64,000 nucleotides of DNA, from contig NZ_JACGWS010000011.1 of NCBI RefSeq assembly GCF_014397005.1, positions 1-64,000 of the forward strand. Reading direction: 5' to 3'. How positions within the stretch are numbered: position 1 is the first letter of the stretch; every line of letters starts with the position of its first letter. This stretch comes from Kordia aestuariivivens. Its GTDB lineage: Bacteria; Bacteroidota; Bacteroidia; Flavobacteriales; Flavobacteriaceae. The notes beneath the pieces were generated by a model. That model had not been told where the DNA came from. It did no database searches and saw nothing but the letters and a program-made list of their open reading frames with translations. Both the position numbers and the translations under genes were made by a program. Shown here in pieces: positions 1-64,000 of this stretch.

Positions 1-83
1 AACACTGTAAACTAACTTCGCTTTTTTATTGTGACCGTTTTTAATCTCAATTAATCAAAGCTTGAGATCAAAACAAAATTAGA

Positions 84-120
84 CCAAAAAGAAAATCGCC
101 TAAAAATTACTTTTTAGACG
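84..120 (-). terminator. Probable terminator of the sigma-factor operon
   Basis: An inverted repeat (CGTCTAAAAA / TTTTTAGGCG with a four-base loop) is followed on the minus strand by a T-rich run. It lies downstream of the two-gene operon at 284-1244. The rest of 1-283 shows no convincing gene. Confidence 0.45.
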
Positions 121-283
121 ACCTCTTAAATTCAGTGAAACAACTCAAAAGGAGCAACCAAAATTGATTGCCTATTCTTATTATTTTAATAGTGTATCAT
201 GAATTGAGAAAATATACACTTCAACTCCGCTCAGTGTAGCGTAAATATAACAATCTAAGTAAGTAGACTGAGGCATTCGAAGT

Positions 284-676
284 CTAACTCTCCAAACTCC
301 TAGAAAATCGCTTGCTAATCATAGTTACTTGAATAATCACGAAGATTAATAAAAAGAAAGAACTATACGCATACGTTGCGGGAATGGTGAATTTGATATC
401 GTATTTCTGAACGAATAAAGTAGATAAATCCCAATCACCCAAAATAGAAAAACCAAGTGAGAAACGTGTCAATACAAACGTAAAGACTAAGAATAATGAA
501 CCTATAAGCAACCAGCCAACTTTGTTTATTAATGGCTTGTATACTTTTACAGGGACTTTTTCTTTGGAAACTTCTGCCATGACATTGGCTAAGAAATCTA
601 CAGAAGGAGTTGTCAATCCAGCTTCCTGAATGACATCTTTCGTAAATTGATCTAGGTTTTTATTTTCTGCTTCCAT
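284..676 (-). CDS. Small two-helix membrane protein cotranscribed with an ECF sigma factor
   Basis: I do not recognise a named family for this 130-residue protein. The first 50 residues are hydrophilic and contain the phrase TPSVDFLANVM. Two hydrophobic segments follow at about residues 51-70 and 100-120, so it should sit in the inner membrane with a cytoplasmic N-terminus. Its start overlaps the end of the upstream sigma factor gene by 17 bases, which implies translational coupling. By position it could be a membrane anti-sigma or accessory protein of that sigma factor; this is inferred from context, because no zinc-binding anti-sigma motif is visible. Confidence 0.7.
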   Translation of the reverse strand: MEAENKNLDQFTKDVIQEAGLTTPSVDFLANVMAEVSKEKVPVKVYKPLINKVGWLLIGSLFLVFTFVLTRFSLGFSILGDWDLSTLFVQKYDIKFTIPATYAYSSFFLLIFVIIQVTMISKRFSRSLES

Positions 677-1244
677 GATTCAAATATATAGGTTCTACAA
701 CATTTTTCAAGATATGATATAACTTTTTTCGACTGCGATGCAATTTAATCTTTACATTATCATACGAGATTTTAACAATTTTCGAGATTTCTTTCAGTGA
801 TAAATCTTCAAAATAAAACAAGGTTAACAACACACGTTCTTCTTCTGGCAACTGCAATAAGGCTTTTTCTATCGTTTCCTTCTTCTCTTTTGCTTCCAAA
901 TAACTCAATGCATCTTGCATGGTTCCGATATCGGATTCGTGAATTGTATCAATATGTTCTGAATAAATGACTCTTTTACTCTTTTTGATGTAATCCAGAC
1001 TCGTATTATACACAATTCTGTACAACCACGTAGAAAACTTAGACGTTCCTTTAAACGAATCTAAAGCCTTGTACGCCTTTACAAACGTATCTTGCGCAAC
1101 TTCTTCCGCATCTTCTCGATTTCCAACCATACGCAACGCCAATGTAAATATCATATCCTTGTAATTGTTTACAAGCATAGCATACGCATTCACATTTCCA
1201 GAACGAATTTCCAGAATATAGTCGTGGTCAGTTTTTTGATTCAT
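660..1244 (-). CDS. RNA polymerase ECF-type sigma factor (sigma-70 family)
   Basis: This 194-residue protein has the size and layout of an extracytoplasmic-function sigma factor. Region 2 occupies about residues 15-95, with the typical phrases NREDAEEVAQDTFVKA and FSTWLYRIVYNTSLDY. Region 4 occupies about 125-180, with LTLFYFEDLSLKEIS and a helix-turn-helix. It would direct RNA polymerase to a small regulon, probably one for envelope functions. It is the first gene of a two-gene operon and overlaps the small membrane protein gene. A heptamer tandem array lies 54 bases upstream of its start, in its 5' leader. Confidence 0.92.
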   Translation of the reverse strand: MNQKTDHDYILEIRSGNVNAYAMLVNNYKDMIFTLALRMVGNREDAEEVAQDTFVKAYKALDSFKGTSKFSTWLYRIVYNTSLDYIKKSKRVIYSEHIDTIHESDIGTMQDALSYLEAKEKKETIEKALLQLPEEERVLLTLFYFEDLSLKEISKIVKISYDNVKIKLHRSRKKLYHILKNVVEPIYLNHGSRK

Positions 1245-1298
1245 TTGTAGTTAAGACGATGACTTTGTTTGATTGGTTACAGTTTTTTTAAATTATTT

Positions 1299-1365
1299 GG
1301 TATTTGGTATTAGGTATTAGGTATTAGGTATTAGGTATTAGGTATTAGGTATTAGGTATTAGGTA
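1299..1365 (-). repeat. Heptamer tandem array (GGTATTA) in the 5' leader of the sigma gene
   Basis: Nine back-to-back seven-base units (first GGTATTT, then eight GGTATTA) end in a partial GGTA. The array lies in the 304-base gene-free stretch 1245-1548, upstream of the minus-strand sigma factor. The rest of that stretch is AT-rich, with a degenerate TTGAATTTAAAATTCAA palindrome near 1375. Confidence 0.9.
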
Positions 1366-1548
1366 AAATAATTTTTGAATTTAAAATTCAACATAATATA
1401 TACATTTTCAAATCAACACATTTTCAAATTGACACATTGCTTAATTGATACATTTTCAAACTTTTTTTAAATTTTCTGTAACCAAAACAAAAAACCGTTC
1501 GTCATAATGGGCAAATACATAAAAACTAAATACAAAAAATAATTTATT

Positions 1549-1899
1549 ATGGGATCAGAAGTAATTATAATGCCAGCAATGTTAGGAGTAGTTTTCGGAA
1601 TCTACTATTTGTACATTTCGTCAAGAAACAAAGAACGTTTGGCTTTAATTGAAAAAGGCGCAGACGCCTCTATCTTTTTTAGCACTAAAAAATCATTAAC
1701 GCCTACATGGAAAGTATTGGTTTTAAATGTTGCTGTTTTAATGATGGGAATCGGATTGGGAATCTTTATTGGAAACATGATGCATGTATCTTTCGGTTTA
1801 CCTGAAGAAGTTGCGTATCCTGGAACTATTTTCTTAGTAGGTGGAATCTCATTATTTACAGGTTTCTTCTTAACTAAAAAATTGGTTGAAAAAGCATAA
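1549..1899 (+). CDS. DUF6249-like small membrane protein
   Basis: A 116-residue protein with three hydrophobic segments at about 8-24, 55-77 and 90-112. The phrase ISSRNKERLALIEKGADAS after the first helix is the hallmark I associate with the DUF6249 family of Bacteroidota membrane proteins, whose function is unknown. The gene stands alone on the plus strand and ends 43 bases before a strong hairpin terminator. The ATG at 1549 follows an AT-rich leader without a clear Shine-Dalgarno sequence, as is normal in this phylum. Confidence 0.75.
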   Translation: MGSEVIIMPAMLGVVFGIYYLYISSRNKERLALIEKGADASIFFSTKKSLTPTWKVLVLNVAVLMMGIGLGIFIGNMMHVSFGLPEEVAYPGTIFLVGGISLFTGFFLTKKLVEKA

Positions 1900-1941
1900 T
1901 TGATTTTCATCAATCAAAAAACACAGTTAGTTATCACACAA

Positions 1942-1978
1942 AACGATTGTTAATTTAAGGATTAACAGTCGTTTTTTT
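1942..1978 (+). terminator. Rho-independent terminator
   Basis: AACGATTGTTAAT and ATTAACAGTCGTT form a 13-base stem with one mismatch, followed by seven T. It terminates the DUF6249-like gene. Confidence 0.8.
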
Positions 1979-1995
1979 ATTTAAAATTGTCACAT

Positions 1996-2550
1996 ATGAA
2001 ATATCGAGATTTTCTAGAAATTGCCTTTCGTTGGTATCTATTTTTATTTATTAGCATCTATGGTTTGGGGAAAATTATGGGTGGTCAATTCTATCGTAAA
2101 GGCTTTATTCCACAAGATGTTGCTACAACTCCAATTGTTGATGTTAGTAGTTTTGAATTGGCATGGGTTTTTATGGGACATTCATTCGCCTACATCTTAT
2201 TTGTTGGTGTTTTACAGTTAATTGGAGCATTTTGTCTTCTTTTTAAACGAACAGTACTTCTTGGTGTTTTTATTCTAATTCCAATATTAGTAAACATTAT
2301 TGTATTTGATATTATCTTTTTAGATACATATGCCGCATTAGTAAATGCAATTGTATATTTTCTATTGCTTTTAGGAATTCTATATTTTCATAAAGAAAAA
2401 ATTATCGCAGTATTTCATATCTTAACAAAAAGAAAAAGTAAGCAACAAATCGAGTTAAAAACAAGAATAAAGAGTATTGCTATTGTCATCGGTATTATGT
2501 TTATTATTTTTATAGTCAATCAAACTATTGGTACCTTTGTAGGACATTGA
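1996..2550 (+). CDS. DoxX-like four-helix membrane protein
   Basis: About 184 residues with four to five predicted membrane helices (roughly 10-30, 58-80, 85-105, 108-128 and a last one at 160-180). The phrase YGLGKIMGGQF near the N-terminus and the helical pattern resemble DoxX-type integral membrane proteins, whose roles in flavobacteria are not established. The frame could start at a TTG at 1987, but the ATG at 1996 is the better start. It is a single gene between a terminator and msrA, without an obvious partner. Confidence 0.65.
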   Translation: MKYRDFLEIAFRWYLFLFISIYGLGKIMGGQFYRKGFIPQDVATTPIVDVSSFELAWVFMGHSFAYILFVGVLQLIGAFCLLFKRTVLLGVFILIPILVNIIVFDIIFLDTYAALVNAIVYFLLLLGILYFHKEKIIAVFHILTKRKSKQQIELKTRIKSIAIVIGIMFIIFIVNQTIGTFVGH

Positions 2551-2619
2551 AATGTATAATACCATTAAATTTTCGTAAGTTTTAAATTCATACACGACTG
2601 AATCAAAAAAATAATTGAT

Positions 2620-3279
2620 ATGAAATCGATATCCTTAACATTTATTGCCATTCTATTCTTTACGTTAAGTTGTAATTCTAATACAACAACGAAAGAAACA
2701 CATCAAAAAGAAAAAATGAGTCAGCAAGACTTAGCTAAATACGAAACTGCATACTTTGCAAGTGGTTGTTTTTGGTGTGTAGAAGCTGTTTTTGAAAGTG
2801 TAAAAGGTGTAAAAGAAGTAGTTTCTGGATATGCTGGAGGAAAAGCAGAAACGGCAAACTACAATTTGGTAAGTGCCGGAAGAACCGATCATGCGGAAGC
2901 TGTAAAAGTGTATTACGATGCAAAAGTAGTTTCGTATGAAACCTTAGTAAAAGTATTCTTTGGTTCGCACGATCCAACAACTTTAAACAGACAAGGTCCT
3001 GATGCAGGAAGACAATACCGTTCGGCGATCTTTTACAAAGATGCTAACGAGAAAAAAATCGTAGATGCATATATTGCAAAATTAAAAGCCGATAAGGTTT
3101 TTAGCGGAGCAATTACCACCGAAATAACGAAGTATACTGCTTTTTACGATGCAGAAGCATATCACCAAGATTACGAAGCAAACAATCCGAACAATCCCTA
3201 TATCAGAGGAGTTTCTGTTCCGAGATTAAAACGTTTCCAAAAGAAATTCCCAGAATTATTAAAAAAAGATGCACATTAA
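2620..3279 (+). CDS. msrA: Peptide-methionine (S)-S-oxide reductase MsrA, lipoprotein form
   Basis: The enzyme reduces methionine-S-sulfoxide in damaged proteins back to methionine. The signature GCFWCVEA places the catalytic cysteine at residue 50. GYAGG, GRTDHAEAV and the FFGSHDPTTLNRQG block are family hallmarks. Residues 1-18 form a lipoprotein signal with lipobox TLSC, so the protein should be anchored in the periplasm or outer envelope rather than the cytoplasm. At 219 residues, the extra length over cytosolic MsrA is this export segment. The catalytic domain runs from about residue 43 to 205. It is a single-gene unit with its own terminator. Confidence 0.95.
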   Translation: MKSISLTFIAILFFTLSCNSNTTTKETHQKEKMSQQDLAKYETAYFASGCFWCVEAVFESVKGVKEVVSGYAGGKAETANYNLVSAGRTDHAEAVKVYYDAKVVSYETLVKVFFGSHDPTTLNRQGPDAGRQYRSAIFYKDANEKKIVDAYIAKLKADKVFSGAITTEITKYTAFYDAEAYHQDYEANNPNNPYIRGVSVPRLKRFQKKFPELLKKDAH

Positions 3280-3332
3280 TTTCGATGGATTGAAAATTCA
3301 ATAGTTGAAACTTTAAAATATTTTATATCTAA

Positions 3333-3361
3333 AGCCGATAACCAGTGTTGTCGGTTTTTTT
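3333..3361 (+). terminator. Terminator after msrA
   Basis: An imperfect hairpin (CCGATAAC / GTTGTCGG) is followed by seven T. Beyond it, 3362-3623 holds only an AT-rich leader and a short hairpin (ATTCCGCT-GAAA-AGTGGAAT) near 3569-3588, ahead of the next gene. Confidence 0.6.
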
Positions 3362-3623
3362 GTGTCTACTTCATAAGAATTCAGTTCAATTTTGATCAAA
3401 ATTCAACGCTCATTGTAAAAATTCAACGCTTATACAATATATTCCATTTCTAAATTTATTTTTCCTACATTTATAAAGTAATTACATACAAAAAACGCGT
3501 TTTTTTATTTAGTGAAACTAAGTTTTGAAAAGCCATTTAGGCGAATTCAAAACTATACGTTGAGCAAATTCCGCTGAAAAGTGGAATCACAATTAACATT
3601 ATTTAATTAAACACTTTAAAATT

Positions 3624-4595
3624 ATGAAGAAAAAAATGATCTCATTTGCTTCTTTAGGACTTGTATGTGCTACATTTTTCCTGAGTTGCGAAACAAATAA
3701 TCAAGCAGAAGAAGAACAATTAGACCTAGCGTTAGAAACGCCTGACAAAATTATTTCCAATACGCAAGCTGCTACGCTATTTCAAAATGATCAAAACACA
3801 CGGTTGGCGCAAATAGGAAAGTCAAGAATGTCCTTTGAAGACAAAGCTATTCATTTTGACTTAGCAACCTTAACTGCTTATATCAACCGTTTGGAAAGCA
3901 TGGCTGTTTCAAAAAACATTCCGATTACGGGCGCAAGTTTTGTATTTGGCGCTGACGCGAATGGTAAGCGTACCGCATTTTTAATGCCTTCTACACGAAA
4001 TGCATCCTTAGATTATCAAGAATCATTTACGATTGAAAACGGAGAATTTTTAACATTCAAACATGTAGATCCATCGTTAAAACTACAAAACAGCTCTCAA
4101 AATGATGAAAACTTGATTTTGTCACCAAATGGATATTTGTCTTTTAATGAAGCGACAAACATGTTTAATAACTATCAAACACAATACATCAGTACGTTTG
4201 CTAAAAAAGTAACCAAAGACTATTATACAAAAGCAGTTTGGTATTCTCTAGAAGAATTCAAAGACTATTTTGCATACTTACAAAAGAAATCAAAAGACCA
4301 CAACTTAGCCATTACGGGTGTTGATGTATTTTTTGGAGTATATAACAATGATCCAAGTTTGGAGTTAAAATCGAATGCACAAACTTTGTTTATGAGCGCG
4401 AGTACACAACAACAAACTATTATAAATATCAAAGGAAAGCCTTTAAAGCAATTTACAGAAGAAGGATTTTTTGCGAAAAATGGTGATGAAAATACAAGTG
4501 GAAGTTTAAGCTTTAATGAAGGTCAACTTTCTCCGCCACCGCCTATTTGTAATCATTCAACGTGCTCTGCATTCAAATGTAAATATGTAGAATAA
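3624..4595 (+). CDS. Lipoprotein with two copies of an undescribed domain and a polyproline tail (copy A)
   Basis: I do not recognise a named family. The N-terminus is a lipoprotein signal with lipobox FLSC (Cys22). Two similar domains follow, at about 46-124 and 173-260. Both run from an A-x-LF start through a helix (AYINRLESMA; DYFAYLQKKS) to ITG-x3-FFG or VFG and end in a hydrophobic strand plus serine/threonine (FLMPST; LFMSAS). The C-terminal end has LSFNEGQLSPPPP followed by a cysteine-bearing extension found only in this copy. It is a close paralog of the next gene; the first 23 residues are identical. It is probably exposed on the envelope; the role is unknown. Confidence 0.8.
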   Translation: MKKKMISFASLGLVCATFFLSCETNNQAEEEQLDLALETPDKIISNTQAATLFQNDQNTRLAQIGKSRMSFEDKAIHFDLATLTAYINRLESMAVSKNIPITGASFVFGADANGKRTAFLMPSTRNASLDYQESFTIENGEFLTFKHVDPSLKLQNSSQNDENLILSPNGYLSFNEATNMFNNYQTQYISTFAKKVTKDYYTKAVWYSLEEFKDYFAYLQKKSKDHNLAITGVDVFFGVYNNDPSLELKSNAQTLFMSASTQQQTIINIKGKPLKQFTEEGFFAKNGDENTSGSLSFNEGQLSPPPPICNHSTCSAFKCKYVE

Positions 4596-4601
4596 ATATT
4601 A

Positions 4602-4731
4602 GAGGTTGTTTGAAAAGTATAATTTTCGTCAAACTAAACTTGATTCAGTTTCACAGAACACTTGAAAATTAACAAGTTAAAATTCTTAATTAAATCCAGG
4701 ATGATGTTATTCAAGACTTTTCAGACAGCCT
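4602..4731. repeat. Long inverted repeat between the two lipoprotein paralogs
   Basis: Imperfect 18-base arms (AGAGGTTGTTTGAAAAGT at 4602 and ACTTTTCAGACAGCCTCT at 4714) enclose about 95 bases of AT-rich DNA. The right arm is followed by T-rich DNA. This could be a terminator-like element of copy A or a small MITE-like element; no open reading frame lies inside. Confidence 0.6.
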
Positions 4732-4893
4732 CTTTCTTTTTTAACATATTATTAAGATAATTGACAATTACACATAAAAAAACGACAGCTATACATCTTC
4801 TCACTTTTGTAGGACTCTTTTGTCTTATATTTATAATGTAATTACACACATTAAGTCGCGGCTTTACACTTTATCAACGTAAAACTAAATACC

Positions 4894-5826
4894 ATGAAGA
4901 AAAAAATGATTTCATTTGCTTCTTTAGGACTCGTGTGCGCTACATTTTTCCTAAGTTGTGAAACAGAAAACCAACACTATGAAGAACGCTTAGATGCAGC
5001 ATTGGAAGTGCCTGAGAAGATTATTTCCAACGCAAAAGCTGCTACACTTTTTCAAAATGATCATACTACTAGATTGTCACAAATTGGAAAAGAGACCACT
5101 AGTTTTGAAGAAAAATCAATCTATTTTGATTTACAAGAACTCACCAAGTATGTCAATCATTTAGAATCCGTTGCTGTTTCAAGAAATATTCCAATTACAG
5201 GGGCAAGTTTTGTGTTTGGAGCTGATGCCAATGGAAAACGAACGGTATTTTTAATGCCTTCAACACGGAATGCTTCCTTAGATTATCAAGAATCATTTAC
5301 GATTGAAAACGGACAATTTCTAACATTCAAGCATATTGACCAATACTTAAAAGTAAAACCCAATTCGGTAACTAATGAAAACTTAATATTATCGTCAAAC
5401 GGATATCTATCATTTAATGAAGCTGTTACGCTGTTTAATACGTATGAAATAAACTATATTCAACCGTTTGCTGCCAAAACTCCAAAGGAATATTACACCA
5501 AAGCAGTTTGGTATTCGTTGGATGAAATTAAAGCATATATTTCGTACATAAAAAAGAAAGCTACCGATCATGATATTGCCATTACTGGAATTGATGTGTT
5601 TTTTGGGGTGTATGATACTAATCCAAATTTGGAATTAAAGTCCAATGCGCAAACCTTGTTTTTAACCGCAAGTATACAAAAACATGCGATTATCAATACA
5701 GAAAATGAGTTGTTGAAAAACTATATCCAAAACGGTTTTTTCGCAAAAGATGATGCCACTGATGATGAAGATGAGAGTTTAGCTTATAATTTAGGGCACT
5801 TATCTCCACCACCAAAAAATAATTAA
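4894..5826 (+). CDS. Lipoprotein with two copies of an undescribed domain and a polyproline tail (copy B)
   Basis: A 310-residue paralog of the preceding gene. The signal peptide and lipobox (FLSC) are the same, and so is the two-domain layout. Blocks such as PITGASFVFGADANGKRT are shared word for word, while the linker and C-terminus differ. The tail ends LAYNLGHLSPPPKNN, without the cysteine extension of copy A. The domain repeats cover about 47-125 and 170-258. An acidic stretch precedes the tail. The duplication is recent enough that DNA identity is still obvious at the 5' ends. The function is unknown; it is likely a surface or periplasmic lipoprotein. Confidence 0.8.
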   Translation: MKKKMISFASLGLVCATFFLSCETENQHYEERLDAALEVPEKIISNAKAATLFQNDHTTRLSQIGKETTSFEEKSIYFDLQELTKYVNHLESVAVSRNIPITGASFVFGADANGKRTVFLMPSTRNASLDYQESFTIENGQFLTFKHIDQYLKVKPNSVTNENLILSSNGYLSFNEAVTLFNTYEINYIQPFAAKTPKEYYTKAVWYSLDEIKAYISYIKKKATDHDIAITGIDVFFGVYDTNPNLELKSNAQTLFLTASIQKHAIINTENELLKNYIQNGFFAKDDATDDEDESLAYNLGHLSPPPKNN

Positions 5827-6066
5827 AAAATTAGCTTCCTCCAAGCCTATTTTATTTTTCTACATATCCTTTTGATTTTTCCCTTTTCTACCTAGCTACA
5901 CCTAATTTCTCTCAAAAATACAATTGTAGTTTTTTTCTGTACGTTCTATCTTTAACCACTTTTTATCAAAAGGGAAAAACACCCAATTTTTAATTTCTAA
6001 TTTTTTTTCTCAAAAGATTGGCTAATTTTAGCATAAATTAAAAAAGATTAATAAAACTACAACTTT

Positions 6067-6747
6067 ATGAAGAATTCAGTAAAAACGATTATTCCACTCA
6101 TCTTAGGAATTGTAATTGGTTATTTTATTTGCAAAAGTATGGGAGATAATCCTGATGGAAATCCTGATGCGAAAGCTCCTGAAGGAATTATTTCTGTAAA
6201 TGATGCCGTAACCTTACATGAAAATTATGTTACCAAATTGAATGATACAACACATGGAACAGTAAATAATCCCGAATTTAAAGAAACACAATTTGTTTGG
6301 TTTTCTATGAAGAAAATTCGCGACTATATAAAATATTTAGATAATGTCGAAAAAGTAAATCCTGACAATCCAAAAATGTCTGGAATTCGTGTATACTTTG
6401 GTAAATACAATGATCACAAAAAATATCCGAATCAACAAACAGTTTTCTTTACACCAACGGTAGATACAAACCTTACAAGTGAAGCGGAATTTCCAAATAT
6501 GAAAAACTTACCTTTTTCTATTAAACCAAAAGATGCATCTTCTCCACTAATTGGAAAATATAAAGTAATAGCGAGATTATTACTAGACGAGCATTATGCA
6601 GATACCAGAGCCAATGAAGCAAACGCAAGTTTAGGACATGAATCGTCAGAAAATATAGCACAAAAATCGAATGCAAAAAATGGAGGTGATGATACAAGTT
6701 TATCTTTCAATTTAGGTCACTTATCACCTCCACCACCAAGAAGCTAA
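6067..6747 (+). CDS. Membrane-anchored single-domain relative of the polyproline-tail lipoproteins
   Basis: A 226-residue protein with an N-terminal hydrophobic anchor (about 7-23) in place of the lipoprotein signal. One domain at about 40-140 matches the repeated domain of the two upstream lipoproteins: ISVNDAVTLHENY, then FVWFSMKKIRDYIKYL, then MSGIRVYFGKYND and TVFFTPT. The C-terminus LSFNLGHLSPPPP is almost the same as in both relatives. It lies 22 bases upstream of the seven-helix protein gene and so probably shares a transcript with the sensor genes. The function is unknown. Confidence 0.75.
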   Translation: MKNSVKTIIPLILGIVIGYFICKSMGDNPDGNPDAKAPEGIISVNDAVTLHENYVTKLNDTTHGTVNNPEFKETQFVWFSMKKIRDYIKYLDNVEKVNPDNPKMSGIRVYFGKYNDHKKYPNQQTVFFTPTVDTNLTSEAEFPNMKNLPFSIKPKDASSPLIGKYKVIARLLLDEHYADTRANEANASLGHESSENIAQKSNAKNGGDDTSLSFNLGHLSPPPPRS

Positions 6748-6769
6748 CAAAAGCATAAACTATAAATAC

Positions 6770-7429
6770 ATGCAAGATAACATATTATATAATTTAATTT
6801 TATATGTTGAAATAACTACTGCTATCGTTGCTAGTATCTATTTTTATAAATATAAAAGTACGTATCTAAAGTATTTTATAATTTATCTCTGGTATATTGC
6901 AATTAATGAGGCTATTGGTAAATATTCGTCGGAAGTTTTGGCTATTTACAATCTAATAATTTACAATATATATTTATTGATTAGCTTCTCTTTTTTATTT
7001 TCAGTTTATTGGAATTTTTTAAAATATAAAAAATATAAAAAAACTGTTTTCATCTTTGGGGTTATATATATTATATTTTTTACAGTAAATGGATTATTTT
7101 TTGAGAACTATACTAAAGATTTAGTTACTTATCCTTTTATTATGGCATCATGCTTTCTAATCATTACTGTCACATTTTACTTTATAGAGATATTAAACTC
7201 AGAAAAAGTTTTAAACGTAACACGAGATTTATTATTTTGGATTAGTGTTGGTGTGGTTTTATTTAACATAGGTGTTATACCATGGGTAATTACTTTGAAA
7301 CATTATTCAGAGAGTTTTGCTGCAATGAATACACTATTTAGAGTACTAATCTTAATTTTAAATATTTGCTATATAGTAGGCTTTATATGCAGTCACAAAA
7401 TACAGAAACAGGAGACATCTCTGCAATAA
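6770..7429 (+). CDS. Seven-helix integral membrane protein, possible sensor module
   Basis: A 219-residue protein made almost entirely of seven hydrophobic segments (roughly 6-26, 32-50, 55-85, 92-112, 118-142, 153-175, 188-208) with short loops. Its 3' end overlaps the histidine kinase gene by about 43 bases, which suggests coupled translation. It may act as a separate membrane sensing unit for that kinase, which has only one helix of its own. I do not recognise a named family, and the sensor role is inference from the overlap. Codon use is very AT-rich, as in the neighbours. Confidence 0.7.
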   Translation: MQDNILYNLILYVEITTAIVASIYFYKYKSTYLKYFIIYLWYIAINEAIGKYSSEVLAIYNLIIYNIYLLISFSFLFSVYWNFLKYKKYKKTVFIFGVIYIIFFTVNGLFFENYTKDLVTYPFIMASCFLIITVTFYFIEILNSEKVLNVTRDLLFWISVGVVLFNIGVIPWVITLKHYSESFAAMNTLFRVLILILNICYIVGFICSHKIQKQETSLQ

Positions 7430-8157
7430 TCATTACATTGGTATTTATACTAATGGTCGTTGCAATCATTGCGCTTTTCTTGGTATTCATCAAGCGAAAG
7501 AATAAGCTATTGACCGAAAAAGAATTAGCGAAACGAGAGTTTGAAAACGCTATTGCCGAAACACAAATAGAAATTAGAGAACAAACCCTTAGAAATATAA
7601 GTTGGGAGTTGCACGATAATATTGGGCAACTCCTTACACTTGCCAAAATACAATTGCATCAAATAGAAGGTTGTAACGAAGATATTTCGGAAGTCACCGA
7701 AACTATTTCAAAAAGTTTAACGGAATTGCGAGCGCTATCAAAATTGATCAATCCGGATGCGTTGAAAAACATCATGCTACCCGAAGCATTGAGTTTAGAA
7801 GTAGCACGATTTAATCGTTTAAACTTTATTGAAGCTACGTTAACTATCAAAGGTGAAGAACAAATTATTGATGATAAAGCCGAAATTATTTTGTTCAGAA
7901 TTCTACAAGAATTCTTCTCAAATACCATCAAACATGCAAAAGCTTCCAAACTAGATGTTACGTTGACGTATGAAAATCGGAGACTAACCATTACCGCAAA
8001 AGACAATGGAAAAGGATTTAATAAATCAGAAGATGCTTCTAATAAAGGCATTGGATTGCTCAATATGAAAAGTAGAGGGAAATTAATTGGCGCTGAAATT
8101 GAACTAGAATCACAACTAGAAAAAGGTACAGAATTGACGATTATTCATTATCTTTAG
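7387..8157 (+). CDS. Sensor histidine kinase of the NarX/LiaS type (HisKA_3 class)
   Basis: One membrane helix (about 12-34) leads into a coiled linker, a dimerisation/phosphoacceptor helix with ELHDNIGQ (His76 from the chosen start) and a HATPase domain with FSNTIKHA, DNGKGF and GIGLLNMKSR. There is no periplasmic sensor domain. The ATG at 7387 is preferred over one at 7366 because related flavobacterial kinases begin a few residues before the helix. It overlaps the upstream seven-helix gene and is followed by a cognate response regulator, so it is a two-component system. The signal is unknown; the upstream envelope proteins are candidates. Confidence 0.9.
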   Translation: MQSQNTETGDISAIIITLVFILMVVAIIALFLVFIKRKNKLLTEKELAKREFENAIAETQIEIREQTLRNISWELHDNIGQLLTLAKIQLHQIEGCNEDISEVTETISKSLTELRALSKLINPDALKNIMLPEALSLEVARFNRLNFIEATLTIKGEEQIIDDKAEIILFRILQEFFSNTIKHAKASKLDVTLTYENRRLTITAKDNGKGFNKSEDASNKGIGLLNMKSRGKLIGAEIELESQLEKGTELTIIHYL

Positions 8158-8268
8158 TTCGTTGTTGATTGTTCGCTACTAGTTGTTAGTAATGAATAAA
8201 CTGATAAACCATTAAACATATAAACTAAATGCTAAAGGCGAATAGCTAGAAGCTAAAAACCAAAAAAA
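8158..8268 (+). repeat. Degenerate heptad-periodic sequence in the leader of the response regulator
   Basis: This stretch can be read as about fifteen imperfect seven-base units (for example CTAGTTG, AACCATT, TAAACTA, AATGCTA, ATAGCTA, GAAGCTA). It ends directly before the TTG start of the regulator. A similar string lies at 8927-8996. Confidence 0.55.
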
Positions 8269-8270
8269 AA

Positions 8271-8912
8271 TTGAAAACATATTCCGTTGCCATCGTAGAA
8301 GATCATGTATTATTATCACAAGCCATTGGCGGCTTAGTCGATTCGTTTGATCGTTTTAAGGTAAGTTATTTGTGTAAAAATGGAAAAGAACTTATCACAC
8401 GCTTGGAAGAAAATTCAAATGCACCAGATATCGTTCTCATGGATATCAATATGCCTATCATGAATGGTATTGAAACCACAACCTGGATTACGGAACATTT
8501 TCCAAATATAGATGTCATTGGACTTTCTATTGAAGAAGACGAACGTACCATTATTCAAATGTTGCGCGCTGGTGCAAAAGGATATTTGATGAAAGATGTC
8601 GAAAAAAGTGTCTTAGAAATGGCGCTAAACGAAGTGATTACAAATGGTTTTTACCATTCCAAACATGTTACTAACATTTTGATTGGTTCGTTAAACGGAA
8701 AAGGAAATAGTGGCGCAAAACTGAAGGAGAATGAAATTTCCTTTATGAAGTTGGTGTGTACGGAAATGACGTATAAACAAATTGCAGATCAAATGTGTTT
8801 GAGTCCTAAAACAATTGATGGATATCGCGATGCATTATTTGAAAAACTACACGTAAAAAATAGAATCGGACTCGTTATTTACGCGATTAAGAATAAAATA
8901 TATTTACCGTAG
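8271..8912 (+). CDS. NarL/FixJ-family response regulator
   Basis: A 213-residue protein with an N-terminal receiver domain (acid pair E10/D11, phosphoacceptor D58 in LMDINMP, conserved K in GYLMKD near 108) and a C-terminal LuxR-type helix-turn-helix (about 148-213, with MTYKQIADQMCLSPKTIDGY). It is the partner of the kinase just upstream. The start is a TTG, since no ATG is available before the receiver core. Target genes are unknown; the preceding lipoprotein genes are natural candidates. No terminator is evident before the convergent gene. Confidence 0.92.
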   Translation: MKTYSVAIVEDHVLLSQAIGGLVDSFDRFKVSYLCKNGKELITRLEENSNAPDIVLMDINMPIMNGIETTTWITEHFPNIDVIGLSIEEDERTIIQMLRAGAKGYLMKDVEKSVLEMALNEVITNGFYHSKHVTNILIGSLNGKGNSGAKLKENEISFMKLVCTEMTYKQIADQMCLSPKTIDGYRDALFEKLHVKNRIGLVIYAIKNKIYLP

Positions 8913-8926
8913 ACTGACTGTTTTTG

Positions 8927-8996
8927 GTTGCTAGTTGTTGGTTATTAGTTGTTTGCAATACTCTAAACTCATAAACCATTAAACTTATAAACTAAC
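8927..8996. repeat. Second degenerate heptad-periodic stretch
   Basis: Between convergent genes, seven-base-spaced words (CTAGTTG, TTAGTTG, AACCATT, TAAACTA) echo those at 8158-8268, including the shared string ATAAACCATTAAAC. No gene is seen. Confidence 0.5.
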
Positions 8997-10460
8997 TTAC
9001 GATTTCTTCTGCAATGAGACTTCGCTATACTTGGCGTTGATATTAATCTCACTGCCTGTATTATTTGCCTTTTGAAATCCACGAACAATCGTATTGAACT
9101 GCGTTTTATTTTCAGTTCCAATCACACTTTCAGGATAGCTAATCTTAGAATTTGAACCGATGTAATACAACTTAAACGCGGAAGCGGGCAATTGAATGCG
9201 CGCGTCCGTATTTTCTAAAATGATATCCAAGGTTTTAAAAGTATCACTTACATTATGGATCAATAAGTTGCCAAAGGTTCCACTAATGATTCCCTTCTCT
9301 TCGAGTGTTCCAACACTTACATTGGAAGAATTAGACATCAAATTAATATCATTCACCAATTGTAAATCGACCGTATCAACAAAATTTACTTTCAAAGAAC
9401 CATTATTCCATTTAGTAACATGAACAGGCGCATACGACGATTCTATCGTCGTATTTGCACCATCTATCACATTGGCATACAAAGCTGCGTGAGACAGCTT
9501 TGCATTCATATTTTCGCTAGTGGAAGCTAACGTTACCTCTCCATGACGAACATTGAGTTTTAACTTGGCTTTCTTTGGCATTTTTATTTTGATTGTTTTC
9601 TTTACTTTAAAATGCTTATTTCCAGATGAAATATAGAAAAGACCATCTTTGTTTGCTTTTCCTTGCAGATTCAGTATAGTCGCATTACTTAGATTTGATT
9701 CGTTAATCATTTCTAATTTTTCAAGTAATTCTTCTCTTTGTTCTAATAACTCTTTCGTGTTATATTTTTCAACATCTTTATACACTTTAGCCAATTCTTC
9801 AATTTTTATAACTCTTGAATTGTGTTTTCCTTTATCAGTAACTTCTCTTAGTTTTGCTAATTCTTCTTGATGTTTTTCAAATTCAACTTTCCATTTCTCC
9901 ATACCTTCTTTGAACTTCTTTTCATCAAAACCATCTTTCCATTGCTTTTGCCATTCTTTCATGTACGCTTCGCCATTTTCTTCAAAAGCTTCCATGTCAA
10001 ATTTTATATCTTTCATCGATTCAATGACAATATTTGGTAAATCTGGAATTTTTGCAAGTCCACTAAGCTCAAAATGTAACGGTAGTGATCCATGATCAAT
10101 AACAATTGGATCTGATAATACTGCATACGGACCTGCATTTCCAAACAATGAATTGCTTCCTTTTGAAGTAACTGTTACTTTTTCGCTATTTCCAATGGCT
10201 TTAAAATTCCACTTTTTAAAGTATGCTTCTATTTCTTCTTCGGTTGCATCTTCAATTTCGATCGTAGCTTCAATCTCTACTTTATTCTTGTTCCAAGTAT
10301 CGAATTCAACATCTGCATGCGAAGTATTAATTTCTAAAGTAACATCTTTATTTACCGTAAAAACTTCCTTCTTTGTTCGCTTTTTTGATTGTGAATATCC
10401 AAATGTAATCACTAACAAAGCGATCAATACACATTTGGTAATTTTTGATTTATGCATCAT
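8997..10460 (-). CDS. Exported DUF4097-like (beta-helix adhesin type) protein, paralog 1
   Basis: A 487-residue protein with an N-terminal signal peptide (about 1-24). An early block, VNKDVTLEINTSHADVEFDTWNKN, is typical of the putative adhesin DUF4097 group. A charged, partly coiled-coil middle follows (about 160-260), then a repetitive beta-strand C-terminal half with phrases like LNVRHGEVTLAST and GIISGTFGNLLI. It is the last gene of an operon sigma - anti-sigma-like - this gene, overlapping the upstream gene by 11 bases. It is probably a periplasmic or outer-envelope protein made under control of that sigma factor. It is related in layout to the protein at 13130-14293. The exact role is unknown. 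Confidence 0.8.
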   Translation of the reverse strand: MMHKSKITKCVLIALLVITFGYSQSKKRTKKEVFTVNKDVTLEINTSHADVEFDTWNKNKVEIEATIEIEDATEEEIEAYFKKWNFKAIGNSEKVTVTSKGSNSLFGNAGPYAVLSDPIVIDHGSLPLHFELSGLAKIPDLPNIVIESMKDIKFDMEAFEENGEAYMKEWQKQWKDGFDEKKFKEGMEKWKVEFEKHQEELAKLREVTDKGKHNSRVIKIEELAKVYKDVEKYNTKELLEQREELLEKLEMINESNLSNATILNLQGKANKDGLFYISSGNKHFKVKKTIKIKMPKKAKLKLNVRHGEVTLASTSENMNAKLSHAALYANVIDGANTTIESSYAPVHVTKWNNGSLKVNFVDTVDLQLVNDINLMSNSSNVSVGTLEEKGIISGTFGNLLIHNVSDTFKTLDIILENTDARIQLPASAFKLYYIGSNSKISYPESVIGTENKTQFNTIVRGFQKANNTGSEININAKYSEVSLQKKS

Positions 10461-11034
10461 TTTCTGATTTTTTTAATTCGTTTAACTTTTCCTTTAATTG
10501 GTATAGCAATTTCAGTCTAAATTGTAAATTGTCAATCATCGCATTAATTGTTTGCTCGTTCGGTCCTATTTCTTTCAATTCTTTTTGAAGTACTTTGTGT
10601 TCTTCATTCAATAAAGAAAGTTTTTCCATATAGCTACTAAACAATTGTTTTCCCGCTTCAGAAACTTCTACTTGCGTCAATTCATAGTTTATATTAGCCA
10701 TGTAGTAATCTTCAATCTTCTTTAAATCGGGAGAAATATCACCTAAACTCAACAATTTTTCATCGCTTGATTCGGTATTGTTCTTCACAACAGTCTCATC
10801 TGAAATCAATGGTTTTTGTTGCAATTGCTGATATGCCAAACCACCTAAACTGACGATCAGAATAATAGCTGCCGCAATTTGATACAGTGAAAAAGAACGC
10901 TTTTTCGGCTTACTTTTCTTAGCTGGCAACGCTTTATCCAATCGTTCTAGGAAACGTGCTTCGTGTCCGTCCGACAATTCTTTTTGAATATGCAACGGTT
11001 CAGTTTTCAACAAATCTTTAATATCCTGTCCCAT
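10450..11034 (-). CDS. Single-pass membrane protein, probable anti-sigma factor, paralog 1
   Basis: A 194-residue protein with a cytoplasmic N-terminal part containing the motif GHEARFLERL, one membrane helix at about 50-67 and a periplasmic coiled-coil-like C-terminal half rich in Leu, Glu and Lys. The order after an ECF sigma gene, the 17-base overlap with it and the topology fit a membrane anti-sigma factor. The paralog at 14274-14798 has the same motif (GHRAEFLEKL) and architecture. No zinc-binding HxxxCxxC motif is present, so this would be a non-ZAS type; the role is inferred. Confidence 0.75.
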   Translation of the reverse strand: MGQDIKDLLKTEPLHIQKELSDGHEARFLERLDKALPAKKSKPKKRSFSLYQIAAAIILIVSLGGLAYQQLQQKPLISDETVVKNNTESSDEKLLSLGDISPDLKKIEDYYMANINYELTQVEVSEAGKQLFSSYMEKLSLLNEEHKVLQKELKEIGPNEQTINAMIDNLQFRLKLLYQLKEKLNELKKSENDA

Positions 11035-11563
11035 GATTCTTCTTTTTTAATGCGTGTTGTAATTTCTTTTTCCCTCTTAATAATTGTGTCCGTGATGCGG
11101 TAGTTGAAATATTTAATATTTCTGAAATCTCTTGATGATCATATCCTTCTAATAAAAATAAAATCACTACAACTCGATATTTATCGGGCAAGTTTTCAAT
11201 TTCAGTTTTTACTTCCTCCAACGTAGTTTCATCGCTTGTTTGCCAAGAATCTTCGTCGGCAATCACTTCCAATTGCGCTTCATCAATAGTTACGTAATAC
11301 TGTTGTTTCGCTCGCAATTTGTCAAGACTCTTATTAATGACAATCTTTTTTAGCCAAGCACCAAAACTTACGGTTGCCGTATACTGATCAATCTTTTGAA
11401 ATGCATTGATAAATGCTTCTTGCATTGCATCTTCTGCGTCTTCTGTATGTTTCAAGAATCGATTCGCAACAATAAACATTCCTTCACAATACTGCCTGTA
11501 CAAATGCAGTTGCGCTTTCCTGTCGTTATTCTTACACTTCTCGATGAGCTCAGTTTGAAACAT
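11018..11563 (-). CDS. ECF-type sigma factor, paralog 1
   Basis: A 181-residue sigma-70 family protein. Region 2 at about 10-95 includes EDAEDAMQEAFINAFQKID and FGAWLKKIVINKSLDKL. Region 4 at about 115-175 includes LPDKYRVVVILFLLEGYDHQEIS and a helix-turn-helix. It heads an operon with an anti-sigma-like protein and an exported DUF4097-like protein. It is strikingly similar to the sigma factor at 14795-15346 (shared GYDHQEISEILNI), so the two operons arose by duplication. It probably autoregulates its operon, which I cannot confirm from the sequence. Confidence 0.92.
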   Translation of the reverse strand: MFQTELIEKCKNNDRKAQLHLYRQYCEGMFIVANRFLKHTEDAEDAMQEAFINAFQKIDQYTATVSFGAWLKKIVINKSLDKLRAKQQYYVTIDEAQLEVIADEDSWQTSDETTLEEVKTEIENLPDKYRVVVILFLLEGYDHQEISEILNISTTASRTQLLRGKKKLQHALKKKNHGTGY

Positions 11564-11929
11564 ACTAGCTAGTTGGCCTTTTTGGTGTTGGTTAATTGCT
11601 ATACATCTCTAAAGACGTACTAATTTTTTGAATGTTGCAATAATGTAAAAAAAACGCACCAATTTGATACGTTTTTCTTCTTTTTCTTTTATAATATATT
11701 CGCTTACGCTAGATTTTACAAGGATTGTTAGACTTCTTAGACTCGTTCCCATGTAAGCGGGAATCTCTTAGATTTTTAGACTTTCTTGGATTCCTGCCTT
11801 CGCAGGAATGACAGATCATCGAGCCCGCGAGATAAAGTCTAAAAGCGAAGCGTTCCAAAAGCGAGGCGAGTCCAACAATCTAAGAGCAAAGCGATCCAAA
11901 AGCGAAGCGAGTCCAAGCGCAAAGCGCGT
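11564..11929. other. Gene-free stretch with dispersed repeats
   Basis: This 366-base gap between the two sigma operons contains the intergenic palindrome ATTCCTGCCTTCGCAGGAAT at about 11790-11809, repeated words of the type AAAGCGAAGCGAGTCCAA (11840-11930) and TTAGACTTCTTAGACTCG (11727 on). No open reading frame is credible. Confidence 0.7.
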
Positions 11930-13117
11930 CTAAAAAATCACCAACACTTCCACTTCCCGTTCAGCTTTACTCAATTTCAACCCAATTTTTGCCAATTCTT
12001 CTTTAAAAGAACCTTTTTTCTGAGGATCAAATACAAAATCAATATCTATAAATTCCATATAATTTGTTTCATCAACCACAGGAACAGGACATTCATTTTC
12101 TATATAATCTGCAAAATCGTGCATGCGAACCTTTTTTCCATTGAATTCATATCCTTGAAACACCAAGGAACGTTTTTCAGTTTTCGATTTGAGCGTTTTT
12201 AACTTAGTACGATCAATTACACTTAATACATACACAGAAACCGTACGTTTTTCAAGTTTGGCTTTCACTGCAAAGGTTTCATTCAGTTTTTCAATTCCTT
12301 TTTCATACATTTCATCGCCTGACGTTTCAGTAATCACATCCAAACAGTACTTGTTTTTTGGATCTTTATAGTTATATTTTTCTTCATCAATCTCAAAAAC
12401 TGTTCTGTTATAACTTGTTTTATACAAATGGCGATACATGCTCGGAATCGTCAGATTGATCAATGTTAAACGTCTTCCCTTATAATTTTCATCATTCAAA
12501 TATCCTTTCGAGAAAGATGCTACGCCAGAAATTCCACCTTTTAGTAATACGCGTTCATTTTCATCTTTCCTTAGCGGAAAAGGATCTGCATCGTAATCAA
12601 ACGTGATGTTTTCTTGTTTCAATGGCAACGAAATTGATTTTCCATTTTTTACTTTCTGAATAATTTCTTTCGTGATGTTATCCGTAGATGTAATCGCAAC
12701 TATTTTTCCTTCAGGATTGATGATAATTGCATGCGACAGAATTCTGTACGGAAATAACGCTTCTAATTCTTTTGTCTGTAATCCAAACCAAACTTTGGAA
12801 GGTAAATTGTCAATGAAGCGCTGCAAACGTTCTGGTTTGTCTTCCGCAATTCCAATGACTTGCAAATCCGTTGGAAATTCATCTTGAAATTTGATCAATT
12901 TTTTCATCGCAGGAATGCACGGTCCGCACCAAGTTGCCCAAAAATCAAGAATAATTACTTTTCCTTTTAAGCTTGATAATGAAATGTTTGCACTCGTAGA
13001 ATTCAACAAATTTGTCAATTGAACTTCCGGAATTATATCGCCAATATTTAGTTTCGATTGCGCATACGTTGTGCTTGTCAATGCGAAAAGCATCAACCAA
13101 ATTGTTATTTTTTTCAT
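11930..13117 (-). CDS. TlpA-like thiol-disulfide protein fused to a DUF3738-like C-terminus
   Basis: A 395-residue exported protein with a signal peptide at 1-20 (ending TYAQ). A thioredoxin fold at about 21-165 carries the active site WATWCGPC (Cys64 and Cys67), so it should act as a periplasmic disulfide reductase or oxidoreductase. The C-terminal part (about 175-395) ends with CPVPVVDETNY, then IDIDFVFDP and IGLKLSKAEREVEVLVIF. These match the layout I know for DUF3738 proteins, whose role is unknown. It lies 12 bases downstream of the DUF4097-like gene and is the last gene of the sigma paralog 2 operon. Confidence 0.85.
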   Translation of the reverse strand: MKKITIWLMLFALTSTTYAQSKLNIGDIIPEVQLTNLLNSTSANISLSSLKGKVIILDFWATWCGPCIPAMKKLIKFQDEFPTDLQVIGIAEDKPERLQRFIDNLPSKVWFGLQTKELEALFPYRILSHAIIINPEGKIVAITSTDNITKEIIQKVKNGKSISLPLKQENITFDYDADPFPLRKDENERVLLKGGISGVASFSKGYLNDENYKGRRLTLINLTIPSMYRHLYKTSYNRTVFEIDEEKYNYKDPKNKYCLDVITETSGDEMYEKGIEKLNETFAVKAKLEKRTVSVYVLSVIDRTKLKTLKSKTEKRSLVFQGYEFNGKKVRMHDFADYIENECPVPVVDETNYMEFIDIDFVFDPQKKGSFKEELAKIGLKLSKAEREVEVLVIF

Positions 13118-13129
13118 CTGTTTTTGGTG

Positions 13130-14293
13130 TTATTCGTTGTAAAGAAGCGTAACAAAACCGTGAACTAAATCAAGCTTGAACATGTTTTTTTTCACTTCAG
13201 GAGTGTCTTTTCCACGTGAAAACATTTTAGTTTTTTCGCCGTTTCTGTTGGGTTGCATTACTATTTTCATGCCCTTATCATTCATCACAGCATTGTTTCC
13301 AACAGCTTCCATATAATAATTTTGATTTTTTATAGTGTATAGTTTTATATCTGAATATTCACACATCATGTTGATCGATTCAAAGTTTTTCCCCAAATTA
13401 TGAATTAAAAAATCGCTTTTAAAGTCACTGAATTGTACATTTTTAGTGATTTCTCCAATAATTATTTTTGAAAATTCAGTTTGCATCATTACATTTTCAA
13501 GTTGACCAAATACCCCATGCGTAACATTTTTAAACATATAACCACCACCAATCACTTTTTTGATTTTTATACTTCCATTCCTAAAAGCAATCGAATTATC
13601 TTTATTATTTAACTCTTTAGCAATCAAATTACTTTCTTGAAATGAACCAACAATTGTGTTTGTAAATTTTCCTTCAAAATACACATTAGCGCGATTTACA
13701 TGTAAATTCATGATCATATATGAAGGAATATAGATTTCATAAGTAGCTCGAATACTTTGAATTCCTTTATGGTTACTCGTTTTGATATCTTTTAAAGCAA
13801 CACTATCATTTTTGAATACCATAAAACCTTCCAAATCTTGAAAACCTGTACCGTTTTCAGAAATCATTTTGTTAATATCTGAAACGGTTTTGTACTGATT
13901 TGGTTCATTCTTTTCAGCAAATATATTTTCAATACTAATGTGTCCATCACTAAGTTGGTACGAAAAATTTCCTACGGAAGTTGGGGAAGCATTTTTAATT
14001 TCTAAATAATTTGAATCGCCCATAGTCGTTTGCATCGCAGCATACACAACGATTCCGTTAGAAACATGTTTCTCTTCTTCAGCTGTGTAATTTTTAAAAT
14101 TGATTTCAAAATCTACTTTTACTTCATCTTTGTCCCAAACTTTGAAAGTGACATCAATATTCGTTGTTTCAAAATTAAGCCTAGTATTTTTATCTACCGA
14201 AAAGGTTTTTTGATACTTTTTCTGCGTTTGCGCCATCAGTCCAAACGAACCGATGAAAAGCATAATGACTAAACTATATATTTTTTTGTTCAT
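13130..14293 (-). CDS. Exported DUF4097-like protein, paralog 2
   Basis: A 387-residue protein with a signal peptide (about 1-21, ending LMAQ). The following block FSVDKNTRLNFETTNIDVTFKVWDKDEV parallels the same region of the 8997-10460 protein, and the C-terminal half is repetitive beta strand. It lacks the long charged coiled middle of that paralog. It overlaps the upstream anti-sigma-like gene by 20 bases and precedes the TlpA-DUF3738 gene. It is likely periplasmic or on the envelope surface and regulated by the adjacent sigma factor; the molecular role is unknown. Confidence 0.78.
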   Translation of the reverse strand: MNKKIYSLVIMLFIGSFGLMAQTQKKYQKTFSVDKNTRLNFETTNIDVTFKVWDKDEVKVDFEINFKNYTAEEEKHVSNGIVVYAAMQTTMGDSNYLEIKNASPTSVGNFSYQLSDGHISIENIFAEKNEPNQYKTVSDINKMISENGTGFQDLEGFMVFKNDSVALKDIKTSNHKGIQSIRATYEIYIPSYMIMNLHVNRANVYFEGKFTNTIVGSFQESNLIAKELNNKDNSIAFRNGSIKIKKVIGGGYMFKNVTHGVFGQLENVMMQTEFSKIIIGEITKNVQFSDFKSDFLIHNLGKNFESINMMCEYSDIKLYTIKNQNYYMEAVGNNAVMNDKGMKIVMQPNRNGEKTKMFSRGKDTPEVKKNMFKLDLVHGFVTLLYNE

Positions 14294-14798
14294 CTTGTAA
14301 GCGTTTTAAATGTTGTTGAATTTCCTGTAAAAGCGTCAAACGCATTTGCAAGTTTTTAATCATTTTGTCAAGTGTTGTCAAACTGTTTTTTTCTACTAAA
14401 AAGGCTTGTTTTAATTCTTGATAGGATGCATCCAAATTTTCCAAGCGTTCTTCATACTTTTTAACTAAACTCTCGTCGTTTGCCGTCAGTTGAAATGTTT
14501 CCCATTCCGATGCAATATGTTGTAAATATTCATCTTCAATAGATTTCATTTCGGTAAATAGTGAAGATTGCACAATTGCTGTTTCACCATAATTACTATA
14601 CAGAACAGCGCCAATTCCTAGAAATAATACACATGCTGCAGCAATGCTTTTCCAGTATTGAAATGATTTTGGTTTTGAAGGAATTCCTTCCGTTGTAGCG
14701 AGTTTTTCTAAAAACTCAGCGCGATGTCCTGTTGGCAACGTTGGTGTATCCAAAGTAGCATCGTTTTCGTTTAAAATGTCTTTTATATTTTTTTTCAT
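14274..14798 (-). CDS. Single-pass membrane protein, probable anti-sigma factor, paralog 2
   Basis: A 174-residue protein with an N-terminal cytoplasmic part carrying GHRAEFLEKL, one helix at about 50-66 and a coiled-coil-like periplasmic part. It has the same layout as the protein at 10450-11034, including a basic Leu/Gln-rich C-terminus. Its start overlaps the sigma gene by four bases (ATGA), the classic coupling arrangement. The anti-sigma role is inferred from order, overlap and topology. Confidence 0.75.
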   Translation of the reverse strand: MKKNIKDILNENDATLDTPTLPTGHRAEFLEKLATTEGIPSKPKSFQYWKSIAAACVLFLGIGAVLYSNYGETAIVQSSLFTEMKSIEDEYLQHIASEWETFQLTANDESLVKKYEERLENLDASYQELKQAFLVEKNSLTTLDKMIKNLQMRLTLLQEIQQHLKRLQDEQKNI

Positions 14799-15346
14799 GA
14801 TATTTTATGTTTAAAATGATCATTTAATATGTTCTTAAGCTTTGTTTTTCCGCGCATTAATTGCGTTCTTGAAGTTCGCACAGGAATGTTCAATATTTCT
14901 GAAATTTCTTGATGATCATAGCCTTCAATCAAATAGAGTTTTACAACGTATTTGTAAGTGTCTGGCAATGTGTCAATGACTTGAATGATTTCTTGTTTGC
15001 TAATATCTGAATGTACTTCCCAAGTAGCATCATCGTCAATAATTGTCAAGGTTTGCTCGTTCATTTCTTCATAGACCAACGATCGTTTTTTGAGCGTATC
15101 AATACATTGATTGATGATAATTCGCTTCAACCAAGCGCCAAACGCAACTTCTCCTTTGTATTGTTGCAAGCGTGTAAATGCTTTCAGAAATCCTTCCTGC
15201 ATAACATCTTTGGCATCTTCCCTATTTTGAATGTACCGACAGGTAACACTATACATCGCATCCGCATATAAATCGTAGAGCTTTAGTTGGGCTTTCCGAT
15301 TTCCTTGCATACATTTTTTAAGTATTCCTAAATGCTGTTGGCTCAT
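14795..15346 (-). CDS. ECF-type sigma factor, paralog 2
   Basis: A 183-residue sigma-70 family protein. Region 2 covers about 12-95 (NREDAKDVMQEGFLKAFTRL, FGAWLKRIIINQCID). Region 4 covers about 115-175, with LPDTYKYVVKLYLIEGYDHQEIS and a helix-turn-helix. It heads a four-gene operon: sigma, anti-sigma-like, DUF4097-like, TlpA-DUF3738. It is highly similar to the sigma factor at 11018-11563. The operon runs divergently from meaB. Confidence 0.92.
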   Translation of the reverse strand: MSQQHLGILKKCMQGNRKAQLKLYDLYADAMYSVTCRYIQNREDAKDVMQEGFLKAFTRLQQYKGEVAFGAWLKRIIINQCIDTLKKRSLVYEEMNEQTLTIIDDDATWEVHSDISKQEIIQVIDTLPDTYKYVVKLYLIEGYDHQEISEILNIPVRTSRTQLMRGKTKLKNILNDHFKHKIS

Positions 15347-15673
15347 TTATTTGGTTTGAGTTCTATTTTAAAGACGACATTATTTTTCAAGCGTTTCATT
15401 TTAGTGGAAATTTATTTCAATTTCGCTCAATTTTATTCTCCTAGCCTATTCAAAACTCTGAAAAATATATTGTAATTTCGTTTTTATATCATTTATAGTT
15501 TCAATTTACTGTAAAATAAAATAATGATTTTTTTCTTTATTCAAACTCAAAAATTAAATCATAGCATTAGCTACGGTTTCTTTTTTTAGTGAAGAAGAAG
15601 GGGAAAAAGGGTGTTTTATTACAGTAAATTCAAATGGTAAATGGTATTACAATTTAAAATTATATAAACACAC
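15347..15673. other. Divergent promoter region, no gene
   Basis: This 327-base AT-rich gap separates the sigma paralog 2 operon (minus) from meaB (plus) and must hold both promoters. I see no coding sequence and cannot assign boxes with confidence. Confidence 0.5.
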
Positions 15674-16759
15674 TTGAATTCAAAACCAAAACATACATCT
15701 GCCTTGCATGAAAAAGACGGTATTTCACCACCAGATTTTATCAGCAAAGATTCTGTGGCATCTATTAAAAAGAATAGAAGAAAACAACCTTCTGTAGATG
15801 AATTGGTTACAGGAATTTTGAATCAGGATAAAGTTGCGTTGAGTAGAGCAATTACGCTTGTAGAAAGCAAAAATAATACGCATCTAGCGAAAGCTACTGA
15901 AATTATAGAGAAGTGTTTACCACATGCTAATAAATCGATCCGAATCGGAATTACAGGCGTTCCAGGTGTTGGAAAAAGCACCTTTATTGAAGCGTTTGGA
16001 AAACATTTGACAGGTTTGGGCAAAAAAGTTGCCGTGTTAGCAGTTGATCCAAGTAGTTCAATTTCTAGCGGAAGTATTTTAGGCGATAAAACCCGCATGG
16101 AAGATTTGGTAAAGGACGAAAACGCTTTTATTCGTCCGTCCGCTTCTGGTGATTCGCTTGGTGGTGTTGCCCGAAAAACCCGTGAAACGATTATTTTGTG
16201 TGAAGCCTGTGGTTTTGATACGATTGTGATTGAAACTGTCGGCGTTGGACAAAGTGAAACTGCCGTGCATAGTATGGTGGATTTCTTTTTATTGTTGAAA
16301 TTGGCTGGCGCCGGAGACGAATTGCAAGGAATTAAGCGTGGAATTATTGAAATGGCTGACGCAATTGTGATTAATAAAGCCGATGGCGATAACGTAAAGC
16401 GTGCGCAAATGGCGCGAACCGAATTTAAGCGCGCATTACACTTATATCCGATGAAAGCGTCTGAATGGCTTCCTAAAGTGATTACAGCTTCTGCTTTGAA
16501 ACAAGAAGGAATTGACGATGTTTGGCAACTAATTTCTGAATTTCATAAAACTACAAAAGCAAATAGTTATTTTGAAAATCATAGAAAGCAACAGAATCGT
16601 TTTTGGTTACTACAAACTATTGAAGAACGCTTGAAACATAACTTTTATAATAACTCAAACGTAAAAAAAGTCTTAGACGACTATTTGAAAGCGACTGAAA
16701 ATAGTACAATTTCTCCATTTCATGCGGCACAACAGTTGTTGGAGTTGTTGAATTCTTAA
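15674..16759 (+). CDS. meaB: MeaB/ArgK-type GTPase, chaperone of methylmalonyl-CoA mutase
   Basis: A 361-residue G3E-family GTPase that guards and reloads B12-dependent methylmalonyl-CoA mutase. The P-loop GVPGVGKST lies at 95-103. DPSSSISSGSILGDKTRM, the FIRPSASGDSLGGVARKT block, ETVGVGQSE and NKAD are diagnostic. Start is a TTG at 15674; the next methionine lies beyond the P-loop, so a non-ATG start is needed. The mutase genes are not in this window. It is a single gene, transcribed away from the sigma operon. Confidence 0.95.
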   Translation: MNSKPKHTSALHEKDGISPPDFISKDSVASIKKNRRKQPSVDELVTGILNQDKVALSRAITLVESKNNTHLAKATEIIEKCLPHANKSIRIGITGVPGVGKSTFIEAFGKHLTGLGKKVAVLAVDPSSSISSGSILGDKTRMEDLVKDENAFIRPSASGDSLGGVARKTRETIILCEACGFDTIVIETVGVGQSETAVHSMVDFFLLLKLAGAGDELQGIKRGIIEMADAIVINKADGDNVKRAQMARTEFKRALHLYPMKASEWLPKVITASALKQEGIDDVWQLISEFHKTTKANSYFENHRKQQNRFWLLQTIEERLKHNFYNNSNVKKVLDDYLKATENSTISPFHAAQQLLELLNS

Positions 16760-16799
16760 TATTTTTCGATTAGATAAAGATTAACAAAAAATACACCTT

Positions 16800-17459
16800 T
16801 TAATTACCTTCCTGTTTTATTACATTCTGTTTTTTATTTAATAAAATCTGTTGGTAATTTAATTGAAACTCAATAGCTTTATTGATGGATTCTAATTGTG
16901 GCTTGTTTTCCTTATTATCATCCAAATATTTACTTAAGGCAGTTTGATCGATAACAAGTTTGTTGTCTTTCATTATTACAAAATTGATATTTTCTAAGCC
17001 ATTTAATTTTGCGTTTTTCAAATACTCATTATAAGCTTCTGGTAACTTACTATCTATGCCACCTAAAATTGTTACTGGTTTATCAAGGTTTTGATTTTTG
17101 ACAAATTCTCTTAAATATTCAGGAATTTCGTAGCCATTTCCGTTAAAATAACTTCTGGTTGTTTGGTTTTCGTTTTCCCTAATAACAATTAACTTTTGGC
17201 GCAACTTACGTTCGCAATCCAATATTGCTTTATTCAGTTTTGTTAAAAAATCCTTATGTTCATTTGATAATTTTTGTTCATTAATTACTTTATAAGAATA
17301 TAAATATTTTAATGCATCAACATAGTTTTTATTCTTATATGCATTATTTCCTTTAGTATATAGCTCACTATGGTTATTTGAAGATTGTATAATATGCGAT
17401 GTGAAACCAAACACTATTATTAAAGATATTGGTATAATTATCCATTTAATGTATTTCAT
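16800..17459 (-). CDS. Unknown protein with N-terminal membrane helix and TPR-like segment
   Basis: I do not recognise this 219-residue protein. A membrane helix at about 5-22 is followed by a short TPR-like stretch (SELYTKGNNAYKNKNYVDAL and onward), then a polar alpha-helical region. It should be anchored in the inner membrane with its bulk in the periplasm. It follows the 110-residue membrane protein gene with a 10-base gap, so the two form an operon. Composition is AT-rich and the pair looks accessory. Confidence 0.65.
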   Translation of the reverse strand: MKYIKWIIIPISLIIVFGFTSHIIQSSNNHSELYTKGNNAYKNKNYVDALKYLYSYKVINEQKLSNEHKDFLTKLNKAILDCERKLRQKLIVIRENENQTTRSYFNGNGYEIPEYLREFVKNQNLDKPVTILGGIDSKLPEAYNEYLKNAKLNGLENINFVIMKDNKLVIDQTALSKYLDDNKENKPQLESINKAIEFQLNYQQILLNKKQNVIKQEGN

Positions 17460-17469
17460 AGCTTAGTAT

Positions 17470-17802
17470 TTAAATTGGAGATTCATCTGGTAGGTCTTGA
17501 CTATCCAGTTGTTCTATTTCTGTATTTTTATTAGTGTTAGAATCAGCGTATTTAGTAAAATCTAATCCTTTCCAGATGGTTACAGATATTATTATTGCTC
17601 CAAATAACGCAAAGAAAGTTCCAGGAGCAGCTTTTTTAAGAATTAATTGATTGTCTTTAAATTTTATATCTAAATCTCCTGCTTGTCCCCAAATACCTTT
17701 GGCAAATAGTTTGTAACCTAGGTATATTGACATTAGACCAACTAAAAGGGAAATTAATTTATATGTAGTTAACGAGATTATAATAGAGGTTTCGGTTTCC
17801 AT
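17470..17802 (-). CDS. Unknown two-helix small membrane protein
   Basis: A 110-residue protein with hydrophobic segments at about 12-34 and 58-77 and an acidic, Asn/Asp-rich C-terminal tail of about 30 residues. It is the first gene of a pair with the TPR-like protein downstream. No family was recognised. The 232 bases upstream (17803-18034) hold only a terminator of the neighbouring peptide gene. Confidence 0.6.
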   Translation of the reverse strand: METETSIIISLTTYKLISLLVGLMSIYLGYKLFAKGIWGQAGDLDIKFKDNQLILKKAAPGTFFALFGAIIISVTIWKGLDFTKYADSNTNKNTEIEQLDSQDLPDESPI

Positions 17803-17987
17803 AATTGAATGCAGCGTATTCGTTTGTATTTAGTTGTGTATACAAGAAACTAATTTAGTAAAAGAAAATGAACCTGAAGATGGTTCGTAGAATTTTCTCA
17901 TAAATTCACCAATATCAATGCGTTACAAATGTTAGCATGAATAGTTTTTTTACACCGAACTTCATTAAATTACTTGTAATGATTGTA

Positions 17988-18014
17988 TAAAAAAAGCGAA
18001 CCGAAGCTCGCTTA
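17988..18014 (-). terminator. Terminator with TTCG loop after the 18 kb peptide gene
   Basis: On the minus strand AGCGAGC-TTCG-GTTCGCT is followed by seven T. It lies about 20 bases past the stop of the GG-leader peptide at 18035-18211. Confidence 0.75.
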
Positions 18015-18034
18015 ATTTATGATATTTGTTTTTT

Positions 18035-18211
18035 CTACAATTCACAATCCCAAACGGTATGGCATTCTGTGTCTGTACAGTCTCTTTCAGTTTCACAAGC
18101 ACACCAAGAGTCATTTGTCCATCTGTTTGTACCACCACTTAAAGCAACACTACGCAGATTTGAAATTGATTTTTTGTTAAGTTTTAATGTGTTAAGATTA
18201 CTTTTTTTCAT
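18035..18211 (-). CDS. GG-leader natural-product precursor peptide (LNKKSI-type leader)
   Basis: A 58-residue peptide. The leader, MKKSNLNTLKLNKKSISNLRSVALSGG, matches the Bacteroidota class I lanthipeptide-type leader pattern (two Leu-rich words, then LNKKxI, then GG at 26-27). The core is about 31 residues with five cysteines, several Thr/Ser and Trp: CACETERDC, DTECH, VWDCEL. It stands alone, with its own TTCG-loop terminator and no modification enzyme nearby. Export and cleavage after GG by a peptidase-containing ABC transporter is the expectation from the leader class. The product is unknown. Confidence 0.7.
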   Translation of the reverse strand: MKKSNLNTLKLNKKSISNLRSVALSGGTNRWTNDSWCACETERDCTDTECHTVWDCEL

Positions 18212-18327
18212 GATATAAATTTATTTGGTTATGTCATAAAATTACTGAAATAGATTTAAGTTAAGGCACAAATTATCAATTCATTAACAATAACTTGAAA
18301 TTTCGACAAAAGTAAAACCAATAAAAT

Positions 18328-18897
18328 TTAAGCGTATTTCTTTATCAAGAATTGTCTCAGTTTAAAGATCATTCCGCCATAAAAACCACCCACAATCATT
18401 CCTGTGAGGACATCGCCTGGAAAATGTACACCAATATAAATTCGGCTGTAGCCAACACATGCTGCCCAAAAGAGTAAGATGAATACAATGTATTTATAAT
18501 GTTTCCGTAACACCAAACCAACAAACGTTGCGAGTGCCATCGCGTTTGACGCATGCCCTGAGAAGTAGCCAAACTGTCCACCACAATACGATTTTACCAA
18601 TCGCATATGATCAACTAAATCCGCAGTATGACAAGGTCTCGGGCGTAAAAAGAGTGTTTTTTTGAATAGATTTGCGGTTTGATCTGTAATTGTAATCAAC
18701 AACGCAACTAATACTAACGTGAAGAATATTTCTTTCTTTTTGTGTGTTTTTAAGATGAGAATCAACAAAAAAGCATACAACGGAATTGCATAATATTTAT
18801 CCGTGATAAACATCCAAAAGCCGTCCCAAGTGGGCGTTCCGAGTCCATTTAAGAATAAAAATAATTCTTTGTCGTAATTGATGAGTTGATCGATCAT
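18328..18897 (-). CDS. PAP2-superfamily membrane phosphatase
   Basis: A 189-residue protein with about five membrane helices. All three phosphatase motifs are visible: K-x6-RPRP (K79, 85-88), SGH at 113-115 and SR-x5-H (151-158, SRIYIGVH). It likely removes phosphate from a lipid such as undecaprenyl pyrophosphate or phosphatidate; the exact substrate cannot be read from the sequence. It lies 9 bases after a small acidic protein gene and downstream of a MATE transporter, so it is probably cotranscribed with them. Confidence 0.88.
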   Translation of the reverse strand: MIDQLINYDKELFLFLNGLGTPTWDGFWMFITDKYYAIPLYAFLLILILKTHKKKEIFFTLVLVALLITITDQTANLFKKTLFLRPRPCHTADLVDHMRLVKSYCGGQFGYFSGHASNAMALATFVGLVLRKHYKYIVFILLFWAACVGYSRIYIGVHFPGDVLTGMIVGGFYGGMIFKLRQFLIKKYA

Positions 18898-18906
18898 GTC
18901 AAAATA

Positions 18907-19134
18907 TTAATCGTCGTAACGTGATAATTCACGATCATAAAAATCGTTTGCATCTTGAAATAAACCTTCAGCTTCTGTAGCCAATTCTTTTTCATCTTCT
19001 TTATCGAATTCTTCTAACCATTCCACTTCGTCATTTTCTAAGTTGATGATAAATCTTGGAAATTCGGTATGTATGATGAAGATTGCATCGGGATAATCGG
19101 TATTATCGCCTAGTAAAAATTTAGGAAACTCCAT
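18907..19134 (-). CDS. Small acidic protein of unknown function
   Basis: A 75-residue soluble protein with a very acidic C-terminal half (WLEEFDKEDEKELATEAEG and onward). The N-terminal half looks like a small beta sheet (FIIHTEFPRFIINL). Its start overlaps the end of the MATE gene by 14 bases, so it is in the same operon. I do not recognise a named family. Confidence 0.75.
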   Translation of the reverse strand: MEFPKFLLGDNTDYPDAIFIIHTEFPRFIINLENDEVEWLEEFDKEDEKELATEAEGLFQDANDFYDRELSRYDD

Positions 19135-20512
19135 AAGTAGCTTGATTATTAATAAGTTTTTTTGATAAATAATTGAATCTAATATACAATAATATTGCCG
19201 AAACGGTGAGTCCCGCTAGCAAACCTATCCAGATTCCTGCACTTTTATATTCAGTGTGCAATCCGAGATAGTAGGAAGTTGGAAAACCAACCATCCAATA
19301 GGCGAAAAATGTAATTAAAGTCGGGATTTTCACATCTTGCAAACCGCGCAAAATACCCAAACCAACGACTTGTATTCCGTCCGAAATTTGAAAAAATGCA
19401 GAAACAAATAATAATTTGGCTGCAATAGCTATTACTTCTTGATTGTCTATAAAGTTTACCACATCCGTTTCATTGACATATAATGTTGGAAACCAAGTAT
19501 TAAATATCATAAACATGGCAGCGAATACAATATCAATGATCAATACTAATAAGAATAGTGAAAGGGCAATTCTACGCAATTCAGGAAAACGCTTTAATCC
19601 TTTTTGATTTCCGACACGAATCGTTGCCGCAACACTTAATCCCATTGCCACCATAAACGTCATGGAAGATAAGTTTAATGCTATTTGATTTGCTGCTTGT
19701 GAATTTTTACCTAAAATACCAGACAACCAAATAGCTGCCGTGAAAATAGCGACTTCAAAAAACATTTGTAACGAAGATGGAAAACCTAATGAAATGATCT
19801 TTTCAAGTACAGATTTTTTTATTTCTTTAAAGTTAAAATTAGTCACATAGTTTCTAAATTTTTTCTTGTATCGCAATAATAACCAGATAAATACTAACAT
19901 GACCACACGCGAAACTAAGGTTCCGATTGCTGCGCCAATAATGCCCCATTTTGGAAAGATCCATATTCCGAAAATTAAGAAGTAGTTGATGACAACATTG
20001 ACCACATTTGCCAATAATGTTGCCCACATAGCGTATTTTGTTTGTGATAAACCATCTGCAAATTGCTTAAACGCTTGAAATATAATTAGCGGAATTAAGG
20101 AAGCAGCAACTAAGTTTAAGTACGGCATTGCCAAATCGACCACTTCTTTGGGTTGATCCATGACGTACATGAGTGGTTTTGCCATCATCACACCAATAAA
20201 AACGATCATTGAAATGATGGTACACAATATCAAACCGTGTTTGAGTGCGCCTTTTACTTTTGCTTTATCGCCTGCTGCATCTGCTTCTGCAACCAACGTG
20301 GTAATTGCTGTTGAAAATCCGATTCCAATCGACATTGCAATGAATAAAAAGCTATTTCCTAGAGAAACCGCCGCCAATTCTGCTGTTCCCAGTTGTCCAA
20401 CCATTGCATTATCTACAAAACTTACAAATGTATGCCCAAGCATTCCCAAAATTATTGGAGATGCAAGCTTTAAATTATAAGCGAATTCTTTGGTGTATTC
20501 TTGTAAAATCAA
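19121..20512 (-). CDS. MATE-family multidrug efflux transporter
   Basis: A 463-residue protein with twelve predicted membrane helices in two six-helix halves. The opening LASPIILGMLGHTFVSFVDN and the NVVNVVINYFLIFG and ANQIALNLSS stretches are typical of NorM/DinF-type MATE exporters. It should export cationic compounds in exchange for sodium or protons. It is the first gene of an operon with the small acidic protein and PAP2 phosphatase. It is divergent from the tandem peptide genes, with only about 160 bases between; a role in peptide export is not suggested by the family. Confidence 0.9.
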   Translation of the reverse strand: MILQEYTKEFAYNLKLASPIILGMLGHTFVSFVDNAMVGQLGTAELAAVSLGNSFLFIAMSIGIGFSTAITTLVAEADAAGDKAKVKGALKHGLILCTIISMIVFIGVMMAKPLMYVMDQPKEVVDLAMPYLNLVAASLIPLIIFQAFKQFADGLSQTKYAMWATLLANVVNVVINYFLIFGIWIFPKWGIIGAAIGTLVSRVVMLVFIWLLLRYKKKFRNYVTNFNFKEIKKSVLEKIISLGFPSSLQMFFEVAIFTAAIWLSGILGKNSQAANQIALNLSSMTFMVAMGLSVAATIRVGNQKGLKRFPELRRIALSLFLLVLIIDIVFAAMFMIFNTWFPTLYVNETDVVNFIDNQEVIAIAAKLLFVSAFFQISDGIQVVGLGILRGLQDVKIPTLITFFAYWMVGFPTSYYLGLHTEYKSAGIWIGLLAGLTVSAILLYIRFNYLSKKLINNQATYGVS

Positions 20513-20673
20513 TGGTTATTTTTAGACGTGGCAAATATAGAGCACTTTTGCTTTTGACACCTATACTTTCAAGTGAATTTATCCTTTCTGTTTTATAAAT
20601 TGAACAGCCATAATTTGTAAACTCCCTATCGCGCTCTTTTTTTTTTGAAATACGAGTCGTATTTTTATGATAC

Positions 20674-20732
20674 AAAAGGTGGTACCCGAAAAACCTCAAA
20701 AGAGTACGGACAATCTAAACAACTTAAATACC
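20674..20732 (+). promoter_or_regulatory. Conserved 5' leader element, copy 1
   Basis: The sequence AAAAGGTGGTACCCGAAAAA, then CCTCAAAAGAGTACGGACAATC, runs to the ATG. AGG and CCT can pair around the loop. The same element precedes the other three tandem peptide genes and the PLP enzyme at 41980. An AATTTG word at 20615, about 115 bases before the start, may be the promoter -7 box. Confidence 0.6.
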
Positions 20733-20912
20733 ATGAAAAAAAACATTTTAAACATCGAAGGAGTTTCTGCAATTTCTAAAGAAGAGCAAAGTCAAATTAA
20801 CGGTGGAGCTGGTTGGGACATTTCCAAATGCGGATGTGACTGTGCAGGACGTGTTACAGGACCAAAATATTGTCCGTGGATTATGGCTTGCCCACAAGTA
20901 TATACTTGTTAA
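20733..20912 (+). CDS. Six-cysteine GG-leader peptide, tandem copy 1
   Basis: A 59-residue precursor. The leader NILNIEGVSAISKEEQSQINGG has the KxEQxxINGG form seen in flavobacterial bacteriocin-like GG peptides. The core after GG is AGWDISK, then CGCDC, AGRVTGPKY and three more cysteines in the pattern C-x-C-x-C-x9-C-x5-C-x5-C, ending at the last cysteine. The core has few Ser/Thr, so lanthionine rings are unlikely; disulfides or other cysteine chemistry are possible. ATG at 20733 is chosen because copies 2-4 align there; the frame is also open upstream. Lacks the short tail of the other copies. Confidence 0.78.
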   Translation: MKKNILNIEGVSAISKEEQSQINGGAGWDISKCGCDCAGRVTGPKYCPWIMACPQVYTC

Positions 20913-20974
20913 TGACAGATAAAAATTTTAGTGAATTATAGATTTACATAAAGTAACTATGATTTAAATGAAAA

Positions 20975-21010
20975 GAATGGCTTCTCAAAAAATTAAGAAG
21001 CCATTTTTTT
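20975..21010 (+). terminator. Terminator after peptide copy 1
   Basis: ATGGCTTCT and AGAAGCCAT form a perfect nine-base stem, followed by seven T. Confidence 0.85.
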
Positions 21011-21033
21011 ACTTAAGCAACAGTTATAAAACC

Positions 21034-21090
21034 AAAAGGTGGTACCCGAAAAACCTCAAAAGAGTACGGACAATCTAAAACTTAAATATC
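21034..21090 (+). promoter_or_regulatory. Conserved 5' leader element, copy 2
   Basis: Almost identical to copy 1 (GGTGGTACCCGAAAAACCTC, then AAAAGAGTACGGACAATC), ending at the ATG of peptide copy 2. Confidence 0.6.
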
Positions 21091-21279
21091 ATGAAAAACA
21101 TTTTAAACATCAAAGGAGTTTCAGCAATTTCTAAAGAAGAGCAAGGTCAAATTAATGGTGGTGCTGGATACGATTTATCAAAATGCGGATGTGATTGCGC
21201 AGGACGTGTTACAGGACCAAAATATTGTAGATGGTTTATAGCGTGCCCACAAGTATATACATGTGGTAGCGACATATAA
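21091..21279 (+). CDS. Six-cysteine GG-leader peptide, tandem copy 2
   Basis: A 62-residue precursor with leader NILNIKGVSAISKEEQGQINGG. The core AGYDLSK, CGCDC, AGRVTGPKYC, RWFIAC, PQVYTC has a four-residue tail GSDI. Cysteine spacing is identical to the other copies; differences from copy 3 lie in the core (YDLS for WDIS, RWFI for PWIM). Each copy has its own leader element and terminator, so copies can be transcribed separately. No processing enzyme is adjacent. Confidence 0.8.
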   Translation: MKNILNIKGVSAISKEEQGQINGGAGYDLSKCGCDCAGRVTGPKYCRWFIACPQVYTCGSDI

Positions 21280-21337
21280 ACTTTCTGAAAAACACATTAA
21301 ATATGGTTCCAACTTATGAAACTATATTTTAGATTAC

Positions 21338-21373
21338 AAAAAGGCTTCTTTTTATATAAAAGAAGCCTTTTTA
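21338..21373 (+). terminator. Terminator after peptide copy 2
   Basis: AAAAAGGCTTCTTTT and AAAAGAAGCCTTTTT form a long stem ending in T; a strong intrinsic terminator. Confidence 0.85.
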
Positions 21374-21500
21374 CTTGTGATAGCAATACATTGAGCAACA
21401 TTGCATAGTGTTTGTTTTATAAAATGAATAGCTGCAATTTGTAAATCAACGAATACTCCTCTTTCCTATCGATATATATGTGTATACTTTTATTGCAATC

Positions 21501-21558
21501 AAAAGGTGGATCCTGAAAAACCTTTAATAGAGTACGGACAATCTAAAACTTAAATATC
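21501..21558 (+). promoter_or_regulatory. Conserved 5' leader element, copy 3
   Basis: AAAAGGTGGATCCTGAAAAA, then CCTTTAATAGAGTACGGACA. AAAGG/CCTTT can pair, and the changes relative to copies 1-2 keep pairing possible. Promoter-like AATTTG sits at about 21440, in the same place as in copy 4. Confidence 0.6.
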
Positions 21559-21747
21559 ATGAAAAACATTTTAAACATCAAAGGAGTTTCAGCAATTTCT
21601 AAAGAAGAGCAAGGTCAAATTAATGGTGGTGCTGGTTGGGACATTTCCAAATGCGGATGTGACTGTGCAGGACGCGTTACAGGACCAAAATATTGTCCAT
21701 GGATTATGGCTTGCCCACAAGTATACACTTGTGGTAATGATATATAA
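21559..21747 (+). CDS. Six-cysteine GG-leader peptide, tandem copy 3
   Basis: A 62-residue precursor. Its leader is identical to copy 2 and its core is that of copy 1 (AGWDISK, CGCDC, PWIMAC, PQVYTC) with the tail GNDI. The repeat unit from copy 2 to 3 to 4 is about 468-469 bases including promoter, leader element and terminator, so amplification was by tandem duplication of whole units. Confidence 0.8.
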   Translation: MKNILNIKGVSAISKEEQGQINGGAGWDISKCGCDCAGRVTGPKYCPWIMACPQVYTCGNDI

Positions 21748-21805
21748 ACTTTCTGAAAAGTGAATTAAATATGGTTCCTATTAATGAAACTATATTTTAG
21801 ATTAC

Positions 21806-21841
21806 AAAAAGGCTTCTTACTATATTATAGAAGCCTTTTTA
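21806..21841 (+). terminator. Terminator after peptide copy 3
   Basis: AAAAAGGCTTCT and AGAAGCCTTTTT around a TACTATATTAT loop; near-identical to the one after copy 2. Confidence 0.85.
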
Positions 21842-21969
21842 CTTGTGATAGCAATACATTGAGCAACATTTTATAATGTTTATTTTATAAAATGAATAGC
21901 TGTAATTTGTAAATCGATGAATACTCCTCTTTCCTATCTACATATATGTGTATACATTTATTGCAATCA

Positions 21970-22027
21970 AAAAGGTGGATCCTGAAAAACCTTTAATAGA
22001 GTAAGGACAATTTATAATTTAAATATC
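21970..22027 (+). promoter_or_regulatory. Conserved 5' leader element, copy 4
   Basis: AAAAGGTGGATCCTGAAAAA, then CCTTTAATAGAGTAAGGACA, with more drift near the ATG (TTTATAATTTAAATATC). Confidence 0.6.
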
Positions 22028-22228
22028 ATGAAAAAAAACATTTTAAACATCAAGGGAGTTTCAGAAATTTCTAAAGAGAAGCAAAGTCAAATTAATGGCG
22101 GAATCGGATTAGGTTCTGGTGTTGGATGTGGATGCGATTGTGCAGGACGTGTTACTGGACCTTTTTATTGTCAACAAATTTTTGGATGTCCACAGGTGTA
22201 TACTTGTGACGATAGCCAAGCATCATAA
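22028..22228 (+). CDS. Six-cysteine GG-leader peptide, tandem copy 4 (divergent)
   Basis: A 66-residue precursor, the most divergent copy. The leader has SEISKEKQSQINGG. The core begins IGLGSGVG, then CGCDC, AGRVTGPFYC, QQIFGC, PQVYTC and a longer tail DDSQAS. All six cysteines, the AGRVTGP block and CPQVYTC are unchanged while the intervening residues vary, so selection appears to act on the cysteine frame. Ends about 25 bases before a strong terminator. Confidence 0.8.
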   Translation: MKKNILNIKGVSEISKEKQSQINGGIGLGSGVGCGCDCAGRVTGPFYCQQIFGCPQVYTCDDSQAS

Positions 22229-22253
22229 ATTTTTGATACTAAATATTCGTATT

Positions 22254-22289
22254 AAAAAAGGCTTCTGAAAATTTCAGAAGCCTTTTTGC
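22254..22289 (+). terminator. Terminator after peptide copy 4
   Basis: AAAAAGGCTTCTGAAA and TTTCAGAAGCCTTTTT form a near-perfect stem. Confidence 0.85.
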
Positions 22290-22312
22290 TTTTTAATGAA
22301 TTTTGAATTTTG

Positions 22313-22501
22313 TTAAACTGAAGTTTCACAATCTAATTGATATGAATCAGTTTGTGTTCTTCCTCCTTTTGGAGTTCTTGATTCTTGTATCGTACATGGC
22401 AGTGTAGAATTTGCAATGGTTCCTTTACCAATGATACTAAATGAATTTATTTTTGCTATTTGTATTTTTTTGAGGGCTAAAAATTTTCGTTGCGTTTTCA
22501 T
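22313..22501 (-). CDS. Short GG-peptide-like precursor with atypical cleavage site
   Basis: A 62-residue peptide on the opposite strand, next to the tandem cluster. The start MKTQRKFLALKKIQIAKINSF resembles the Leu/Lys leader of the scattered precursor class, but the cleavage position reads IIGKG rather than GG. The core has two cysteines and is Ser/Thr-rich (NSTLPCTIQESRTPKGG, then RTQTDSYQLDCETSV), which would suit dehydration or thioether chemistry better than the tandem cores. No terminator is seen on its side. It is a real gene by leader resemblance; the function is inferred. Confidence 0.55.
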   Translation of the reverse strand: MKTQRKFLALKKIQIAKINSFSIIGKGTIANSTLPCTIQESRTPKGGRTQTDSYQLDCETSV

Positions 22502-22592
22502 ATGAGAATATGTATTAGTTTAAACCAAGATACATAACTGTATGTAATGAACGCTAAGAAAGTATTGCTATTTTATAAATTGAACAGCCTTT

Positions 22593-24254
22593 TTAACGTA
22601 CTTTTTTTAGATAGGTAGAAGGGTTTTCGCCTGTTTTGGCTTTGAATGCGCGTGAGAATGATCCGTGGCTTTTATAGCCAACTTCTTTTGCAATTGCCTT
22701 TATGGTATACATACGAAACTTTTTGTCATTTTCGAGCCTAGCAAGTGTATATTGAATGCGAAGATTGTTTAAATATTCTGTAAAAGTCATCTTTTTATGC
22801 GAATTCAAAATACTAGATAAATAGGTTGTATTGGTGTCTATTTTTTTAGCGGTTGCATATAAATTATACTTTGGATTTAAGTAGAATTCTTGTGCCTCAA
22901 GGTTTTTTAATTTTTGAAGAATCTCATCCACAGTTTTATCGCTTTTTACAGCATTTTGCGGTTCTTTTTTGTCTGCACCTTTTAGTTTACTTATAACTTC
23001 TGCTCTTTTTTTATTGAATTGTCTATATAATAAAAAACCAAAAACCCCGACCACAACAATGGCAATACTTAGAAAAATATAGAACCGTTTTTTATCTTTT
23101 TGATGTTGTGCTTCATACTTATTCTTAATTTTTTCTATTTCATATTTAGTCGTGGTTTGAATCACCGTTTCTTCATTTCCGTCCGCGAGAATACTATCGT
23201 TTATGTCTGCTGATTTTTGTCGGTATATCGATTCTTTTTCAAACTGTTTCGTGCTTTTATAAACAGCAGCTTTCAACACTAAAACGTCATAATAATCAGT
23301 AATTAACACTTTTTTTTCTTTGTAACGTGTTTCCATCTGTTCCAAAAACGCCAATGCTTCTGAATATTCCTCTTTTTGAACATGATAATCTGCCAATAAA
23401 TAGATGATTTTAGAAACTTGTTTGTTATTTTCTAACGTTTCAAAAATGTCTTTTGCCTTTATTAAGTTTTCATATGCTTCTGGGAAAAGTTTTTTTGCAG
23501 TATATGCTTTCCCTTTTAACTCAAATAAATACGCTGTTCCTTCAATATCGTTGTAATAATCAGCGATGTTAATTCCTTTGTCAATGTACAATAACGCAGA
23601 ATCTAGCTCTTTTTCTGCTTGATATGCTTTGGCTAAAAACATGTGATAATTAATGTAATCTTCTACATAGTTAGTTGCATCATTTTCGATTAGTTTTTCC
23701 TCTTCTATTGTAGCAATAGCTTCTTTGAAAGTTTCTTTGGCTTCGCTATAATTTTTAAGTTCCAAGCCCAAAATCTCCATATTTCCATTAATATTGAGCA
23801 ATTGCCGGGTTCGTTTATTTCGATGCGCAACTTCATATATATGCAATAAAATATTTCCTGCTTTGTATTTATTACCTAATTCTATTTCGGTTGTTGCAAT
23901 GGCAATTTTTGTTTGAATGTAGCGTGCGCTATCAGCATCGTCTGAAATATTTTGTAGTGCTTTTTCATATTCAGACATGGCGTCTTTGTAAATTCCTTTA
24001 CTTTGGTAAAATTCTCCTAAATAATAATGTGCGCGATACAAATGTACCGAATCATTGAAGGTTTTTGCTTTATGAAAATACTCCATGTGAAGTTTCATCA
24101 TAGAATCGGTTTCAATTCCTTGATACGCTAACAAATCTTCTTCAGCCTTATCAAGAATCTTTGTAATATCAGTAATAGTGTATTCTTGCGAAGTCGTATT
24201 CGTGCAAGAATATACCAAAAAACTAAACAAACATATCAGCAAAAAACGATTCAT
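22593..24254 (-). CDS. Membrane-anchored TPR protein with AraC-type DNA-binding domain
   Basis: A 553-residue regulator. The N-terminal lipoprotein-like signal (LVYSC, Cys17) leads into about six TPR-like repeats (roughly 45-370), a membrane helix at about 392-412, a short linker and a C-terminal AraC helix-turn-helix domain (about 455-553, with TFTEYLNNLRIQYTLARL and GYKSHGSFSRAFKAKTGENP). This architecture is common in Bacteroidota, where an external or periplasmic TPR part is thought to control DNA binding at the membrane. It lies between the peptide genes and the metalloprotease; its targets are unknown. Confidence 0.88.
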   Translation of the reverse strand: MNRFLLICLFSFLVYSCTNTTSQEYTITDITKILDKAEEDLLAYQGIETDSMMKLHMEYFHKAKTFNDSVHLYRAHYYLGEFYQSKGIYKDAMSEYEKALQNISDDADSARYIQTKIAIATTEIELGNKYKAGNILLHIYEVAHRNKRTRQLLNINGNMEILGLELKNYSEAKETFKEAIATIEEEKLIENDATNYVEDYINYHMFLAKAYQAEKELDSALLYIDKGINIADYYNDIEGTAYLFELKGKAYTAKKLFPEAYENLIKAKDIFETLENNKQVSKIIYLLADYHVQKEEYSEALAFLEQMETRYKEKKVLITDYYDVLVLKAAVYKSTKQFEKESIYRQKSADINDSILADGNEETVIQTTTKYEIEKIKNKYEAQHQKDKKRFYIFLSIAIVVVGVFGFLLYRQFNKKRAEVISKLKGADKKEPQNAVKSDKTVDEILQKLKNLEAQEFYLNPKYNLYATAKKIDTNTTYLSSILNSHKKMTFTEYLNNLRIQYTLARLENDKKFRMYTIKAIAKEVGYKSHGSFSRAFKAKTGENPSTYLKKVR

Positions 24255-24474
24255 ATTGGCACATTATATCCTTGTGAAAAATATACTTTTTTACAATCAT
24301 AAAAACTATTTAGTCGTTCTTTTTTCCAGAACACAACTAATTACGTTCTAAAATATTCACATTTTATAATAAAATAGAGCCTTTACACTCTTTTTAACTT
24401 CATTTTAAGAAATAAAACACATTCAAAAAGTTATTTTTGACTTAATTAATCCATCCTAATAAATAAAAAGAAAT

Positions 24475-27093
24475 ATGACATTTAAACCACAATCAAAAAA
24501 CAAAGTATTCTTTGTCTTATTATTGTTGTTTGCATTTTTAGCTACTCCAGATGCAAATGCACAACGAAAAAAAAGAAATAAAGACAAGAAAGGCGATACA
24601 GAAAAAGTAGCACCAAAGAAGAAATCTACTGAAAAATCTATTGCTGATTTAACCAAAAAAAGCAAAAAAATTGAAGGTCTATTTACGATCTATCAAGATA
24701 CTATTACGGGAAGTCTTCAAATGGTTGTTACCAAAGAACAATTAGAAAAAGAATTTATTTATTTCAGTCAAATAAAAGACGGAGTTTCAGAAGTTGGTGC
24801 TTTTAGAGGTGCTTATAGAGGTTCTAAAATATTTACACTGAAAAAATATTTTAATAAAATAGAATTCGTTGCCAAAAATACTTCTTACTATTTTGATCCT
24901 AATAGCGCATTGTCAAAATCTGCCGAAGCAAATATTAGTGAAGGTGTAATGGCAAGTTTGAAGATTGAAGCTACCGATAAAGAAAAAGGATTGTATTTAA
25001 TTAAAGCAGATGCCATCTTCTTAAAAGAAACATTATCTCAAATAAAGCCACCACGTTTTCCAGGTCGTGGACCTTTCTCTTTTTCTTTAGGAAACTTAGA
25101 TAAAGGAAAAACTAAAATCAACGCGATTAAAAACTATCCTGAGAATACAGATTTAGTAATTGAGTATGTATACTCTAAACCTTCTGTATTAAATGGTGGA
25201 TCGAACGCAGTAACAGATGGAAGAAACGTGACTATTAAAGTAAATCACAGTTTGATTCAAGTGCCAGACAATACATATATGGCACGATATGATGATCCAA
25301 GAGTTGGATATTTTACTACACAAGTTACCAACATGACAACGCCAAGCGTTACACCATATAAAGATTTAATCCACAGATGGCACTTAGAGAAAAAAGATCC
25401 TGCAGCAGCAGTTTCTGAGCCTGTAGAACCAATTACATGGTGGATTGAAAACACCACACCTCTTGAATATAGAGAAACTATAAAAGAAGGTGTGTTGCGT
25501 TGGAATATAGCTTTTGAAAAAGCAGGATTTAAAAATGCAATGGTTGTCAAAGTGCAACCTGATGATGCAGAATGGGACGCAGGTGATGTTCGTTACAATG
25601 TATTGCGTTGGACATCTTCTCCAAGACCTCCATTCGGTGGATACGGACCAAGTTTCGTAAACCCAAGAACTGGACAAATTTTAGGTGCTGATGTAATGTT
25701 AGAATATGTACATCAAACAAATAGAGTTATTTATGACAAATTGTTTGAAACAATGAGTGCATTCTCTTATGAAGATATTGACAAAGCTGAAAACGAGTTG
25801 CAAAAATTCAACAAGCAATACAACTACTGTTCTTTAGGACATTTAATGCATGAGAATAGTGTATTCGGAAATACGGCATTAACACTTATGAATGCATCTG
25901 AAGACGAAAAAGAAGTGTTGAGAAACGAAGGATTGACACACTTAATTATGCACGAAGTTGGACACACGTTAGGATTAAACCATAACATGAAGTCTAGTCA
26001 GTTGCACTCACCTGCTCAATTAGCCGATAAAAATTATATTCAAGGAAAAGCCTTAACAGGTTCTGTAATGGATTACGAAGCTATTAACGTAACAAACGAT
26101 AGAACGCAACAAGGACACTATTTTACAACGACTTTAGGACCTTATGACCTTTGGGCAATTGAGTTCGGGTACAAGCCTGTAACGACGTATAAAGAACTAG
26201 ATGACATCTTAAAAAGATCAACTGAACCAGAATTAATCTTCGGAAATGATGCGGATGACATGAGAAGTCCTGGGAAAGCAATTGATCCAAGAGTAATGGT
26301 AGGCGATTTATCAAATGATCAAATTACATATTCTGTAAATAGAATCAACTTGGTGAATGAAATGACGGCTAAATTACGTACAAAGTACAGTGATTACGGA
26401 AAATCATACCAAGAATTAGTAGTTGCGTATAGCATCTTACAAGGTCAAAAATCAAGTGCTTTAAATGTAATCTCTCGTTTTATTGGTGGTATTTATGTTG
26501 ATAGAGCTATGCAAGGACAAGTTGGTGGAACACAACCATACACGCCTGTAAGTTATGCTGACCAAAAAAGAGCGATGAAAGCTTTAAAAGATTATTTGTT
26601 TGCACCAAACGCAAATGATGTTCCAAAAGATTTATATACGCACTTAGCAAGACAACGTAGAGGGTTTAACTTCTTCGGTGGACCAGAAGATCCAAAAATT
26701 CACAGTGCAGCATTACGTAGACAAATGGGCGTTTTATATCACATATTACATCCAAATACATTACAACGTATTGTAGATTCTGAATTATATGGTAATGAAT
26801 ACAAGCTTCCAGAATATATGAGAGACTTGAACAAAGCTATTTTCAATGCAGATATTAATACTTCTGTAAATTCATTCAGACAGAACTTACAGTTAGCATA
26901 TACAGACATGTTAATTCAAATGTTGACAGGAAAAGTAAGCGGACGTTTTAGCAATGTTGCTAAATCTATGGCGATTTACAACTTAAAAACAATCAGAAGA
27001 TTTGCAGCAAACAATCTTGGAGATTTAGGAACAAAAGCGCACAAAATGCACTTGAAAACCTTAATTGACAATGCAATGAAAGAGATTAAGTAA
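24475..27093 (+). CDS. Exported zinc metalloprotease with DUF5117/DUF4953-type domains
   Basis: An 872-residue protein with a signal peptide (about 1-29, ending ANAQ), then a basic Lys-rich stretch and a long N-terminal domain (about 60-310) of the DUF5117 kind. The gluzincin-type motif HEVGHTLGLNHN sits at 493-504, within a DUF4953-like catalytic domain. A second conserved block, GSVMDYE, lies about 30 residues later and probably provides the Met-turn. It is probably secreted or anchored outside the inner membrane and degrades proteins or peptides. It is a single gene with its own terminator. Confidence 0.88.
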   Translation: MTFKPQSKNKVFFVLLLLFAFLATPDANAQRKKRNKDKKGDTEKVAPKKKSTEKSIADLTKKSKKIEGLFTIYQDTITGSLQMVVTKEQLEKEFIYFSQIKDGVSEVGAFRGAYRGSKIFTLKKYFNKIEFVAKNTSYYFDPNSALSKSAEANISEGVMASLKIEATDKEKGLYLIKADAIFLKETLSQIKPPRFPGRGPFSFSLGNLDKGKTKINAIKNYPENTDLVIEYVYSKPSVLNGGSNAVTDGRNVTIKVNHSLIQVPDNTYMARYDDPRVGYFTTQVTNMTTPSVTPYKDLIHRWHLEKKDPAAAVSEPVEPITWWIENTTPLEYRETIKEGVLRWNIAFEKAGFKNAMVVKVQPDDAEWDAGDVRYNVLRWTSSPRPPFGGYGPSFVNPRTGQILGADVMLEYVHQTNRVIYDKLFETMSAFSYEDIDKAENELQKFNKQYNYCSLGHLMHENSVFGNTALTLMNASEDEKEVLRNEGLTHLIMHEVGHTLGLNHNMKSSQLHSPAQLADKNYIQGKALTGSVMDYEAINVTNDRTQQGHYFTTTLGPYDLWAIEFGYKPVTTYKELDDILKRSTEPELIFGNDADDMRSPGKAIDPRVMVGDLSNDQITYSVNRINLVNEMTAKLRTKYSDYGKSYQELVVAYSILQGQKSSALNVISRFIGGIYVDRAMQGQVGGTQPYTPVSYADQKRAMKALKDYLFAPNANDVPKDLYTHLARQRRGFNFFGGPEDPKIHSAALRRQMGVLYHILHPNTLQRIVDSELYGNEYKLPEYMRDLNKAIFNADINTSVNSFRQNLQLAYTDMLIQMLTGKVSGRFSNVAKSMAIYNLKTIRRFAANNLGDLGTKAHKMHLKTLIDNAMKEIK

Positions 27094-27117
27094 TAATAAT
27101 TTATTCAAAAATTTATA

Positions 27118-27145
27118 AAAGGCATCATATTATGATGCCTTTTAT
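27118..27145 (+). terminator. Terminator after the metalloprotease
   Basis: AAAAGGCATCATA and TATGATGCCTTTT form a perfect stem followed by AT-rich sequence. Confidence 0.85.
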
Positions 27146-27272
27146 TATTGTAATAGTCTGAAAAACAATTTATTAGTAATAATACCTTATTTTTTAATTA
27201 CGTGTTTGTACGTTAAAACTTTCAATCTTTAGGTTATAAATTTGATATAATTAACCACAAACACTTTTAATC

Positions 27273-27605
27273 ATGGCTGGAAAGACATTTCACAACAAAT
27301 CAAAAAATTACATTAATGTGACATTATTAATTCGTCAAGGAACAAATATTCAAAAACCTTCTTTAGAGCAGTTTTTTTCTTTAGATGCTGGTGAGACAAA
27401 GTTTGTAGAGTATGGAAATGCTACAAATATTTACTTGAACGGATTAGTATTAGAATACAAAGATCCTACAACACAATCACTAACAAATGCTAAAGAAGAA
27501 GTAATTGCTACTGGTGTTGCACCAACGTTTGATTGGGTTTTAAATACACATAGTACTATCACTATAAATAGTACAAATGGATTAGATATTTCTGCAAGTA
27601 ACTAA
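27273..27605 (+). CDS. Unknown 110-residue beta-rich protein
   Basis: I do not recognise this protein. There is no signal peptide or membrane segment. The sequence alternates short beta strands with polar turns (FHNKSKNYINVTLLIRQG, FSLDAGETKFVEYG, IYLNGLVLEY), compatible with a small beta-sandwich, and ends Ser/Thr/Asn-rich. It stands alone between two terminators, so it is an independent unit. The ATG at 27273 follows an AT-rich leader. Confidence 0.6.
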   Translation: MAGKTFHNKSKNYINVTLLIRQGTNIQKPSLEQFFSLDAGETKFVEYGNATNIYLNGLVLEYKDPTTQSLTNAKEEVIATGVAPTFDWVLNTHSTITINSTNGLDISASN

Positions 27606-27611
27606 AAAAGT

Positions 27612-27652
27612 AAAAGCACCATTTTCATTGCTGAAAATGGTGCTTTCTTTTT
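27612..27652 (+). terminator. Terminator after the unknown beta-rich protein
   Basis: AAAGCACCATTTTCA and TGAAAATGGTGCTTT form a perfect 15-base stem, then CTTTTT. It lies between convergent genes and may serve both strands. Confidence 0.85.
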
Positions 27653-27679
27653 AATGTAACTAAAAGTAATTAATCACTT

Positions 27680-27829
27680 TTAAGAACATGGATATCTTGT
27701 CGCAGTTCCTTGACAACCTTGAACTCCTGAATGATCTAGATCACGAATTCCACCTACTACATTCATAACATTAAATTTTAAAATTGTTTTCTTGTTCAAA
27801 GACAAAGAATTTAGATTTCTCTTTTTCAT
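27680..27829 (-). CDS. GG-leader natural-product precursor peptide (LNKKTI-type leader)
   Basis: A 49-residue peptide. Leader: MKKRNLNSLSLNKKTILKF, then NVMNVVGG, with GG at 26-27; this fits the scattered class I lanthipeptide-type leader. The core is 22 residues, IRDLDHSGVQGCQGT and ATRYPCS, with two cysteines, two Thr and two Ser, so one or two thioether rings are conceivable. It is a lone gene; no LanB/LanC-type or other modification enzymes are seen in the window. Confidence 0.68.
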   Translation of the reverse strand: MKKRNLNSLSLNKKTILKFNVMNVVGGIRDLDHSGVQGCQGTATRYPCS

Positions 27830-27979
27830 AATATTTTTATTTTAAATTAATAACTTTCTAAATATAAGGAAAAGAAAGATTAATAGGAAGAAATGAAAGT
27901 CTAGATTTATGAATTGTAAGCGCAAAAATGAACGCAAACATTGAATCTCTTCCAAGAGGAACAGATGCTTATAAAAAAT

Positions 27980-28018
27980 AAAAGCAGCATTTCCGTAACG
28001 AAAATGCCGCTTTTAGTT
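27980..28018 (-). terminator. Terminator after purC
   Basis: On the minus strand AAAGCGGCATTTTCG and CGGAAATGCTGCTTT pair (a few mismatches), followed by T-rich DNA. Between 27830 and 27979 there is no gene. Confidence 0.75.
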
Positions 28019-28039
28019 TTATTTATATTGAGATCGTTG

Positions 28040-28990
28040 CTACTTCGTTAAATACGAAACTACGTTCTCTTCTATTCTGGTAAGAATGCTTGAAACATCT
28101 GCCTTTTCAAACGTTTCTCCTGTAATATTCTCATATAATTCTATGTATCTATCAGAAACAGAGTTGATATATTCGTCACTCATAAAAGGAACTTTTTGTC
28201 CTTCTAATCCTTGAAAATCGTTGCTTATCAACCATTGACGCACAAATTCTTTCGATAGTTGCTTTTGTGGTTCTTGCTTGTCTTGTAATTCTTGATAACT
28301 ATCTGCGTAGAAATAACGAGAAGAATCTGGTGTGTGAATTTCGTCAATCAGTACAATTTTACCATCTTTCGTTTTCCCGAATTCGTATTTGGTATCAACC
28401 AAAATTAAACCGCGTTCTTTTGCAATTTTAGTTCCTTCTGCAAATAATAAACGCGTATAGTTTTCTAATTGAATATAATCTTCTTCGGAAACAATTCCAC
28501 GTGCTAAAATATCCTCACGAGAAATATCTTCATCATGTGCGCCCATTTCTGCTTTGGTAGCTGGTGTAATAATTGGCGCTGGAAATTGATCATTTTCAAT
28601 CATACCATCTGGCATTTCCACACCGCAAAGCATGCGCTTTCCAGCTTTGTATTCACGAGCTGCATGACCAGACATATAACCTCTAATCACCATTTCTACC
28701 TTAAAAGGTTCGCATGCATGACCAATAGCCACATTCGGATCTGGTGTTGCCAATAACCAATTTGGAACTAAATGTTCTGTAGCTTTCATCATTTTAGTCG
28801 CAATCTGGTTTAAAATTTGACCTTTAAACGGAATTCCTTTTGGCATCACTACATCAAAAGCAGATAATCTATCCGTTGCAATCATGACCAACAAATCATC
28901 ATTAATTGTATATACTTCGCGTACTTTCCCTGTATATTTTGCCGTTTGTCCGGGGAAATTAAAATTTGTTGCGGTAATCGTGTTACTCAT
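28040..28990 (-). CDS. purC: Phosphoribosylaminoimidazole-succinocarboxamide synthase
   Basis: The enzyme joins aspartate to CAIR using ATP, giving SAICAR in purine synthesis. The 316-residue length suits the long (type II) PurC of Bacteroidota. Family blocks are clear: [35 protein letters not shown]-side [25 protein letters not shown] and [12 protein letters not shown] (metal/ATP site). Single gene with a terminator. A perfect heptamer array begins only six bases upstream of the ATG, in the place of the ribosome-binding region. Confidence 0.96.
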
Positions 28991-28996
28991 TTTTTG

Positions 28997-29077
28997 GGTA
29001 TTTGGTGTTGGGTTCTAGGTTCTAGGTTCTAGGTTCTAGGTTCTAGGTTCTAGGTTCTAGGTTCTAGGTTCTAGGTA
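28997..29077 (-). repeat. Heptamer tandem array (GGTTCTA) next to the purC start
   Basis: GGTATTT and GGTGTTG are followed by nine exact GGTTCTA units (29011-29073) and a final GGTA. The array lies six bases upstream of the purC ATG, in its 5' leader. A degenerate heptad-like stretch of the AAATGTT/AAATTTT kind follows at about 29150-29200. Confidence 0.92.
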
Positions 29078-29195
29078 AAAAAACTTTTATATTTAAAATT
29101 CCAAACACTTCTCGATACTAATTTGTTCCACAAATTCACTCGAAGTGACGTATAACTTTTACATTTAAAATTTATAATTCAACATTTAGCATTTT

Positions 29196-30149
29196 TTAGC
29201 TACTATGTTCAATATTTCGATATGCTTCTATAACTTTCTTTACCAATCGGTGACGTACAACGTCTTTATCGTCTAAGTAAATCATTCCGATTCCTTTTAC
29301 ATCTTTCAATATTAATAAAGCTTCTTTTAGTCCAGAAATCACACGTCTTGGTAAATCTATTTGTCCAGGATCGCCAGTCAACATAAATTTTGCATTTTTC
29401 CCCATACGCGTTAAAAACATTTTCATTTGCGCATGTGTAGTATTTTGTGCTTCATCCAGAATTACAAAAGCATTATCCAACGTACGACCACGCATAAATG
29501 CCATAGGGGCAATCTGGATGGTTCCGTTTTCTATATAAAGTGCTAATTTTTCTGGTGGAATCATATCGCGCAACGCATCATACAACGGTTGCATATACGG
29601 ATCTAGTTTTTCTTTTAAATCTCCCGGTAAGAAACCTAAACTTTCGCCTGCTTCTACTGCTGGACGCGTTAAAATGATTCGTCGTACTTCTTTATTTTTC
29701 AGGGCGCGAACGGCTAATGCAACACCTGTATAGGTTTTTCCTGTTCCTGCTGGACCAATAGCAAACACCATATCATTTTTGTTCATCATTTCTACCAACT
29801 TCCGTTGATTTGCCGTAATAGCTTTGATCAACTTTCCATTCGTTCCATGAACCAATACTTGGCCACTTTCCGCAGAAGTATCATAATCTTTGGTGCTTTC
29901 GCTTGTCAGTACACGTTCAATGACGTTTTCGTCAATTTTGTTGTACTTGGCAAAATGTCCCATTAACATGGTTAATCGCTTATCAAACTCTTCCAATAAA
30001 GTTTCATCTCCGTAAGCTTTAATCTTATTTCCTCTCGCTACAATTTTAAGTTTTGGGAAGTATTTTTTTAACAATTCTATGTTGGTATTTTGGTGACCAA
30101 AAAACTCTCTTGGACTGATCTCAGAAAGTTCAAAAATAATTTCGTTCAA
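29196..30149 (-). CDS. PhoH-family ATPase
   Basis: A 317-residue protein of the PhoH/YbeZ type, linked in other bacteria to RNA metabolism and ribosome maturation. The Walker A motif GPAGTGKT is at 132-139; Walker B is in VILDEAQNTTHAQMKMFLTRMG, followed by the sensor-like MLTGDPGQIDLPR. The N-terminal 110 residues form the usual KH-like extension. Cytoplasmic. Transcribed divergently from the SAM hydrolase gene. The neighbouring ybeY gene is not present here. Confidence 0.93.
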   Translation of the reverse strand: MNEIIFELSEISPREFFGHQNTNIELLKKYFPKLKIVARGNKIKAYGDETLLEEFDKRLTMLMGHFAKYNKIDENVIERVLTSESTKDYDTSAESGQVLVHGTNGKLIKAITANQRKLVEMMNKNDMVFAIGPAGTGKTYTGVALAVRALKNKEVRRIILTRPAVEAGESLGFLPGDLKEKLDPYMQPLYDALRDMIPPEKLALYIENGTIQIAPMAFMRGRTLDNAFVILDEAQNTTHAQMKMFLTRMGKNAKFMLTGDPGQIDLPRRVISGLKEALLILKDVKGIGMIYLDDKDVVRHRLVKKVIEAYRNIEHSS

Positions 30150-30256
30150 AAGCGACTCGTATTAAGGTTAGATTTCCGTTTTGTTTTTTTAGATTTGCAT
30201 AACAAACTTACCATTTTTTAATATATTAAGTTTAAAAAAATATCAACAATTCGCCA

Positions 30257-31090
30257 ATGGCAATTATAACACTGACAACAGATTTTGGGGAGAAAGACCA
30301 TTTTGTGGGCGCAGTTAAAGGAGCTATTTATAGTGAACTGAATGATATTCGCATTGTTGATATCTCTCACAGTGTGAATCCTTTTAACATTACAGAAGCT
30401 GCTTATATCATACAAAATGCCTTTAATAGTTTCCCAAAAGGAAGCATTCATATTATCGGAATTGACTCTGAGTTAAACCCAGAAAACAAACATATTGCGG
30501 TAAAATTGGACGGTCATTTTTTTGTTTGTGCTAATAATGGCATCATGAGTTTGATTGCTTCTGAAATTGTTCCTGAAAAGATTGTTGAAATTAATATTCA
30601 CGATCGCATCGAAACAAATTTCCCTGTATTAGACGTGTTTGTTAAGGTTGCATGTCATATTGCGCGTGGCGGAACGTTGGAAGTTATTGGGAAAACAATT
30701 CAAGAAATAAAACATCTAACCGACATTAAACCTGTGATTAATGCTGAAGAATCCCAGATTATTGGAAATGTGATTTATATTGACAATTACGGAAATGTTG
30801 TGACAAATATTACACGAAAAATATTTAAAGACGTTGGAAAAGGGCGCGAGTTTGAAATTTCAGCGCGTAATTATAAATTTAAAAAGATTCACGATCGGTA
30901 TAGCGATAGCATCAATTTTACGGTAGAGCGTCACAAACGCGAAGAAGATGGTAAAAAATTAGCGCTGTTTAATTCTGCTGACTTTTTAGAATTAGCGATT
31001 TATAAAAGTAATCCGCAAACCGTGGGTAGCGCTTCTACCCTATTTGGCTTGCGATTTAGAGATACCATAACCATTAATTTTATAGCATAA
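30257..31090 (+). CDS. SAM hydroxide adenosyltransferase (DUF62 family)
   Basis: A 277-residue protein that by family splits S-adenosylmethionine with water into adenosine and methionine. The opening ITLTTDFGEKDHFVGAVKG with conserved Asp, IVDISHSVNPFNI, and GIDSE are the family hallmarks. The C-terminal beta-barrel domain begins near residue 160 (IDNYGNVVTNI). Cytoplasmic. The next gene starts one base after its stop, so they form an operon. The fluorinase-type activity is not suggested; the usual hydrolase form is far more common. Confidence 0.9.
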   Translation: MAIITLTTDFGEKDHFVGAVKGAIYSELNDIRIVDISHSVNPFNITEAAYIIQNAFNSFPKGSIHIIGIDSELNPENKHIAVKLDGHFFVCANNGIMSLIASEIVPEKIVEINIHDRIETNFPVLDVFVKVACHIARGGTLEVIGKTIQEIKHLTDIKPVINAEESQIIGNVIYIDNYGNVVTNITRKIFKDVGKGREFEISARNYKFKKIHDRYSDSINFTVERHKREEDGKKLALFNSADFLELAIYKSNPQTVGSASTLFGLRFRDTITINFIA

Positions 31091-31091
31091 T

Positions 31092-31388
31092 ATGTTTGTA
31101 CGCATTGTAAAAATGAGTTTTCATTCGGAACACATTCCTGAATTTTTGGCTATGTTTGATGAAAAGAAGGATTCAATAAAAAATAGAGAAGGTTGTGAAT
31201 TTTTAGAGTTGTATCAAGATAAAACAAATCCTGAAATATTCTTTACATATAGTCACTGGAAACATGTTGATAATTTAGAAGCGTATCGCAATTCAGAATT
31301 GTTTAAGAATGTTTGGAAACAAACCAAAGCGATGTTTAACGACAAACCACAAGCGTGGAGCGTTGACAAATTAGTGAGTTTATCCTAA
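31092..31388 (+). CDS. Antibiotic biosynthesis monooxygenase (ABM) family protein
   Basis: A 98-residue single ferredoxin-like ABM domain with the usual FVRIVKMSFHSEHIPEF start, FLELYQDKTNPEIFF core and HWKHVDNLEAYRNSELF (the S-x-W-x-s...Y/H-xxS pattern). Members act as small cofactor-free monooxygenases, haem-degrading enzymes or sensors of unclear role. It starts one base after the SAM hydrolase gene, so it is cotranscribed. The specific substrate cannot be read from the sequence. Confidence 0.82.
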   Translation: MFVRIVKMSFHSEHIPEFLAMFDEKKDSIKNREGCEFLELYQDKTNPEIFFTYSHWKHVDNLEAYRNSELFKNVWKQTKAMFNDKPQAWSVDKLVSLS

Positions 31389-31442
31389 TAATAATACTAG
31401 AATCCATAACAAAACGTTACACACTATTAGAGTTACACATAT

Positions 31443-32258
31443 ATGCTGAGATCAATATACTATAGCTTATCGCCCAAACAACGACTATTACTGAGACGCA
31501 TAGTGTATTTTCCTATTGATCTTTTTAGAAAACGTCACGAACTCGAACCGCCAAAAGGATACATTTATACAGGTCCTGGAAATTATATTGAAATTGGCGA
31601 AACGTTTTTTGAGTATTTCAAAACCTACGGAAACATTCAACCCAACAGTCGTATTTTAGATATTGGTTCAGGAATCGGTCGGATGGCAATTCCGTTTACC
31701 ACATTTTTAAACGAGCAAGGAAGCTACAAAGGCTTTGATGTGGTGGCACAAGGTGTTGATTGGTGTTCGGCGAATATTACATCAAAATATCCAAACTTTA
31801 CCTTTATACATACACCGTTAAAAAACGATTTATACAACTTAAATACGTCCGAAGAAGCTAAAAATTTTATATTTCCTTATGAGGATGAGACGTTTGATTT
31901 TGCTTTCTTAACCTCTGTGTTTACACACATGATGCCGAACGATGTTTTGCATTATTTAAGCGAAATTAACAGAGTATTAGCTACGGATAAAATATGTTTG
32001 GCAACGTTTTTTATTTTAGATGAAACGTCTAAAGAATTAATGCAATCTAGCACGATGAACTTTAGCGTAAATCGCGGAACGTATTCACTGATGGATGAAA
32101 AAGTAAAAGAAGCCAATGTCGCTTTTGATAAAGACTATATTTTTGCACACTTTGAAGCTAAAGGCTTTGAAGTTGCCAACTATTTTCCGGGGACTTGGTC
32201 TGGAAGAACTGAAAATACTTTATCATACCAAGATATAATTATATTAAAAAAGAACTAA
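31443..32258 (+). CDS. Class I SAM-dependent methyltransferase
   Basis: A 271-residue soluble protein. SAM-binding motif ILDIGSGIGRMA is at 71-82, followed by FDVVAQGVDWC (acid after strand 2) and the DETFDFAFLTSVFTHM block of motif 4. It resembles small-molecule or lipid methyltransferases, but the substrate is unknown. It abuts gldF (the gldF ATG begins directly after the stop codon), so it is in the same operon as gldF, gldG and possibly dnaN. Confidence 0.85.
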   Translation: MLRSIYYSLSPKQRLLLRRIVYFPIDLFRKRHELEPPKGYIYTGPGNYIEIGETFFEYFKTYGNIQPNSRILDIGSGIGRMAIPFTTFLNEQGSYKGFDVVAQGVDWCSANITSKYPNFTFIHTPLKNDLYNLNTSEEAKNFIFPYEDETFDFAFLTSVFTHMMPNDVLHYLSEINRVLATDKICLATFFILDETSKELMQSSTMNFSVNRGTYSLMDEKVKEANVAFDKDYIFAHFEAKGFEVANYFPGTWSGRTENTLSYQDIIILKKN

Positions 32259-32984
32259 ATGTTAGCCATACTTAGAAAAGAAATCAATTCCTTTTTCTCC
32301 TCATCCATAGGATATTTGGTGATTGCTATATTTTTAATTCTTAACGGATTATTCTTATGGTTTTTTAAAAGTGAATTTAATATTTTCAATTACGGATTTG
32401 CAGATTTAACACCGTTTTTCACCTTAGCGCCTTGGATATTCATCTTTTTAATTCCTGCCATTACCATGCGAAGCTTTTCGGAAGAAAAACGCTTGGGAAC
32501 GCTTGAATTGTTATTGACAAAACCAATTTCAGGTTGGCATATTGTCCTTGGAAAATATTTTGGTGCGTTTGTGTTAATTCTCATTGCGCTAATTCCGACC
32601 TTATTATATGTATACACCGTTTGGATTTTAGGAAACCCAGAAGGAAACTTAGATGTTGGAAGTACGCTTGGCTCCTACTTTGGACTATTGTTCTTAATTG
32701 CTGCGTATACAAGTATTGGCGTATTTACATCAACGCTTTCGCAGAATCAAATTGTGGCGTTTATTGCGGCAGTTTTTATCTGTTTCTTACTTTATTTTGG
32801 GTTTGAAGGAATTGCCAATGCGGATGTTTTTGGAGATTTTAATAACACCATTGAAAAAATAGGAATGAAAGCACATTTCGACAGCATTGCGCGCGGTGTG
32901 ATTGATACACGCGATGTGATTTACTTTTTGAGTGTCACTATTTTCTTTTTATTTCTAACCGTATTACAATTAAAAAAACGATAA
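32259..32984 (+). CDS. gldF: Gliding motility ABC transporter permease GldF
   Basis: A 241-residue ABC-2 type permease with six membrane helices, opening MLAILRKEINSFFSSSIGYL. GldF works with GldG and the ATPase GldA (not in this window) and is found in gliding Bacteroidota; whether it is needed for gliding varies among species. The adjacent gldG and dnaN give the common flavobacterial synteny. Motifs RSFSEEKRLGTLELLLTKP and LGKYFGAF are typical. Confidence 0.93.
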   Translation: MLAILRKEINSFFSSSIGYLVIAIFLILNGLFLWFFKSEFNIFNYGFADLTPFFTLAPWIFIFLIPAITMRSFSEEKRLGTLELLLTKPISGWHIVLGKYFGAFVLILIALIPTLLYVYTVWILGNPEGNLDVGSTLGSYFGLLFLIAAYTSIGVFTSTLSQNQIVAFIAAVFICFLLYFGFEGIANADVFGDFNNTIEKIGMKAHFDSIARGVIDTRDVIYFLSVTIFFLFLTVLQLKKR

Positions 32985-32986
32985 GC

Positions 32987-34645
32987 TTGAAAAAAGAACT
33001 CAACACGCCCGTTAAAATACTGTTCGTCCTTATCGGATTGATCGTCTTGAATGTGATTGCAAGCAGCGTATTTACACGTTTTGACTTAACACAAGACAAA
33101 CGCTATACCTTATCAGAAGCTTCCAAAAACACCATTTCAGAAGTAAATGCTCCAATTGTAATTACCGTATTTTTAAAAGGTGATTTGCCTTCAAATTATA
33201 AACGTTTGGCTACGGAAACCGAACAGTTATTAGTAGAGTTTTCAGCCTATAATTCCAATGTAAAATATAGTTTTGTTGATCCGATTGAAGAAAATGCAGA
33301 AGAATTCCTGAATACAAACGGAATGCCTCCAACTTACATTACGGAAGAAGCTACCAATAAAATATCGCGCGAAAGCGTGTATCCGTGGGCAATTGCCAAT
33401 TATGGAAACAAAAATGTAAAAGTAGCTTTGTACAAGAATAATCTGGCGAGTTCGGATGATGAAAAAATTGCAGGTTCGGTACAACATTTAGAGTATGCTT
33501 TCGCGGATGCGTTTACAAAATTAACCATCATAGAAAAGCAAACGATTGCTATTTTGAAAGGAAATGGCGAATTGGACGATGTGTATATTGCTAGTTTTTT
33601 GCAAACACTGAAAGAATATTATAAAATTGCACCGTTTGATTTGAGTGCGTTTCCAGATAATCCAGAAAAGTCATTAGAAAATTTAAAGCGTTTTGATTTA
33701 GCCATCGTTCCAAAACCTACAAAAGCGTTTTCGGATGAAGAAAAATACATTTTAGATCAGTATACACTCAATGGTGGAAAATCTGTGTGGCTTATTGAAA
33801 ATGTATTGGCCGAAATGGACAGTTTGTACAGCGGAAATGGCAATAGCTTAGCTTTTCCAAGAGATTTACGCCTGAACGATTTCTTCTTTCAATACGGCGT
33901 TCGGATCAATCCAAAGTTGGTCAATGATATGCAATGCGCGCCTATTATGATGGCAGTTGGCGAAGGAAACAATACACAGTTTTTACCAATTCAATGGCGC
34001 TACAATCCATTGGTGAAACCATCTGGAAAACATCCAATTACAAATAATACCAACTTGGTACGATTTGAATTTGCAAACCAGATTGACACCTTAAAAAGTA
34101 GCACAAAAAAGACGATTCTTTTGAAAAGTTCGGCTGAATCAAAGTTAGAAGGCGTTCCAAAACCGATTTCTCTTTCTGTGATTGAAAACGAACCAAAATT
34201 AGAAGAATATCAAGGAAAAGGCAATCAAAATTTAGCTGTTTTATTGGAAGGAACTTTTGAATCTGTGTATAAAAATAGAGTGAAACCATTTGAACTTTCA
34301 GACCCTAAGAATACAGGTACATCTAAAATGTTGGTCATTGCCGATGGTGATGTGATAAAGAATCAAGTTACGCGCGGAAGACCACAAGATTTAGGCTTTG
34401 ATATTGCTACTAAACGTCAATATGGGAACAAAGAATTTCTATTAAATTCGGTAAATTACCTGCTAGACAACAACGGACTTATAAACATTCGATCTAAAGA
34501 ATTAAAGTTAGCATTTTTAAATACGGAAAAAGTAATTGCAGAGAAATCGTACTGGCAAATGATAAACATTGGCTTTCCGCTTGTGATACTCGCTATTTTT
34601 GGGTTTGTATTTACCTACTTACGCAAGCGCAAGTTTGCGAAATAG
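32987..34645 (+). CDS. gldG: Gliding motility ABC transporter accessory protein GldG
   Basis: A 552-residue protein with membrane helices at the N-terminus (about 10-28) and C-terminus (about 523-545) and a large periplasmic domain in between, the usual GldG layout. The TRFDLTQDKRYTLSEASK stretch near residue 30 is diagnostic. Start is a TTG two bases after the gldF stop; no nearer ATG exists. Partner of GldF. Confidence 0.93.
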   Translation: MKKELNTPVKILFVLIGLIVLNVIASSVFTRFDLTQDKRYTLSEASKNTISEVNAPIVITVFLKGDLPSNYKRLATETEQLLVEFSAYNSNVKYSFVDPIEENAEEFLNTNGMPPTYITEEATNKISRESVYPWAIANYGNKNVKVALYKNNLASSDDEKIAGSVQHLEYAFADAFTKLTIIEKQTIAILKGNGELDDVYIASFLQTLKEYYKIAPFDLSAFPDNPEKSLENLKRFDLAIVPKPTKAFSDEEKYILDQYTLNGGKSVWLIENVLAEMDSLYSGNGNSLAFPRDLRLNDFFFQYGVRINPKLVNDMQCAPIMMAVGEGNNTQFLPIQWRYNPLVKPSGKHPITNNTNLVRFEFANQIDTLKSSTKKTILLKSSAESKLEGVPKPISLSVIENEPKLEEYQGKGNQNLAVLLEGTFESVYKNRVKPFELSDPKNTGTSKMLVIADGDVIKNQVTRGRPQDLGFDIATKRQYGNKEFLLNSVNYLLDNNGLINIRSKELKLAFLNTEKVIAEKSYWQMINIGFPLVILAIFGFVFTYLRKRKFAK

Positions 34646-34798
34646 TTGTTAATAAGTTTCCTTTCTTTACAACTACATTTGAGATATATTTGTAAGCATA
34701 TAACAATGTGATTCTTCACACATAAATTTACAGCTAAAAAAGCTATGTAATTTAGTTCGAAAGAATTATTTTTGAACATTAAAACAGAACATAAACAG

Positions 34799-35917
34799 AT
34801 GAAATTTATTGTATCAAGCACCTATTTATTAAAGCAGCTTCAAGTTTTAGGAGGCGTAATTAATAATAGCAATACCTTACCTATTTTAGATAATTTTCTT
34901 TTTGAACTGAATAATAACGAACTTACCGTATCGGCTTCTGACTTAGAAACGACGATGTCTTCAAAATTAAACGTAGAATCGGATAGTGAAGGAAGTGTTG
35001 CAGTGCCAGCAAAGTTATTATTAGATACTTTAAAGACGTTTCCAGAGCAACCATTAACGTTTGTTGTGGAAGAGAATAATACGGTTGAAATTAGCTCTAA
35101 TCACGGTAAATACGCGTTGGCGTATGCTGATGGCGCTGAATTTCCGAAAGCAGTTGAGTTAAAAGACCCAAGTTCCACAACAATTATGGGACATGTGTTA
35201 GCAACTGCGATTAGCAAAACTATTTTTGCTTCTGGAAATGATGATTTACGCCCAGTAATGAGTGGTGTCTTTTTCCAGTTTTCACAAGATAGTTTAACGT
35301 TTGTAGCTACAGATGCGCACAAATTGGTAAAGTATCAACGTAATGACTTAAAAGCGTCACAGGTTGCAGAATTTATCATGCCAAAGAAACCATTGACTTT
35401 GTTGAAAGGAATTTTAGGCGGAAGCGAAGACGAAGTTGTGATTGAATACAACGATAGCAATGCAAAATTCACGTTTGATAATACGATCTTAATTTGTCGT
35501 TTGATTGATGGAAAGTATCCAAACTACGAAGCGGTAATTCCGAAAGAGAATCCAAATAAATTAGAAATCAATAGAAATCAATTTTTAAACTCTGTACGTC
35601 GTGTTAGTATTTTCTCTAACAAAACTACACACCAAATTCGTTTGAAAATTGCTGGAGCTGAATTGAATATTTCTGCGGAAGATATTGATTACTCTAACAA
35701 AGCAGAAGAGCGTTTGACATGTGATTACCAAGGTGATGATATGCAAATCGGATTCAACTCACGTTTCTTAACAGAGATGTTGAATAACTTAACTTCTGAT
35801 GATGTTTCGTTAGAAATGTCGTTACCAAACAGAGCCGGAATTTTAACACCAATTGATGGTTTGGAAGAAGGCGAACACATTACAATGTTGGTAATGCCTG
35901 TGATGTTGAATAACTAA
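34799..35917 (+). CDS. dnaN: DNA polymerase III beta subunit (sliding clamp)
   Basis: The 372-residue length is normal for a three-domain clamp that tethers polymerase to DNA. MKFIVSSTYLLKQLQ begins the protein; the frame also reads through a TTG 27 bases upstream, but the ATG at 34799 fits the family. ATDAHKLV and DGKYPNYEAVIP (domain 2) and the C-terminal ITMLVMPVMLNN, which forms the protein-binding pocket edge, are diagnostic. A possible promoter TATATTTG is at 34685-34692. A strong terminator follows. Confidence 0.97.
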   Translation: MKFIVSSTYLLKQLQVLGGVINNSNTLPILDNFLFELNNNELTVSASDLETTMSSKLNVESDSEGSVAVPAKLLLDTLKTFPEQPLTFVVEENNTVEISSNHGKYALAYADGAEFPKAVELKDPSSTTIMGHVLATAISKTIFASGNDDLRPVMSGVFFQFSQDSLTFVATDAHKLVKYQRNDLKASQVAEFIMPKKPLTLLKGILGGSEDEVVIEYNDSNAKFTFDNTILICRLIDGKYPNYEAVIPKENPNKLEINRNQFLNSVRRVSIFSNKTTHQIRLKIAGAELNISAEDIDYSNKAEERLTCDYQGDDMQIGFNSRFLTEMLNNLTSDDVSLEMSLPNRAGILTPIDGLEEGEHITMLVMPVMLNN

Positions 35918-35998
35918 TTTTAGGTATTTGGTCTTGGGTCGCTTCGCTTTTAGGTGTTGGCTTAGAATCTTATGATATTTGAAAATATTTTTTATATA

Positions 35999-36042
35999 GT
36001 AAAAGCCGTTGTACGATTTGTATAACGGCTTTTACATTTTTC
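35999..36042 (+). terminator. Terminator after dnaN
   Basis: GTAAAAGCCGTTGTAC and TATAACGGCTTTTAC form a long stem followed by ATTTTT. The rest of 35918-36208 holds dispersed repeats: GGTATTTGG-type heptad words near 35921-35965, a TTCCTGCGAAGGCAGGAA palindrome near 36053-36070, and TTCAGTTTGACC near 36120. Confidence 0.85.
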
Positions 36043-36208
36043 TATTTTGTCTTTCCTGCGAAGGCAGGAATCTATTTTTAGTTTGTTTGTCGGAATATCT
36101 TTATATGAAACTGAATCGAGTTCAGTTTGACCAAAACTCCAACATATCTAAAAGTCTAGTAATCTAAGAGATTCCCGTCTACGCGGAAACAAGTCTAAGA
36201 AGTCCAAT

Positions 36209-36547
36209 TTACAATAACTTAAACGACATTGGATAATAAGGCTCTTCTCCATTACTAGCTTTGATTGCATTTACAATTGGCATCACAAAAGATAATATTG
36301 CGACTGCTAATAATAATAGTAAACCTAATCCGAAAGCAAATATTAATGGAATACTAATGATTGCATATATAATCATGCTTAGTTGAAAGTTTACAATTTG
36401 TTTTCCTTGTTCGTCCATTTCGTCAACTTCATTTTTATTAGTTGCCCAAAGAATTAAGGGAACGATTAAGCTTCCAAAACCTATGACAAAAGTTGATAAT
36501 TGACTTAAATGTGTGATGACGATTAATTGATTGTCTTTTCTTCTCAT
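36209..36547 (-). CDS. DUF4870 small membrane protein
   Basis: A 112-residue protein with three hydrophobic segments (about 17-35, 55-73, 74-96). The phrases THLSQLSTFVIGFGSLIVPLILW and GKQIVNFQLSM are the hallmarks of the DUF4870 (Tic20-like) family. Function is unknown in bacteria. Stands alone. Confidence 0.88.
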   Translation of the reverse strand: MRRKDNQLIVITHLSQLSTFVIGFGSLIVPLILWATNKNEVDEMDEQGKQIVNFQLSMIIYAIISIPLIFAFGLGLLLLLAVAILSFVMPIVNAIKASNGEEPYYPMSFKLL

Positions 36548-36879
36548 GATGCTGTGTTTTATTGATTGATAGCTATGTGACGGAGAAAATTATATTTTGT
36601 TACACTTTTATTTTTTGATTTATCAAATAACTATCTGGAGAAGGCACTACTTTTTGTATCAAAACAGTTAACTTAATATGAGTTGGACGTAAGAAATTAT
36701 CATTGTAATTGCGAAGCGCAATAAAATCAACATTTTTCACTTCGAGCGCAGTCGAGAAGCCAAAGAAAATGTTTGTTTATATTGAATCTCGACTGCGCTC
36801 GATTTGACATTTTTATTAAAATTATAAAAAGCTAAAAATCAAAACTATAGTATAGTTGTTAACTTATATCGAACACAAA
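36548..36879. other. Gene-free stretch with dispersed repeats
   Basis: A 332-base gap. It contains two opposite copies of a motif GAGCGCAGTCGAGA (about 36744-36757 and, inverted, 36785-36800), forming an imperfect long inverted repeat. The same motif occurs at about 60097. No gene is seen. Confidence 0.6.
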
Positions 36880-38025
36880 TTAGCTCAATTCTTTAACCAA
36901 TTTTTCTAATATTTCAACACAACTGTCCAATTGTTCTTGCGTTACAAATTCATTCGCACGATGCGCTTGTTCTATACTCCCAGGACCGCAAATAATACTT
37001 TCGTATCCAGCTTCATGAAATTGTCCAGCTTCCGCAGCATAGGCAACTGTTTTCCAGCTATGATTTCCTGTCAACTTTTGCACTAATCCAACAATGCTAT
37101 CCGTTTCTTTAGTATCTAATGCTGGCACAGGCGGATGCACCAATGTATTGGTTATTTTAAATCCAGTATATTTTTTACGAATTGCTGTTTCTCTTTCTGC
37201 ACAGAATGCATAATAATCTTCAAATAGCTGGTGAATATCATCTTTTGGAATCACACGAATGTCCCATTCAAAACAGCAATAATCTGCTACGATGTTAGTA
37301 GCTACACCACCATTAATTTGTCCTACGTGAACGGTGGAATGTGGCGGATCAAAACGATCATCTGAAGAAACAGTAGCAATTGTTTTCATTTTATTTTCCA
37401 ACCACACTATTAACCGTGTACTTTCATGAATAGCACTTATTTCTTTGTGAATTCCACTGCTGTGTCCTGCAGATCCGTTTACTTCTGTTTTCACATAACA
37501 AACTCCTTTTTTACCAATTACAGGTTCTAATAAACTTGGTTCACCTATAATAGCATATTTTGGAGTTTCCTCGTATGTAGTTTTAATATGTGCTATTAAA
37601 TCTGGTGCAGCTAAGCATCCTATTTCTTCATCATAACTAAAAGCAAAATAGATAGGTGTTTTTAAGTCAGCCTTTATCATAGCTGGTAAAACTGCTAAAC
37701 AACACGCCACAAAACCTTTCATATCACAACTTCCGCGCGCGAACAGTTTGCCATTCTTCTCAGTTAAGGTAAAAGGATCTGTATCCCAAGTTTGCCCTTT
37801 TACTGGCACAACATCCGTATGTCCTGAAAGAATCGTTCCGCCATCAACAGCAGGACCTATTCTACAGTGTAGCGAAGCTTTTGTATTTTCTTCATTTGGA
37901 ACAAGTGTCGTGGAGATTCCATGAGATTCTATATACTCTTTAATCCAATGAATTATAGTCAGATTACTTTCGCCTCCTAAAACAGGAAAACTTACCAATT
38001 TACTTAATATAGTAGTTGCGTTCAT
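36880..38025 (-). CDS. argE: M20 peptidase, acetylornithine deacetylase type
   Basis: A 381-residue zinc hydrolase of the ArgE/DapE group. Metal ligands are visible: H69 and D71 in SGHTDVVP, D101 in RGSCDMKG, E133/E134 in SYDEEIGC, and HSSG in the lid domain. It likely releases acetate from N-acetylornithine or a related N-acyl amino acid. It follows a YfcC-type carrier gene with a two-base gap, so the pair may import and deacylate a substrate rather than make arginine. The arginine role is therefore not certain. Confidence 0.82.
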   Translation of the reverse strand: MNATTILSKLVSFPVLGGESNLTIIHWIKEYIESHGISTTLVPNEENTKASLHCRIGPAVDGGTILSGHTDVVPVKGQTWDTDPFTLTEKNGKLFARGSCDMKGFVACCLAVLPAMIKADLKTPIYFAFSYDEEIGCLAAPDLIAHIKTTYEETPKYAIIGEPSLLEPVIGKKGVCYVKTEVNGSAGHSSGIHKEISAIHESTRLIVWLENKMKTIATVSSDDRFDPPHSTVHVGQINGGVATNIVADYCCFEWDIRVIPKDDIHQLFEDYYAFCAERETAIRKKYTGFKITNTLVHPPVPALDTKETDSIVGLVQKLTGNHSWKTVAYAAEAGQFHEAGYESIICGPGSIEQAHRANEFVTQEQLDSCVEILEKLVKELS

Positions 38026-38027
38026 AG

Positions 38028-39431
38028 TTAATTATAGCCTGTTAATACTGCTATTACGAGTGTGATTGCTGAAAAAATAAAGATCATTATTGCCACCGGA
38101 AATATAAATCGAAACCAACGATCGATAGGTACACGACACATGCTAAGCATCGCGATTAATCCGCCAAGTGTTGGGTTGATTAAGTTAGAAACTCCATCTC
38201 CAACTTGAAATGCTAAAATAGTTGTTTGGCGTGTTAATCCGATCACTTCTCCTGACGGAATCATAACTGGTAATGTTGCCAATGCTTGCCCACTTCCAGA
38301 AGGAATAAAAAAGTTAATTAGACTTTGTGATATTGCCATACCGACAGCAGAAACATATAATGGTAAATCTTTTAATAATTCTGATAGATGAAATGAAATC
38401 GTATCGCTAATATGTCCCATTTCTAATAATACTTTTATCGTTGTTGCAAACCCTACCATAAAAGCGCCTGGTGCTACATACGATACTGATTTTAATAAGG
38501 TCTCACTAAACGTATCAGCATTCATTCTTCCAATAATTCCTGCAGCAATCGCTACCATTAAAAATATAGCAGAAATTTCATTAAGGTACCATTTTAGATT
38601 AAAAACACCGTATAAAATTGCACTCAAACCTAGTATAAATACAAAAATCACCAGCCAATTATTCATTGATATTGTATATTCTTTGATAGGTTTTGAAAGT
38701 GAAATACCATCTATATTCAACCCTTTTGCAAGGCTTTTTTCGGGGTTCTTCGTAATTTTCTTTAAGTATCTCACATTGTAAAAAGCTAAGAAACTAAGTG
38801 AACTTATACATAAGATACTTCTTAACAAAGCACCTGAAAATAAAGGAAGTTCTGCAATTTTGTGTCCAACACCAACCGTATAAGGATTTATAGGTGACAG
38901 TCCAAATCCAATAGTGATGGCTCCAACCGAAATTCCCGCAGCTAATATTAAATCGCCACCAAGTGCCAATGCAACAACAGCAGCAATAGGAACCATAGCG
39001 ATGTTGTGTTCGTACCCGACAAAAACACCAAGTGCTCCATAAATAAAGGTCATAATGACTACGGCAAGGTATTTCTTTTCCTGTCCAAGTTTTTTCACAA
39101 ATGATCCAACCGCATTTTCAATAGCTTTCGTACGTTCCATGATACCAAACATAATTCCTCCAGCAAAAACTACAAACATGACTTCAATGGCTGCTTTAAA
39201 ACCTAAAGGAATGGCTTTAAACATGTCTAAAAAACCTATCGGTGTGTTTGGAATAGTTCTGAATGAATTTGGAATCACACGATTGCGACCGTCAATTAGC
39301 ATCCGCTTAAACTCTCCAGCAGGAATGATATACGTAAGGAGTGTTACAAAAACTATAATTAGAAATACGATGACTACAGCATGAGGAATATGTTCATACC
39401 ATTTTTTCCTGTTCTTTAAAGTTGCATTCAA
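38028..39431 (-). CDS. YfcC-family membrane carrier
   Basis: A 467-residue protein with about twelve membrane helices, of the YfcC/arginine-ornithine carrier group (ion transporter superfamily). Family phrases include PIGFLDMFKAIPLGFKAA, MFGIMERTKAIENAV and INFFIPSGSGQALATLPVM. It probably takes up a small carboxylate, amino acid or peptide. The ArgE-like peptidase two bases downstream suggests an acylated amino acid; this is inference from context. Confidence 0.85.
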   Translation of the reverse strand: MNATLKNRKKWYEHIPHAVVIVFLIIVFVTLLTYIIPAGEFKRMLIDGRNRVIPNSFRTIPNTPIGFLDMFKAIPLGFKAAIEVMFVVFAGGIMFGIMERTKAIENAVGSFVKKLGQEKKYLAVVIMTFIYGALGVFVGYEHNIAMVPIAAVVALALGGDLILAAGISVGAITIGFGLSPINPYTVGVGHKIAELPLFSGALLRSILCISSLSFLAFYNVRYLKKITKNPEKSLAKGLNIDGISLSKPIKEYTISMNNWLVIFVFILGLSAILYGVFNLKWYLNEISAIFLMVAIAAGIIGRMNADTFSETLLKSVSYVAPGAFMVGFATTIKVLLEMGHISDTISFHLSELLKDLPLYVSAVGMAISQSLINFFIPSGSGQALATLPVMIPSGEVIGLTRQTTILAFQVGDGVSNLINPTLGGLIAMLSMCRVPIDRWFRFIFPVAIMIFIFSAITLVIAVLTGYN

Positions 39432-39547
39432 TGGTTAGCTATGTTTGAAAATAAATGAAAGCGTAATGTACTCAAAAACTCAACTATTTTTGATTTTTCA
39501 GGGAAATAAAATGATGGTTACTATAATTACTAGCGTTCAAATGTTAA

Positions 39548-39579
39548 TTACGGTCTTACCGTAAGCAATTCCTAATTTG
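39548..39579 (+). promoter_or_regulatory. 17-bp palindrome and -7 box of the 39.6 kb peptide gene
   Basis: The perfect inverted repeat TTACGGT-CTT-ACCGTAA (39548-39564) is followed, after eight bases, by TAATTTG (39573-39579), a Bacteroidota -7 box. The palindrome lies where the -33 box should be, so it could be an operator. The palindrome ends 51 bases before the ATG. Confidence 0.55.
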
Positions 39580-39615
39580 TTTTTATACTTTTTATGTAAC
39601 CAAAAACTTTATATC

Positions 39616-39747
39616 ATGTTAAAAAACATTTCAAATCTTGATGGTGTTAAGACACTAAACAAAAAAGAACAAACAGAAATTAACGGAGGTATTGTCTGCG
39701 CTTGTATTTATTGGGATGCTTCCAAAGGATGGTGGGCATGTTGCTAA
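39616..39747 (+). CDS. GG-leader peptide with Cys/Trp-rich core
   Basis: A 43-residue precursor. Leader MLKNISNLDGVKTLNKKEQ and TEINGG is the KxEQxxINGG type shared with the tandem peptides at 20.7-22.2 kb. The core is 18 residues, IVCACIYWDASKGWWACC, with four cysteines and three tryptophans. It is too short for usual gene callers. It has its own palindromic promoter and terminator. No modification gene is adjacent. The product is unknown. Confidence 0.72.
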   Translation: MLKNISNLDGVKTLNKKEQTEINGGIVCACIYWDASKGWWACC

Positions 39748-39778
39748 TGTTTTCACTAATTAAGTTTATAACATTTTA

Positions 39779-39818
39779 AAACTACTGATTCGTTTTTGAA
39801 CGTATGTCAGTAGTTTTT
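39779..39818 (+). terminator. Terminator after the 39.6 kb peptide
   Basis: ACTACTGA-TTCG and AACG-TATGTCAGTAGT pair around a short loop, followed by seven T. Confidence 0.75.
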
Positions 39819-39902
39819 TTATTCTACTCAATCTTTATAACTTCAATGCAAAACATTATTTGCGATAAAATGCTAACTTAAGCAGCATATAAACATTAAC
39901 AA

Positions 39903-41090
39903 ATGAAAAAAATAACCATCCTCTACTTTTTATGTCTCTGTCTTTATACTGTGAATGGACAACATAGTAATGATATTGTTGCAAAAATTGACAGCATAAA
40001 TTCCAAGATATTAAACGAAGAACGAAAACTATTGATACATGTTCCAAAAGGAAGTTCTAATAAAACGTATCCTGTTGTTTATGTTTTAGATGGAGATTCA
40101 CATTTTCATTCGGTGGTTGCTTTGATACAGCAATTGGGTCCTGAAAATCGAAATACGATGTGCCCTGAAATGATTGTCGTTGGAATTCCGAATACGCATA
40201 GAAATAGAGATTTAAGTCTCACAAAAGGAGAACTTCCTGATTCAGGTGGCGGCGCTAATTTTATGTCATTTATAGAAAAGGAACTCTTTCCACATATAGA
40301 TTCAAAGTATCCAACAAAACCATATCGCGTATTTATTGGACATTCACTTGGAGGACTTACCGTTATGAATACTTTAGTACATACGCCTGATTTATTCAAT
40401 GCCTATGTTGCAATTGATCCATCAATGTGGTGGAATGAAAAGAATTTACTCAATCAGATTAAGAATACACCATTCAATGAAAAGTATGCCAACAAAACAC
40501 TGTTTTTAGCCATTGCAAATACAATGAGCAAAGATATGAATATCGTAAGCGTCCAAAAAGACACCACTGCTACCACAAGACATATTCGCGCTATTTTAGA
40601 ACTAGATTCTTATTTTAAAAAAGACACTCAAAAGAAATTATCTTATAAAGGAACCTATTACGAAGATGATAATCATGGTTCTGTTCCTTTAATTGCTGAG
40701 TATGATGCCTTGCGCTATATTTTCGAGTTTTATAGATTTAGGCTAAAGAGTGAAGATTACTCAAACCCTGAAATTGATGTTTTAGTGAAAGTTCAGAAGT
40801 ACTATAAAAGACTTTCAAAAGGGTTTGGAATAGACATGAAACCAGATCAACTCTATATGAATGACATCGGTTTTACGCTATTAGAAAATAAACAGTTTAA
40901 AAAAGCAGCACAAGCTTTTGAATTGAATATAAAAAATCATCCTGAAAGTTTTGGTGTGTATGATTCCATGGGAGATTTTTATGTAGCGATTGGGAATACA
41001 AAAAAAGCGATTGAAAATTATAAAAAAGCAGTTTCATTAAATATAGATTCATACGCTAAGTATAAATTAGAAGAATTAGAAAAGGAGTAA
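39903..41090 (+). CDS. Exported esterase-like alpha/beta hydrolase with TPR tail (paralog 1)
   Basis: A 395-residue protein with a signal peptide (about 1-19). The hydrolase domain (about 40-280) belongs to the putative esterase/ferri-bacillibactin esterase group: PVVYVLDGDSHFHSV, nucleophile Ser148 in GHSLGG, Asp in VAIDPSMWW and His in DDNHGSVP. Two TPR-like motifs occupy the C-terminal 70 residues. It is a paralog of the minus-strand gene at 44144-45328. Substrate unknown: the class includes siderophore and other ester hydrolases. It stands between two peptide genes and a pseudogene. Confidence 0.85.
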   Translation: MKKITILYFLCLCLYTVNGQHSNDIVAKIDSINSKILNEERKLLIHVPKGSSNKTYPVVYVLDGDSHFHSVVALIQQLGPENRNTMCPEMIVVGIPNTHRNRDLSLTKGELPDSGGGANFMSFIEKELFPHIDSKYPTKPYRVFIGHSLGGLTVMNTLVHTPDLFNAYVAIDPSMWWNEKNLLNQIKNTPFNEKYANKTLFLAIANTMSKDMNIVSVQKDTTATTRHIRAILELDSYFKKDTQKKLSYKGTYYEDDNHGSVPLIAEYDALRYIFEFYRFRLKSEDYSNPEIDVLVKVQKYYKRLSKGFGIDMKPDQLYMNDIGFTLLENKQFKKAAQAFELNIKNHPESFGVYDSMGDFYVAIGNTKKAIENYKKAVSLNIDSYAKYKLEELEKE

Positions 41091-41102
41091 TTTGTTTGCT
41101 CA

Positions 41103-41127
41103 CGAAAGCTTCTTGCACAGCTACGAG
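41103..41127 (+). repeat. Direct repeat flanking the decayed gene, left copy
   Basis: The 25-base word CGAAAGCTTCTTGCACAGCT, ACGAG recurs with one change at 41752-41776. A diverged extra copy is at 41143-41169. They bracket the surface-protein remnant. Confidence 0.6.
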
Positions 41128-41267
41128 AACGTATCAAACGCATCGGAAAGCTTCTTCCACAGCTGCGAAGATTCTTCTTAAATGGTATTTTTTATATATT
41201 CAGTCAAAAACATAGTGTTGCTTTGCTCCTACTGAAAAAATAAAAGCTATGCTTACGCTAGGCGAAT

Positions 41268-41703
41268 ATGAGTTGGATCATAATTTTAGTCGCGCCGAAT
41301 ACCATTGGGTTGGCTAAAACAGCAACTACGGTAGACTTTACAGATGCAACTGACCAAATTACCTACGGAAGCAATGCACAAACGATTTTTTGGAATGCAA
41401 ACCGATATTGTTGGTATGCGGACAGGAAATGCAAATGAAGATGTAATAATTCAATACTCTGGAGTCAATCCTGATACGCCAGACATTCTATCAACAGTAC
41501 TAAATGATGCTAAAAACTTCTTAAACTTTCCAACCTATGTGGTAAGTGGCTATAATGCTAATGATGTAAACATGGATGGAAACACACAATACTCAGGAAC
41601 AAGCCCTGATACGCCTTTCATTCTTCAAAATGTATTGGCGCATCTAGGAAATTTTCTAAATTTTAGTACGTATCAAATTATAGAACAATTGCCAGAAAAC
41701 TAA
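41268..41703 (+). pseudogene. Frameshifted C-terminal fragment of a large surface protein
   Basis: In one frame (from 41268) the DNA reads NTIGLAKTATTVDFTDATDQ and ITYGSNAQT. At a run of six T (41386-41391) the sense moves to the next frame, FGMQTDIVGMRTGNANEDVIIQYSG, and continues to NVNMDGNTQYSG-type wording, PDTPFILQNVLAHLGNFLNFSTYQI and the stop at 41703. Such VDFTDAT, ANDVNMDG, YSG, ILQNVL wording is what I associate with the C-terminal part of large flavobacterial surface proteins. Removing one T joins the frames. The open part alone runs from 41344 (119 residues). The N-terminal bulk of the parent gene is missing. Confidence 0.7.
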
Positions 41704-41710
41704 ATACACA

Positions 41711-41740
41711 AACGCCATCTTTAATTAGATGGCACTTTCT
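41711..41740 (+). terminator. Terminator after the surface-protein remnant
   Basis: ACGCCATCT-TTAATT-AGATGGCAC hairpin then TTTCTT. Almost the same hairpin occurs at 43498-43530 and, drifted, at 47495-47528. Confidence 0.65.
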
Positions 41741-41751
41741 TATGCTCCAAA

Positions 41752-41776
41752 CGAAAGCTTCCTGCACAGCTACGAG
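41752..41776 (+). repeat. Direct repeat flanking the decayed gene, right copy
   Basis: CGAAAGCTTCCTGCACAGCT, ACGAG; one base different from 41103-41127. Confidence 0.6.
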
Positions 41777-41921
41777 GCCATTTCGGAACTTGCCGAAAGC
41801 TTCAACGTTTTGTTTATTTCACGTATAAACGCTGTACAATTCACGTAGTATCCGCAATAGCAGTTTCCGTAGTTATGGTCTGTTTTAGTGATTGATTTCA
41901 ACCCAAATTTGTATTTCAAGT

Positions 41922-41979
41922 AGAAGGTGGAATCTGAAAAACCTAAAACGAGTAAGAAACACAATTAAATTGTAGAACG
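41922..41979 (+). promoter_or_regulatory. Conserved 5' leader element ahead of the PLP enzyme gene
   Basis: AGAAGGTGGAATCTGAAAAA, then CCTAAAACGAGTAAGAAACA aligns with the leader elements of the tandem peptides (AAAAGGTGGATCCTGAAAAA, CCTTTAATAGAGTACGGACA), with the same spacing to the start codon. It suggests common regulation. Confidence 0.6.
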
Positions 41980-43461
41980 ATGAATAGTGCAATACAAAAC
42001 GAAATGCTTCAGCTTATAAAAACGCTGGAAGAAAAATCATTAATTACCAATGAACAATACCAATTCCTAAAGCAAGATTTTGAACCAACTTTTAATCTCA
42101 ATGAATCTGTCAATTGGTTAAAGGTTCGCGAATTATTTTTTAACCCTGGTGTTAAGCCTGAGTTTGAAGTTGAACCCATGAATTCTGCAAACTTGTGTCC
42201 CACGTTTGTTCCTGTATTAAATAAAATTAATAAGCTACGTTTTCAATTCAATGCCGATATTTCCATGCAATCAAGGCAACAACGGTATGGAATAATTTTA
42301 GAAGCGATAAGGAATGTAATTGCATTGCACGTTGGTGCTGTGTCTAAACCAGATATTAAAAACATTGCGCTGGTTCGCAATACGAGTGAAGCCAACAATC
42401 AACTTTCAAAAGGATATAAACTTTGGGAAGGCAATACGGTGCTGCTATGGGATGAAAATCATCCAACAAATAATAATGTCTGGAAATTGAGAGAAACCGA
42501 AACGAAAAAAGTGAAAACATTTTCACTCAATACGGTAGACTTCATTAATTGGACAGACGAACAAATTGTAAAAGAAATCTGTGACATTATTATTGAAACA
42601 ATTAAAAATATACCTGGAAAAACAGTAATGCTAAGTTTTTCTGAAGTATCTAATATTTCAGGGATTTGTATGCCTTCAAAAGAGATCGTAGAAAGAGTAC
42701 GTGCTGCATATCCTGAAATTCATATTCACATTGACGGCGCTGTAAGTTGGGGCGGTTTAGAGATCAATCTTATAGAAAAAAATAACGTTAAAGGCATAGG
42801 TTGCGACAGTTTTGCTTCCAGTTCACACAAATGGTTAATGGGACCATTTGAAACTGGTATTTTTTATATGAAACCTGAACTAGCCAAAAATTTCGATATT
42901 AGTATTCATGCGTATGATGGTAAAATTGGCTTTAAAGATGAATTGCCAAAAGACACATCGCGATTTGAATTACTTGGACAAAGAGATGAAGCCAATATAT
43001 ATGCGCTTGGAGAAACCATTGCAGAGCACAATAAAATAAATAAAGGGGACCCAAAATGCATTGAGAAAAGAGTCAAATTTCTTCAAAAAGATTTAAGAAG
43101 AAAATTAAACCTTATGGCACAAGAGTTGGGTGTAAAAATCGAATACACCACACCTACTTCTGAAAAGTTATCAAATGGCGTGACAATTTTTAACATTGTT
43201 GTACCGAGAAGAACCATAAACCATCAAGATTTATACAATTACTTATATGGGAAAAAAGGAGAGCAAAATAGATTTGCCGTAGGGTATATTCCTGAAAGAA
43301 CAACTGTTAGCCCATGTCCAGAAAGTCTTAGAATCTGTCCTCATATCATGAATTTACCAAATCAAATTTCAGCAATAGTGATAAAGATCGCTACTTTTAT
43401 TCGTCAAGGTCATAATATCACTCCCGAAAAATTAGAAGCATTAACGGTTATAGAAGCATAG
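41980..43461 (+). CDS. PLP-dependent class V aminotransferase-fold enzyme
   Basis: A 493-residue soluble protein of the cysteine desulfurase / isopenicillin N epimerase fold. Conserved pieces: NTSEANNQLSKGYKL (PLP phosphate site), SFSEVSNISGICMPS, HIDGAVSWGG (Asp of the PLP ring) and the Schiff-base lysine in SSHKWLMGPFETGI. It could remove sulfur from cysteine, epimerise or otherwise act on an amino acid; the exact reaction is unclear. No iron-sulfur cluster genes lie near. Its 5' leader matches that of the six-cysteine peptide genes at 20.7-22.0 kb, so it may act with them. Confidence 0.88.
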   Translation: MNSAIQNEMLQLIKTLEEKSLITNEQYQFLKQDFEPTFNLNESVNWLKVRELFFNPGVKPEFEVEPMNSANLCPTFVPVLNKINKLRFQFNADISMQSRQQRYGIILEAIRNVIALHVGAVSKPDIKNIALVRNTSEANNQLSKGYKLWEGNTVLLWDENHPTNNNVWKLRETETKKVKTFSLNTVDFINWTDEQIVKEICDIIIETIKNIPGKTVMLSFSEVSNISGICMPSKEIVERVRAAYPEIHIHIDGAVSWGGLEINLIEKNNVKGIGCDSFASSSHKWLMGPFETGIFYMKPELAKNFDISIHAYDGKIGFKDELPKDTSRFELLGQRDEANIYALGETIAEHNKINKGDPKCIEKRVKFLQKDLRRKLNLMAQELGVKIEYTTPTSEKLSNGVTIFNIVVPRRTINHQDLYNYLYGKKGEQNRFAVGYIPERTTVSPCPESLRICPHIMNLPNQISAIVIKIATFIRQGHNITPEKLEALTVIEA

Positions 43462-43497
43462 TTTTAAACTAAAAATATATAGTTTGCCTAAGTACAC

Positions 43498-43530
43498 AAA
43501 CGCCATTTCTTATCAGATGGCGTTTTTTAT
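43498..43530 (+). terminator. Terminator after the PLP enzyme
   Basis: AAACGCCATTT-CTTAT-CAGATGGCGTTTTTT: stem ACGCCAT/ATGGCGT followed by six T. Confidence 0.8.
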
Positions 43531-43722
43531 GCTTCATCTTTATATAATTCTTTACACAAAAGCCACTCATGGATCTACTGTTTATTTTTTCTTTTTCCTT
43601 CTTTTCTTCATAACTACAGTTTTTCTAGTTCCTCATTTTAAATAATTTGAGGTTCTAACTATTTTTTTTAGGTTCCATAACCTTTAATTTGGTTATGTTA
43701 TTAATTTTAAAATCATTTAATC

Positions 43723-43854
43723 ATGAAAAAAAGAAACTTTAAATCTTTAAGTCTCAATAAAAGGTCTATTTCTAAAGTAAATAGCGAAAGAGTAAAAGGT
43801 GGTATTACTACTAATACTTCTCGACAGTGTGATACTCTTTGGAAAACTAGATAA
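43723..43854 (+). CDS. GG-leader natural-product precursor peptide (LNKRSI-type leader)
   Basis: A 43-residue peptide. The leader MKKRNFKSLSLNKRSISK, then VNSERVKGG, fits the lanthipeptide-type class, with GG at 26-27. The core is only 16 residues, ITTNTSRQCDTLWKTR, with five Thr, one Ser and one Cys, so it could form one thioether ring. A lone gene with a TTCG-loop terminator. It is preceded by a CATAACC-TTTAATTT-GGTTATG hairpin (43678-43697 region). Confidence 0.68.
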   Translation: MKKRNFKSLSLNKRSISKVNSERVKGGITTNTSRQCDTLWKTR

Positions 43855-43866
43855 TAGAATGTAGAG

Positions 43867-43895
43867 TGCGAACTTCGGTTCGCATTTCTTTTTCC
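43867..43895 (+). terminator. TTCG-loop terminator after the 43.7 kb peptide
   Basis: TGCGAAC-TTCG-GTTCGCA followed by TTTCTTTTT. The same hairpin, drifted, stands at 47425-47452. Confidence 0.85.
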
Positions 43896-43961
43896 TTTTG
43901 TTTTCATAACAACTGTTATTTTGTTATTCATTTTATCAATTGAACATTCCTTTTCTTTCAA

Positions 43962-43989
43962 TTAAGGCTTTACCATAAGTGGTTTATAA
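43962..43989 (+). promoter_or_regulatory. Degenerate palindrome and -7 box ahead of a decayed peptide gene
   Basis: TTAAGG-CTTTA-CCATAA has the same 17-base layout as the palindromes at 39548 and 61672, and after eight bases comes TATAATTTG. The decayed start lies 54 bases further on. Confidence 0.45.
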
Positions 43990-44032
43990 TTTGTTATTTA
44001 TATTTTTCTATTCTAAGTTAAAATTATATAAC

Positions 44033-44062
44033 ATAAAAAAAGAATCTTAAATCGTTGTCGTA
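44033..44062 (+). pseudogene. Possible remnant of a GG-leader peptide gene
   Basis: ATAAAAAAAGAATCTTAAATC, then GTTGTCG differs from an intact leader start (ATG AAA AAA AGA AAT CTT AAA TCG TTG TCG, MKKRNLKSLS) by an ATG to ATA change and two lost A. It follows a degenerate copy of the palindromic promoter. No core peptide can be read after it. Speculative. Confidence 0.3.
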
Positions 44063-44143
44063 ATATACTTCGTAAATAACACTGCTATACTGCGGAAAAG
44101 AAGAAAATCACTATTGGTTTTTATATTGAACTAAGGTTATTTA

Positions 44144-45328
44144 TTAGTTCTTCTTTAAGCTCTCTACCTTCATTTTAGCATGTTCATTATCAGGATAAAG
44201 TGCAAGTGATTTTTTGTAGTTTTCGATTGCTTTTTTCTTATCTCCTAATGCCTCGTATGCTTCTCCCAAGCTATCATACGCATTAAATGAATTTGGGAAG
44301 TTTTTGGTATTCAAAATGAAGAATACCAATGCCTTGGATGTATCACTTTTATTTCTGCTTCGTAACATTCTATACCCTATTCGGTTCACAAGAGACTCAG
44401 GTGGATTAAAATCCCAAGATAACCGTTGAGAAATAGATTGAAAATGTTGAGTTAACAGCTCTTTGCTTTCTACATCACGATAGGAAATTCCATAACCTTC
44501 AAAAATTGCAGAGATTCCATTATGAAAGGCAATAATTGGAACCGAGCCATGGTTTTCATTTTCAAAGTATTCCAATTTTGCGGGAAACTCACCTTCACAT
44601 TTACTATTTAATGCCTCATACAACCGTACATGGCGATCACGATTTCTAATGTTTCTTTTGTTCCAATTTGCAGTAGCTATGTAGATGAATCTTTTAAATG
44701 ATTGCGTTGTCATGGCAGCTAACTTTTTGTCCATGATTTCTGCATCCCAGGTTCCAAGGCTTGGATCAACGGCAATAAATGAATTGAAAAGTGTCTTTTC
44801 CTTCATATAGGTATGCGTAGCCAACAAACCGCCTAAAGAATGTCCAAAAAGTATTCGATAAGGAGCTGTTCTATACTTCTGATCCAACTCAGGAATAAGT
44901 TCATCTTCTAAAAAGCTTAGAAATCTTTCTCCACCGCCAGAATCATTCTTTCGCCTTGTAATAATTTTGTCAGGTGTAAAGTCTCTGCGTCTGTTAACAT
45001 TTTGAATAGCGACTACAATCATTTCCGGAATTTTCCTGTTTCCATTGTATCCAGAACTCATATAGTTTACCATACCTGTAATAGACTTAAAATGTGAATT
45101 TCCATCAAGTACAATAAGCACTGGATATGTTTTATAAGATGATTGTTCGTTGCTGTAAGATTCAGGAAGGCTTACCCAATATTCTCTATCTTCATTCAAG
45201 ATATTTGAATTGAGAATATGTTTCGTACCCATTACAATTTGCTCGTCATTTTGTGACTTTACTTGATTCATTCCAATTAGGAAAAATAATACTACAATGA
45301 TTTCCCTACTCATTCTGTTGATTTTCAT
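44144..45328 (-). CDS. Exported esterase-like alpha/beta hydrolase with TPR tail (paralog 2)
   Basis: A 394-residue paralog of the 39903-41090 protein, with the same order: signal peptide (about 7-26), hydrolase domain with VLIVLDGNSHF, Ser164 in GHSLGG, Asp in AVDPSLGTW, His in NENHGSVP, and a C-terminal TPR pair (YDSLGEAYEALGDKKKAIENYKKSL region). Catalytic residues are all present, so it should be active on an ester outside the cytoplasm. The two copies face each other across about 3 kb of peptide and PLP-enzyme genes. Confidence 0.85.
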   Translation of the reverse strand: MKINRMSREIIVVLFFLIGMNQVKSQNDEQIVMGTKHILNSNILNEDREYWVSLPESYSNEQSSYKTYPVLIVLDGNSHFKSITGMVNYMSSGYNGNRKIPEMIVVAIQNVNRRRDFTPDKIITRRKNDSGGGERFLSFLEDELIPELDQKYRTAPYRILFGHSLGGLLATHTYMKEKTLFNSFIAVDPSLGTWDAEIMDKKLAAMTTQSFKRFIYIATANWNKRNIRNRDRHVRLYEALNSKCEGEFPAKLEYFENENHGSVPIIAFHNGISAIFEGYGISYRDVESKELLTQHFQSISQRLSWDFNPPESLVNRIGYRMLRSRNKSDTSKALVFFILNTKNFPNSFNAYDSLGEAYEALGDKKKAIENYKKSLALYPDNEHAKMKVESLKKN

Positions 45329-45467
45329 ATAATTGGTAATGTGTTCATGTATGGTTTACCTTGATTCGAACTAAATTAGTAAAAGAAAAGCTTCCTTTCA
45401 TACTATAAAACGGTTTTCTTCTTTTTCGTGATTTTACAAGGTACCATTTTAAGCATCATAAAAAACC

Positions 45468-46271
45468 TTAGAAACTTTGGCTTAATTTTTCTTGCACTTC
45501 AGTTTTGTCTATTTTTTTAAGAAGAAAAAGTGCTATAATAAATAATGGCAAACATATAATTATTGAAGTTATGGATGCTGGTTCTTCTGCTACTTCGCTT
45601 TTAAAGTTTGGTAAAAATTGAAGTGAAAAGAAAAAATTAATTAAGGCATGCGTAATAACTAGCGGCATTAGTTTATTCGTTTTTAGCAATAATACACCAA
45701 AAAAGAAGCCAATGAGCGTTGCAAAAATAACTTGGATTAGTACAGGTACTATTGGTTCGTCTGGAGAAATATTAACAAGATGAAATAGCCCAAATGCAAA
45801 CGCAGGAATGAAAGTTCCTAAAAATATTCCTGATTTTAGAGAACTATATTTCTTGAGAAAAAGGGATTGAAGCACACCTCTAAATAAAAATTCTTCAAAA
45901 AAGCCTACTCCCAAAAAACTTAACAACAGAAGAATAACATTTGGTAATTCTATGTTGGTGAAATCTGCTGATAGTACAGAAGCTATCCCAAGAAGCATCA
46001 AGTAAGCAGGAATTAAATTTAAGTATGAAAACTTCCATGCGTATTTTGTTGAAAGCCCCGAAATAACTGTTAAATTCCATTTTTTAATTAGTACATATCC
46101 CAACAGCGCTAGTACGCTCGTTTTTGCCAATAGATGAATATATTCTGCCTGAAAACTTGAGAATGAGCAGCTTAAAAGAAAATTTTCCAGCGGGATAAAA
46201 CCAACTAAGCCAATTATAGATAGTAGTAGTATTGTAAAAAGATAAGGAGAAATAGTTTTAGTATTAGACAT
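45468..46271 (-). CDS. CPBP-family intramembrane glutamic protease
   Basis: A 267-residue protein with seven to eight membrane helices. Abi/CPBP motifs are clear: motif 1 EEFLFRGVLQ at about 125-135, motif 2 FGLFHL (F-x3-H), and the third conserved segment TLIGFFFGVLLLKTN followed by ITHALINFFF. In other bacteria relatives process prenylated proteins or give immunity to bacteriocins. It is transcribed divergently from an HxlR regulator, with an operator-like repeat between. Peptide immunity is possible given the peptide genes nearby, but unproven. Confidence 0.87.
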   Translation of the reverse strand: MSNTKTISPYLFTILLLSIIGLVGFIPLENFLLSCSFSSFQAEYIHLLAKTSVLALLGYVLIKKWNLTVISGLSTKYAWKFSYLNLIPAYLMLLGIASVLSADFTNIELPNVILLLLSFLGVGFFEEFLFRGVLQSLFLKKYSSLKSGIFLGTFIPAFAFGLFHLVNISPDEPIVPVLIQVIFATLIGFFFGVLLLKTNKLMPLVITHALINFFFSLQFLPNFKSEVAEEPASITSIIICLPLFIIALFLLKKIDKTEVQEKLSQSF

Positions 46272-46334
46272 TGCATTCGTATTAATTAGTTATATCTGTG
46301 ATACAAATAAAGAAAATTAATATCTTTGTAACAA

Positions 46335-46362
46335 GTACATACTTAATTGTAATGTACATACT
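46335..46362 (+). promoter_or_regulatory. Direct repeat operator candidate for HxlR
   Basis: GTACATACT occurs twice (46335 and 46354, 19 bases apart) in the divergent region between the CPBP and HxlR genes. The first copy is within AAGTACATACTT, a near-palindrome. Two turns of helix apart is suitable for a dimeric winged-helix regulator acting on both promoters. Confidence 0.55.
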
Positions 46363-46408
46363 AAAAAGTTACTAATGTTGATTATCAGCTAATTAAAACC
46401 TAATAAAG

Positions 46409-46741
46409 TTGAAAAATAATAAAGAAATCGTTCATTGCTTTGTCGATTATGGCTTTAAAAGAATTGGAGGCAAATATAAAGGGCGCATATTATGGGTACT
46501 TAAAGGTGGTGTTTTAAGGTATGGAGAATTGAAACGTGCTATTGTTGGTATTACTCCAAAAATGTTAACTCAAACACTTCGAGAACTTGAAGCCGACGAG
46601 TTGGTTCATAGAAAAGTGTATTTAGAAGTACCCCCAAAAGTAGAGTATGCGTTAACGACTACAGGAAAAGAATTAATTCCTTTTATTGAACAACTAAGAA
46701 GTTGGGCTAAAAACCAAATGGAACAAAAAAATATTACGTAA
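46409..46741 (+). CDS. HxlR-family winged-helix transcription regulator
   Basis: A 110-residue one-domain regulator. GGKYKGRILWVLKGGVLRYGELKRAIVGITPKMLTQTLREL is the typical HxlR DNA-binding part (recognition helix around ITPKMLTQTL), followed by the beta wing (HRKVYLEVPPKVEYALT). Start is a TTG, since no ATG precedes the conserved core. It is divergent from the CPBP protease gene and probably controls it and itself. Confidence 0.92.
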   Translation: MKNNKEIVHCFVDYGFKRIGGKYKGRILWVLKGGVLRYGELKRAIVGITPKMLTQTLRELEADELVHRKVYLEVPPKVEYALTTTGKELIPFIEQLRSWAKNQMEQKNIT

Positions 46742-46778
46742 ATTAATTCAAGATTTATATGTTATTGGTAACTGCCAT

Positions 46779-47225
46779 TTATCGATTTGAACGTTCTTTA
46801 ACTATCTTCCATGTTTCCAAAATTTGATTCAATCTTGATTTGAATTCTGTGGAATCTTCACTTTTTTCGATGATCGCAAATATATCATGGAGCTCACCTC
46901 GAAGTAATGGATATTTATCCGATACTTTTCTAAAATCTAGCCAAGCATCAATATGTTTTTGATATGCCGATTCAAACTCTTTTGGACAATGAGAAAAATC
47001 CAATGATTTTAAATTCTTTGAGTAATTGTTAATTGTTTCACTTAATGAAATATTTTCAGAAGCATGATTTCTGATATTACCAAAAATGCTGTCTTTTTCA
47101 AATATCTGCTTAACACAATTGATACTTTTTTCTTCCGTATTTGAGAAGGAACTATTTTCTTTTTTATTTGAATCATTACACCCTAAAAGTAAAAGAGTTA
47201 ACAATAGCATTATTGATTTTATCAT
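46779..47225 (-). CDS. Small lipoprotein of unknown function
   Basis: A 148-residue protein with a lipoprotein signal (residues 1-15, lipobox LLLGC with Cys16), a polar Ser/Asn/Lys linker and an all-helical domain. The wording FESAYQKHIDAWLDFRK and a late ILETWKIVKERS hint at a four-helix bundle. No named family was recognised. Convergent with the HxlR gene. Confidence 0.7.
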   Translation of the reverse strand: MIKSIMLLLTLLLLGCNDSNKKENSSFSNTEEKSINCVKQIFEKDSIFGNIRNHASENISLSETINNYSKNLKSLDFSHCPKEFESAYQKHIDAWLDFRKVSDKYPLLRGELHDIFAIIEKSEDSTEFKSRLNQILETWKIVKERSNR

Positions 47226-47578
47226 CGCCTTATTGAATTAATATTCTAGTTTCTTCCTGCCTATGCAAAACAGGAATTCTTGTTATTTCTAGACATTTAG
47301 TTATATATAAAGCTATTATAATCTTGTGCAAAATCAAAACTATTAGCAGGAATTTTCTATTTAAGATAGGTGTATCTCAGTTCCAAATGGTACTAATTAT
47401 TGTCCATTTTAAACTTTATGGAACAAGCGAACTTCGGTTCACTTTTCTTTTACTCATTTTTAAGTAATCTAGATTATCTTAGGAACTAATTACGTAAACG
47501 TCATCTACGATGAGATGGTGTTTTTTTATGCTTCAAACTAAAAACATTATTCCTATTTTTGCACAAATTCATTTCAGT
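47226..47578. other. Gene-free stretch with two orphan terminator-like hairpins
   Basis: In this 353-base gap before mnmE, a TTCG-loop hairpin (AGCGAAC-TTCG-GTTCACT, about 47425-47445) and a second hairpin (ACGTCATCT-ACG-ATGAGATGGTGT then seven T, 47495-47528) resemble the terminators at 43867 and 43498. No intact plus-strand gene precedes them, so they may mark a lost peptide gene. A degenerate GGAATTC-type palindrome is near 47262. Confidence 0.5.
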
Positions 47579-48970
47579 ATGATTCCAAATGATACCATTG
47601 TAGCATTAGCAACGCCTTCTGGAGCCGGAGCAATCTCAGTAATCCGAGTTTCAGGAAAAGAGGCAATTACAATATGTGAACCACTTTTTAAGTCAATTCG
47701 TAACAAAAAATTGACTAAACTAAAGTCGCACACCATTCATTTAGGGCATATTATTGATGGAGATCGCTATTTGGATGAGGTTTTAGTGTCTTTGTTTAAA
47801 GGACCTCACTCCTACACTGGCGAAAACACGATTGAGATTTCATGTCACGGCTCTGTGTACATTCAACAACAAATCATTCAATTACTATTGAGAAGTGGCT
47901 GTAGAAACGCGAATGCGGGAGAATTTACCCTGCGTTCATTCCTCAATGGAAAACTCGATTTATCTCAAGCGGAAGCAGTCGCAGATTTAATTGCGAGTGA
48001 TTCGGAAGCTTCACACCAATTGGCAATGCAGCAAATGCGTGGCGGATTTAGCAATGAAATAAAAAACTTGCGTGAAGAATTACTAAACTTTGCGTCGTTA
48101 ATAGAATTAGAACTCGATTTTGCAGAAGAAGATGTCGAATTTGCCGATCGTTCACAATTTAAAACCTTAGTCAAACGCATTCAATTTGTCTTAAAACGCT
48201 TAATTGATTCTTTTGCGGTTGGAAACGTGATCAAAAACGGAATTCCTGTTGCAATTGTTGGCGAACCAAATGTGGGCAAATCTACCTTACTAAATGCGTT
48301 GCTAAATGAAGAACGCGCTATTGTTTCTTCCATTGCTGGAACAACGCGTGATACGATTGAAGATGAATTAATTATTGAAGGAATTTCGTTCCGATTCATT
48401 GATACGGCTGGAATCCGAGAAACGAAAGATGAAATTGAAAGTATCGGAATTCAGAAAACATTCGAGAAAATTGAACAAGCACAAGTTGTGGTATATCTAA
48501 TAGATAGTTCGCAATTAACAGCCGATAGTTTAGCCTTATTAAAAACTGAAATCGGGAAAATTCAAAACAAATATCCTTTAAAACCATTAGTTATAGTTGC
48601 TAATAAAATTGACACGCTTCAAACCACTCAAATTGAGGAATTACAAGCTGAAATTGAAAACATTCACTTGCTTTCTGCCAAAGAAAATTTAGGTGTAAAC
48701 GAATTAAAAACAAAACTCGTTTCTTTCGTAAACACAGGCGCATTGCGTAACAATGAAACCATTATTACCAACACACGTCATTACGATGCACTGCTAAAAG
48801 CATTGGAAGAAATTGACAAAGTACATTTCGGATTAGAATCTGGTTTATCAGGAGATTTAATGGCAATTGACATTCGCCAAGCATTATATCATTTCGGGGA
48901 AATCACAGGAGAAATCACCAGTGACGATCTACTAGGAAATATCTTTGCTAATTTTTGTATTGGGAAGTAA
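47579..48970 (+). CDS. mnmE: tRNA modification GTPase MnmE
   Basis: With MnmG it makes the 5-carboxymethylaminomethyl group on wobble uridine of some tRNAs. The start MIPNDTIVALATPSGAGAIS at 47579 fits the family (463 residues); the frame is open further upstream into a terminator, which is not coding. The folate-binding N-terminal domain is followed by a helical domain, with the G domain inserted (P-loop GEPNVGKS at 228-235, DTAGIRET, NKID). The C-terminal CIGK carries the catalytic cysteine. Single gene. Confidence 0.97.
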   Translation: MIPNDTIVALATPSGAGAISVIRVSGKEAITICEPLFKSIRNKKLTKLKSHTIHLGHIIDGDRYLDEVLVSLFKGPHSYTGENTIEISCHGSVYIQQQIIQLLLRSGCRNANAGEFTLRSFLNGKLDLSQAEAVADLIASDSEASHQLAMQQMRGGFSNEIKNLREELLNFASLIELELDFAEEDVEFADRSQFKTLVKRIQFVLKRLIDSFAVGNVIKNGIPVAIVGEPNVGKSTLLNALLNEERAIVSSIAGTTRDTIEDELIIEGISFRFIDTAGIRETKDEIESIGIQKTFEKIEQAQVVVYLIDSSQLTADSLALLKTEIGKIQNKYPLKPLVIVANKIDTLQTTQIEELQAEIENIHLLSAKENLGVNELKTKLVSFVNTGALRNNETIITNTRHYDALLKALEEIDKVHFGLESGLSGDLMAIDIRQALYHFGEITGEITSDDLLGNIFANFCIGK

Positions 48971-48979
48971 TTTTATGAT

Positions 48980-49624
48980 CTAAATATCAAAACAATTAGC
49001 TGTTCTGTAAAATATAGATGTTTGCCACTCACTGTGATTTATAGGTCCAAGTCCTTTAAAATCGATTTTCTTGAAACCATTCTTCACAAAGTGATCATAC
49101 CCTTCTGCATATTCATCTCTATCTGAATTATCCCAGATAATAATTCCATCCTTTTTTAAGGCTTTGATGGAGTTTTTTGCACAATTAACACGTTCTCTGC
49201 CGTCAATTACAATAATATCAAAGGCATTATCAAAATCTAGTATTTTATCGCTATATCCTTCTCCTAAAGGAATTAATTCACACTGAATATTCTCAAATGA
49301 TTTTAGTTCATTGCGTTTGTGCGCATAGAAATCTGCATCGTGTTCCACAGAAAAAACGCTTTTTACTTTTGAAGCAAACCAAAGTGTTGAATTTCCACTT
49401 CCAAATTCAAAAACAGTAAATGATGTATTCAGTTTTTGAGTAATAAAATGAATAGATGCATATGTAAACCAAGGCAATGGAACATTTTTTTCATCAACAG
49501 GCGACAATAAAAATCTACTTAAAAACCATCCTTTTGGTATTAGATATTTTTTAGAAAAAAAATAGGTCTCTAATAGTCTTGCCGTGAACGCATATTTCCT
49601 CAATATTTTTTTTATGAATACCAT
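48980..49624 (-). CDS. SAM-dependent methyltransferase-like protein
   Basis: A 214-residue protein. SAM-site glycines are in VFEFGSGNSTLWFA (about 70-83), the acid after strand 2 is in FSVEHDADFY, and a DIIVIDGRERVNC strand 4 follows. Strand 5 is LKKDGIIIWDNSD. The substrate is unknown. The N-terminal region is basic and may associate with membranes. It is convergent with mnmE and neighbours the FkbM gene on the other strand; both may act on surface sugars, which is inference. Confidence 0.8.
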   Translation of the reverse strand: MVFIKKILRKYAFTARLLETYFFSKKYLIPKGWFLSRFLLSPVDEKNVPLPWFTYASIHFITQKLNTSFTVFEFGSGNSTLWFASKVKSVFSVEHDADFYAHKRNELKSFENIQCELIPLGEGYSDKILDFDNAFDIIVIDGRERVNCAKNSIKALKKDGIIIWDNSDRDEYAEGYDHFVKNGFKKIDFKGLGPINHSEWQTSIFYRTANCFDI

Positions 49625-49806
49625 GTTAAGAATAAGAATTGTTTTTATTGCTAGTATGCAATAATAATCTTTTTATTTTTTCTACAGAAGTGGATTTCCT
49701 TTTTTGTTTTATGAAGTCTATGGAATAAATTTAGTGTTTTTAATACATAGCATATTTTTACGTTCAAAACTTAATTAATTACATTTGCCGCATACATTAT
49801 ATACCT

Positions 49807-50706
49807 ATGAATTTACTCTATCGTATCATATATCAATCAACAATTAATAGAATCATTAGAAATATTAATTATTTCTTAGCGCCACTTTTACCTTCAAAAA
49901 TTAAAATTCATCCTTCAGGAAAAATGAAGGTTTCCATAGATAAAAATCATGGTTCTTTTATCTTAAAAACGAATCAAACGAGTTATATATCTAGAGAAAT
50001 TTTCTGGGAAGGTGCGCTAAATTTTGAATATTCTCCAATATTTATTGGGTTGATCAAAAAAATGAAGCTGTTTATTGACATAGGATCTAATATTGGGTAT
50101 TATTCTATTTTGGGCAGTAAAGTAAATCCCGAATTAATAACGTATGCATTTGAGCCCTCAAGAGGAGCCAATTTTTATTTGTCCGAAAATGTGAAATTAA
50201 ACAACTTATCTAACAGAATATTTGTGGAATCATCCGCTTTAATGGATGCTTCAGGAGAAATTGACTTTTACGAAATTCGAAATAAAAAATATCCTTCCAT
50301 CTATAACTTATCTGGAGAGCATAATATTGGTACAAAAACCTATAAATTATCTCAAAAAACAAAAGTTAAAGCCACGACACTTGATGCCTATTTTTCAGAT
50401 AATAATATCAATGCTTTGAATTTAATAAAACTAGATACTGAAGGCGCTGAAGCATACATTTTAAAAGGAGCACATGAAGTTATTAAACAACATCAACCCA
50501 TAATTATATGTGAATTGTTATTTAATAAGATTGAAAAAGAACTAGAAATGATCATGCTCGCGCATGCATATAAATTTTACGCGCACACCGAAAAAGGCTT
50601 AAAATTGTTAGATTCACTTGTTAGAGATACTGATAATGGTGTTAGAGATGTATTTTTTGTTCCACTTTCTAAAATGGATTTAATTGAAGAATGGATTGTA
50701 GATTGA
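49807..50706 (+). CDS. FkbM-family methyltransferase
   Basis: A 299-residue protein of the FkbM O-methyltransferase group. SAM motif LFIDIGSNIGYYSILGS (about 87-103), then AFEPSRGANFYLSENV, and the late IKLDTEGAEAYILKGA are diagnostic. Members often methylate sugars of glycolipids, capsules or other surface glycans. No glycosyltransferases lie nearby. Confidence 0.88.
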   Translation: MNLLYRIIYQSTINRIIRNINYFLAPLLPSKIKIHPSGKMKVSIDKNHGSFILKTNQTSYISREIFWEGALNFEYSPIFIGLIKKMKLFIDIGSNIGYYSILGSKVNPELITYAFEPSRGANFYLSENVKLNNLSNRIFVESSALMDASGEIDFYEIRNKKYPSIYNLSGEHNIGTKTYKLSQKTKVKATTLDAYFSDNNINALNLIKLDTEGAEAYILKGAHEVIKQHQPIIICELLFNKIEKELEMIMLAHAYKFYAHTEKGLKLLDSLVRDTDNGVRDVFFVPLSKMDLIEEWIVD

Positions 50707-50826
50707 TAATCAATAGAAGCCTGTTTTCGATACACTAAATCCTAAATTTGGTACAACAAAAGATGATTGAAATTTTTATATTGCTTTATAAAATTAAAAC
50801 TAGTACGCTTGGTTTTGCTTAATTTT

Positions 50827-51159
50827 TTATTTTCTATAATCTAGAAGACCTTTGTAACAATTATCACAAACCACATCTGATAAACAAACAAAAAAATCAC
50901 CATTTCGACTACCAAATTTGATATACCAATGATCAGCATCTTTTTTTGGATTAAAACCAAATTTTTTAAACTGCTTTTTGAGAGATTTTTTTTCATCCTT
51001 TGTTAATAAATCAGAGTAGTTTAATGTAATATTGAGTCCTTCCAAATCTTGATCAATTCCTATTTGTTCTAGTTTTTCTTTCAAAATAGGATTATTTTCT
51101 ATAATTTTAAGAAAGTCATCTTGGGACATCGTTTTACATCCAGTAGCATCTTCTGTCAT
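50827..51159 (-). CDS. Unknown 110-residue protein with a faintly Nif11-like N-terminus
   Basis: The segment MSQDDFLKIIENNPILKEKLEQIGI (residues 11-35) looks like the helical Nif11-type leader used by some peptide natural products, but the resemblance is weak. The C-terminal part is polar with three cysteines (FVCLSDVVCDNCYKG). There is no signal peptide. I do not recognise a family; a small regulatory or precursor protein is equally possible. Single gene with AT-rich flanks. Confidence 0.55.
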   Translation of the reverse strand: MTEDATGCKTMSQDDFLKIIENNPILKEKLEQIGIDQDLEGLNITLNYSDLLTKDEKKSLKKQFKKFGFNPKKDADHWYIKFGSRNGDFFVCLSDVVCDNCYKGLLDYRK

Positions 51160-51265
51160 TGTCTATAATTTTGAAAGGTTTCATTTATGATAATTTTTAA
51201 AACTAATCAAATTATTATAAATTAACAAAAAGCAAGCTAAAATAGTTAAGTATATATTTATAATT

Positions 51266-52516
51266 TCAAAAAGAAAATCTACCAACCTCAAAACCATCCA
51301 ATCTCATCGAAGTTTTTCGCTCAGAAATCAACTCACTCACCAACTTTCCGGTAGCTGGACCCAAACTCCAACCCATCATGGCATGACCAGTGGCAATGGT
51401 AAGATTCTTGTAGTTCTCTGTCTTTCCAATATATGGCAAACCATCTGGCGAACACGGACGCAATCCGCATGTAGCAGCATCAATAGCGCTTTTCGGAATC
51501 TGTAAACCGTTATAAAAACCTTCGGCAGTATTTGCAACAGCTTTCACTCGTTTCGGATTCATATCGTGATTAATGCCGCCAATTTCCATCGTTCCTGCAA
51601 AACGCGTAAATCCTCGCATTGGTGTCACCGCAACTTTCGCTTCCACCAAAATGGCTGGCATTGAAATCCCGGTGTCTTCTGTAACATTAATGCTATATCC
51701 TTTTCCCGCTTGAAGCGGAATATTGATTTGTAGTTTTTTTGCCAAAACGGAACTCCATGTACCTGCCGAAAGCACGAATTCGTCTGCTTTCAGTGTGCGT
51801 TTCGAAGTTTGTACAGATACAATTTTATCATTAGAAACTGCCAGATTGGTAATGGCTTCATTTGTATAAAACAGAACACCTTTTGTCTTCAAAAAAGCAA
51901 TCATTTGCTTCATAAAATCGTTTGGCGTCATGTGCGCATCCGAATCGTAAAAAACAGCGCCTTTAATATTAAAATCTACGTTTGGTTCAAACTTTTTAAC
52001 TTCTTCTTTTGTTAAATGTTGAACGTTCAAACCTTCTTGGATAGCGCGTTCGCCAATGTTCCATTCTTCTTCGCCTGCTTTTTCTGTTTGATAACACATC
52101 AGCAAGCCTTTTCGTTCAAAATGAAAATCAAAATCGTTGGATTTTTTCAATTCGGCATACAATTCACGACCTAATAAATTGATATCTTTAATCACAGGAA
52201 TTGATTGTTCTACGTGTTTCGCTGTCGCAGATTTTTTAAACAACCAAGACCATTTCAGGAAGTCAGCGTCTAATCGTGGTTTTACATAAAAAGGACTCGA
52301 AGAATTCAGCATCCATTTCAAACCTTTCGTAATCATTCCTGGCGCAGCTAAGGGAATAAAATGACTTGGTGTAATATATCCAGCATTCACAAAAGATGCA
52401 CCTCTAGAAATATCGCTTTTATCCACAATCGTGACTTGGTGACCATCTTGCTGCAAATAATACGCGCAACAAAGCCCAATAATTCCACCACCGATAATAA
52501 CTACTTCTTTTTTCAA
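51266..52516 (-). CDS. FAD-dependent D-amino-acid (D-hydroxyproline) dehydrogenase
   Basis: A 416-residue DadA/DAO-type flavoprotein with the dinucleotide motif IIGGGIIGLCCAYYL at 7-21, a GASFVNAGYITPSH substrate-side block and the C-terminal GLRPCSPDGLPYIG and ATGHAMMGWSLGPATG that close the FAD site. In this cluster it most likely oxidises cis-4-hydroxy-D-proline to pyrroline-4-hydroxy-2-carboxylate, feeding electrons to the respiratory chain. The assignment rests on its neighbours (epimerase, deaminase, semialdehyde dehydrogenase). The family also includes D-alanine dehydrogenases. Confidence 0.88.
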   Translation of the reverse strand: MKKEVVIIGGGIIGLCCAYYLQQDGHQVTIVDKSDISRGASFVNAGYITPSHFIPLAAPGMITKGLKWMLNSSSPFYVKPRLDADFLKWSWLFKKSATAKHVEQSIPVIKDINLLGRELYAELKKSNDFDFHFERKGLLMCYQTEKAGEEEWNIGERAIQEGLNVQHLTKEEVKKFEPNVDFNIKGAVFYDSDAHMTPNDFMKQMIAFLKTKGVLFYTNEAITNLAVSNDKIVSVQTSKRTLKADEFVLSAGTWSSVLAKKLQINIPLQAGKGYSINVTEDTGISMPAILVEAKVAVTPMRGFTRFAGTMEIGGINHDMNPKRVKAVANTAEGFYNGLQIPKSAIDAATCGLRPCSPDGLPYIGKTENYKNLTIATGHAMMGWSLGPATGKLVSELISERKTSMRLDGFEVGRFSF

Positions 52517-52923
52517 TGTTATATTACTTATTTTGTCATTCCTGAGTAGGCAGGAATCTCTTAGATTTTTAGACTCGTTCCCGCGTAGGCAGGAATCTCA
52601 TGAATTTCTTTGCTTTTAGACTTCTTAGACTTTCATAATTCATTTTATAATTTTCATCATGCTGAACTTGATTCAGCATCTCATCATACAATTATAACTT
52701 ATTTTCAATACTAACTTAATTCGTCTCTTCGAGTGATTCTCGATAGAAAATTGTATCGAGAAGCCTTATCGTTTCAAACAGTTCTCGATACACCAAATCA
52801 CAGATTTGGCACTCGAACTGACGGCTAAAAAATCTCAATACTAAATACTCACTTCTCAATACTAAAATCTATCCCTACCAACAGATCCTGAAATAAATTC
52901 AGGATAATTTAATTCAAAAAAAA
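52517..52923. other. Gene-free stretch with dispersed repeats
   Basis: This 407-base gap inside the hydroxyproline cluster contains two palindromes (CATTCCTGAGTAGGCAGGAATC at about 52537-52558 and TTCCCGCGTAGGCAGGAATC at 52578-52597), a CTGAACTTGATTCAGCATC palindrome at about 52662-52680, an ATTCTCGATA/GTTCTCGATA pair near 52737-52790, and CTCAATACT words near 52828-52865 that recur at 58428. No gene is seen. Confidence 0.7.
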
Positions 52924-53931
52924 TTAAATTACCTGAAAACCATGCGCATACGGATCATCTTCCTCATCAATAATAATCGTATTATAACCGTATATTTTTG
53001 CCCAACCTTGAATGCTTGGAATAATCGCAAGTTTTCCGTCTAAGGTGGTTTCTTCTTCAACACGACCAATAAATTTTGATCCAATATAACTTTCGTGAAT
53101 GTACTCCTCGCCTAGTTTTAACTTTCCTTTTGCATACAATTGTGCCAATCGCGCGGAAGTTCCGGTTCCACAAGGACTTCTATCAATGGCTTTATCGCCA
53201 TAAAAAACGGCATTTCTTCCCGAAGAAGTTGCATCTAACGGATTTCCCGTCCACAATAAATGTGAAACATCGCGAATGGTTTTATCTTCTGGATGAATAA
53301 ATAGATTTGGATATTTCGCATTAATACGTTCGCGAATGACTTGTGAATATTGTATAATTTTACTCGCAGTAAAATCGTGAATGCCTGAAAAATTTGCTTG
53401 CGGATCCACAATTGCATAGTAATTTCCGCCGTAAGCGACATCAAACGTAAGTGTACCTAATTCGGGACAATCTACAGTTAAATTCTCCGCAGCGAGATAA
53501 CTTTTTACATTCGTCAAGCGAACCCAATCTACTTTTTTATCTGTTTGTTGATATTCAATTTCGACCAAGCCAGCGGGCGTTTCCATCTTGATTTTCCCTG
53601 CTGTTTTTGGTGTAATCAAACCTTCTTCAATCGCAATCGTAATGGTACCAATCGTTCCGTGTCCGCACATTGGCAAGCAACCCGAAGTTTCAATAAACAA
53701 AATTCCAAGATCATTTTCTGGATTGCTTGGCGGAAACAAAATACTGCCGCTCATCATATCGTGACCGCGTGGTTCAAACATTAAACCTTTGCGAATCCAA
53801 TCATATTCTTGTAGAAAATGCTGCCGTTTTTCGCTCATGCTCGAACCTTCCAAATTGGGTCCGCCACCAGTGACAACTCTCACAGGGTTTCCGCAAGTAT
53901 GTGCATCAATACAAAAAAATGTCTTTCTCAT
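52924..53931 (-). CDS. 4-hydroxyproline 2-epimerase
   Basis: A 335-residue proline-racemase superfamily enzyme that inverts trans-4-hydroxy-L-proline to cis-4-hydroxy-D-proline. Both catalytic cysteines are present: Cys89 in MCGHGTIG and Cys254 in DRSPCGTGTSA. This separates it from trans-3-hydroxyproline dehydratases, which have Thr at the second place. IDAHTCGNPVRVVTGG marks the N-terminus. The gene lies between the FAD dehydrogenase and aldehyde dehydrogenase genes, all on one strand. A heptamer array sits 11 bases upstream of its ATG. Confidence 0.92.
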   Translation of the reverse strand: MRKTFFCIDAHTCGNPVRVVTGGGPNLEGSSMSEKRQHFLQEYDWIRKGLMFEPRGHDMMSGSILFPPSNPENDLGILFIETSGCLPMCGHGTIGTITIAIEEGLITPKTAGKIKMETPAGLVEIEYQQTDKKVDWVRLTNVKSYLAAENLTVDCPELGTLTFDVAYGGNYYAIVDPQANFSGIHDFTASKIIQYSQVIRERINAKYPNLFIHPEDKTIRDVSHLLWTGNPLDATSSGRNAVFYGDKAIDRSPCGTGTSARLAQLYAKGKLKLGEEYIHESYIGSKFIGRVEEETTLDGKLAIIPSIQGWAKIYGYNTIIIDEEDDPYAHGFQVI

Positions 53932-53942
53932 AGCAAGCTTTT

Positions 53943-54019
53943 TTTAGCATTTAGCATTTAGCATTTAGCATTTAGCATTTAGCATTTAGCATTTAGCATT
54001 TAGCATTTAGCATTTAGCA
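53943..54019 (-). repeat. Heptamer tandem array (TTTAGCA) next to the epimerase start
   Basis: Eleven exact TTTAGCA units (77 bases). In the gene's sense they read TGCTAAA and end 11 bases before the ATG, in the 5' leader between the epimerase and semialdehyde dehydrogenase genes. Confidence 0.93.
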
Positions 54020-54049
54020 AAAATAATTTTTCATTAACTAAATAACTCT

Positions 54050-55633
54050 TTATAGTGCTTCCTTTGTTTCTTGATCGTTTATCAATCGCGTAATATGTAG
54101 AGGATTTTCATTCTTCAATTCGTTTGGCAACAAGTCATTTGGCCAATCTTGGTAACTAAATGGACGCACCCAACGTTTGATAGCGTCTCTACCAACCGCC
54201 GTAAATCTGCTATCTGTCGACGCAGGATACGGTCCGCCGTGTTGCATTGCTGGCACAACTTCAACTCCAGTTGGAACGCCGTTAAAAATAATTCTTCCCA
54301 CACGTTCAGTTAATGCATTTACAATTCCTTCATGTTGTGCAGCTTCATCATGTTCAGAAATAATTGTTCCTGTTAATTGTCCTTCTAAATTCGCGATCAC
54401 TTTTTCTAATTCTGACGCGTTTTCACATTGTACCACCAACGAAAATGGTCCAAATACTTCTTCATGCAAGTTTGAATTTTCTAAGAATGTTTTTCCATCA
54501 ACGGTAGCAACAGCTTGTTGTGCGTAGTTTTCAGCGACAGCAGTATCAACACTTGCAACAGTTTGTACATTTTCTTGTGATTGTGCGTTCGTCTTATTCT
54601 TTTTAAACGCTTGATGAATATTCGGATGCAACATACATTGCGGTGAAATCGTTACAATTTCTTCCGACAACGTTTCTATAAATTTTGTGAGTGAATCACT
54701 TTTAATTCCTAAAATTAATCCTGGATTTGTACAAAACTGTCCAGTTCCCAACGTGATAGAACCTGCATAAGTTTTCGCCCAAGATGCTCCTTTTTCATCC
54801 AACGCTTTTGGCAATAAAACAACCGGATTTATACTTCCCATTTCTGCAAATACAGGAATTGGTTCTTTTCGTTTTGCAGCCAAATCGAGTAATGCACGTC
54901 CACCACGAATGCTTCCAGTGAAACCAACCGCTTTTACATTTGGATGCGCTACGAGTTGCTGCCCGACTTCAATTCCACTACTATTTAAGTTTGAAAATAC
55001 GCCGTTTGGCATACCTGTTTTTTGTGCTGCTTTCGCGATTGCCGAAGCAACCAATTCACCTGTTCCTGCGTGCATTGGATGCGATTTTACAATAACTGGA
55101 CAACCAGAAGCCAATGCGGAAGCTGTATCGCCGCCCGCTGTTGAATACGCTAATGGAAAGTTACTCGCACCAAAAACCACCACTGGTCCAATAGGAACTA
55201 ACATTTTTCGGACATCTACTCTTGGAAATGGTGTGCGATCTGGTTGTGCGGTATCTATTCGTGCTTCTACCCACGAACCTTCTTCTAGTAACGTTGCAAA
55301 CGTTCGCAATTGTCCAATCGTTCGTCCGCGTTCGCCTTTAGCTCTTCCTTCTGGCAAACCAGTTTCAGACATATAGGTTTTGACTAATTCGTCATCTAAC
55401 GCTAAAATTTCGTCTGCAATTGCATTTAGAAATGTTGCTTTTTTGGTTCCAGAAATTTTAGAATATGTTTTGAATGCTTCTGAAGCTAAGTGTACAGCTG
55501 TTAGAATTTCTTCCGAAGTTGCTTCCGTATACACAGTTTCGTTTTCAGCATTTGCTTGTGGATTGAAGGTTTTATAGGTAATATTTCCGTTGGCGGAAAG
55601 TGTGTTTCCAATATAGTTTTTTCCTGTGATCAT
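54050..55633 (-). CDS. 2,5-dioxovalerate (alpha-ketoglutarate semialdehyde) dehydrogenase
   Basis: A 527-residue aldehyde dehydrogenase of the NADP-dependent KGSADH group, oxidising 2,5-dioxopentanoate to 2-oxoglutarate as the last step of hydroxyproline breakdown. Catalytic Cys301 in TGQFCTNPGL, Glu264 in FAEMGSINPVV, and the nucleotide loop GFTGSIRGGRAL are clear. Blocks VFGASNFPLAYSTAGGDTASALA and EVVPAMQHGGPYPASTDSRFT are typical of this group. Cytoplasmic. Same strand as the other pathway genes. Confidence 0.93.
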   Translation of the reverse strand: MITGKNYIGNTLSANGNITYKTFNPQANAENETVYTEATSEEILTAVHLASEAFKTYSKISGTKKATFLNAIADEILALDDELVKTYMSETGLPEGRAKGERGRTIGQLRTFATLLEEGSWVEARIDTAQPDRTPFPRVDVRKMLVPIGPVVVFGASNFPLAYSTAGGDTASALASGCPVIVKSHPMHAGTGELVASAIAKAAQKTGMPNGVFSNLNSSGIEVGQQLVAHPNVKAVGFTGSIRGGRALLDLAAKRKEPIPVFAEMGSINPVVLLPKALDEKGASWAKTYAGSITLGTGQFCTNPGLILGIKSDSLTKFIETLSEEIVTISPQCMLHPNIHQAFKKNKTNAQSQENVQTVASVDTAVAENYAQQAVATVDGKTFLENSNLHEEVFGPFSLVVQCENASELEKVIANLEGQLTGTIISEHDEAAQHEGIVNALTERVGRIIFNGVPTGVEVVPAMQHGGPYPASTDSRFTAVGRDAIKRWVRPFSYQDWPNDLLPNELKNENPLHITRLINDQETKEAL

Positions 55634-55690
55634 AATATTTTATTATTTATTGTTCTTTTACTCATAAACTCTATTCTAATAAAGCGGAAT

Positions 55691-55875
55691 TCATGAATCT
55701 TCGATTTCTTTGCTTGCCCAAAGAAAATGAACCAAAAGAAATGGCACTTTTATGAGGCGTTTTTATTCCTTTTTTTAGAAAAGTAATAAAAGCGTGACTC
55801 AAATCCTAAATTCCTTCCAAGGCTTCAGGAATTTTTAACGGATTTAATTCACTACGCTGCATAAAAGGTTAAATC
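55691..55875. repeat. Dispersed noncoding repeat, copy 1
   Basis: Words TTTGCTTGCCCAAAGAAAAT, ACCAAAAGAAATGGCAC and CCAAGGCTTC, AATTTTTAACGG also occur, with drift, at 57187-57352 and 62490-62790. The rest of 55634-56065 is AT-rich with a TTCAAAAACTCT-type repeat. No gene is seen. Confidence 0.6.
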
Positions 55876-56065
55876 TTGGAATTAATTTTTCAACTCTTTA
55901 CTTTTTTTTTAGATTATCTATTTTTTTTCTAATATCTAATATCTCAATACTGTTCATTACGTCTTTGCGAGAGTTTTTGAAAAACTCGTGGCAATCTGTT
56001 TGTTGATAAGCAGATTACTTCAGTCATACTTCCTTCGTAATAACGTTTCAAAACATATCTCAATA

Positions 56066-56989
56066 CTAACCCAAATACTGTTTGTAATCTGGTAAGTTTG
56101 GTCGTGTTTTCATACCATTTTCGATGATTGCTAACACATCTTCACGTTCTGTTCCAATTAATGGCAATCGTGGTTCGCGCACGTTTTCTGTTCCGATTCC
56201 TGTTGCAACTTCGGCTAGTTTTATGTTTTGAACCAACTTTGTATTGATGTCTAATTCTAATATTGGTAAAAACCATCGGTAAATTTCGATTGCTTCTTGT
56301 GTTCTTCCTGATTTCGCTAAGGCATAAATTGCCACAGTTTCCGCAGGAAATGCACACACCAAACCTGCAACCCAACCATCTGCGCCCATCAATATACTTT
56401 CTAGCGCAAGTGTATCAACACCACAAAGAATTGCTAATCGATCGCCAAAACGATTTTTGATACGCGTAATGTTTGAAATATCACGTGTTGATTCTTTCAC
56501 TGCTTGAATGTTTGGACATTCGTTTAGTAATTCCTCAAACATATCTAAAGTTACTTCAATTCCGTAATCTACAGGATTGTTGTAGATCATGATTGGCAAA
56601 TCGGTACTGTTTGCAACTGATTTAAAATACGTTACCGTTTCTCTGCTATCTGCTTTGTAACGCATTGGTGGCAACATCATCAAACCACTTGCACCATCTT
56701 CTTTGGCATGTTTTGCGGCTAGTTTTGCTGCAGCTGTAGATTGCTCGGCAACATTTATAATTACAGGAACTTTTCCGTTGACGATTTTTACCGTTTCACG
56801 AATTAAGATTCGCTTTTCGTCATTTGTTAACGTACTTGCTTCACCTAAGGTTCCACCGAGAATAATTCCGTGTACGCCCGCTTCTACTTGTGCTTTTATG
56901 TTTACAGTAAACATCTCTAAATCTAATGTATCTTCATCTGTAAATTTAGTTGTGACTGCTGGCATAACGCCTTTCCAATTGATTGTCAT
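56066..56989 (-). CDS. DapA-family deaminase, probable 1-pyrroline-4-hydroxy-2-carboxylate deaminase
   Basis: A 307-residue dihydrodipicolinate-synthase-like lyase. The Schiff-base Lys165 is in IQAVKEST, the catalytic Tyr in MIYNNPVDYG (136-142) and the GGTLGEASTLT phosphate-like loop at 45-55. In a hydroxyproline cluster, this family member turns pyrroline-hydroxycarboxylate into 2,5-dioxopentanoate and ammonia. The genomic order (FAD dehydrogenase, epimerase, semialdehyde dehydrogenase, this gene) supports the role. It could act on other alpha-keto acids, but context makes that less likely. Confidence 0.9.
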   Translation of the reverse strand: MTINWKGVMPAVTTKFTDEDTLDLEMFTVNIKAQVEAGVHGIILGGTLGEASTLTNDEKRILIRETVKIVNGKVPVIINVAEQSTAAAKLAAKHAKEDGASGLMMLPPMRYKADSRETVTYFKSVANSTDLPIMIYNNPVDYGIEVTLDMFEELLNECPNIQAVKESTRDISNITRIKNRFGDRLAILCGVDTLALESILMGADGWVAGLVCAFPAETVAIYALAKSGRTQEAIEIYRWFLPILELDINTKLVQNIKLAEVATGIGTENVREPRLPLIGTEREDVLAIIENGMKTRPNLPDYKQYLG

Positions 56990-57186
56990 CTGATTGTTTT
57001 TTTGATGTGGTAAAAATACATTGTATTCAAATCTTAGAAATTGTAGATATTATCCAATACTGATACTATTTTATCATTATTATTTACTTTTTATTATTTT
57101 TGGATTAATTTTAGCATAATAATTTTTAGTTCTTTATTAATAATGATTCAAGTTAATTATACCCTTTTTATATTTTTATTTTCATT

Positions 57187-57352
57187 TTCTTTGTTTGCCC
57201 AAAGAAAACGAAACAAAAGAAAGGGCATTTTTCTGGCAGGTATTTTTAGTTTTCTCTTCGGAAAACTAAAACCGAAAATGTTTTACTAAATTTTTTCCAA
57301 GGCTTCAAAAATTCTTAACGCAAAACCTTTTCTATACTTCAGAAAAAAGATA
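57187..57352. repeat. Dispersed noncoding repeat, copy 2
   Basis: TTTGTTTGCCCAAAGAAAAC, GAAACAAAAGAAAGGGCAT, the hairpin TTTTAGTTTTC-TCTTC-GGAAAACTAAAA and CCAAGGCTTC, AAAAATTCTTAACG. Lies in the 432-base divergent region 56990-57421, which otherwise is AT-rich. Confidence 0.6.
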
Positions 57353-57421
57353 AGCTATTGCATAATAATATCCATTAAGCTTTGATTAATTAAAATTCGA
57401 TACTGAGTAAATAAATATATC

Positions 57422-58273
57422 ATGAAAGTTTTACCGTTTAAGATACCAAAGTCTGAAGATGCAATTTTGATTGTGCAGGAAGATCGTGGGCGGACTTTTT
57501 ATGAAAAGTTACACCAACATGAAGAGATTCAGCTTTCGTATATTGTTGCTGGAAAAGGAACGTTTATTGTCGGTGATACCATTCGTGATTTTCAATCCGA
57601 TGATGTGTTATTGTTTGGTAGTACTATTCCGCATGTTTTGAAAAGTGATCTTTCAACCGAGCAAGAATCCTATATGATTACCGTGTTTTTTACGCATGAT
57701 AGTTTTGGCGAACAGTTCTTCGATTTACCAAAGCTTCAAGAGGCAAATCGATTACTGAATGATGCAAGTTTTGGAATTAAATTCAAAGAAAATCAAGCTA
57801 TTTTGAAACCATTGTTTGAAGCGATTTTACTTCAGAAAACCATCAAACGCTTTGCTACTTTTTTTGAAATGCTCGCTATTGTCACGGAATCTAAGTATGA
57901 AACTGTTTCATCTTTCATTAATACAAAAAACTACACCGACGACGAAGGAAAGCGCATGAGTGCAGTGTTTGAGTTTGTGATGAATCATTTTGATCAGAAG
58001 ATTGTGTTGGAAGAAATTGCAACAATTGCCAATATGACGCCGAATGCATTTTGCAAGTATTTTAAACAACGAACGAATAAAACTTTTTTTAAGTTTTTGA
58101 CTGAAGTCAGAATTGAAAATGCGTGTAAATTTTTAAGCAATCAACAACAGGTATCTATTGCAGATGTTGCCTACAATTGTGGCTTTTTTAATATTTCAAA
58201 CTTCAATCGAAAGTTTAAAGAGATTAAAGGCGTTACGCCTACTGAGTTTCGGAAACATTCTTCTAAATTATAA
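57422..58273 (+). CDS. AraC-family regulator, probably of hydroxyproline catabolism
   Basis: A 283-residue regulator with an N-terminal cupin sensor domain (KLHQHEEIQLSYIVAGKGTFIVGD at about 33-56) and a C-terminal AraC helix-turn-helix pair (about 185-283, with IADVAYNCGFFNISNFNRKFKEIKGVTP). It is divergent from the catabolic genes, the usual place for their activator. The effector could be hydroxyproline or a pathway intermediate. The region between is rich in dispersed repeats, so I could not pick an operator. Confidence 0.9.
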   Translation: MKVLPFKIPKSEDAILIVQEDRGRTFYEKLHQHEEIQLSYIVAGKGTFIVGDTIRDFQSDDVLLFGSTIPHVLKSDLSTEQESYMITVFFTHDSFGEQFFDLPKLQEANRLLNDASFGIKFKENQAILKPLFEAILLQKTIKRFATFFEMLAIVTESKYETVSSFINTKNYTDDEGKRMSAVFEFVMNHFDQKIVLEEIATIANMTPNAFCKYFKQRTNKTFFKFLTEVRIENACKFLSNQQQVSIADVAYNCGFFNISNFNRKFKEIKGVTPTEFRKHSSKL

Positions 58274-58395
58274 ATGTTGAATGTGAAATTTTAAATGTAA
58301 AAGTTTTGTTTGTTTTATTATTTCATTCCGCACCTGTTGCGGAATCCAATCACTGACTGTATAGATTCCTGCCTTCGCAGGAATGACAATTTCAA
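58268..58395. repeat. Heptad-like stretch and intergenic palindromes after the AraC gene
   Basis: AAATTAT, AAATGTT, GAATGTG, AAATTTT, AAATGTA, AAAGTTT read with a seven-base step (58268-58310). Two palindromes follow: CATTCCGCACCTGTTGCGGAATC (58324-58345) and ATTCCTGCCTTCGCAGGAAT (58365-58384). Confidence 0.6.
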
Positions 58396-58519
58396 CCAAT
58401 AAAAACTAAAAACCATTTCCTCAATACTCACTTCTCAATACTAAAATCTTTATAACTGTAACAATCACTTACAAAAGTACACGTATTTTATAGTAAGAAA
58501 TTAACTATATTTATTCTCT

Positions 58520-59599
58520 ATGATTACAAAAGAAACTTATGATTGGGTAAAAAAACTACTTGATCCAAAAATTACAGAACTTTCAGATGATGATTATGAT
58601 AAATTAGTTAAAGATTATTTTCGAAAAGATAAAACAGATTGGTATAGAGAAGTTGATGATCGAAAAAAATGGGATATTGAAAAAGTTGAACAATTTTGGT
58701 TTTTGATAGGCAAGTATGTTTTTCCAGAAGGTGATAAACATCAATTTTATAATTTTTCAGAGTTTATTTTCCCAAAGCTTATAAATGCTTTTTCAATTTC
58801 TACCTATGTTTTTTTAAGAGACGCTAGACATAAAAACTTCTGGATGGATTTATCACATAAAGTTATTCCATTTGAAATAAGCTTAAAAAGTGCAAAATTT
58901 TTAGATGATTTAAATTTTTATAATATTGAATTTGCTAAAGATATAGACTTTAAAAATGTTCAATTTCATGGTGAATTTTATACTTCCCTAAAGTGTAAAT
59001 TTAGTGGAAATGTAAAGTTTACAAATGCAGTTTTTTATAAGAATGTATTTATGCCAAGAATAATTAAAGGTAATGCTAACTTTTATCAAACTAATTTTCA
59101 TAATCTAGCAAACTTTATTAATACTGAATTTCAATCAGAAGTGGTTTTTGAAAATGCTATTTTTAAGAAAGATGCATACTTTAATGGATGTAAATTCAAT
59201 GAATCTGTTAATTTTGAAGGAGCTGATTTTTCACAGCTAACACTCTTTATAGACACTGAATTTGAAAAAAAAGTGAGTTTTTCTGATGCAGAATTTAAAG
59301 GAGACACTAATTTCTACAGAACACTTTTTTCAGACACTGCTAGTTTTGATAATTCAATTTTTTTAGAAGCTAAGAAAATCTATTTCTTAGATTTAAAAGG
59401 CAATCCATTAAATTTAAGTTTCAAAAATACGATTTTCTCAAAATCCATACTTTTTAGGAGAATAGACTTTACAAATACTACATTTTTAGAGTCTGATTTA
59501 ACTGATGTAAAGTTCAGAGAATGTGAATGGGGAGAAAATTATCGAATAGTTTTACAAGATGAAAAAGATATTGGTAAAGAAGAAAAAGATAAACTTTAA
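58520..59599 (+). CDS. Pentapeptide-repeat protein, N-terminal part (cut by an in-frame stop)
   Basis: A 359-residue acidic soluble segment. From about residue 120 to 340 phenylalanine recurs every five or ten residues (NANFYQTNFHNLANF, EVVFENAIFKKDAYF, VSFSDAEFKGDTNF), the pentapeptide-repeat right-handed helix. The N-terminal part is hydrophilic. The TAA at 59597 is followed in the same frame by coding-like sequence (LYRQLKKNFE) and the membrane part at 59687, so the native protein would be about 502 residues. As it stands, the product lacks its membrane anchor. Confidence 0.75.
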   Translation: MITKETYDWVKKLLDPKITELSDDDYDKLVKDYFRKDKTDWYREVDDRKKWDIEKVEQFWFLIGKYVFPEGDKHQFYNFSEFIFPKLINAFSISTYVFLRDARHKNFWMDLSHKVIPFEISLKSAKFLDDLNFYNIEFAKDIDFKNVQFHGEFYTSLKCKFSGNVKFTNAVFYKNVFMPRIIKGNANFYQTNFHNLANFINTEFQSEVVFENAIFKKDAYFNGCKFNESVNFEGADFSQLTLFIDTEFEKKVSFSDAEFKGDTNFYRTLFSDTASFDNSIFLEAKKIYFLDLKGNPLNLSFKNTIFSKSILFRRIDFTNTTFLESDLTDVKFRECEWGENYRIVLQDEKDIGKEEKDKL

Positions 59600-59686
59600 A
59601 GCTTAGAAGTTTTATATCGTCAACTTAAAAAAAACTTTGAAACCACTAAAAACTGGGAGTTATCAGGAAAAGCATACATCAGTGAA

Positions 59687-60028
59687 ATGGAAATGCGGAA
59701 ACGTCGCTTATTTTTAGAGAAAAAGTATTATCAATGGTTTATTTATAAGTTTTATGATGTTTTTGGCGGTTATACACAAGATTTTAAGAAACCTATTCTT
59801 AGTATTCTTTGTTTAATTTTGATGTTTTCTGGAATTTATTATTTTATTGATTATGATATTTTAAAAGCATTACAAAGAGGAGTTAAAGGTGCATTACCAT
59901 ATATGGAAATTGATACTAAGAATCCTTTTGAAGGTTATTGGTTAATTCTTCGAAATATAGAATTGGTGCTTGGTGGTACGTTTTTAGCGTTTTTTGTATT
60001 GGCTTTACGGAAGCGGTTTAAGCAGTGA
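59687..60028 (+). CDS. Membrane C-terminal part of the same pentapeptide-repeat protein
   Basis: 113 residues in the same frame as the preceding gene, after a single stop codon plus 87 bases. It has two hydrophobic segments (about 35-55 and 88-105) and the phrase GGYTQDFKKPI. The upstream 29 codons (SLEVLYRQLKKNFETTKNW and onward) are also protein-like. It is probably not translated on its own unless restarted at 59687 (MEMRKR). Best read as the broken end of one gene. Confidence 0.6.
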   Translation: MEMRKRRLFLEKKYYQWFIYKFYDVFGGYTQDFKKPILSILCLILMFSGIYYFIDYDILKALQRGVKGALPYMEIDTKNPFEGYWLILRNIELVLGGTFLAFFVLALRKRFKQ

Positions 60029-60357
60029 TAAAAAAATTATAAATGTTGAATGCTAAATTTTAAATTCAAAAGTTTTGTTTACCGTATAATGTCACATCGA
60101 GCGCAGTCGAGATGCTTTTTAATTTCAAAGTGGATCTTGATACAAAATTCTTTCAGGTTGCTCGCTAGGTTATGGGAAACTGAATCAAGTTCAGTTTGAC
60201 GTATTGAATAGATTTCTGCCTGAATCTCGATAGCTTCGCTATGTATTTTCAATCAAAATATATTTTAATCTCAATAATGCTCGATGTGACAAATAGGAAT
60301 GACGCATTCAATAGATTCCTGCCTTCGCAGGAATGACAAAAAGATAAGTATATATAA
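60029..60357. other. Gene-free stretch with dispersed repeats
   Basis: A 329-base gap: a heptad-like stretch (AAATTAT, AAATGTT, GAATGCT, AAATTTT) at about 60036-60078, a GAGCGCAGTCGAGA motif near 60097, CTGAATCAAGTTCAGTTTGA palindrome near 60181-60200, and ATTCCTGCCTTCGCAGGAAT at about 60315-60334. No gene is seen. Confidence 0.7.
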
Positions 60358-60792
60358 TTAATCGAAGAAACTAAAGCCGAAATAGAAGGTTACCCAAACA
60401 ATTACTGACGAGAAAAAGATGCCAATTACGTTGGCTGCAAATGCCTTTTTACGCTCAATGTTAAAGAGGTACGTTGCAATGGTTCCTGCATATACGCCCG
60501 TTCCTGGAATTGGAATCATGACGAAAAACATTAATCCCCAAAAACCATATTTCTGAATTTTATCTTTGGCGCCACGTTTTGCTTTTCGGGCAACGAATAA
60601 CGCGCCTTTTTTGTAAAATCGCCAGCGAAGTAAGTATCGATTGACGTGATCTAAAAAGAAAATCATGACAGGAAATACCAATACATTTGCTACAAATGCA
60701 GCCACAAAAATGACGTACGGATTTGCGTCCGAATTCAGTCCAATCGGAATACCAACTTTGGCTTCTCCGAAAGGTGAAATACTCCACAACAT
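60358..60792 (-). CDS. Small multidrug export family protein
   Basis: A 144-residue membrane protein with about four helices. SPFGEAKVGIPIG at the N-terminus and FFVMIPIPGTGVYAGTIATYL are the marks of the putative small multi-drug export family (PF06695). Transport activity for the family is not well shown. Single gene. Confidence 0.82.
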   Translation of the reverse strand: MLWSISPFGEAKVGIPIGLNSDANPYVIFVAAFVANVLVFPVMIFFLDHVNRYLLRWRFYKKGALFVARKAKRGAKDKIQKYGFWGLMFFVMIPIPGTGVYAGTIATYLFNIERKKAFAANVIGIFFSSVIVWVTFYFGFSFFD

Positions 60793-60977
60793 TGTTATAA
60801 TGATATCTTCGATGACGGTTCTTTTTTATAGCTGTGCAAAGCTAAGTGAATTTGAACTGTGAACAAATTTTAGGTTTGTAAAATTTTGGTAAAAATTGAA
60901 GTCTGGTTAATTATATCAATTTTATGAATCGTCCATGCTGTGAGATTTTATATCTTTAGGCAAAACCCTTTGATTTT

Positions 60978-61415
60978 ATGCAACCAACAAGAATACTTCA
61001 TCCCGATTTTGAAACGTTTCTATACTTGAAAGATCAAGATTGTATTGATTTGTTTATCGATTTGAGGAATTATGTGTTGGAATTGTATCCTGATGCAAAC
61101 GAACTTGTGTATCATACACATGCGTTGACAGCTGTTTTCTCGATTTCTGAGAAACTTTCAGATGCGTTTTGCATGATTCCGATATATACAAAACATCTGA
61201 ATTTTGGCTTTAATAAAGGAACACTTTTACACGATCCGAAAGAGTTGTTGCAAGGAACAGGAAAGTTGATTCGTCACATACCAGTTTCAAAAATTGCTGA
61301 TTATAGAAATGTAAATGTAGAGAATTTACTGAAATCTGCTATTGAACTCGCTGTTTCAGATCTTAAAAAACCTTCAAAAATACTAGGAACGACTATTTCT
61401 AAGATTAAAAAGTAA
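60978..61415 (+). CDS. DUF1801-like small protein
   Basis: A 145-residue soluble protein with a single alpha/beta domain of the YdhG/DUF1801 kind (DLFIDLRNYVLELYPDANELVYHTH, FCMIPIYTKHLNFGFNKG, ELLQGTGKLIRHIPV). Function of the family is unknown. It shares a bidirectional terminator with the convergent peptide gene. Confidence 0.82.
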   Translation: MQPTRILHPDFETFLYLKDQDCIDLFIDLRNYVLELYPDANELVYHTHALTAVFSISEKLSDAFCMIPIYTKHLNFGFNKGTLLHDPKELLQGTGKLIRHIPVSKIADYRNVNVENLLKSAIELAVSDLKKPSKILGTTISKIKK

Positions 61416-61444
61416 TAGGTAGGTATGTTTTTTTAATTAAGTGA

Positions 61445-61472
61445 AATAAAAAAGCGGGCAAAACCCGCTTTG
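61445..61472. terminator. Bidirectional terminator between DUF1801 and the 61.5 kb peptide
   Basis: AAAGCGGG-CAAAA-CCCGCTTT with A-rich and T-rich flanks, usable on both strands. Confidence 0.8.
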
Positions 61473-61482
61473 ATATGATTGT

Positions 61483-61620
61483 TTAATGATGATCAATTCC
61501 ACAACAATTTGTAAATGCACATAAAGTAGGTGATGTGTTACCTCCTTTTACTTCATGTATTTTCAAATTTGAAACAATTGTTTTCTTTAATTCTAATGAT
61601 GTAAGATTTCTTTTTTTCAT
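61483..61620 (-). CDS. GG-leader natural-product precursor peptide (LELKKTI-type leader)
   Basis: A 45-residue peptide. Leader MKKRNLTSLELKKTIVSNLK and IHEVKGG (GG at 26-27) follows the scattered class. Core of 18 residues, NTSPTLCAFTNCCGIDHH, has three cysteines, three Thr and one Ser: a good substrate for thioether or disulfide bridges. It carries the same palindrome upstream as the 39.6 kb peptide. No modification genes are near. Confidence 0.7.
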   Translation of the reverse strand: MKKRNLTSLELKKTIVSNLKIHEVKGGNTSPTLCAFTNCCGIDHH

Positions 61621-61659
61621 AATATAAATGTTTGATTATTACGAAATATAGATAAATAA

Positions 61660-61688
61660 TATATGACCTATTTACGGGAACACCGTAA
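61660..61688 (-). promoter_or_regulatory. 17-bp palindrome in the promoter of the 61.5 kb peptide
   Basis: In the gene's sense, TTACGG-TGTTC-CCGTAA (61672-61688) ends 51 bases before the ATG, the same distance as at 39548-39564. Eight bases after it the sequence reads TATATTA, at the place of the -7 box. Confidence 0.55.
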
Positions 61689-61723
61689 TTCATAGATAAA
61701 TATTATTTTTAGTAACTTCACTC

Positions 61724-62389
61724 CTATTTTCCCTTAAATATCGCTTGCATTTTATCATGCTGAATTTCTGAGAAATCTGAAATGACATGATTCGCTATGG
61801 AATAATCTTGATTTTTAGAATGTACACTATCATATCCAACACAGAAAATTTTGGCTGCATTTGCCGCTTTGATTCCGTTGGTAGAATCTTCAATCACCAT
61901 ACACTGAGAACGTTCGTAACCTGTTGAGAATGCTGCTTTTTCAAAGATTTCCGGATGCGGTTTGGATTGTTGTAAATCGGCTCCGCTAAATTTTTCAATG
62001 AAGTATTGATTTAAGTCGAATCGATCAAAAATATTGTTAATCGTCATCATGGATGCCGAAGAAGCCAAAACTAATTTTAATTCTCTTTCGTGATATTCTT
62101 TGATGATGTCCAATACGCCATCTATCAATTGCAAACTAGGATCGTTTGCAAATATGTGTTTAAAGTGTTTTCGCTTGAGCTGAACCAAGGTTTCTGGCGT
62201 TTCTGTTACACCAAAATGATCACACAAACGTTTGCAAATATTTAAAGTAGATTGTCCTGTAAATGATTGATATAACTCAGGTGTAACCTCAATTTCTACA
62301 TCATCAAACATTAGGTGATAGGCTTTATGGTGTAATGGTTCTGTGTCCACTATTACGCCATCCATATCAAATAAAACTCCTTTTAACAT
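61724..62389 (-). CDS. HAD-superfamily phosphatase / phosphosugar mutase-like
   Basis: A 221-residue HAD hydrolase with motif I FDMDGVIVDTEPLH (Asp8, Asp10), a four-helix cap (about 15-85), motif II in LVLASSAS, and the late SKPHPEIFEKAA and VIEDSTNGIKAA (motifs III and IV). It resembles beta-phosphoglucomutase-type and 2-deoxyglucose-6-phosphatase-type proteins. Substrate unknown. Cytoplasmic single gene. Confidence 0.88.
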   Translation of the reverse strand: MLKGVLFDMDGVIVDTEPLHHKAYHLMFDDVEIEVTPELYQSFTGQSTLNICKRLCDHFGVTETPETLVQLKRKHFKHIFANDPSLQLIDGVLDIIKEYHERELKLVLASSASMMTINNIFDRFDLNQYFIEKFSGADLQQSKPHPEIFEKAAFSTGYERSQCMVIEDSTNGIKAANAAKIFCVGYDSVHSKNQDYSIANHVISDFSEIQHDKMQAIFKGK

Positions 62390-62489
62390 TGCTTATTTTT
62401 TGGCGAATATACTAAAAGTGATTTGATAATTAATATCCATTAATGTGAGTTAGATATAACTTCTACAAAATAAAATTTTTTATATTTTC

Positions 62490-62790
62490 TTTTACTTTGC
62501 TCGCACAAAGAATACTGAATCAAGTTCAGCACAGGCTTCAACAAAAGAAAGTGCGCTTTTTAGTTCATGCATTTACACTTTAAATTAATGTATTCATGAA
62601 TCTTCGATTTCCAGAGGTGTTTTTAGCTTTCTCTTCGGAAAGCTAAAATCGCAATCATTTTACTAAATTTTAGTTCACACTTTTCTATTTTATTAAATAG
62701 GAGTTCATGAATCTTCGATTTCTCCAAGGCTTCGAAAATTCTTAACGTAAAATGATTGCTACACTGCGGAAAAAGAGTCAGTCGCATATA
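62490..62790. repeat. Dispersed noncoding repeat, copy 3, with nested palindrome
   Basis: CGCACAAAGAA is followed by a CTGAATCAAGTTCAG palindrome inserted in the repeat, then CAACAAAAGAAAGTGCGC, the hairpin TTTTAGCTTTC-TCTTC-GGAAAGCTAAAA and CCAAGGCTTC, GAAAATTCTTAACG. It covers most of the 511-base gap 62390-62900, which otherwise shows no gene. Confidence 0.6.
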
Positions 62791-62900
62791 ATTTTATATC
62801 GAGTTCAGGTTATAATAGTATTTGAAAGTTATCGTTTCACGATTCAAATATGTGTTCCCAATTGAAAAATTAGTAATTTTGCAGCATCAAACCATATTTT

Positions 62901-63557
62901 ATGATTATTCACGATTTTACGACACAGTCGTCTTTAATGAATCAGTTTATAGCTGAGTTACGCGATGTTACAATTCAAAAAGATTCAATGCGCTTTCGCC
63001 GAAATATTGAGCGTGTAGGAGAAATTTTAAGCTATGAATGTAGCAAAATATTAGCAAATACTATTGAAATCGTAGAAACGCCATTAGGAACGAAAGAAAT
63101 GACCGTACCTGTGAAAGATGTGGTGATTTGTTCTATTCTTCGTGCTGGTTTGCCATTACATCAAGGAGTTTTGAATTATTTTGATACTGCAGAGAATGCT
63201 TTTGTTTCTGCATATCGCGATCATATTGATGATCAAGACGAATTTGAAATTGTTGTAAATTATATGGCTACACCTTCGTTGGAAGGAAAAACATTGTTAT
63301 TGGTTGATCCGATGTTGGCAACAGGACGCACCATGAAAAGTGTGTATGATGTTTTACTACAACAAGGAACACCAAAAAATATTCACATTGTTTCTGTGTT
63401 AGGTTCTACACAAGGAGTTGAGTATGTACAAGAACATTTCCCAGCAAATACACATTTATGGATTGCCGCAGTTGATGACCAATTGAACAGTCGCGGATAT
63501 ATTATTCCTGGCTTGGGCGATGCTGGTGATTTGGCGTATGGGACGAAGCGGAGTTAG
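62901..63557 (+). CDS. upp: Uracil phosphoribosyltransferase
   Basis: A 218-residue enzyme making UMP from uracil and PRPP in pyrimidine salvage. The PRPP loop LLVDPMLATGRTM (about 133-145), VVICSILRAGLPL and the C-terminal GDAGDLAYGTK, which closes over uracil, are diagnostic. Cytoplasmic single gene. Confidence 0.95.
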   Translation: MIIHDFTTQSSLMNQFIAELRDVTIQKDSMRFRRNIERVGEILSYECSKILANTIEIVETPLGTKEMTVPVKDVVICSILRAGLPLHQGVLNYFDTAENAFVSAYRDHIDDQDEFEIVVNYMATPSLEGKTLLLVDPMLATGRTMKSVYDVLLQQGTPKNIHIVSVLGSTQGVEYVQEHFPANTHLWIAAVDDQLNSRGYIIPGLGDAGDLAYGTKRS

Positions 63558-63772
63558 ACTTCTTGGACTTAATTAGACTTCTTGGAATTGCTTGGACTTG
63601 CTTTGCTCTTAGATTGTTGGACTTACTTGGACTTTGTTAGACTTAGAAACGTCATGCTGAACTTGATTCAGCATCTTATTATATGTTTTAGTAATTTACC
63701 AGCACAAGTTACAAACTTGCGCTAGCTATATCTAATCATCAAAAAGCGAAGCGCATCTAAAAATCTGATAAT
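63558..63772. other. Repeat-rich gap, no gene
   Basis: Contains TTAGACTT/CTTGGACTT words (63555-63645), a CTGAACTTGATTCAGCATC palindrome (about 63657-63675) and AAAAGCGAAGCGCATCTAAA near 63741. The same words are seen at 11727-11935 and 52560-52680. Confidence 0.6.
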
Positions 63773-64000
63773 CTAGTTGATTACTATCTTTTTTGTGAGT
63801 GTTTTTCCGTTAGATATTATTTTTGAAAGATAGATTCCGCTTGTTAGGTTTAGTGGAATTGTGACCGTTCCCGAGAATTGACTCGTCAATAGTTTTCTTC
63901 CGTCTAACGCATAAATTTCTAGCGTAGCATCTTCTTCAATTCCGAGAATGGTAATGTGATTTTTTGCCGGATTCGGATAGATTTTTACTGTGTTTGCAGT
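63773..64000 (-). CDS. C-terminal end of a type IX secretion cargo protein (partial)
   Basis: The 75 visible residues run off the right edge. They read VKIYPNPAKNHITI, then LEIYALDGRKLL, SGIYLSKI and KKIVIN at the stop. This is the type A sorting domain (TIGR04183-like), which directs secretion through the T9SS and anchoring on the cell surface. The catalytic or adhesive part lies outside the window. Confidence 0.88.
   Translation of the reverse strand, partial: TANTVKIYPNPAKNHITILGIEEDATLEIYALDGRKLLTSQFSGTVTIPLNLTSGIYLSKIISNGKTLTKKIVIN

Follow-up and report, generated by a model that had tools for sequence, protein, structure and literature searches.

Four tandem Kordia genes belong to a conserved six-cysteine GG-leader peptide family and lie behind DUF805b-type RNA elements

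What do four short tandem genes of Kordia aestuariivivens encode, how would their product leave the cell, and what lies upstream of them? The genes are located in the stretch of 64,000 nucleotides that we analyzed (positions 1 to 64,000 of contig NZ_JACGWS010000011.1), hereafter called the window. A sequence-only reading had described them as precursors with a GG leader and an invariant six-cysteine frame, and this description held (Table 1). The frame C-x-C-x-C-x9-C-x5-C-x5-C is exact in all four copies, and each leader is of the type MKKNILNIKGVSAISKEEQxQINGG and includes the GG. The segments AGRVTGP and CPQVYTC, which had been called constant, are identical in the four copies, and the variation among the cores falls at positions 13 and 16-18. 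Copy 1 terminates on the last cysteine, and copies 2-4 carry an extra tail of 4-7 residues. Between copies 1 and 3, the core shows three synonymous and no non-synonymous changes.

Table 1. Positions of the four precursor genes and of the elements that flank them in the window
Feature	Position	Strand	Remarks
DUF805b-type RNA leader of copy 1	20676..20710	+	30.9 bits, E 9.1e-5, below gathering score (35.6)
Peptide precursor copy 1	20733..20912	+	59 aa, C-terminal tail absent
Inverted repeat and T-run 3' of copy 1	20976..21005	-	terminator-like; strand as placed by the scan
DUF805b-type RNA leader of copy 2	21036..21070	+	30.9 bits, E 9.1e-5, below gathering score
Peptide precursor copy 2	21091..21279	+	62 aa
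Inverted repeat and T-run 3' of copy 2	21338..21372		
DUF805b-type RNA leader of copy 3	21503..21538	+	31.1 bits, E 7.8e-5, below gathering score
Peptide precursor copy 3	21559..21747	+	62 aa
Inverted repeat and T-run 3' of copy 3	21806..21840		read from sequence
DUF805b RNA leader of copy 4	21972..22007	+	41.2 bits, E 2.8e-8, above gathering score
Peptide precursor copy 4	22028..22228	+	66 aa; core FYC in place of KYC
Terminator-like hairpin 3' of copy 4	22255..22287	+	terminator scan

The upstream blocks of copies 2-4 start at 21033, 21501 and 21970, a spacing of 468 and 469 bases. The repeated unit includes the upstream block and a terminator-like hairpin, as had been proposed. Copies 1 and 2 are 355-360 bases apart. 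A terminator scan reached its threshold at two sites, against 0.6 expected, and all four inverted repeats are visible in the sequence. Amplification of whole units in tandem would give a higher dose of the peptide and allow the cores to diverge. Structure prediction of the peptide was of low confidence (mean pLDDT 69.8, pTM 0.38). A fold search of the PDB with the predicted structure returned a single match at E 9.6.

Homologues of the window peptide are widespread among relatives of Kordia. One contig scan, with one window peptide as query, found them in 75 public loci of Kordia, Tenacibaculum, Aquimarina, Flavobacterium, Dokdonia, Lacinutrix, Chryseobacterium and one Pedobacter. When 10,030 small ORFs (40-200 codons) of these loci and the window were searched with a profile, 109 family members were recovered. 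The cysteine spacing 1-1-9-5-5 is exact in 108 of the 109, and the remaining one has 1-1-9-6-5. The family consensus of the core is CGC[DS]C[AST]GxVTGPxYCxxxIACPQVYTC, and in 28 chosen members 13 positions of the core and one Gly of the leader do not vary. The second G of the leader is replaced by K, Q or E in ten of the 109 members (Aquimarina and two Flavobacterium). C39 peptidases are not known to tolerate any of these residues at that position. Among the 80 members containing QVYTC, dN/dS of the core was 0.053 in Chryseobacterium, 0.104 in Kordia, 0.069 in Tenacibaculum and 0.049 in Flavobacterium, values from pairs that are not independent and with synonymous sites near saturation. Thus, synonymous changes far exceed non-synonymous ones. 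The leader gave 0.12-0.38, and the core value was below the leader value in each of the four genera.

Curated resources hold no counterpart of these peptides. No model of Pfam or NCBIfam scored above its cut-off with the window peptides, a sequence search of the PDB gave a single match (E 0.053) that we take as chance, and no confirmed relative was found in viral contigs or, with one window peptide as query, in plasmids. Among the literature matches listed for the core strings or the family, none dealt with it. We conclude that the six-cysteine peptides form a genuine, conserved family that has had no name so far. The peptide is present in 11 of 11 Kordia genomes, with 2-4 copies each, and at least one copy is present in 116 of 128 Chryseobacterium genomes; the genus of both sets was inferred from loci that coincide with named ones. 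In a sample of the phylum, 13 of 395 genomes had a match, which in one case covers just the leader, and all 13 fall in the family of Kordia or the family of Chryseobacterium.

The genomic place of the gene is kept within a genus. Between genera, little is shared: apart from the frame of the peptide itself, no neighboring ORF of at least 90 codons, the size covered by the clustering, is common to more than two genera. Three neighbor ORFs, with median distances between 0.3 and 1.3 kb, occur in both Flavobacterium (10 loci) and Lacinutrix; by eye they resemble an Lrp/AsnC regulator and metabolic enzymes, and the two genera share others further out. Aquimarina and Chryseobacterium have two distant ORFs in common, 5.5 and 7.6 kb from the peptide. 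We therefore rejected a conserved neighbor of this size as maturase or immunity gene. Since no neighbor of this size is widely shared, a maturase, an exporter or an immunity protein, if one exists, would be encoded at a distance in most genera.

Candidates for such distant partners were found in Chryseobacterium. In four loci that we inspected, a C39 exporter is encoded together with an HlyD-like protein, cysteine-rich peptides with GG leaders, and a protein of about 502 residues that joins VKOR and thioredoxin domains (VKOR-Trx). Pfam identified VKOR and Thioredoxin_4 in three of three scanned loci and HlyD in the one scanned for it, and the VKOR-Trx gene is located beside the exporter in all ten Chryseobacterium exporter loci examined, which were chosen from genomes with a single C39 match. 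The GG peptides of these loci, which are bacteriocin-like, share with the six-cysteine family a short precursor, a lysine-rich leader ending in GG and several cysteines, and both occur in genomes that encode an exporter and a VKOR-Trx protein. The six-cysteine family differs in that its genes stand apart from the exporter and its core is nearly constant from one genus to the next; by eye, this core looks unlike theirs.

The VKOR-Trx protein occurs together with the peptide. A match is present in 116 of 116 peptide-positive Chryseobacterium genomes, in pieces in two of them (G430 and G454), against 5 of 12 peptide-negative ones (Fisher p 8e-9). Seven of the 12 negatives lack it, one has a truncated gene, one a weak match and three an intact gene (G421, G458 and G513, the assembly of G513 being 73% complete). 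C39 matches at E <= 1.3e-34 are distributed similarly, in 116 of 116 positives and 4 of 12 negatives; among the remaining negatives, three have no C39 match and five only weaker ones. A clpX tree showed that peptide and VKOR-Trx are absent in pairs on at least four branches. The tree has 36 tips, out of 38 submitted genomes chosen from the 128; G513 gave no match, and clpX of G413 is split over two contigs. G403 lacks both genes and its sister G491 has both (support 0.97), and the same holds for G448 and its sister G433 (support 1.00). The third branch holds G469 with G445, which has the weak match. The fourth holds G488, G458, G477, G451, G494 and G505 (support 0.76 for G488), and VKOR-Trx is retained inside this group in G458. 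A general loss of secretion islands may be an alternative cause of the paired absence.

Outside Chryseobacterium, all 37 distinct positives carry a VKOR-Trx match, against 7 of the 12 negatives (p 4e-4). The 37 are what is left of 40 positives after three that coincide with G084, G088 and G289, and further duplicates are possible. This test covered 35 of the 40 loci as submitted, without L032, L034, L048, L051 and L052, and L036 is also missing. The searched genomes of members without the second leader G have a match as well. A C39 exporter was found in all six positives checked in the Flavobacteriaceae set, including the genome of the window. However, 17 of 18 Flavobacteriaceae genomes carry C39 exporters with or without the peptide, and C39 presence was rejected as a discriminator outside Chryseobacterium; because these exporters are so common there, only VKOR-Trx discriminates. 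The genome of the window has VKOR-Trx matches on two contigs (C44:9622-11112 and C4:159049-160563) and C39 exporters on two others (C16 and C1). The protein at C44:9622-11112 matches VKOR and a C39-like model, and the thioredoxin model is absent from it at E <= 0.001; no C39 exporter lies near it in the 19 kb seen. Literature matches listed for VKOR with C39 and GG include one paper on PCAT transporters.

That the peptide occurs only where a VKOR protein occurs is a correlation, and it fits disulfide formation in trans. We consider it somewhat more probable than even that the four genes encode a conserved, exported peptide with three disulfides, whose leader is cut by a C39 exporter and whose oxidation is aided by VKOR in trans. 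A C39 ABC exporter encoded elsewhere would remove the GG leader and export the core, and the VKOR protein would drive the formation of the three disulfides. The proposal of an undescribed family of cysteine-bridged peptides that are probably secreted is thus supported by the wide spread of homologues, the near-constant frame, purifying selection, and the company of VKOR-Trx and C39 exporters encoded elsewhere in the genome. The mature product might be a conserved peptide that acts as an extracellular signal or is surface-active, and not a bacteriocin specific to a strain, a step we regard as weaker than the others.

It is unlikely, though the best of the alternatives, that the genes encode a class II-type bacteriocin or microcin, that is, GG peptides that kill related cells and were amplified for diversity. 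The GG leader, the small size and tandem copies that vary in the core agree with such a product, and copy 1 is weakly similar in its GG-type leader region to Bacteriocin_IIc (12.6 bits, below the curated cut-off of 27.1); no bacteriocin family model of Pfam or NCBIfam matched above cut-off. On the other hand, the core is almost invariant across genera, the peptide is near-universal in Chryseobacterium and Kordia, plasmid and viral copies were not found, and no neighbor of at least 90 residues is common to more than two genera. This conservation, together with the lack of a widely shared immunity-like neighbor of that size, argues against an ordinary bacteriocin. As far as the sequences go, which do not separate signal from bacteriocin, we prefer a conserved signal.

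More doubtful still is a RiPP with cysteines modified in trans, to thioethers by a radical SAM enzyme or to an MNIO product. The six cysteines and the scarcity of Ser and Thr suit it, and the GG-type leader region of copy 1 is weakly like TIGR04149 (14 bits, below the curated cut-off of 25). SCIFF peptides, or ranthipeptides, have six cysteines in forty-five residues; the family resembles them as a short, conserved six-cysteine peptide and appears to differ from them in spacing. Unlike them, it has no widely shared neighbor, and 41 of the 116 positive Chryseobacterium genomes have no SPASM protein (PF13186) at E <= 0.001. A SPASM protein was therefore rejected as a required partner in Chryseobacterium, and its absence from these genomes argues against a thioether RiPP. 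For the MNIO variant, a published study describes ChrH of Chryseobacterium as an MNIO enzyme that acts in RiPP biosynthesis (PMC12636315). With regard to a lanthipeptide, the core has few Ser or Thr that could be dehydrated beside its six cysteines, and no neighbor of at least 90 codons is common to more than two genera.

Least probable is an intracellular metal-binding or redox peptide with a leader that serves as a targeting tag and sometimes stays attached: the CxCxC opening, the high cysteine content, the housekeeping-like invariance and the loss of the second leader G in the ten members speak for it, but in Chryseobacterium the leader is similar to those of GG peptides encoded at the exporter loci, and VKOR-Trx keeps company with the peptide.

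We return to the conserved exported peptide and to the block upstream of its genes. This block had been read as a promoter, a view that was not borne out. In all four copies it matches the cis-regulatory RNA DUF805b of Rfam (RF02914), with which the window elements share sequence, hairpin and a place upstream of genes, and an Rfam scan of the window found no other riboswitch at these places. A sigma-70 scan also spoke against the promoter reading, with 6 promoter-like sites against 8.7 expected. Of the 54 DUF805b elements of this genome, 4 have the motif TAnnTTTG in the 80 nt upstream, against 3.4 in shuffles; all four motifs lie at -34 to -25, and the expectation for -40 to -10 is 1.3. Neither search located a promoter.

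DUF805b is numerous in the genome of the window, with 54 matches at E <= 0.1, of which 29 score above the gathering score. At E <= 0.1, 7 of 14 control genomes also have matches, none above the cut-off, and chance may therefore account for the weakest of the 54. With the limit set at E <= 1e-6, the element is present in 93 of 395 genomes of the phylum and in none of the 14 controls. An ORF starts with ATG 16-29 nt past the element in 51 of the 54 cases, against 1303 of 20000 random window positions. It is shorter than 110 residues in 33 of 54, and 24 of 54 elements stand before a GG- or GA-leader peptide by eye (28 with a looser pattern). Elsewhere in the phylum, DUF805b also precedes an apparent DUF805 gene and signal-peptide proteins.

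The structure line of the RF02914 model contains only the hairpin. We found a second helix, formed between bases of the loop upstream of GAAAA and bases downstream of GAGTA. In the genome of the window, the most variable pair of this helix is Watson-Crick in 42 of 51 elements against 14.2 in shuffles, and the next variable pair in 43 of 51 against 30.2; three of the 54 elements were dropped from the count since their anchors differ, and the shuffles overstate the covariation because elements of one genome are partly paralogues. When the best match of each of 29 other genomes was used, the first pair was Watson-Crick in 26 elements against 12.4, and the second hardly varied. In 52 elements hand-picked for variety out of 100, 93.2% of positions in both helices are paired against 71.2% when shuffled and at most 52.0% when slid, 95.5% are paired in the second helix alone, and 81 cells show a change on both sides, with 24.9 in shuffles. 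Two of five covariation measures were not above shuffles: pairs with changes on both sides (5 vs 4.8) and further pair types (14 vs 15.0). The outermost pair of the hairpin is poor, with 15 of 39 unpaired, a fourth pair in the pseudoknot finds no support (11 of 51 vs 9.3), and simple RNA folding did not single out the elements in three copies (z 0.55 to 0.73). By comparative analysis, then, DUF805b is a predicted H-type pseudoknot with a covarying second helix. This covariation is evidence at the RNA level, and it argues against a plain promoter. The preQ1-I class riboswitches are also H-type pseudoknots of about 35 nt near the start codon, and the predicted structure of DUF805b resembles them in these respects.

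DUF805b is also found at the exporter loci. Of the 14 exporter/VKOR loci scanned, eight of the ten from Chryseobacterium contain 17 elements above the gathering score, and all 17 are located 17-23 nt upstream of a short ORF. By eye, 11 of them precede a GG leader, two a GA leader and two a GS leader; the other two (in L160, and before a 37-aa ORF in L164) precede ORFs with a similar start and no clear site. No element above the gathering score was found in L156, L165, L198, L199 (both Tenacibaculum), L202 and L204. Within the six-cysteine family, a DUF805b-like pattern is present upstream of 10 of 22 Kordia members, including the four of the window, and absent from the other 12 and from 86 of the 87 members outside Kordia. 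The one exception is a loose match in Lacinutrix, not scored by the model. Placed some 20 nt ahead of the start codon, the pseudoknot would control translation of these genes jointly with many other GG-peptide genes. The pseudoknot and its link to GG peptides, which both go beyond the Rfam model, are the most novel part of this study; they may already be in print, since the literature search, which found no paper on DUF805b, does not cover the original description.

A broader reading, which we offer as a speculation and think rather improbable, is that DUF805b is a pseudoknotted switch, sensing a ligand or the ribosome, over a C39-exported and VKOR-oxidized secretome of Flavobacteriia, in which the six-cysteine family would be a conserved pheromone that came under the switch in Kordia. 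As for the family itself, a near-universal and almost invariant candidate for an exported peptide exists in Kordia and Chryseobacterium with neither a family model nor a dedicated gene cluster, and a peptide of this type is what cluster mining misses. Its co-occurrence with the VKOR-thioredoxin protein points to a Gram-negative route to disulfide-rich peptides that works in trans. Furthermore, an orphan Rfam element gains a predicted pseudoknot, a set of target genes among which GG-leader peptides are frequent, and a role that can be put to the test.

Besides the elements preceding the four tandem six-cysteine copies, the window carries a fifth DUF805b element (Rfam RF02914), and the ATG of a 493-aa ORF lies 21 nt downstream of it. 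The window also encodes other small peptides, listed in the table. One of them has a GG leader and a cysteine-containing core unlike that of the six-cysteine family, and the Rfam scan of the window gave no DUF805b match for it. At L060, a public-genome locus with a family member, a GG peptide (near 7883) adjoins this member; its leader is similar to that of its neighbor and its cysteine core is different.

Features in the window and elsewhere in its genome
Feature	Position	Strand	Score or model
Fifth DUF805b element	41924-41958	+	38.6 bits
GG-leader peptide, different cysteine core	39619-39747	+	
Small peptide, leader weakly like class I lanthipeptides	18035-18211	-	NF038153, below cut-off
Small peptide, leader weakly like class I lanthipeptides	27680-27829	-	NF038153, below cut-off
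Further small peptide	22313-22501	-	
Second VKOR-type gene	G000:C4:159004-160563		

Elsewhere in this genome (G000), a DUF805b element directly follows the second VKOR-type gene and is itself followed by a small cysteine-containing peptide gene (locus L101). On contig C16, one stretch (L196) holds a C39 exporter and an HlyD-like ORF, together with an ORF that we took, by eye, for a LanB-like protein.

DUF805b also precedes other genes in other genomes. At one Chryseobacterium C39 exporter locus (L162), seven elements lie in about 5 kb, each preceding its own, different short GG- or GA-leader peptide. Of the DUF805b-preceded ORFs at L287 and L272, judged by eye, one resembles a nitrile-hydratase-type leader peptide and the other resembles rhodopsin.
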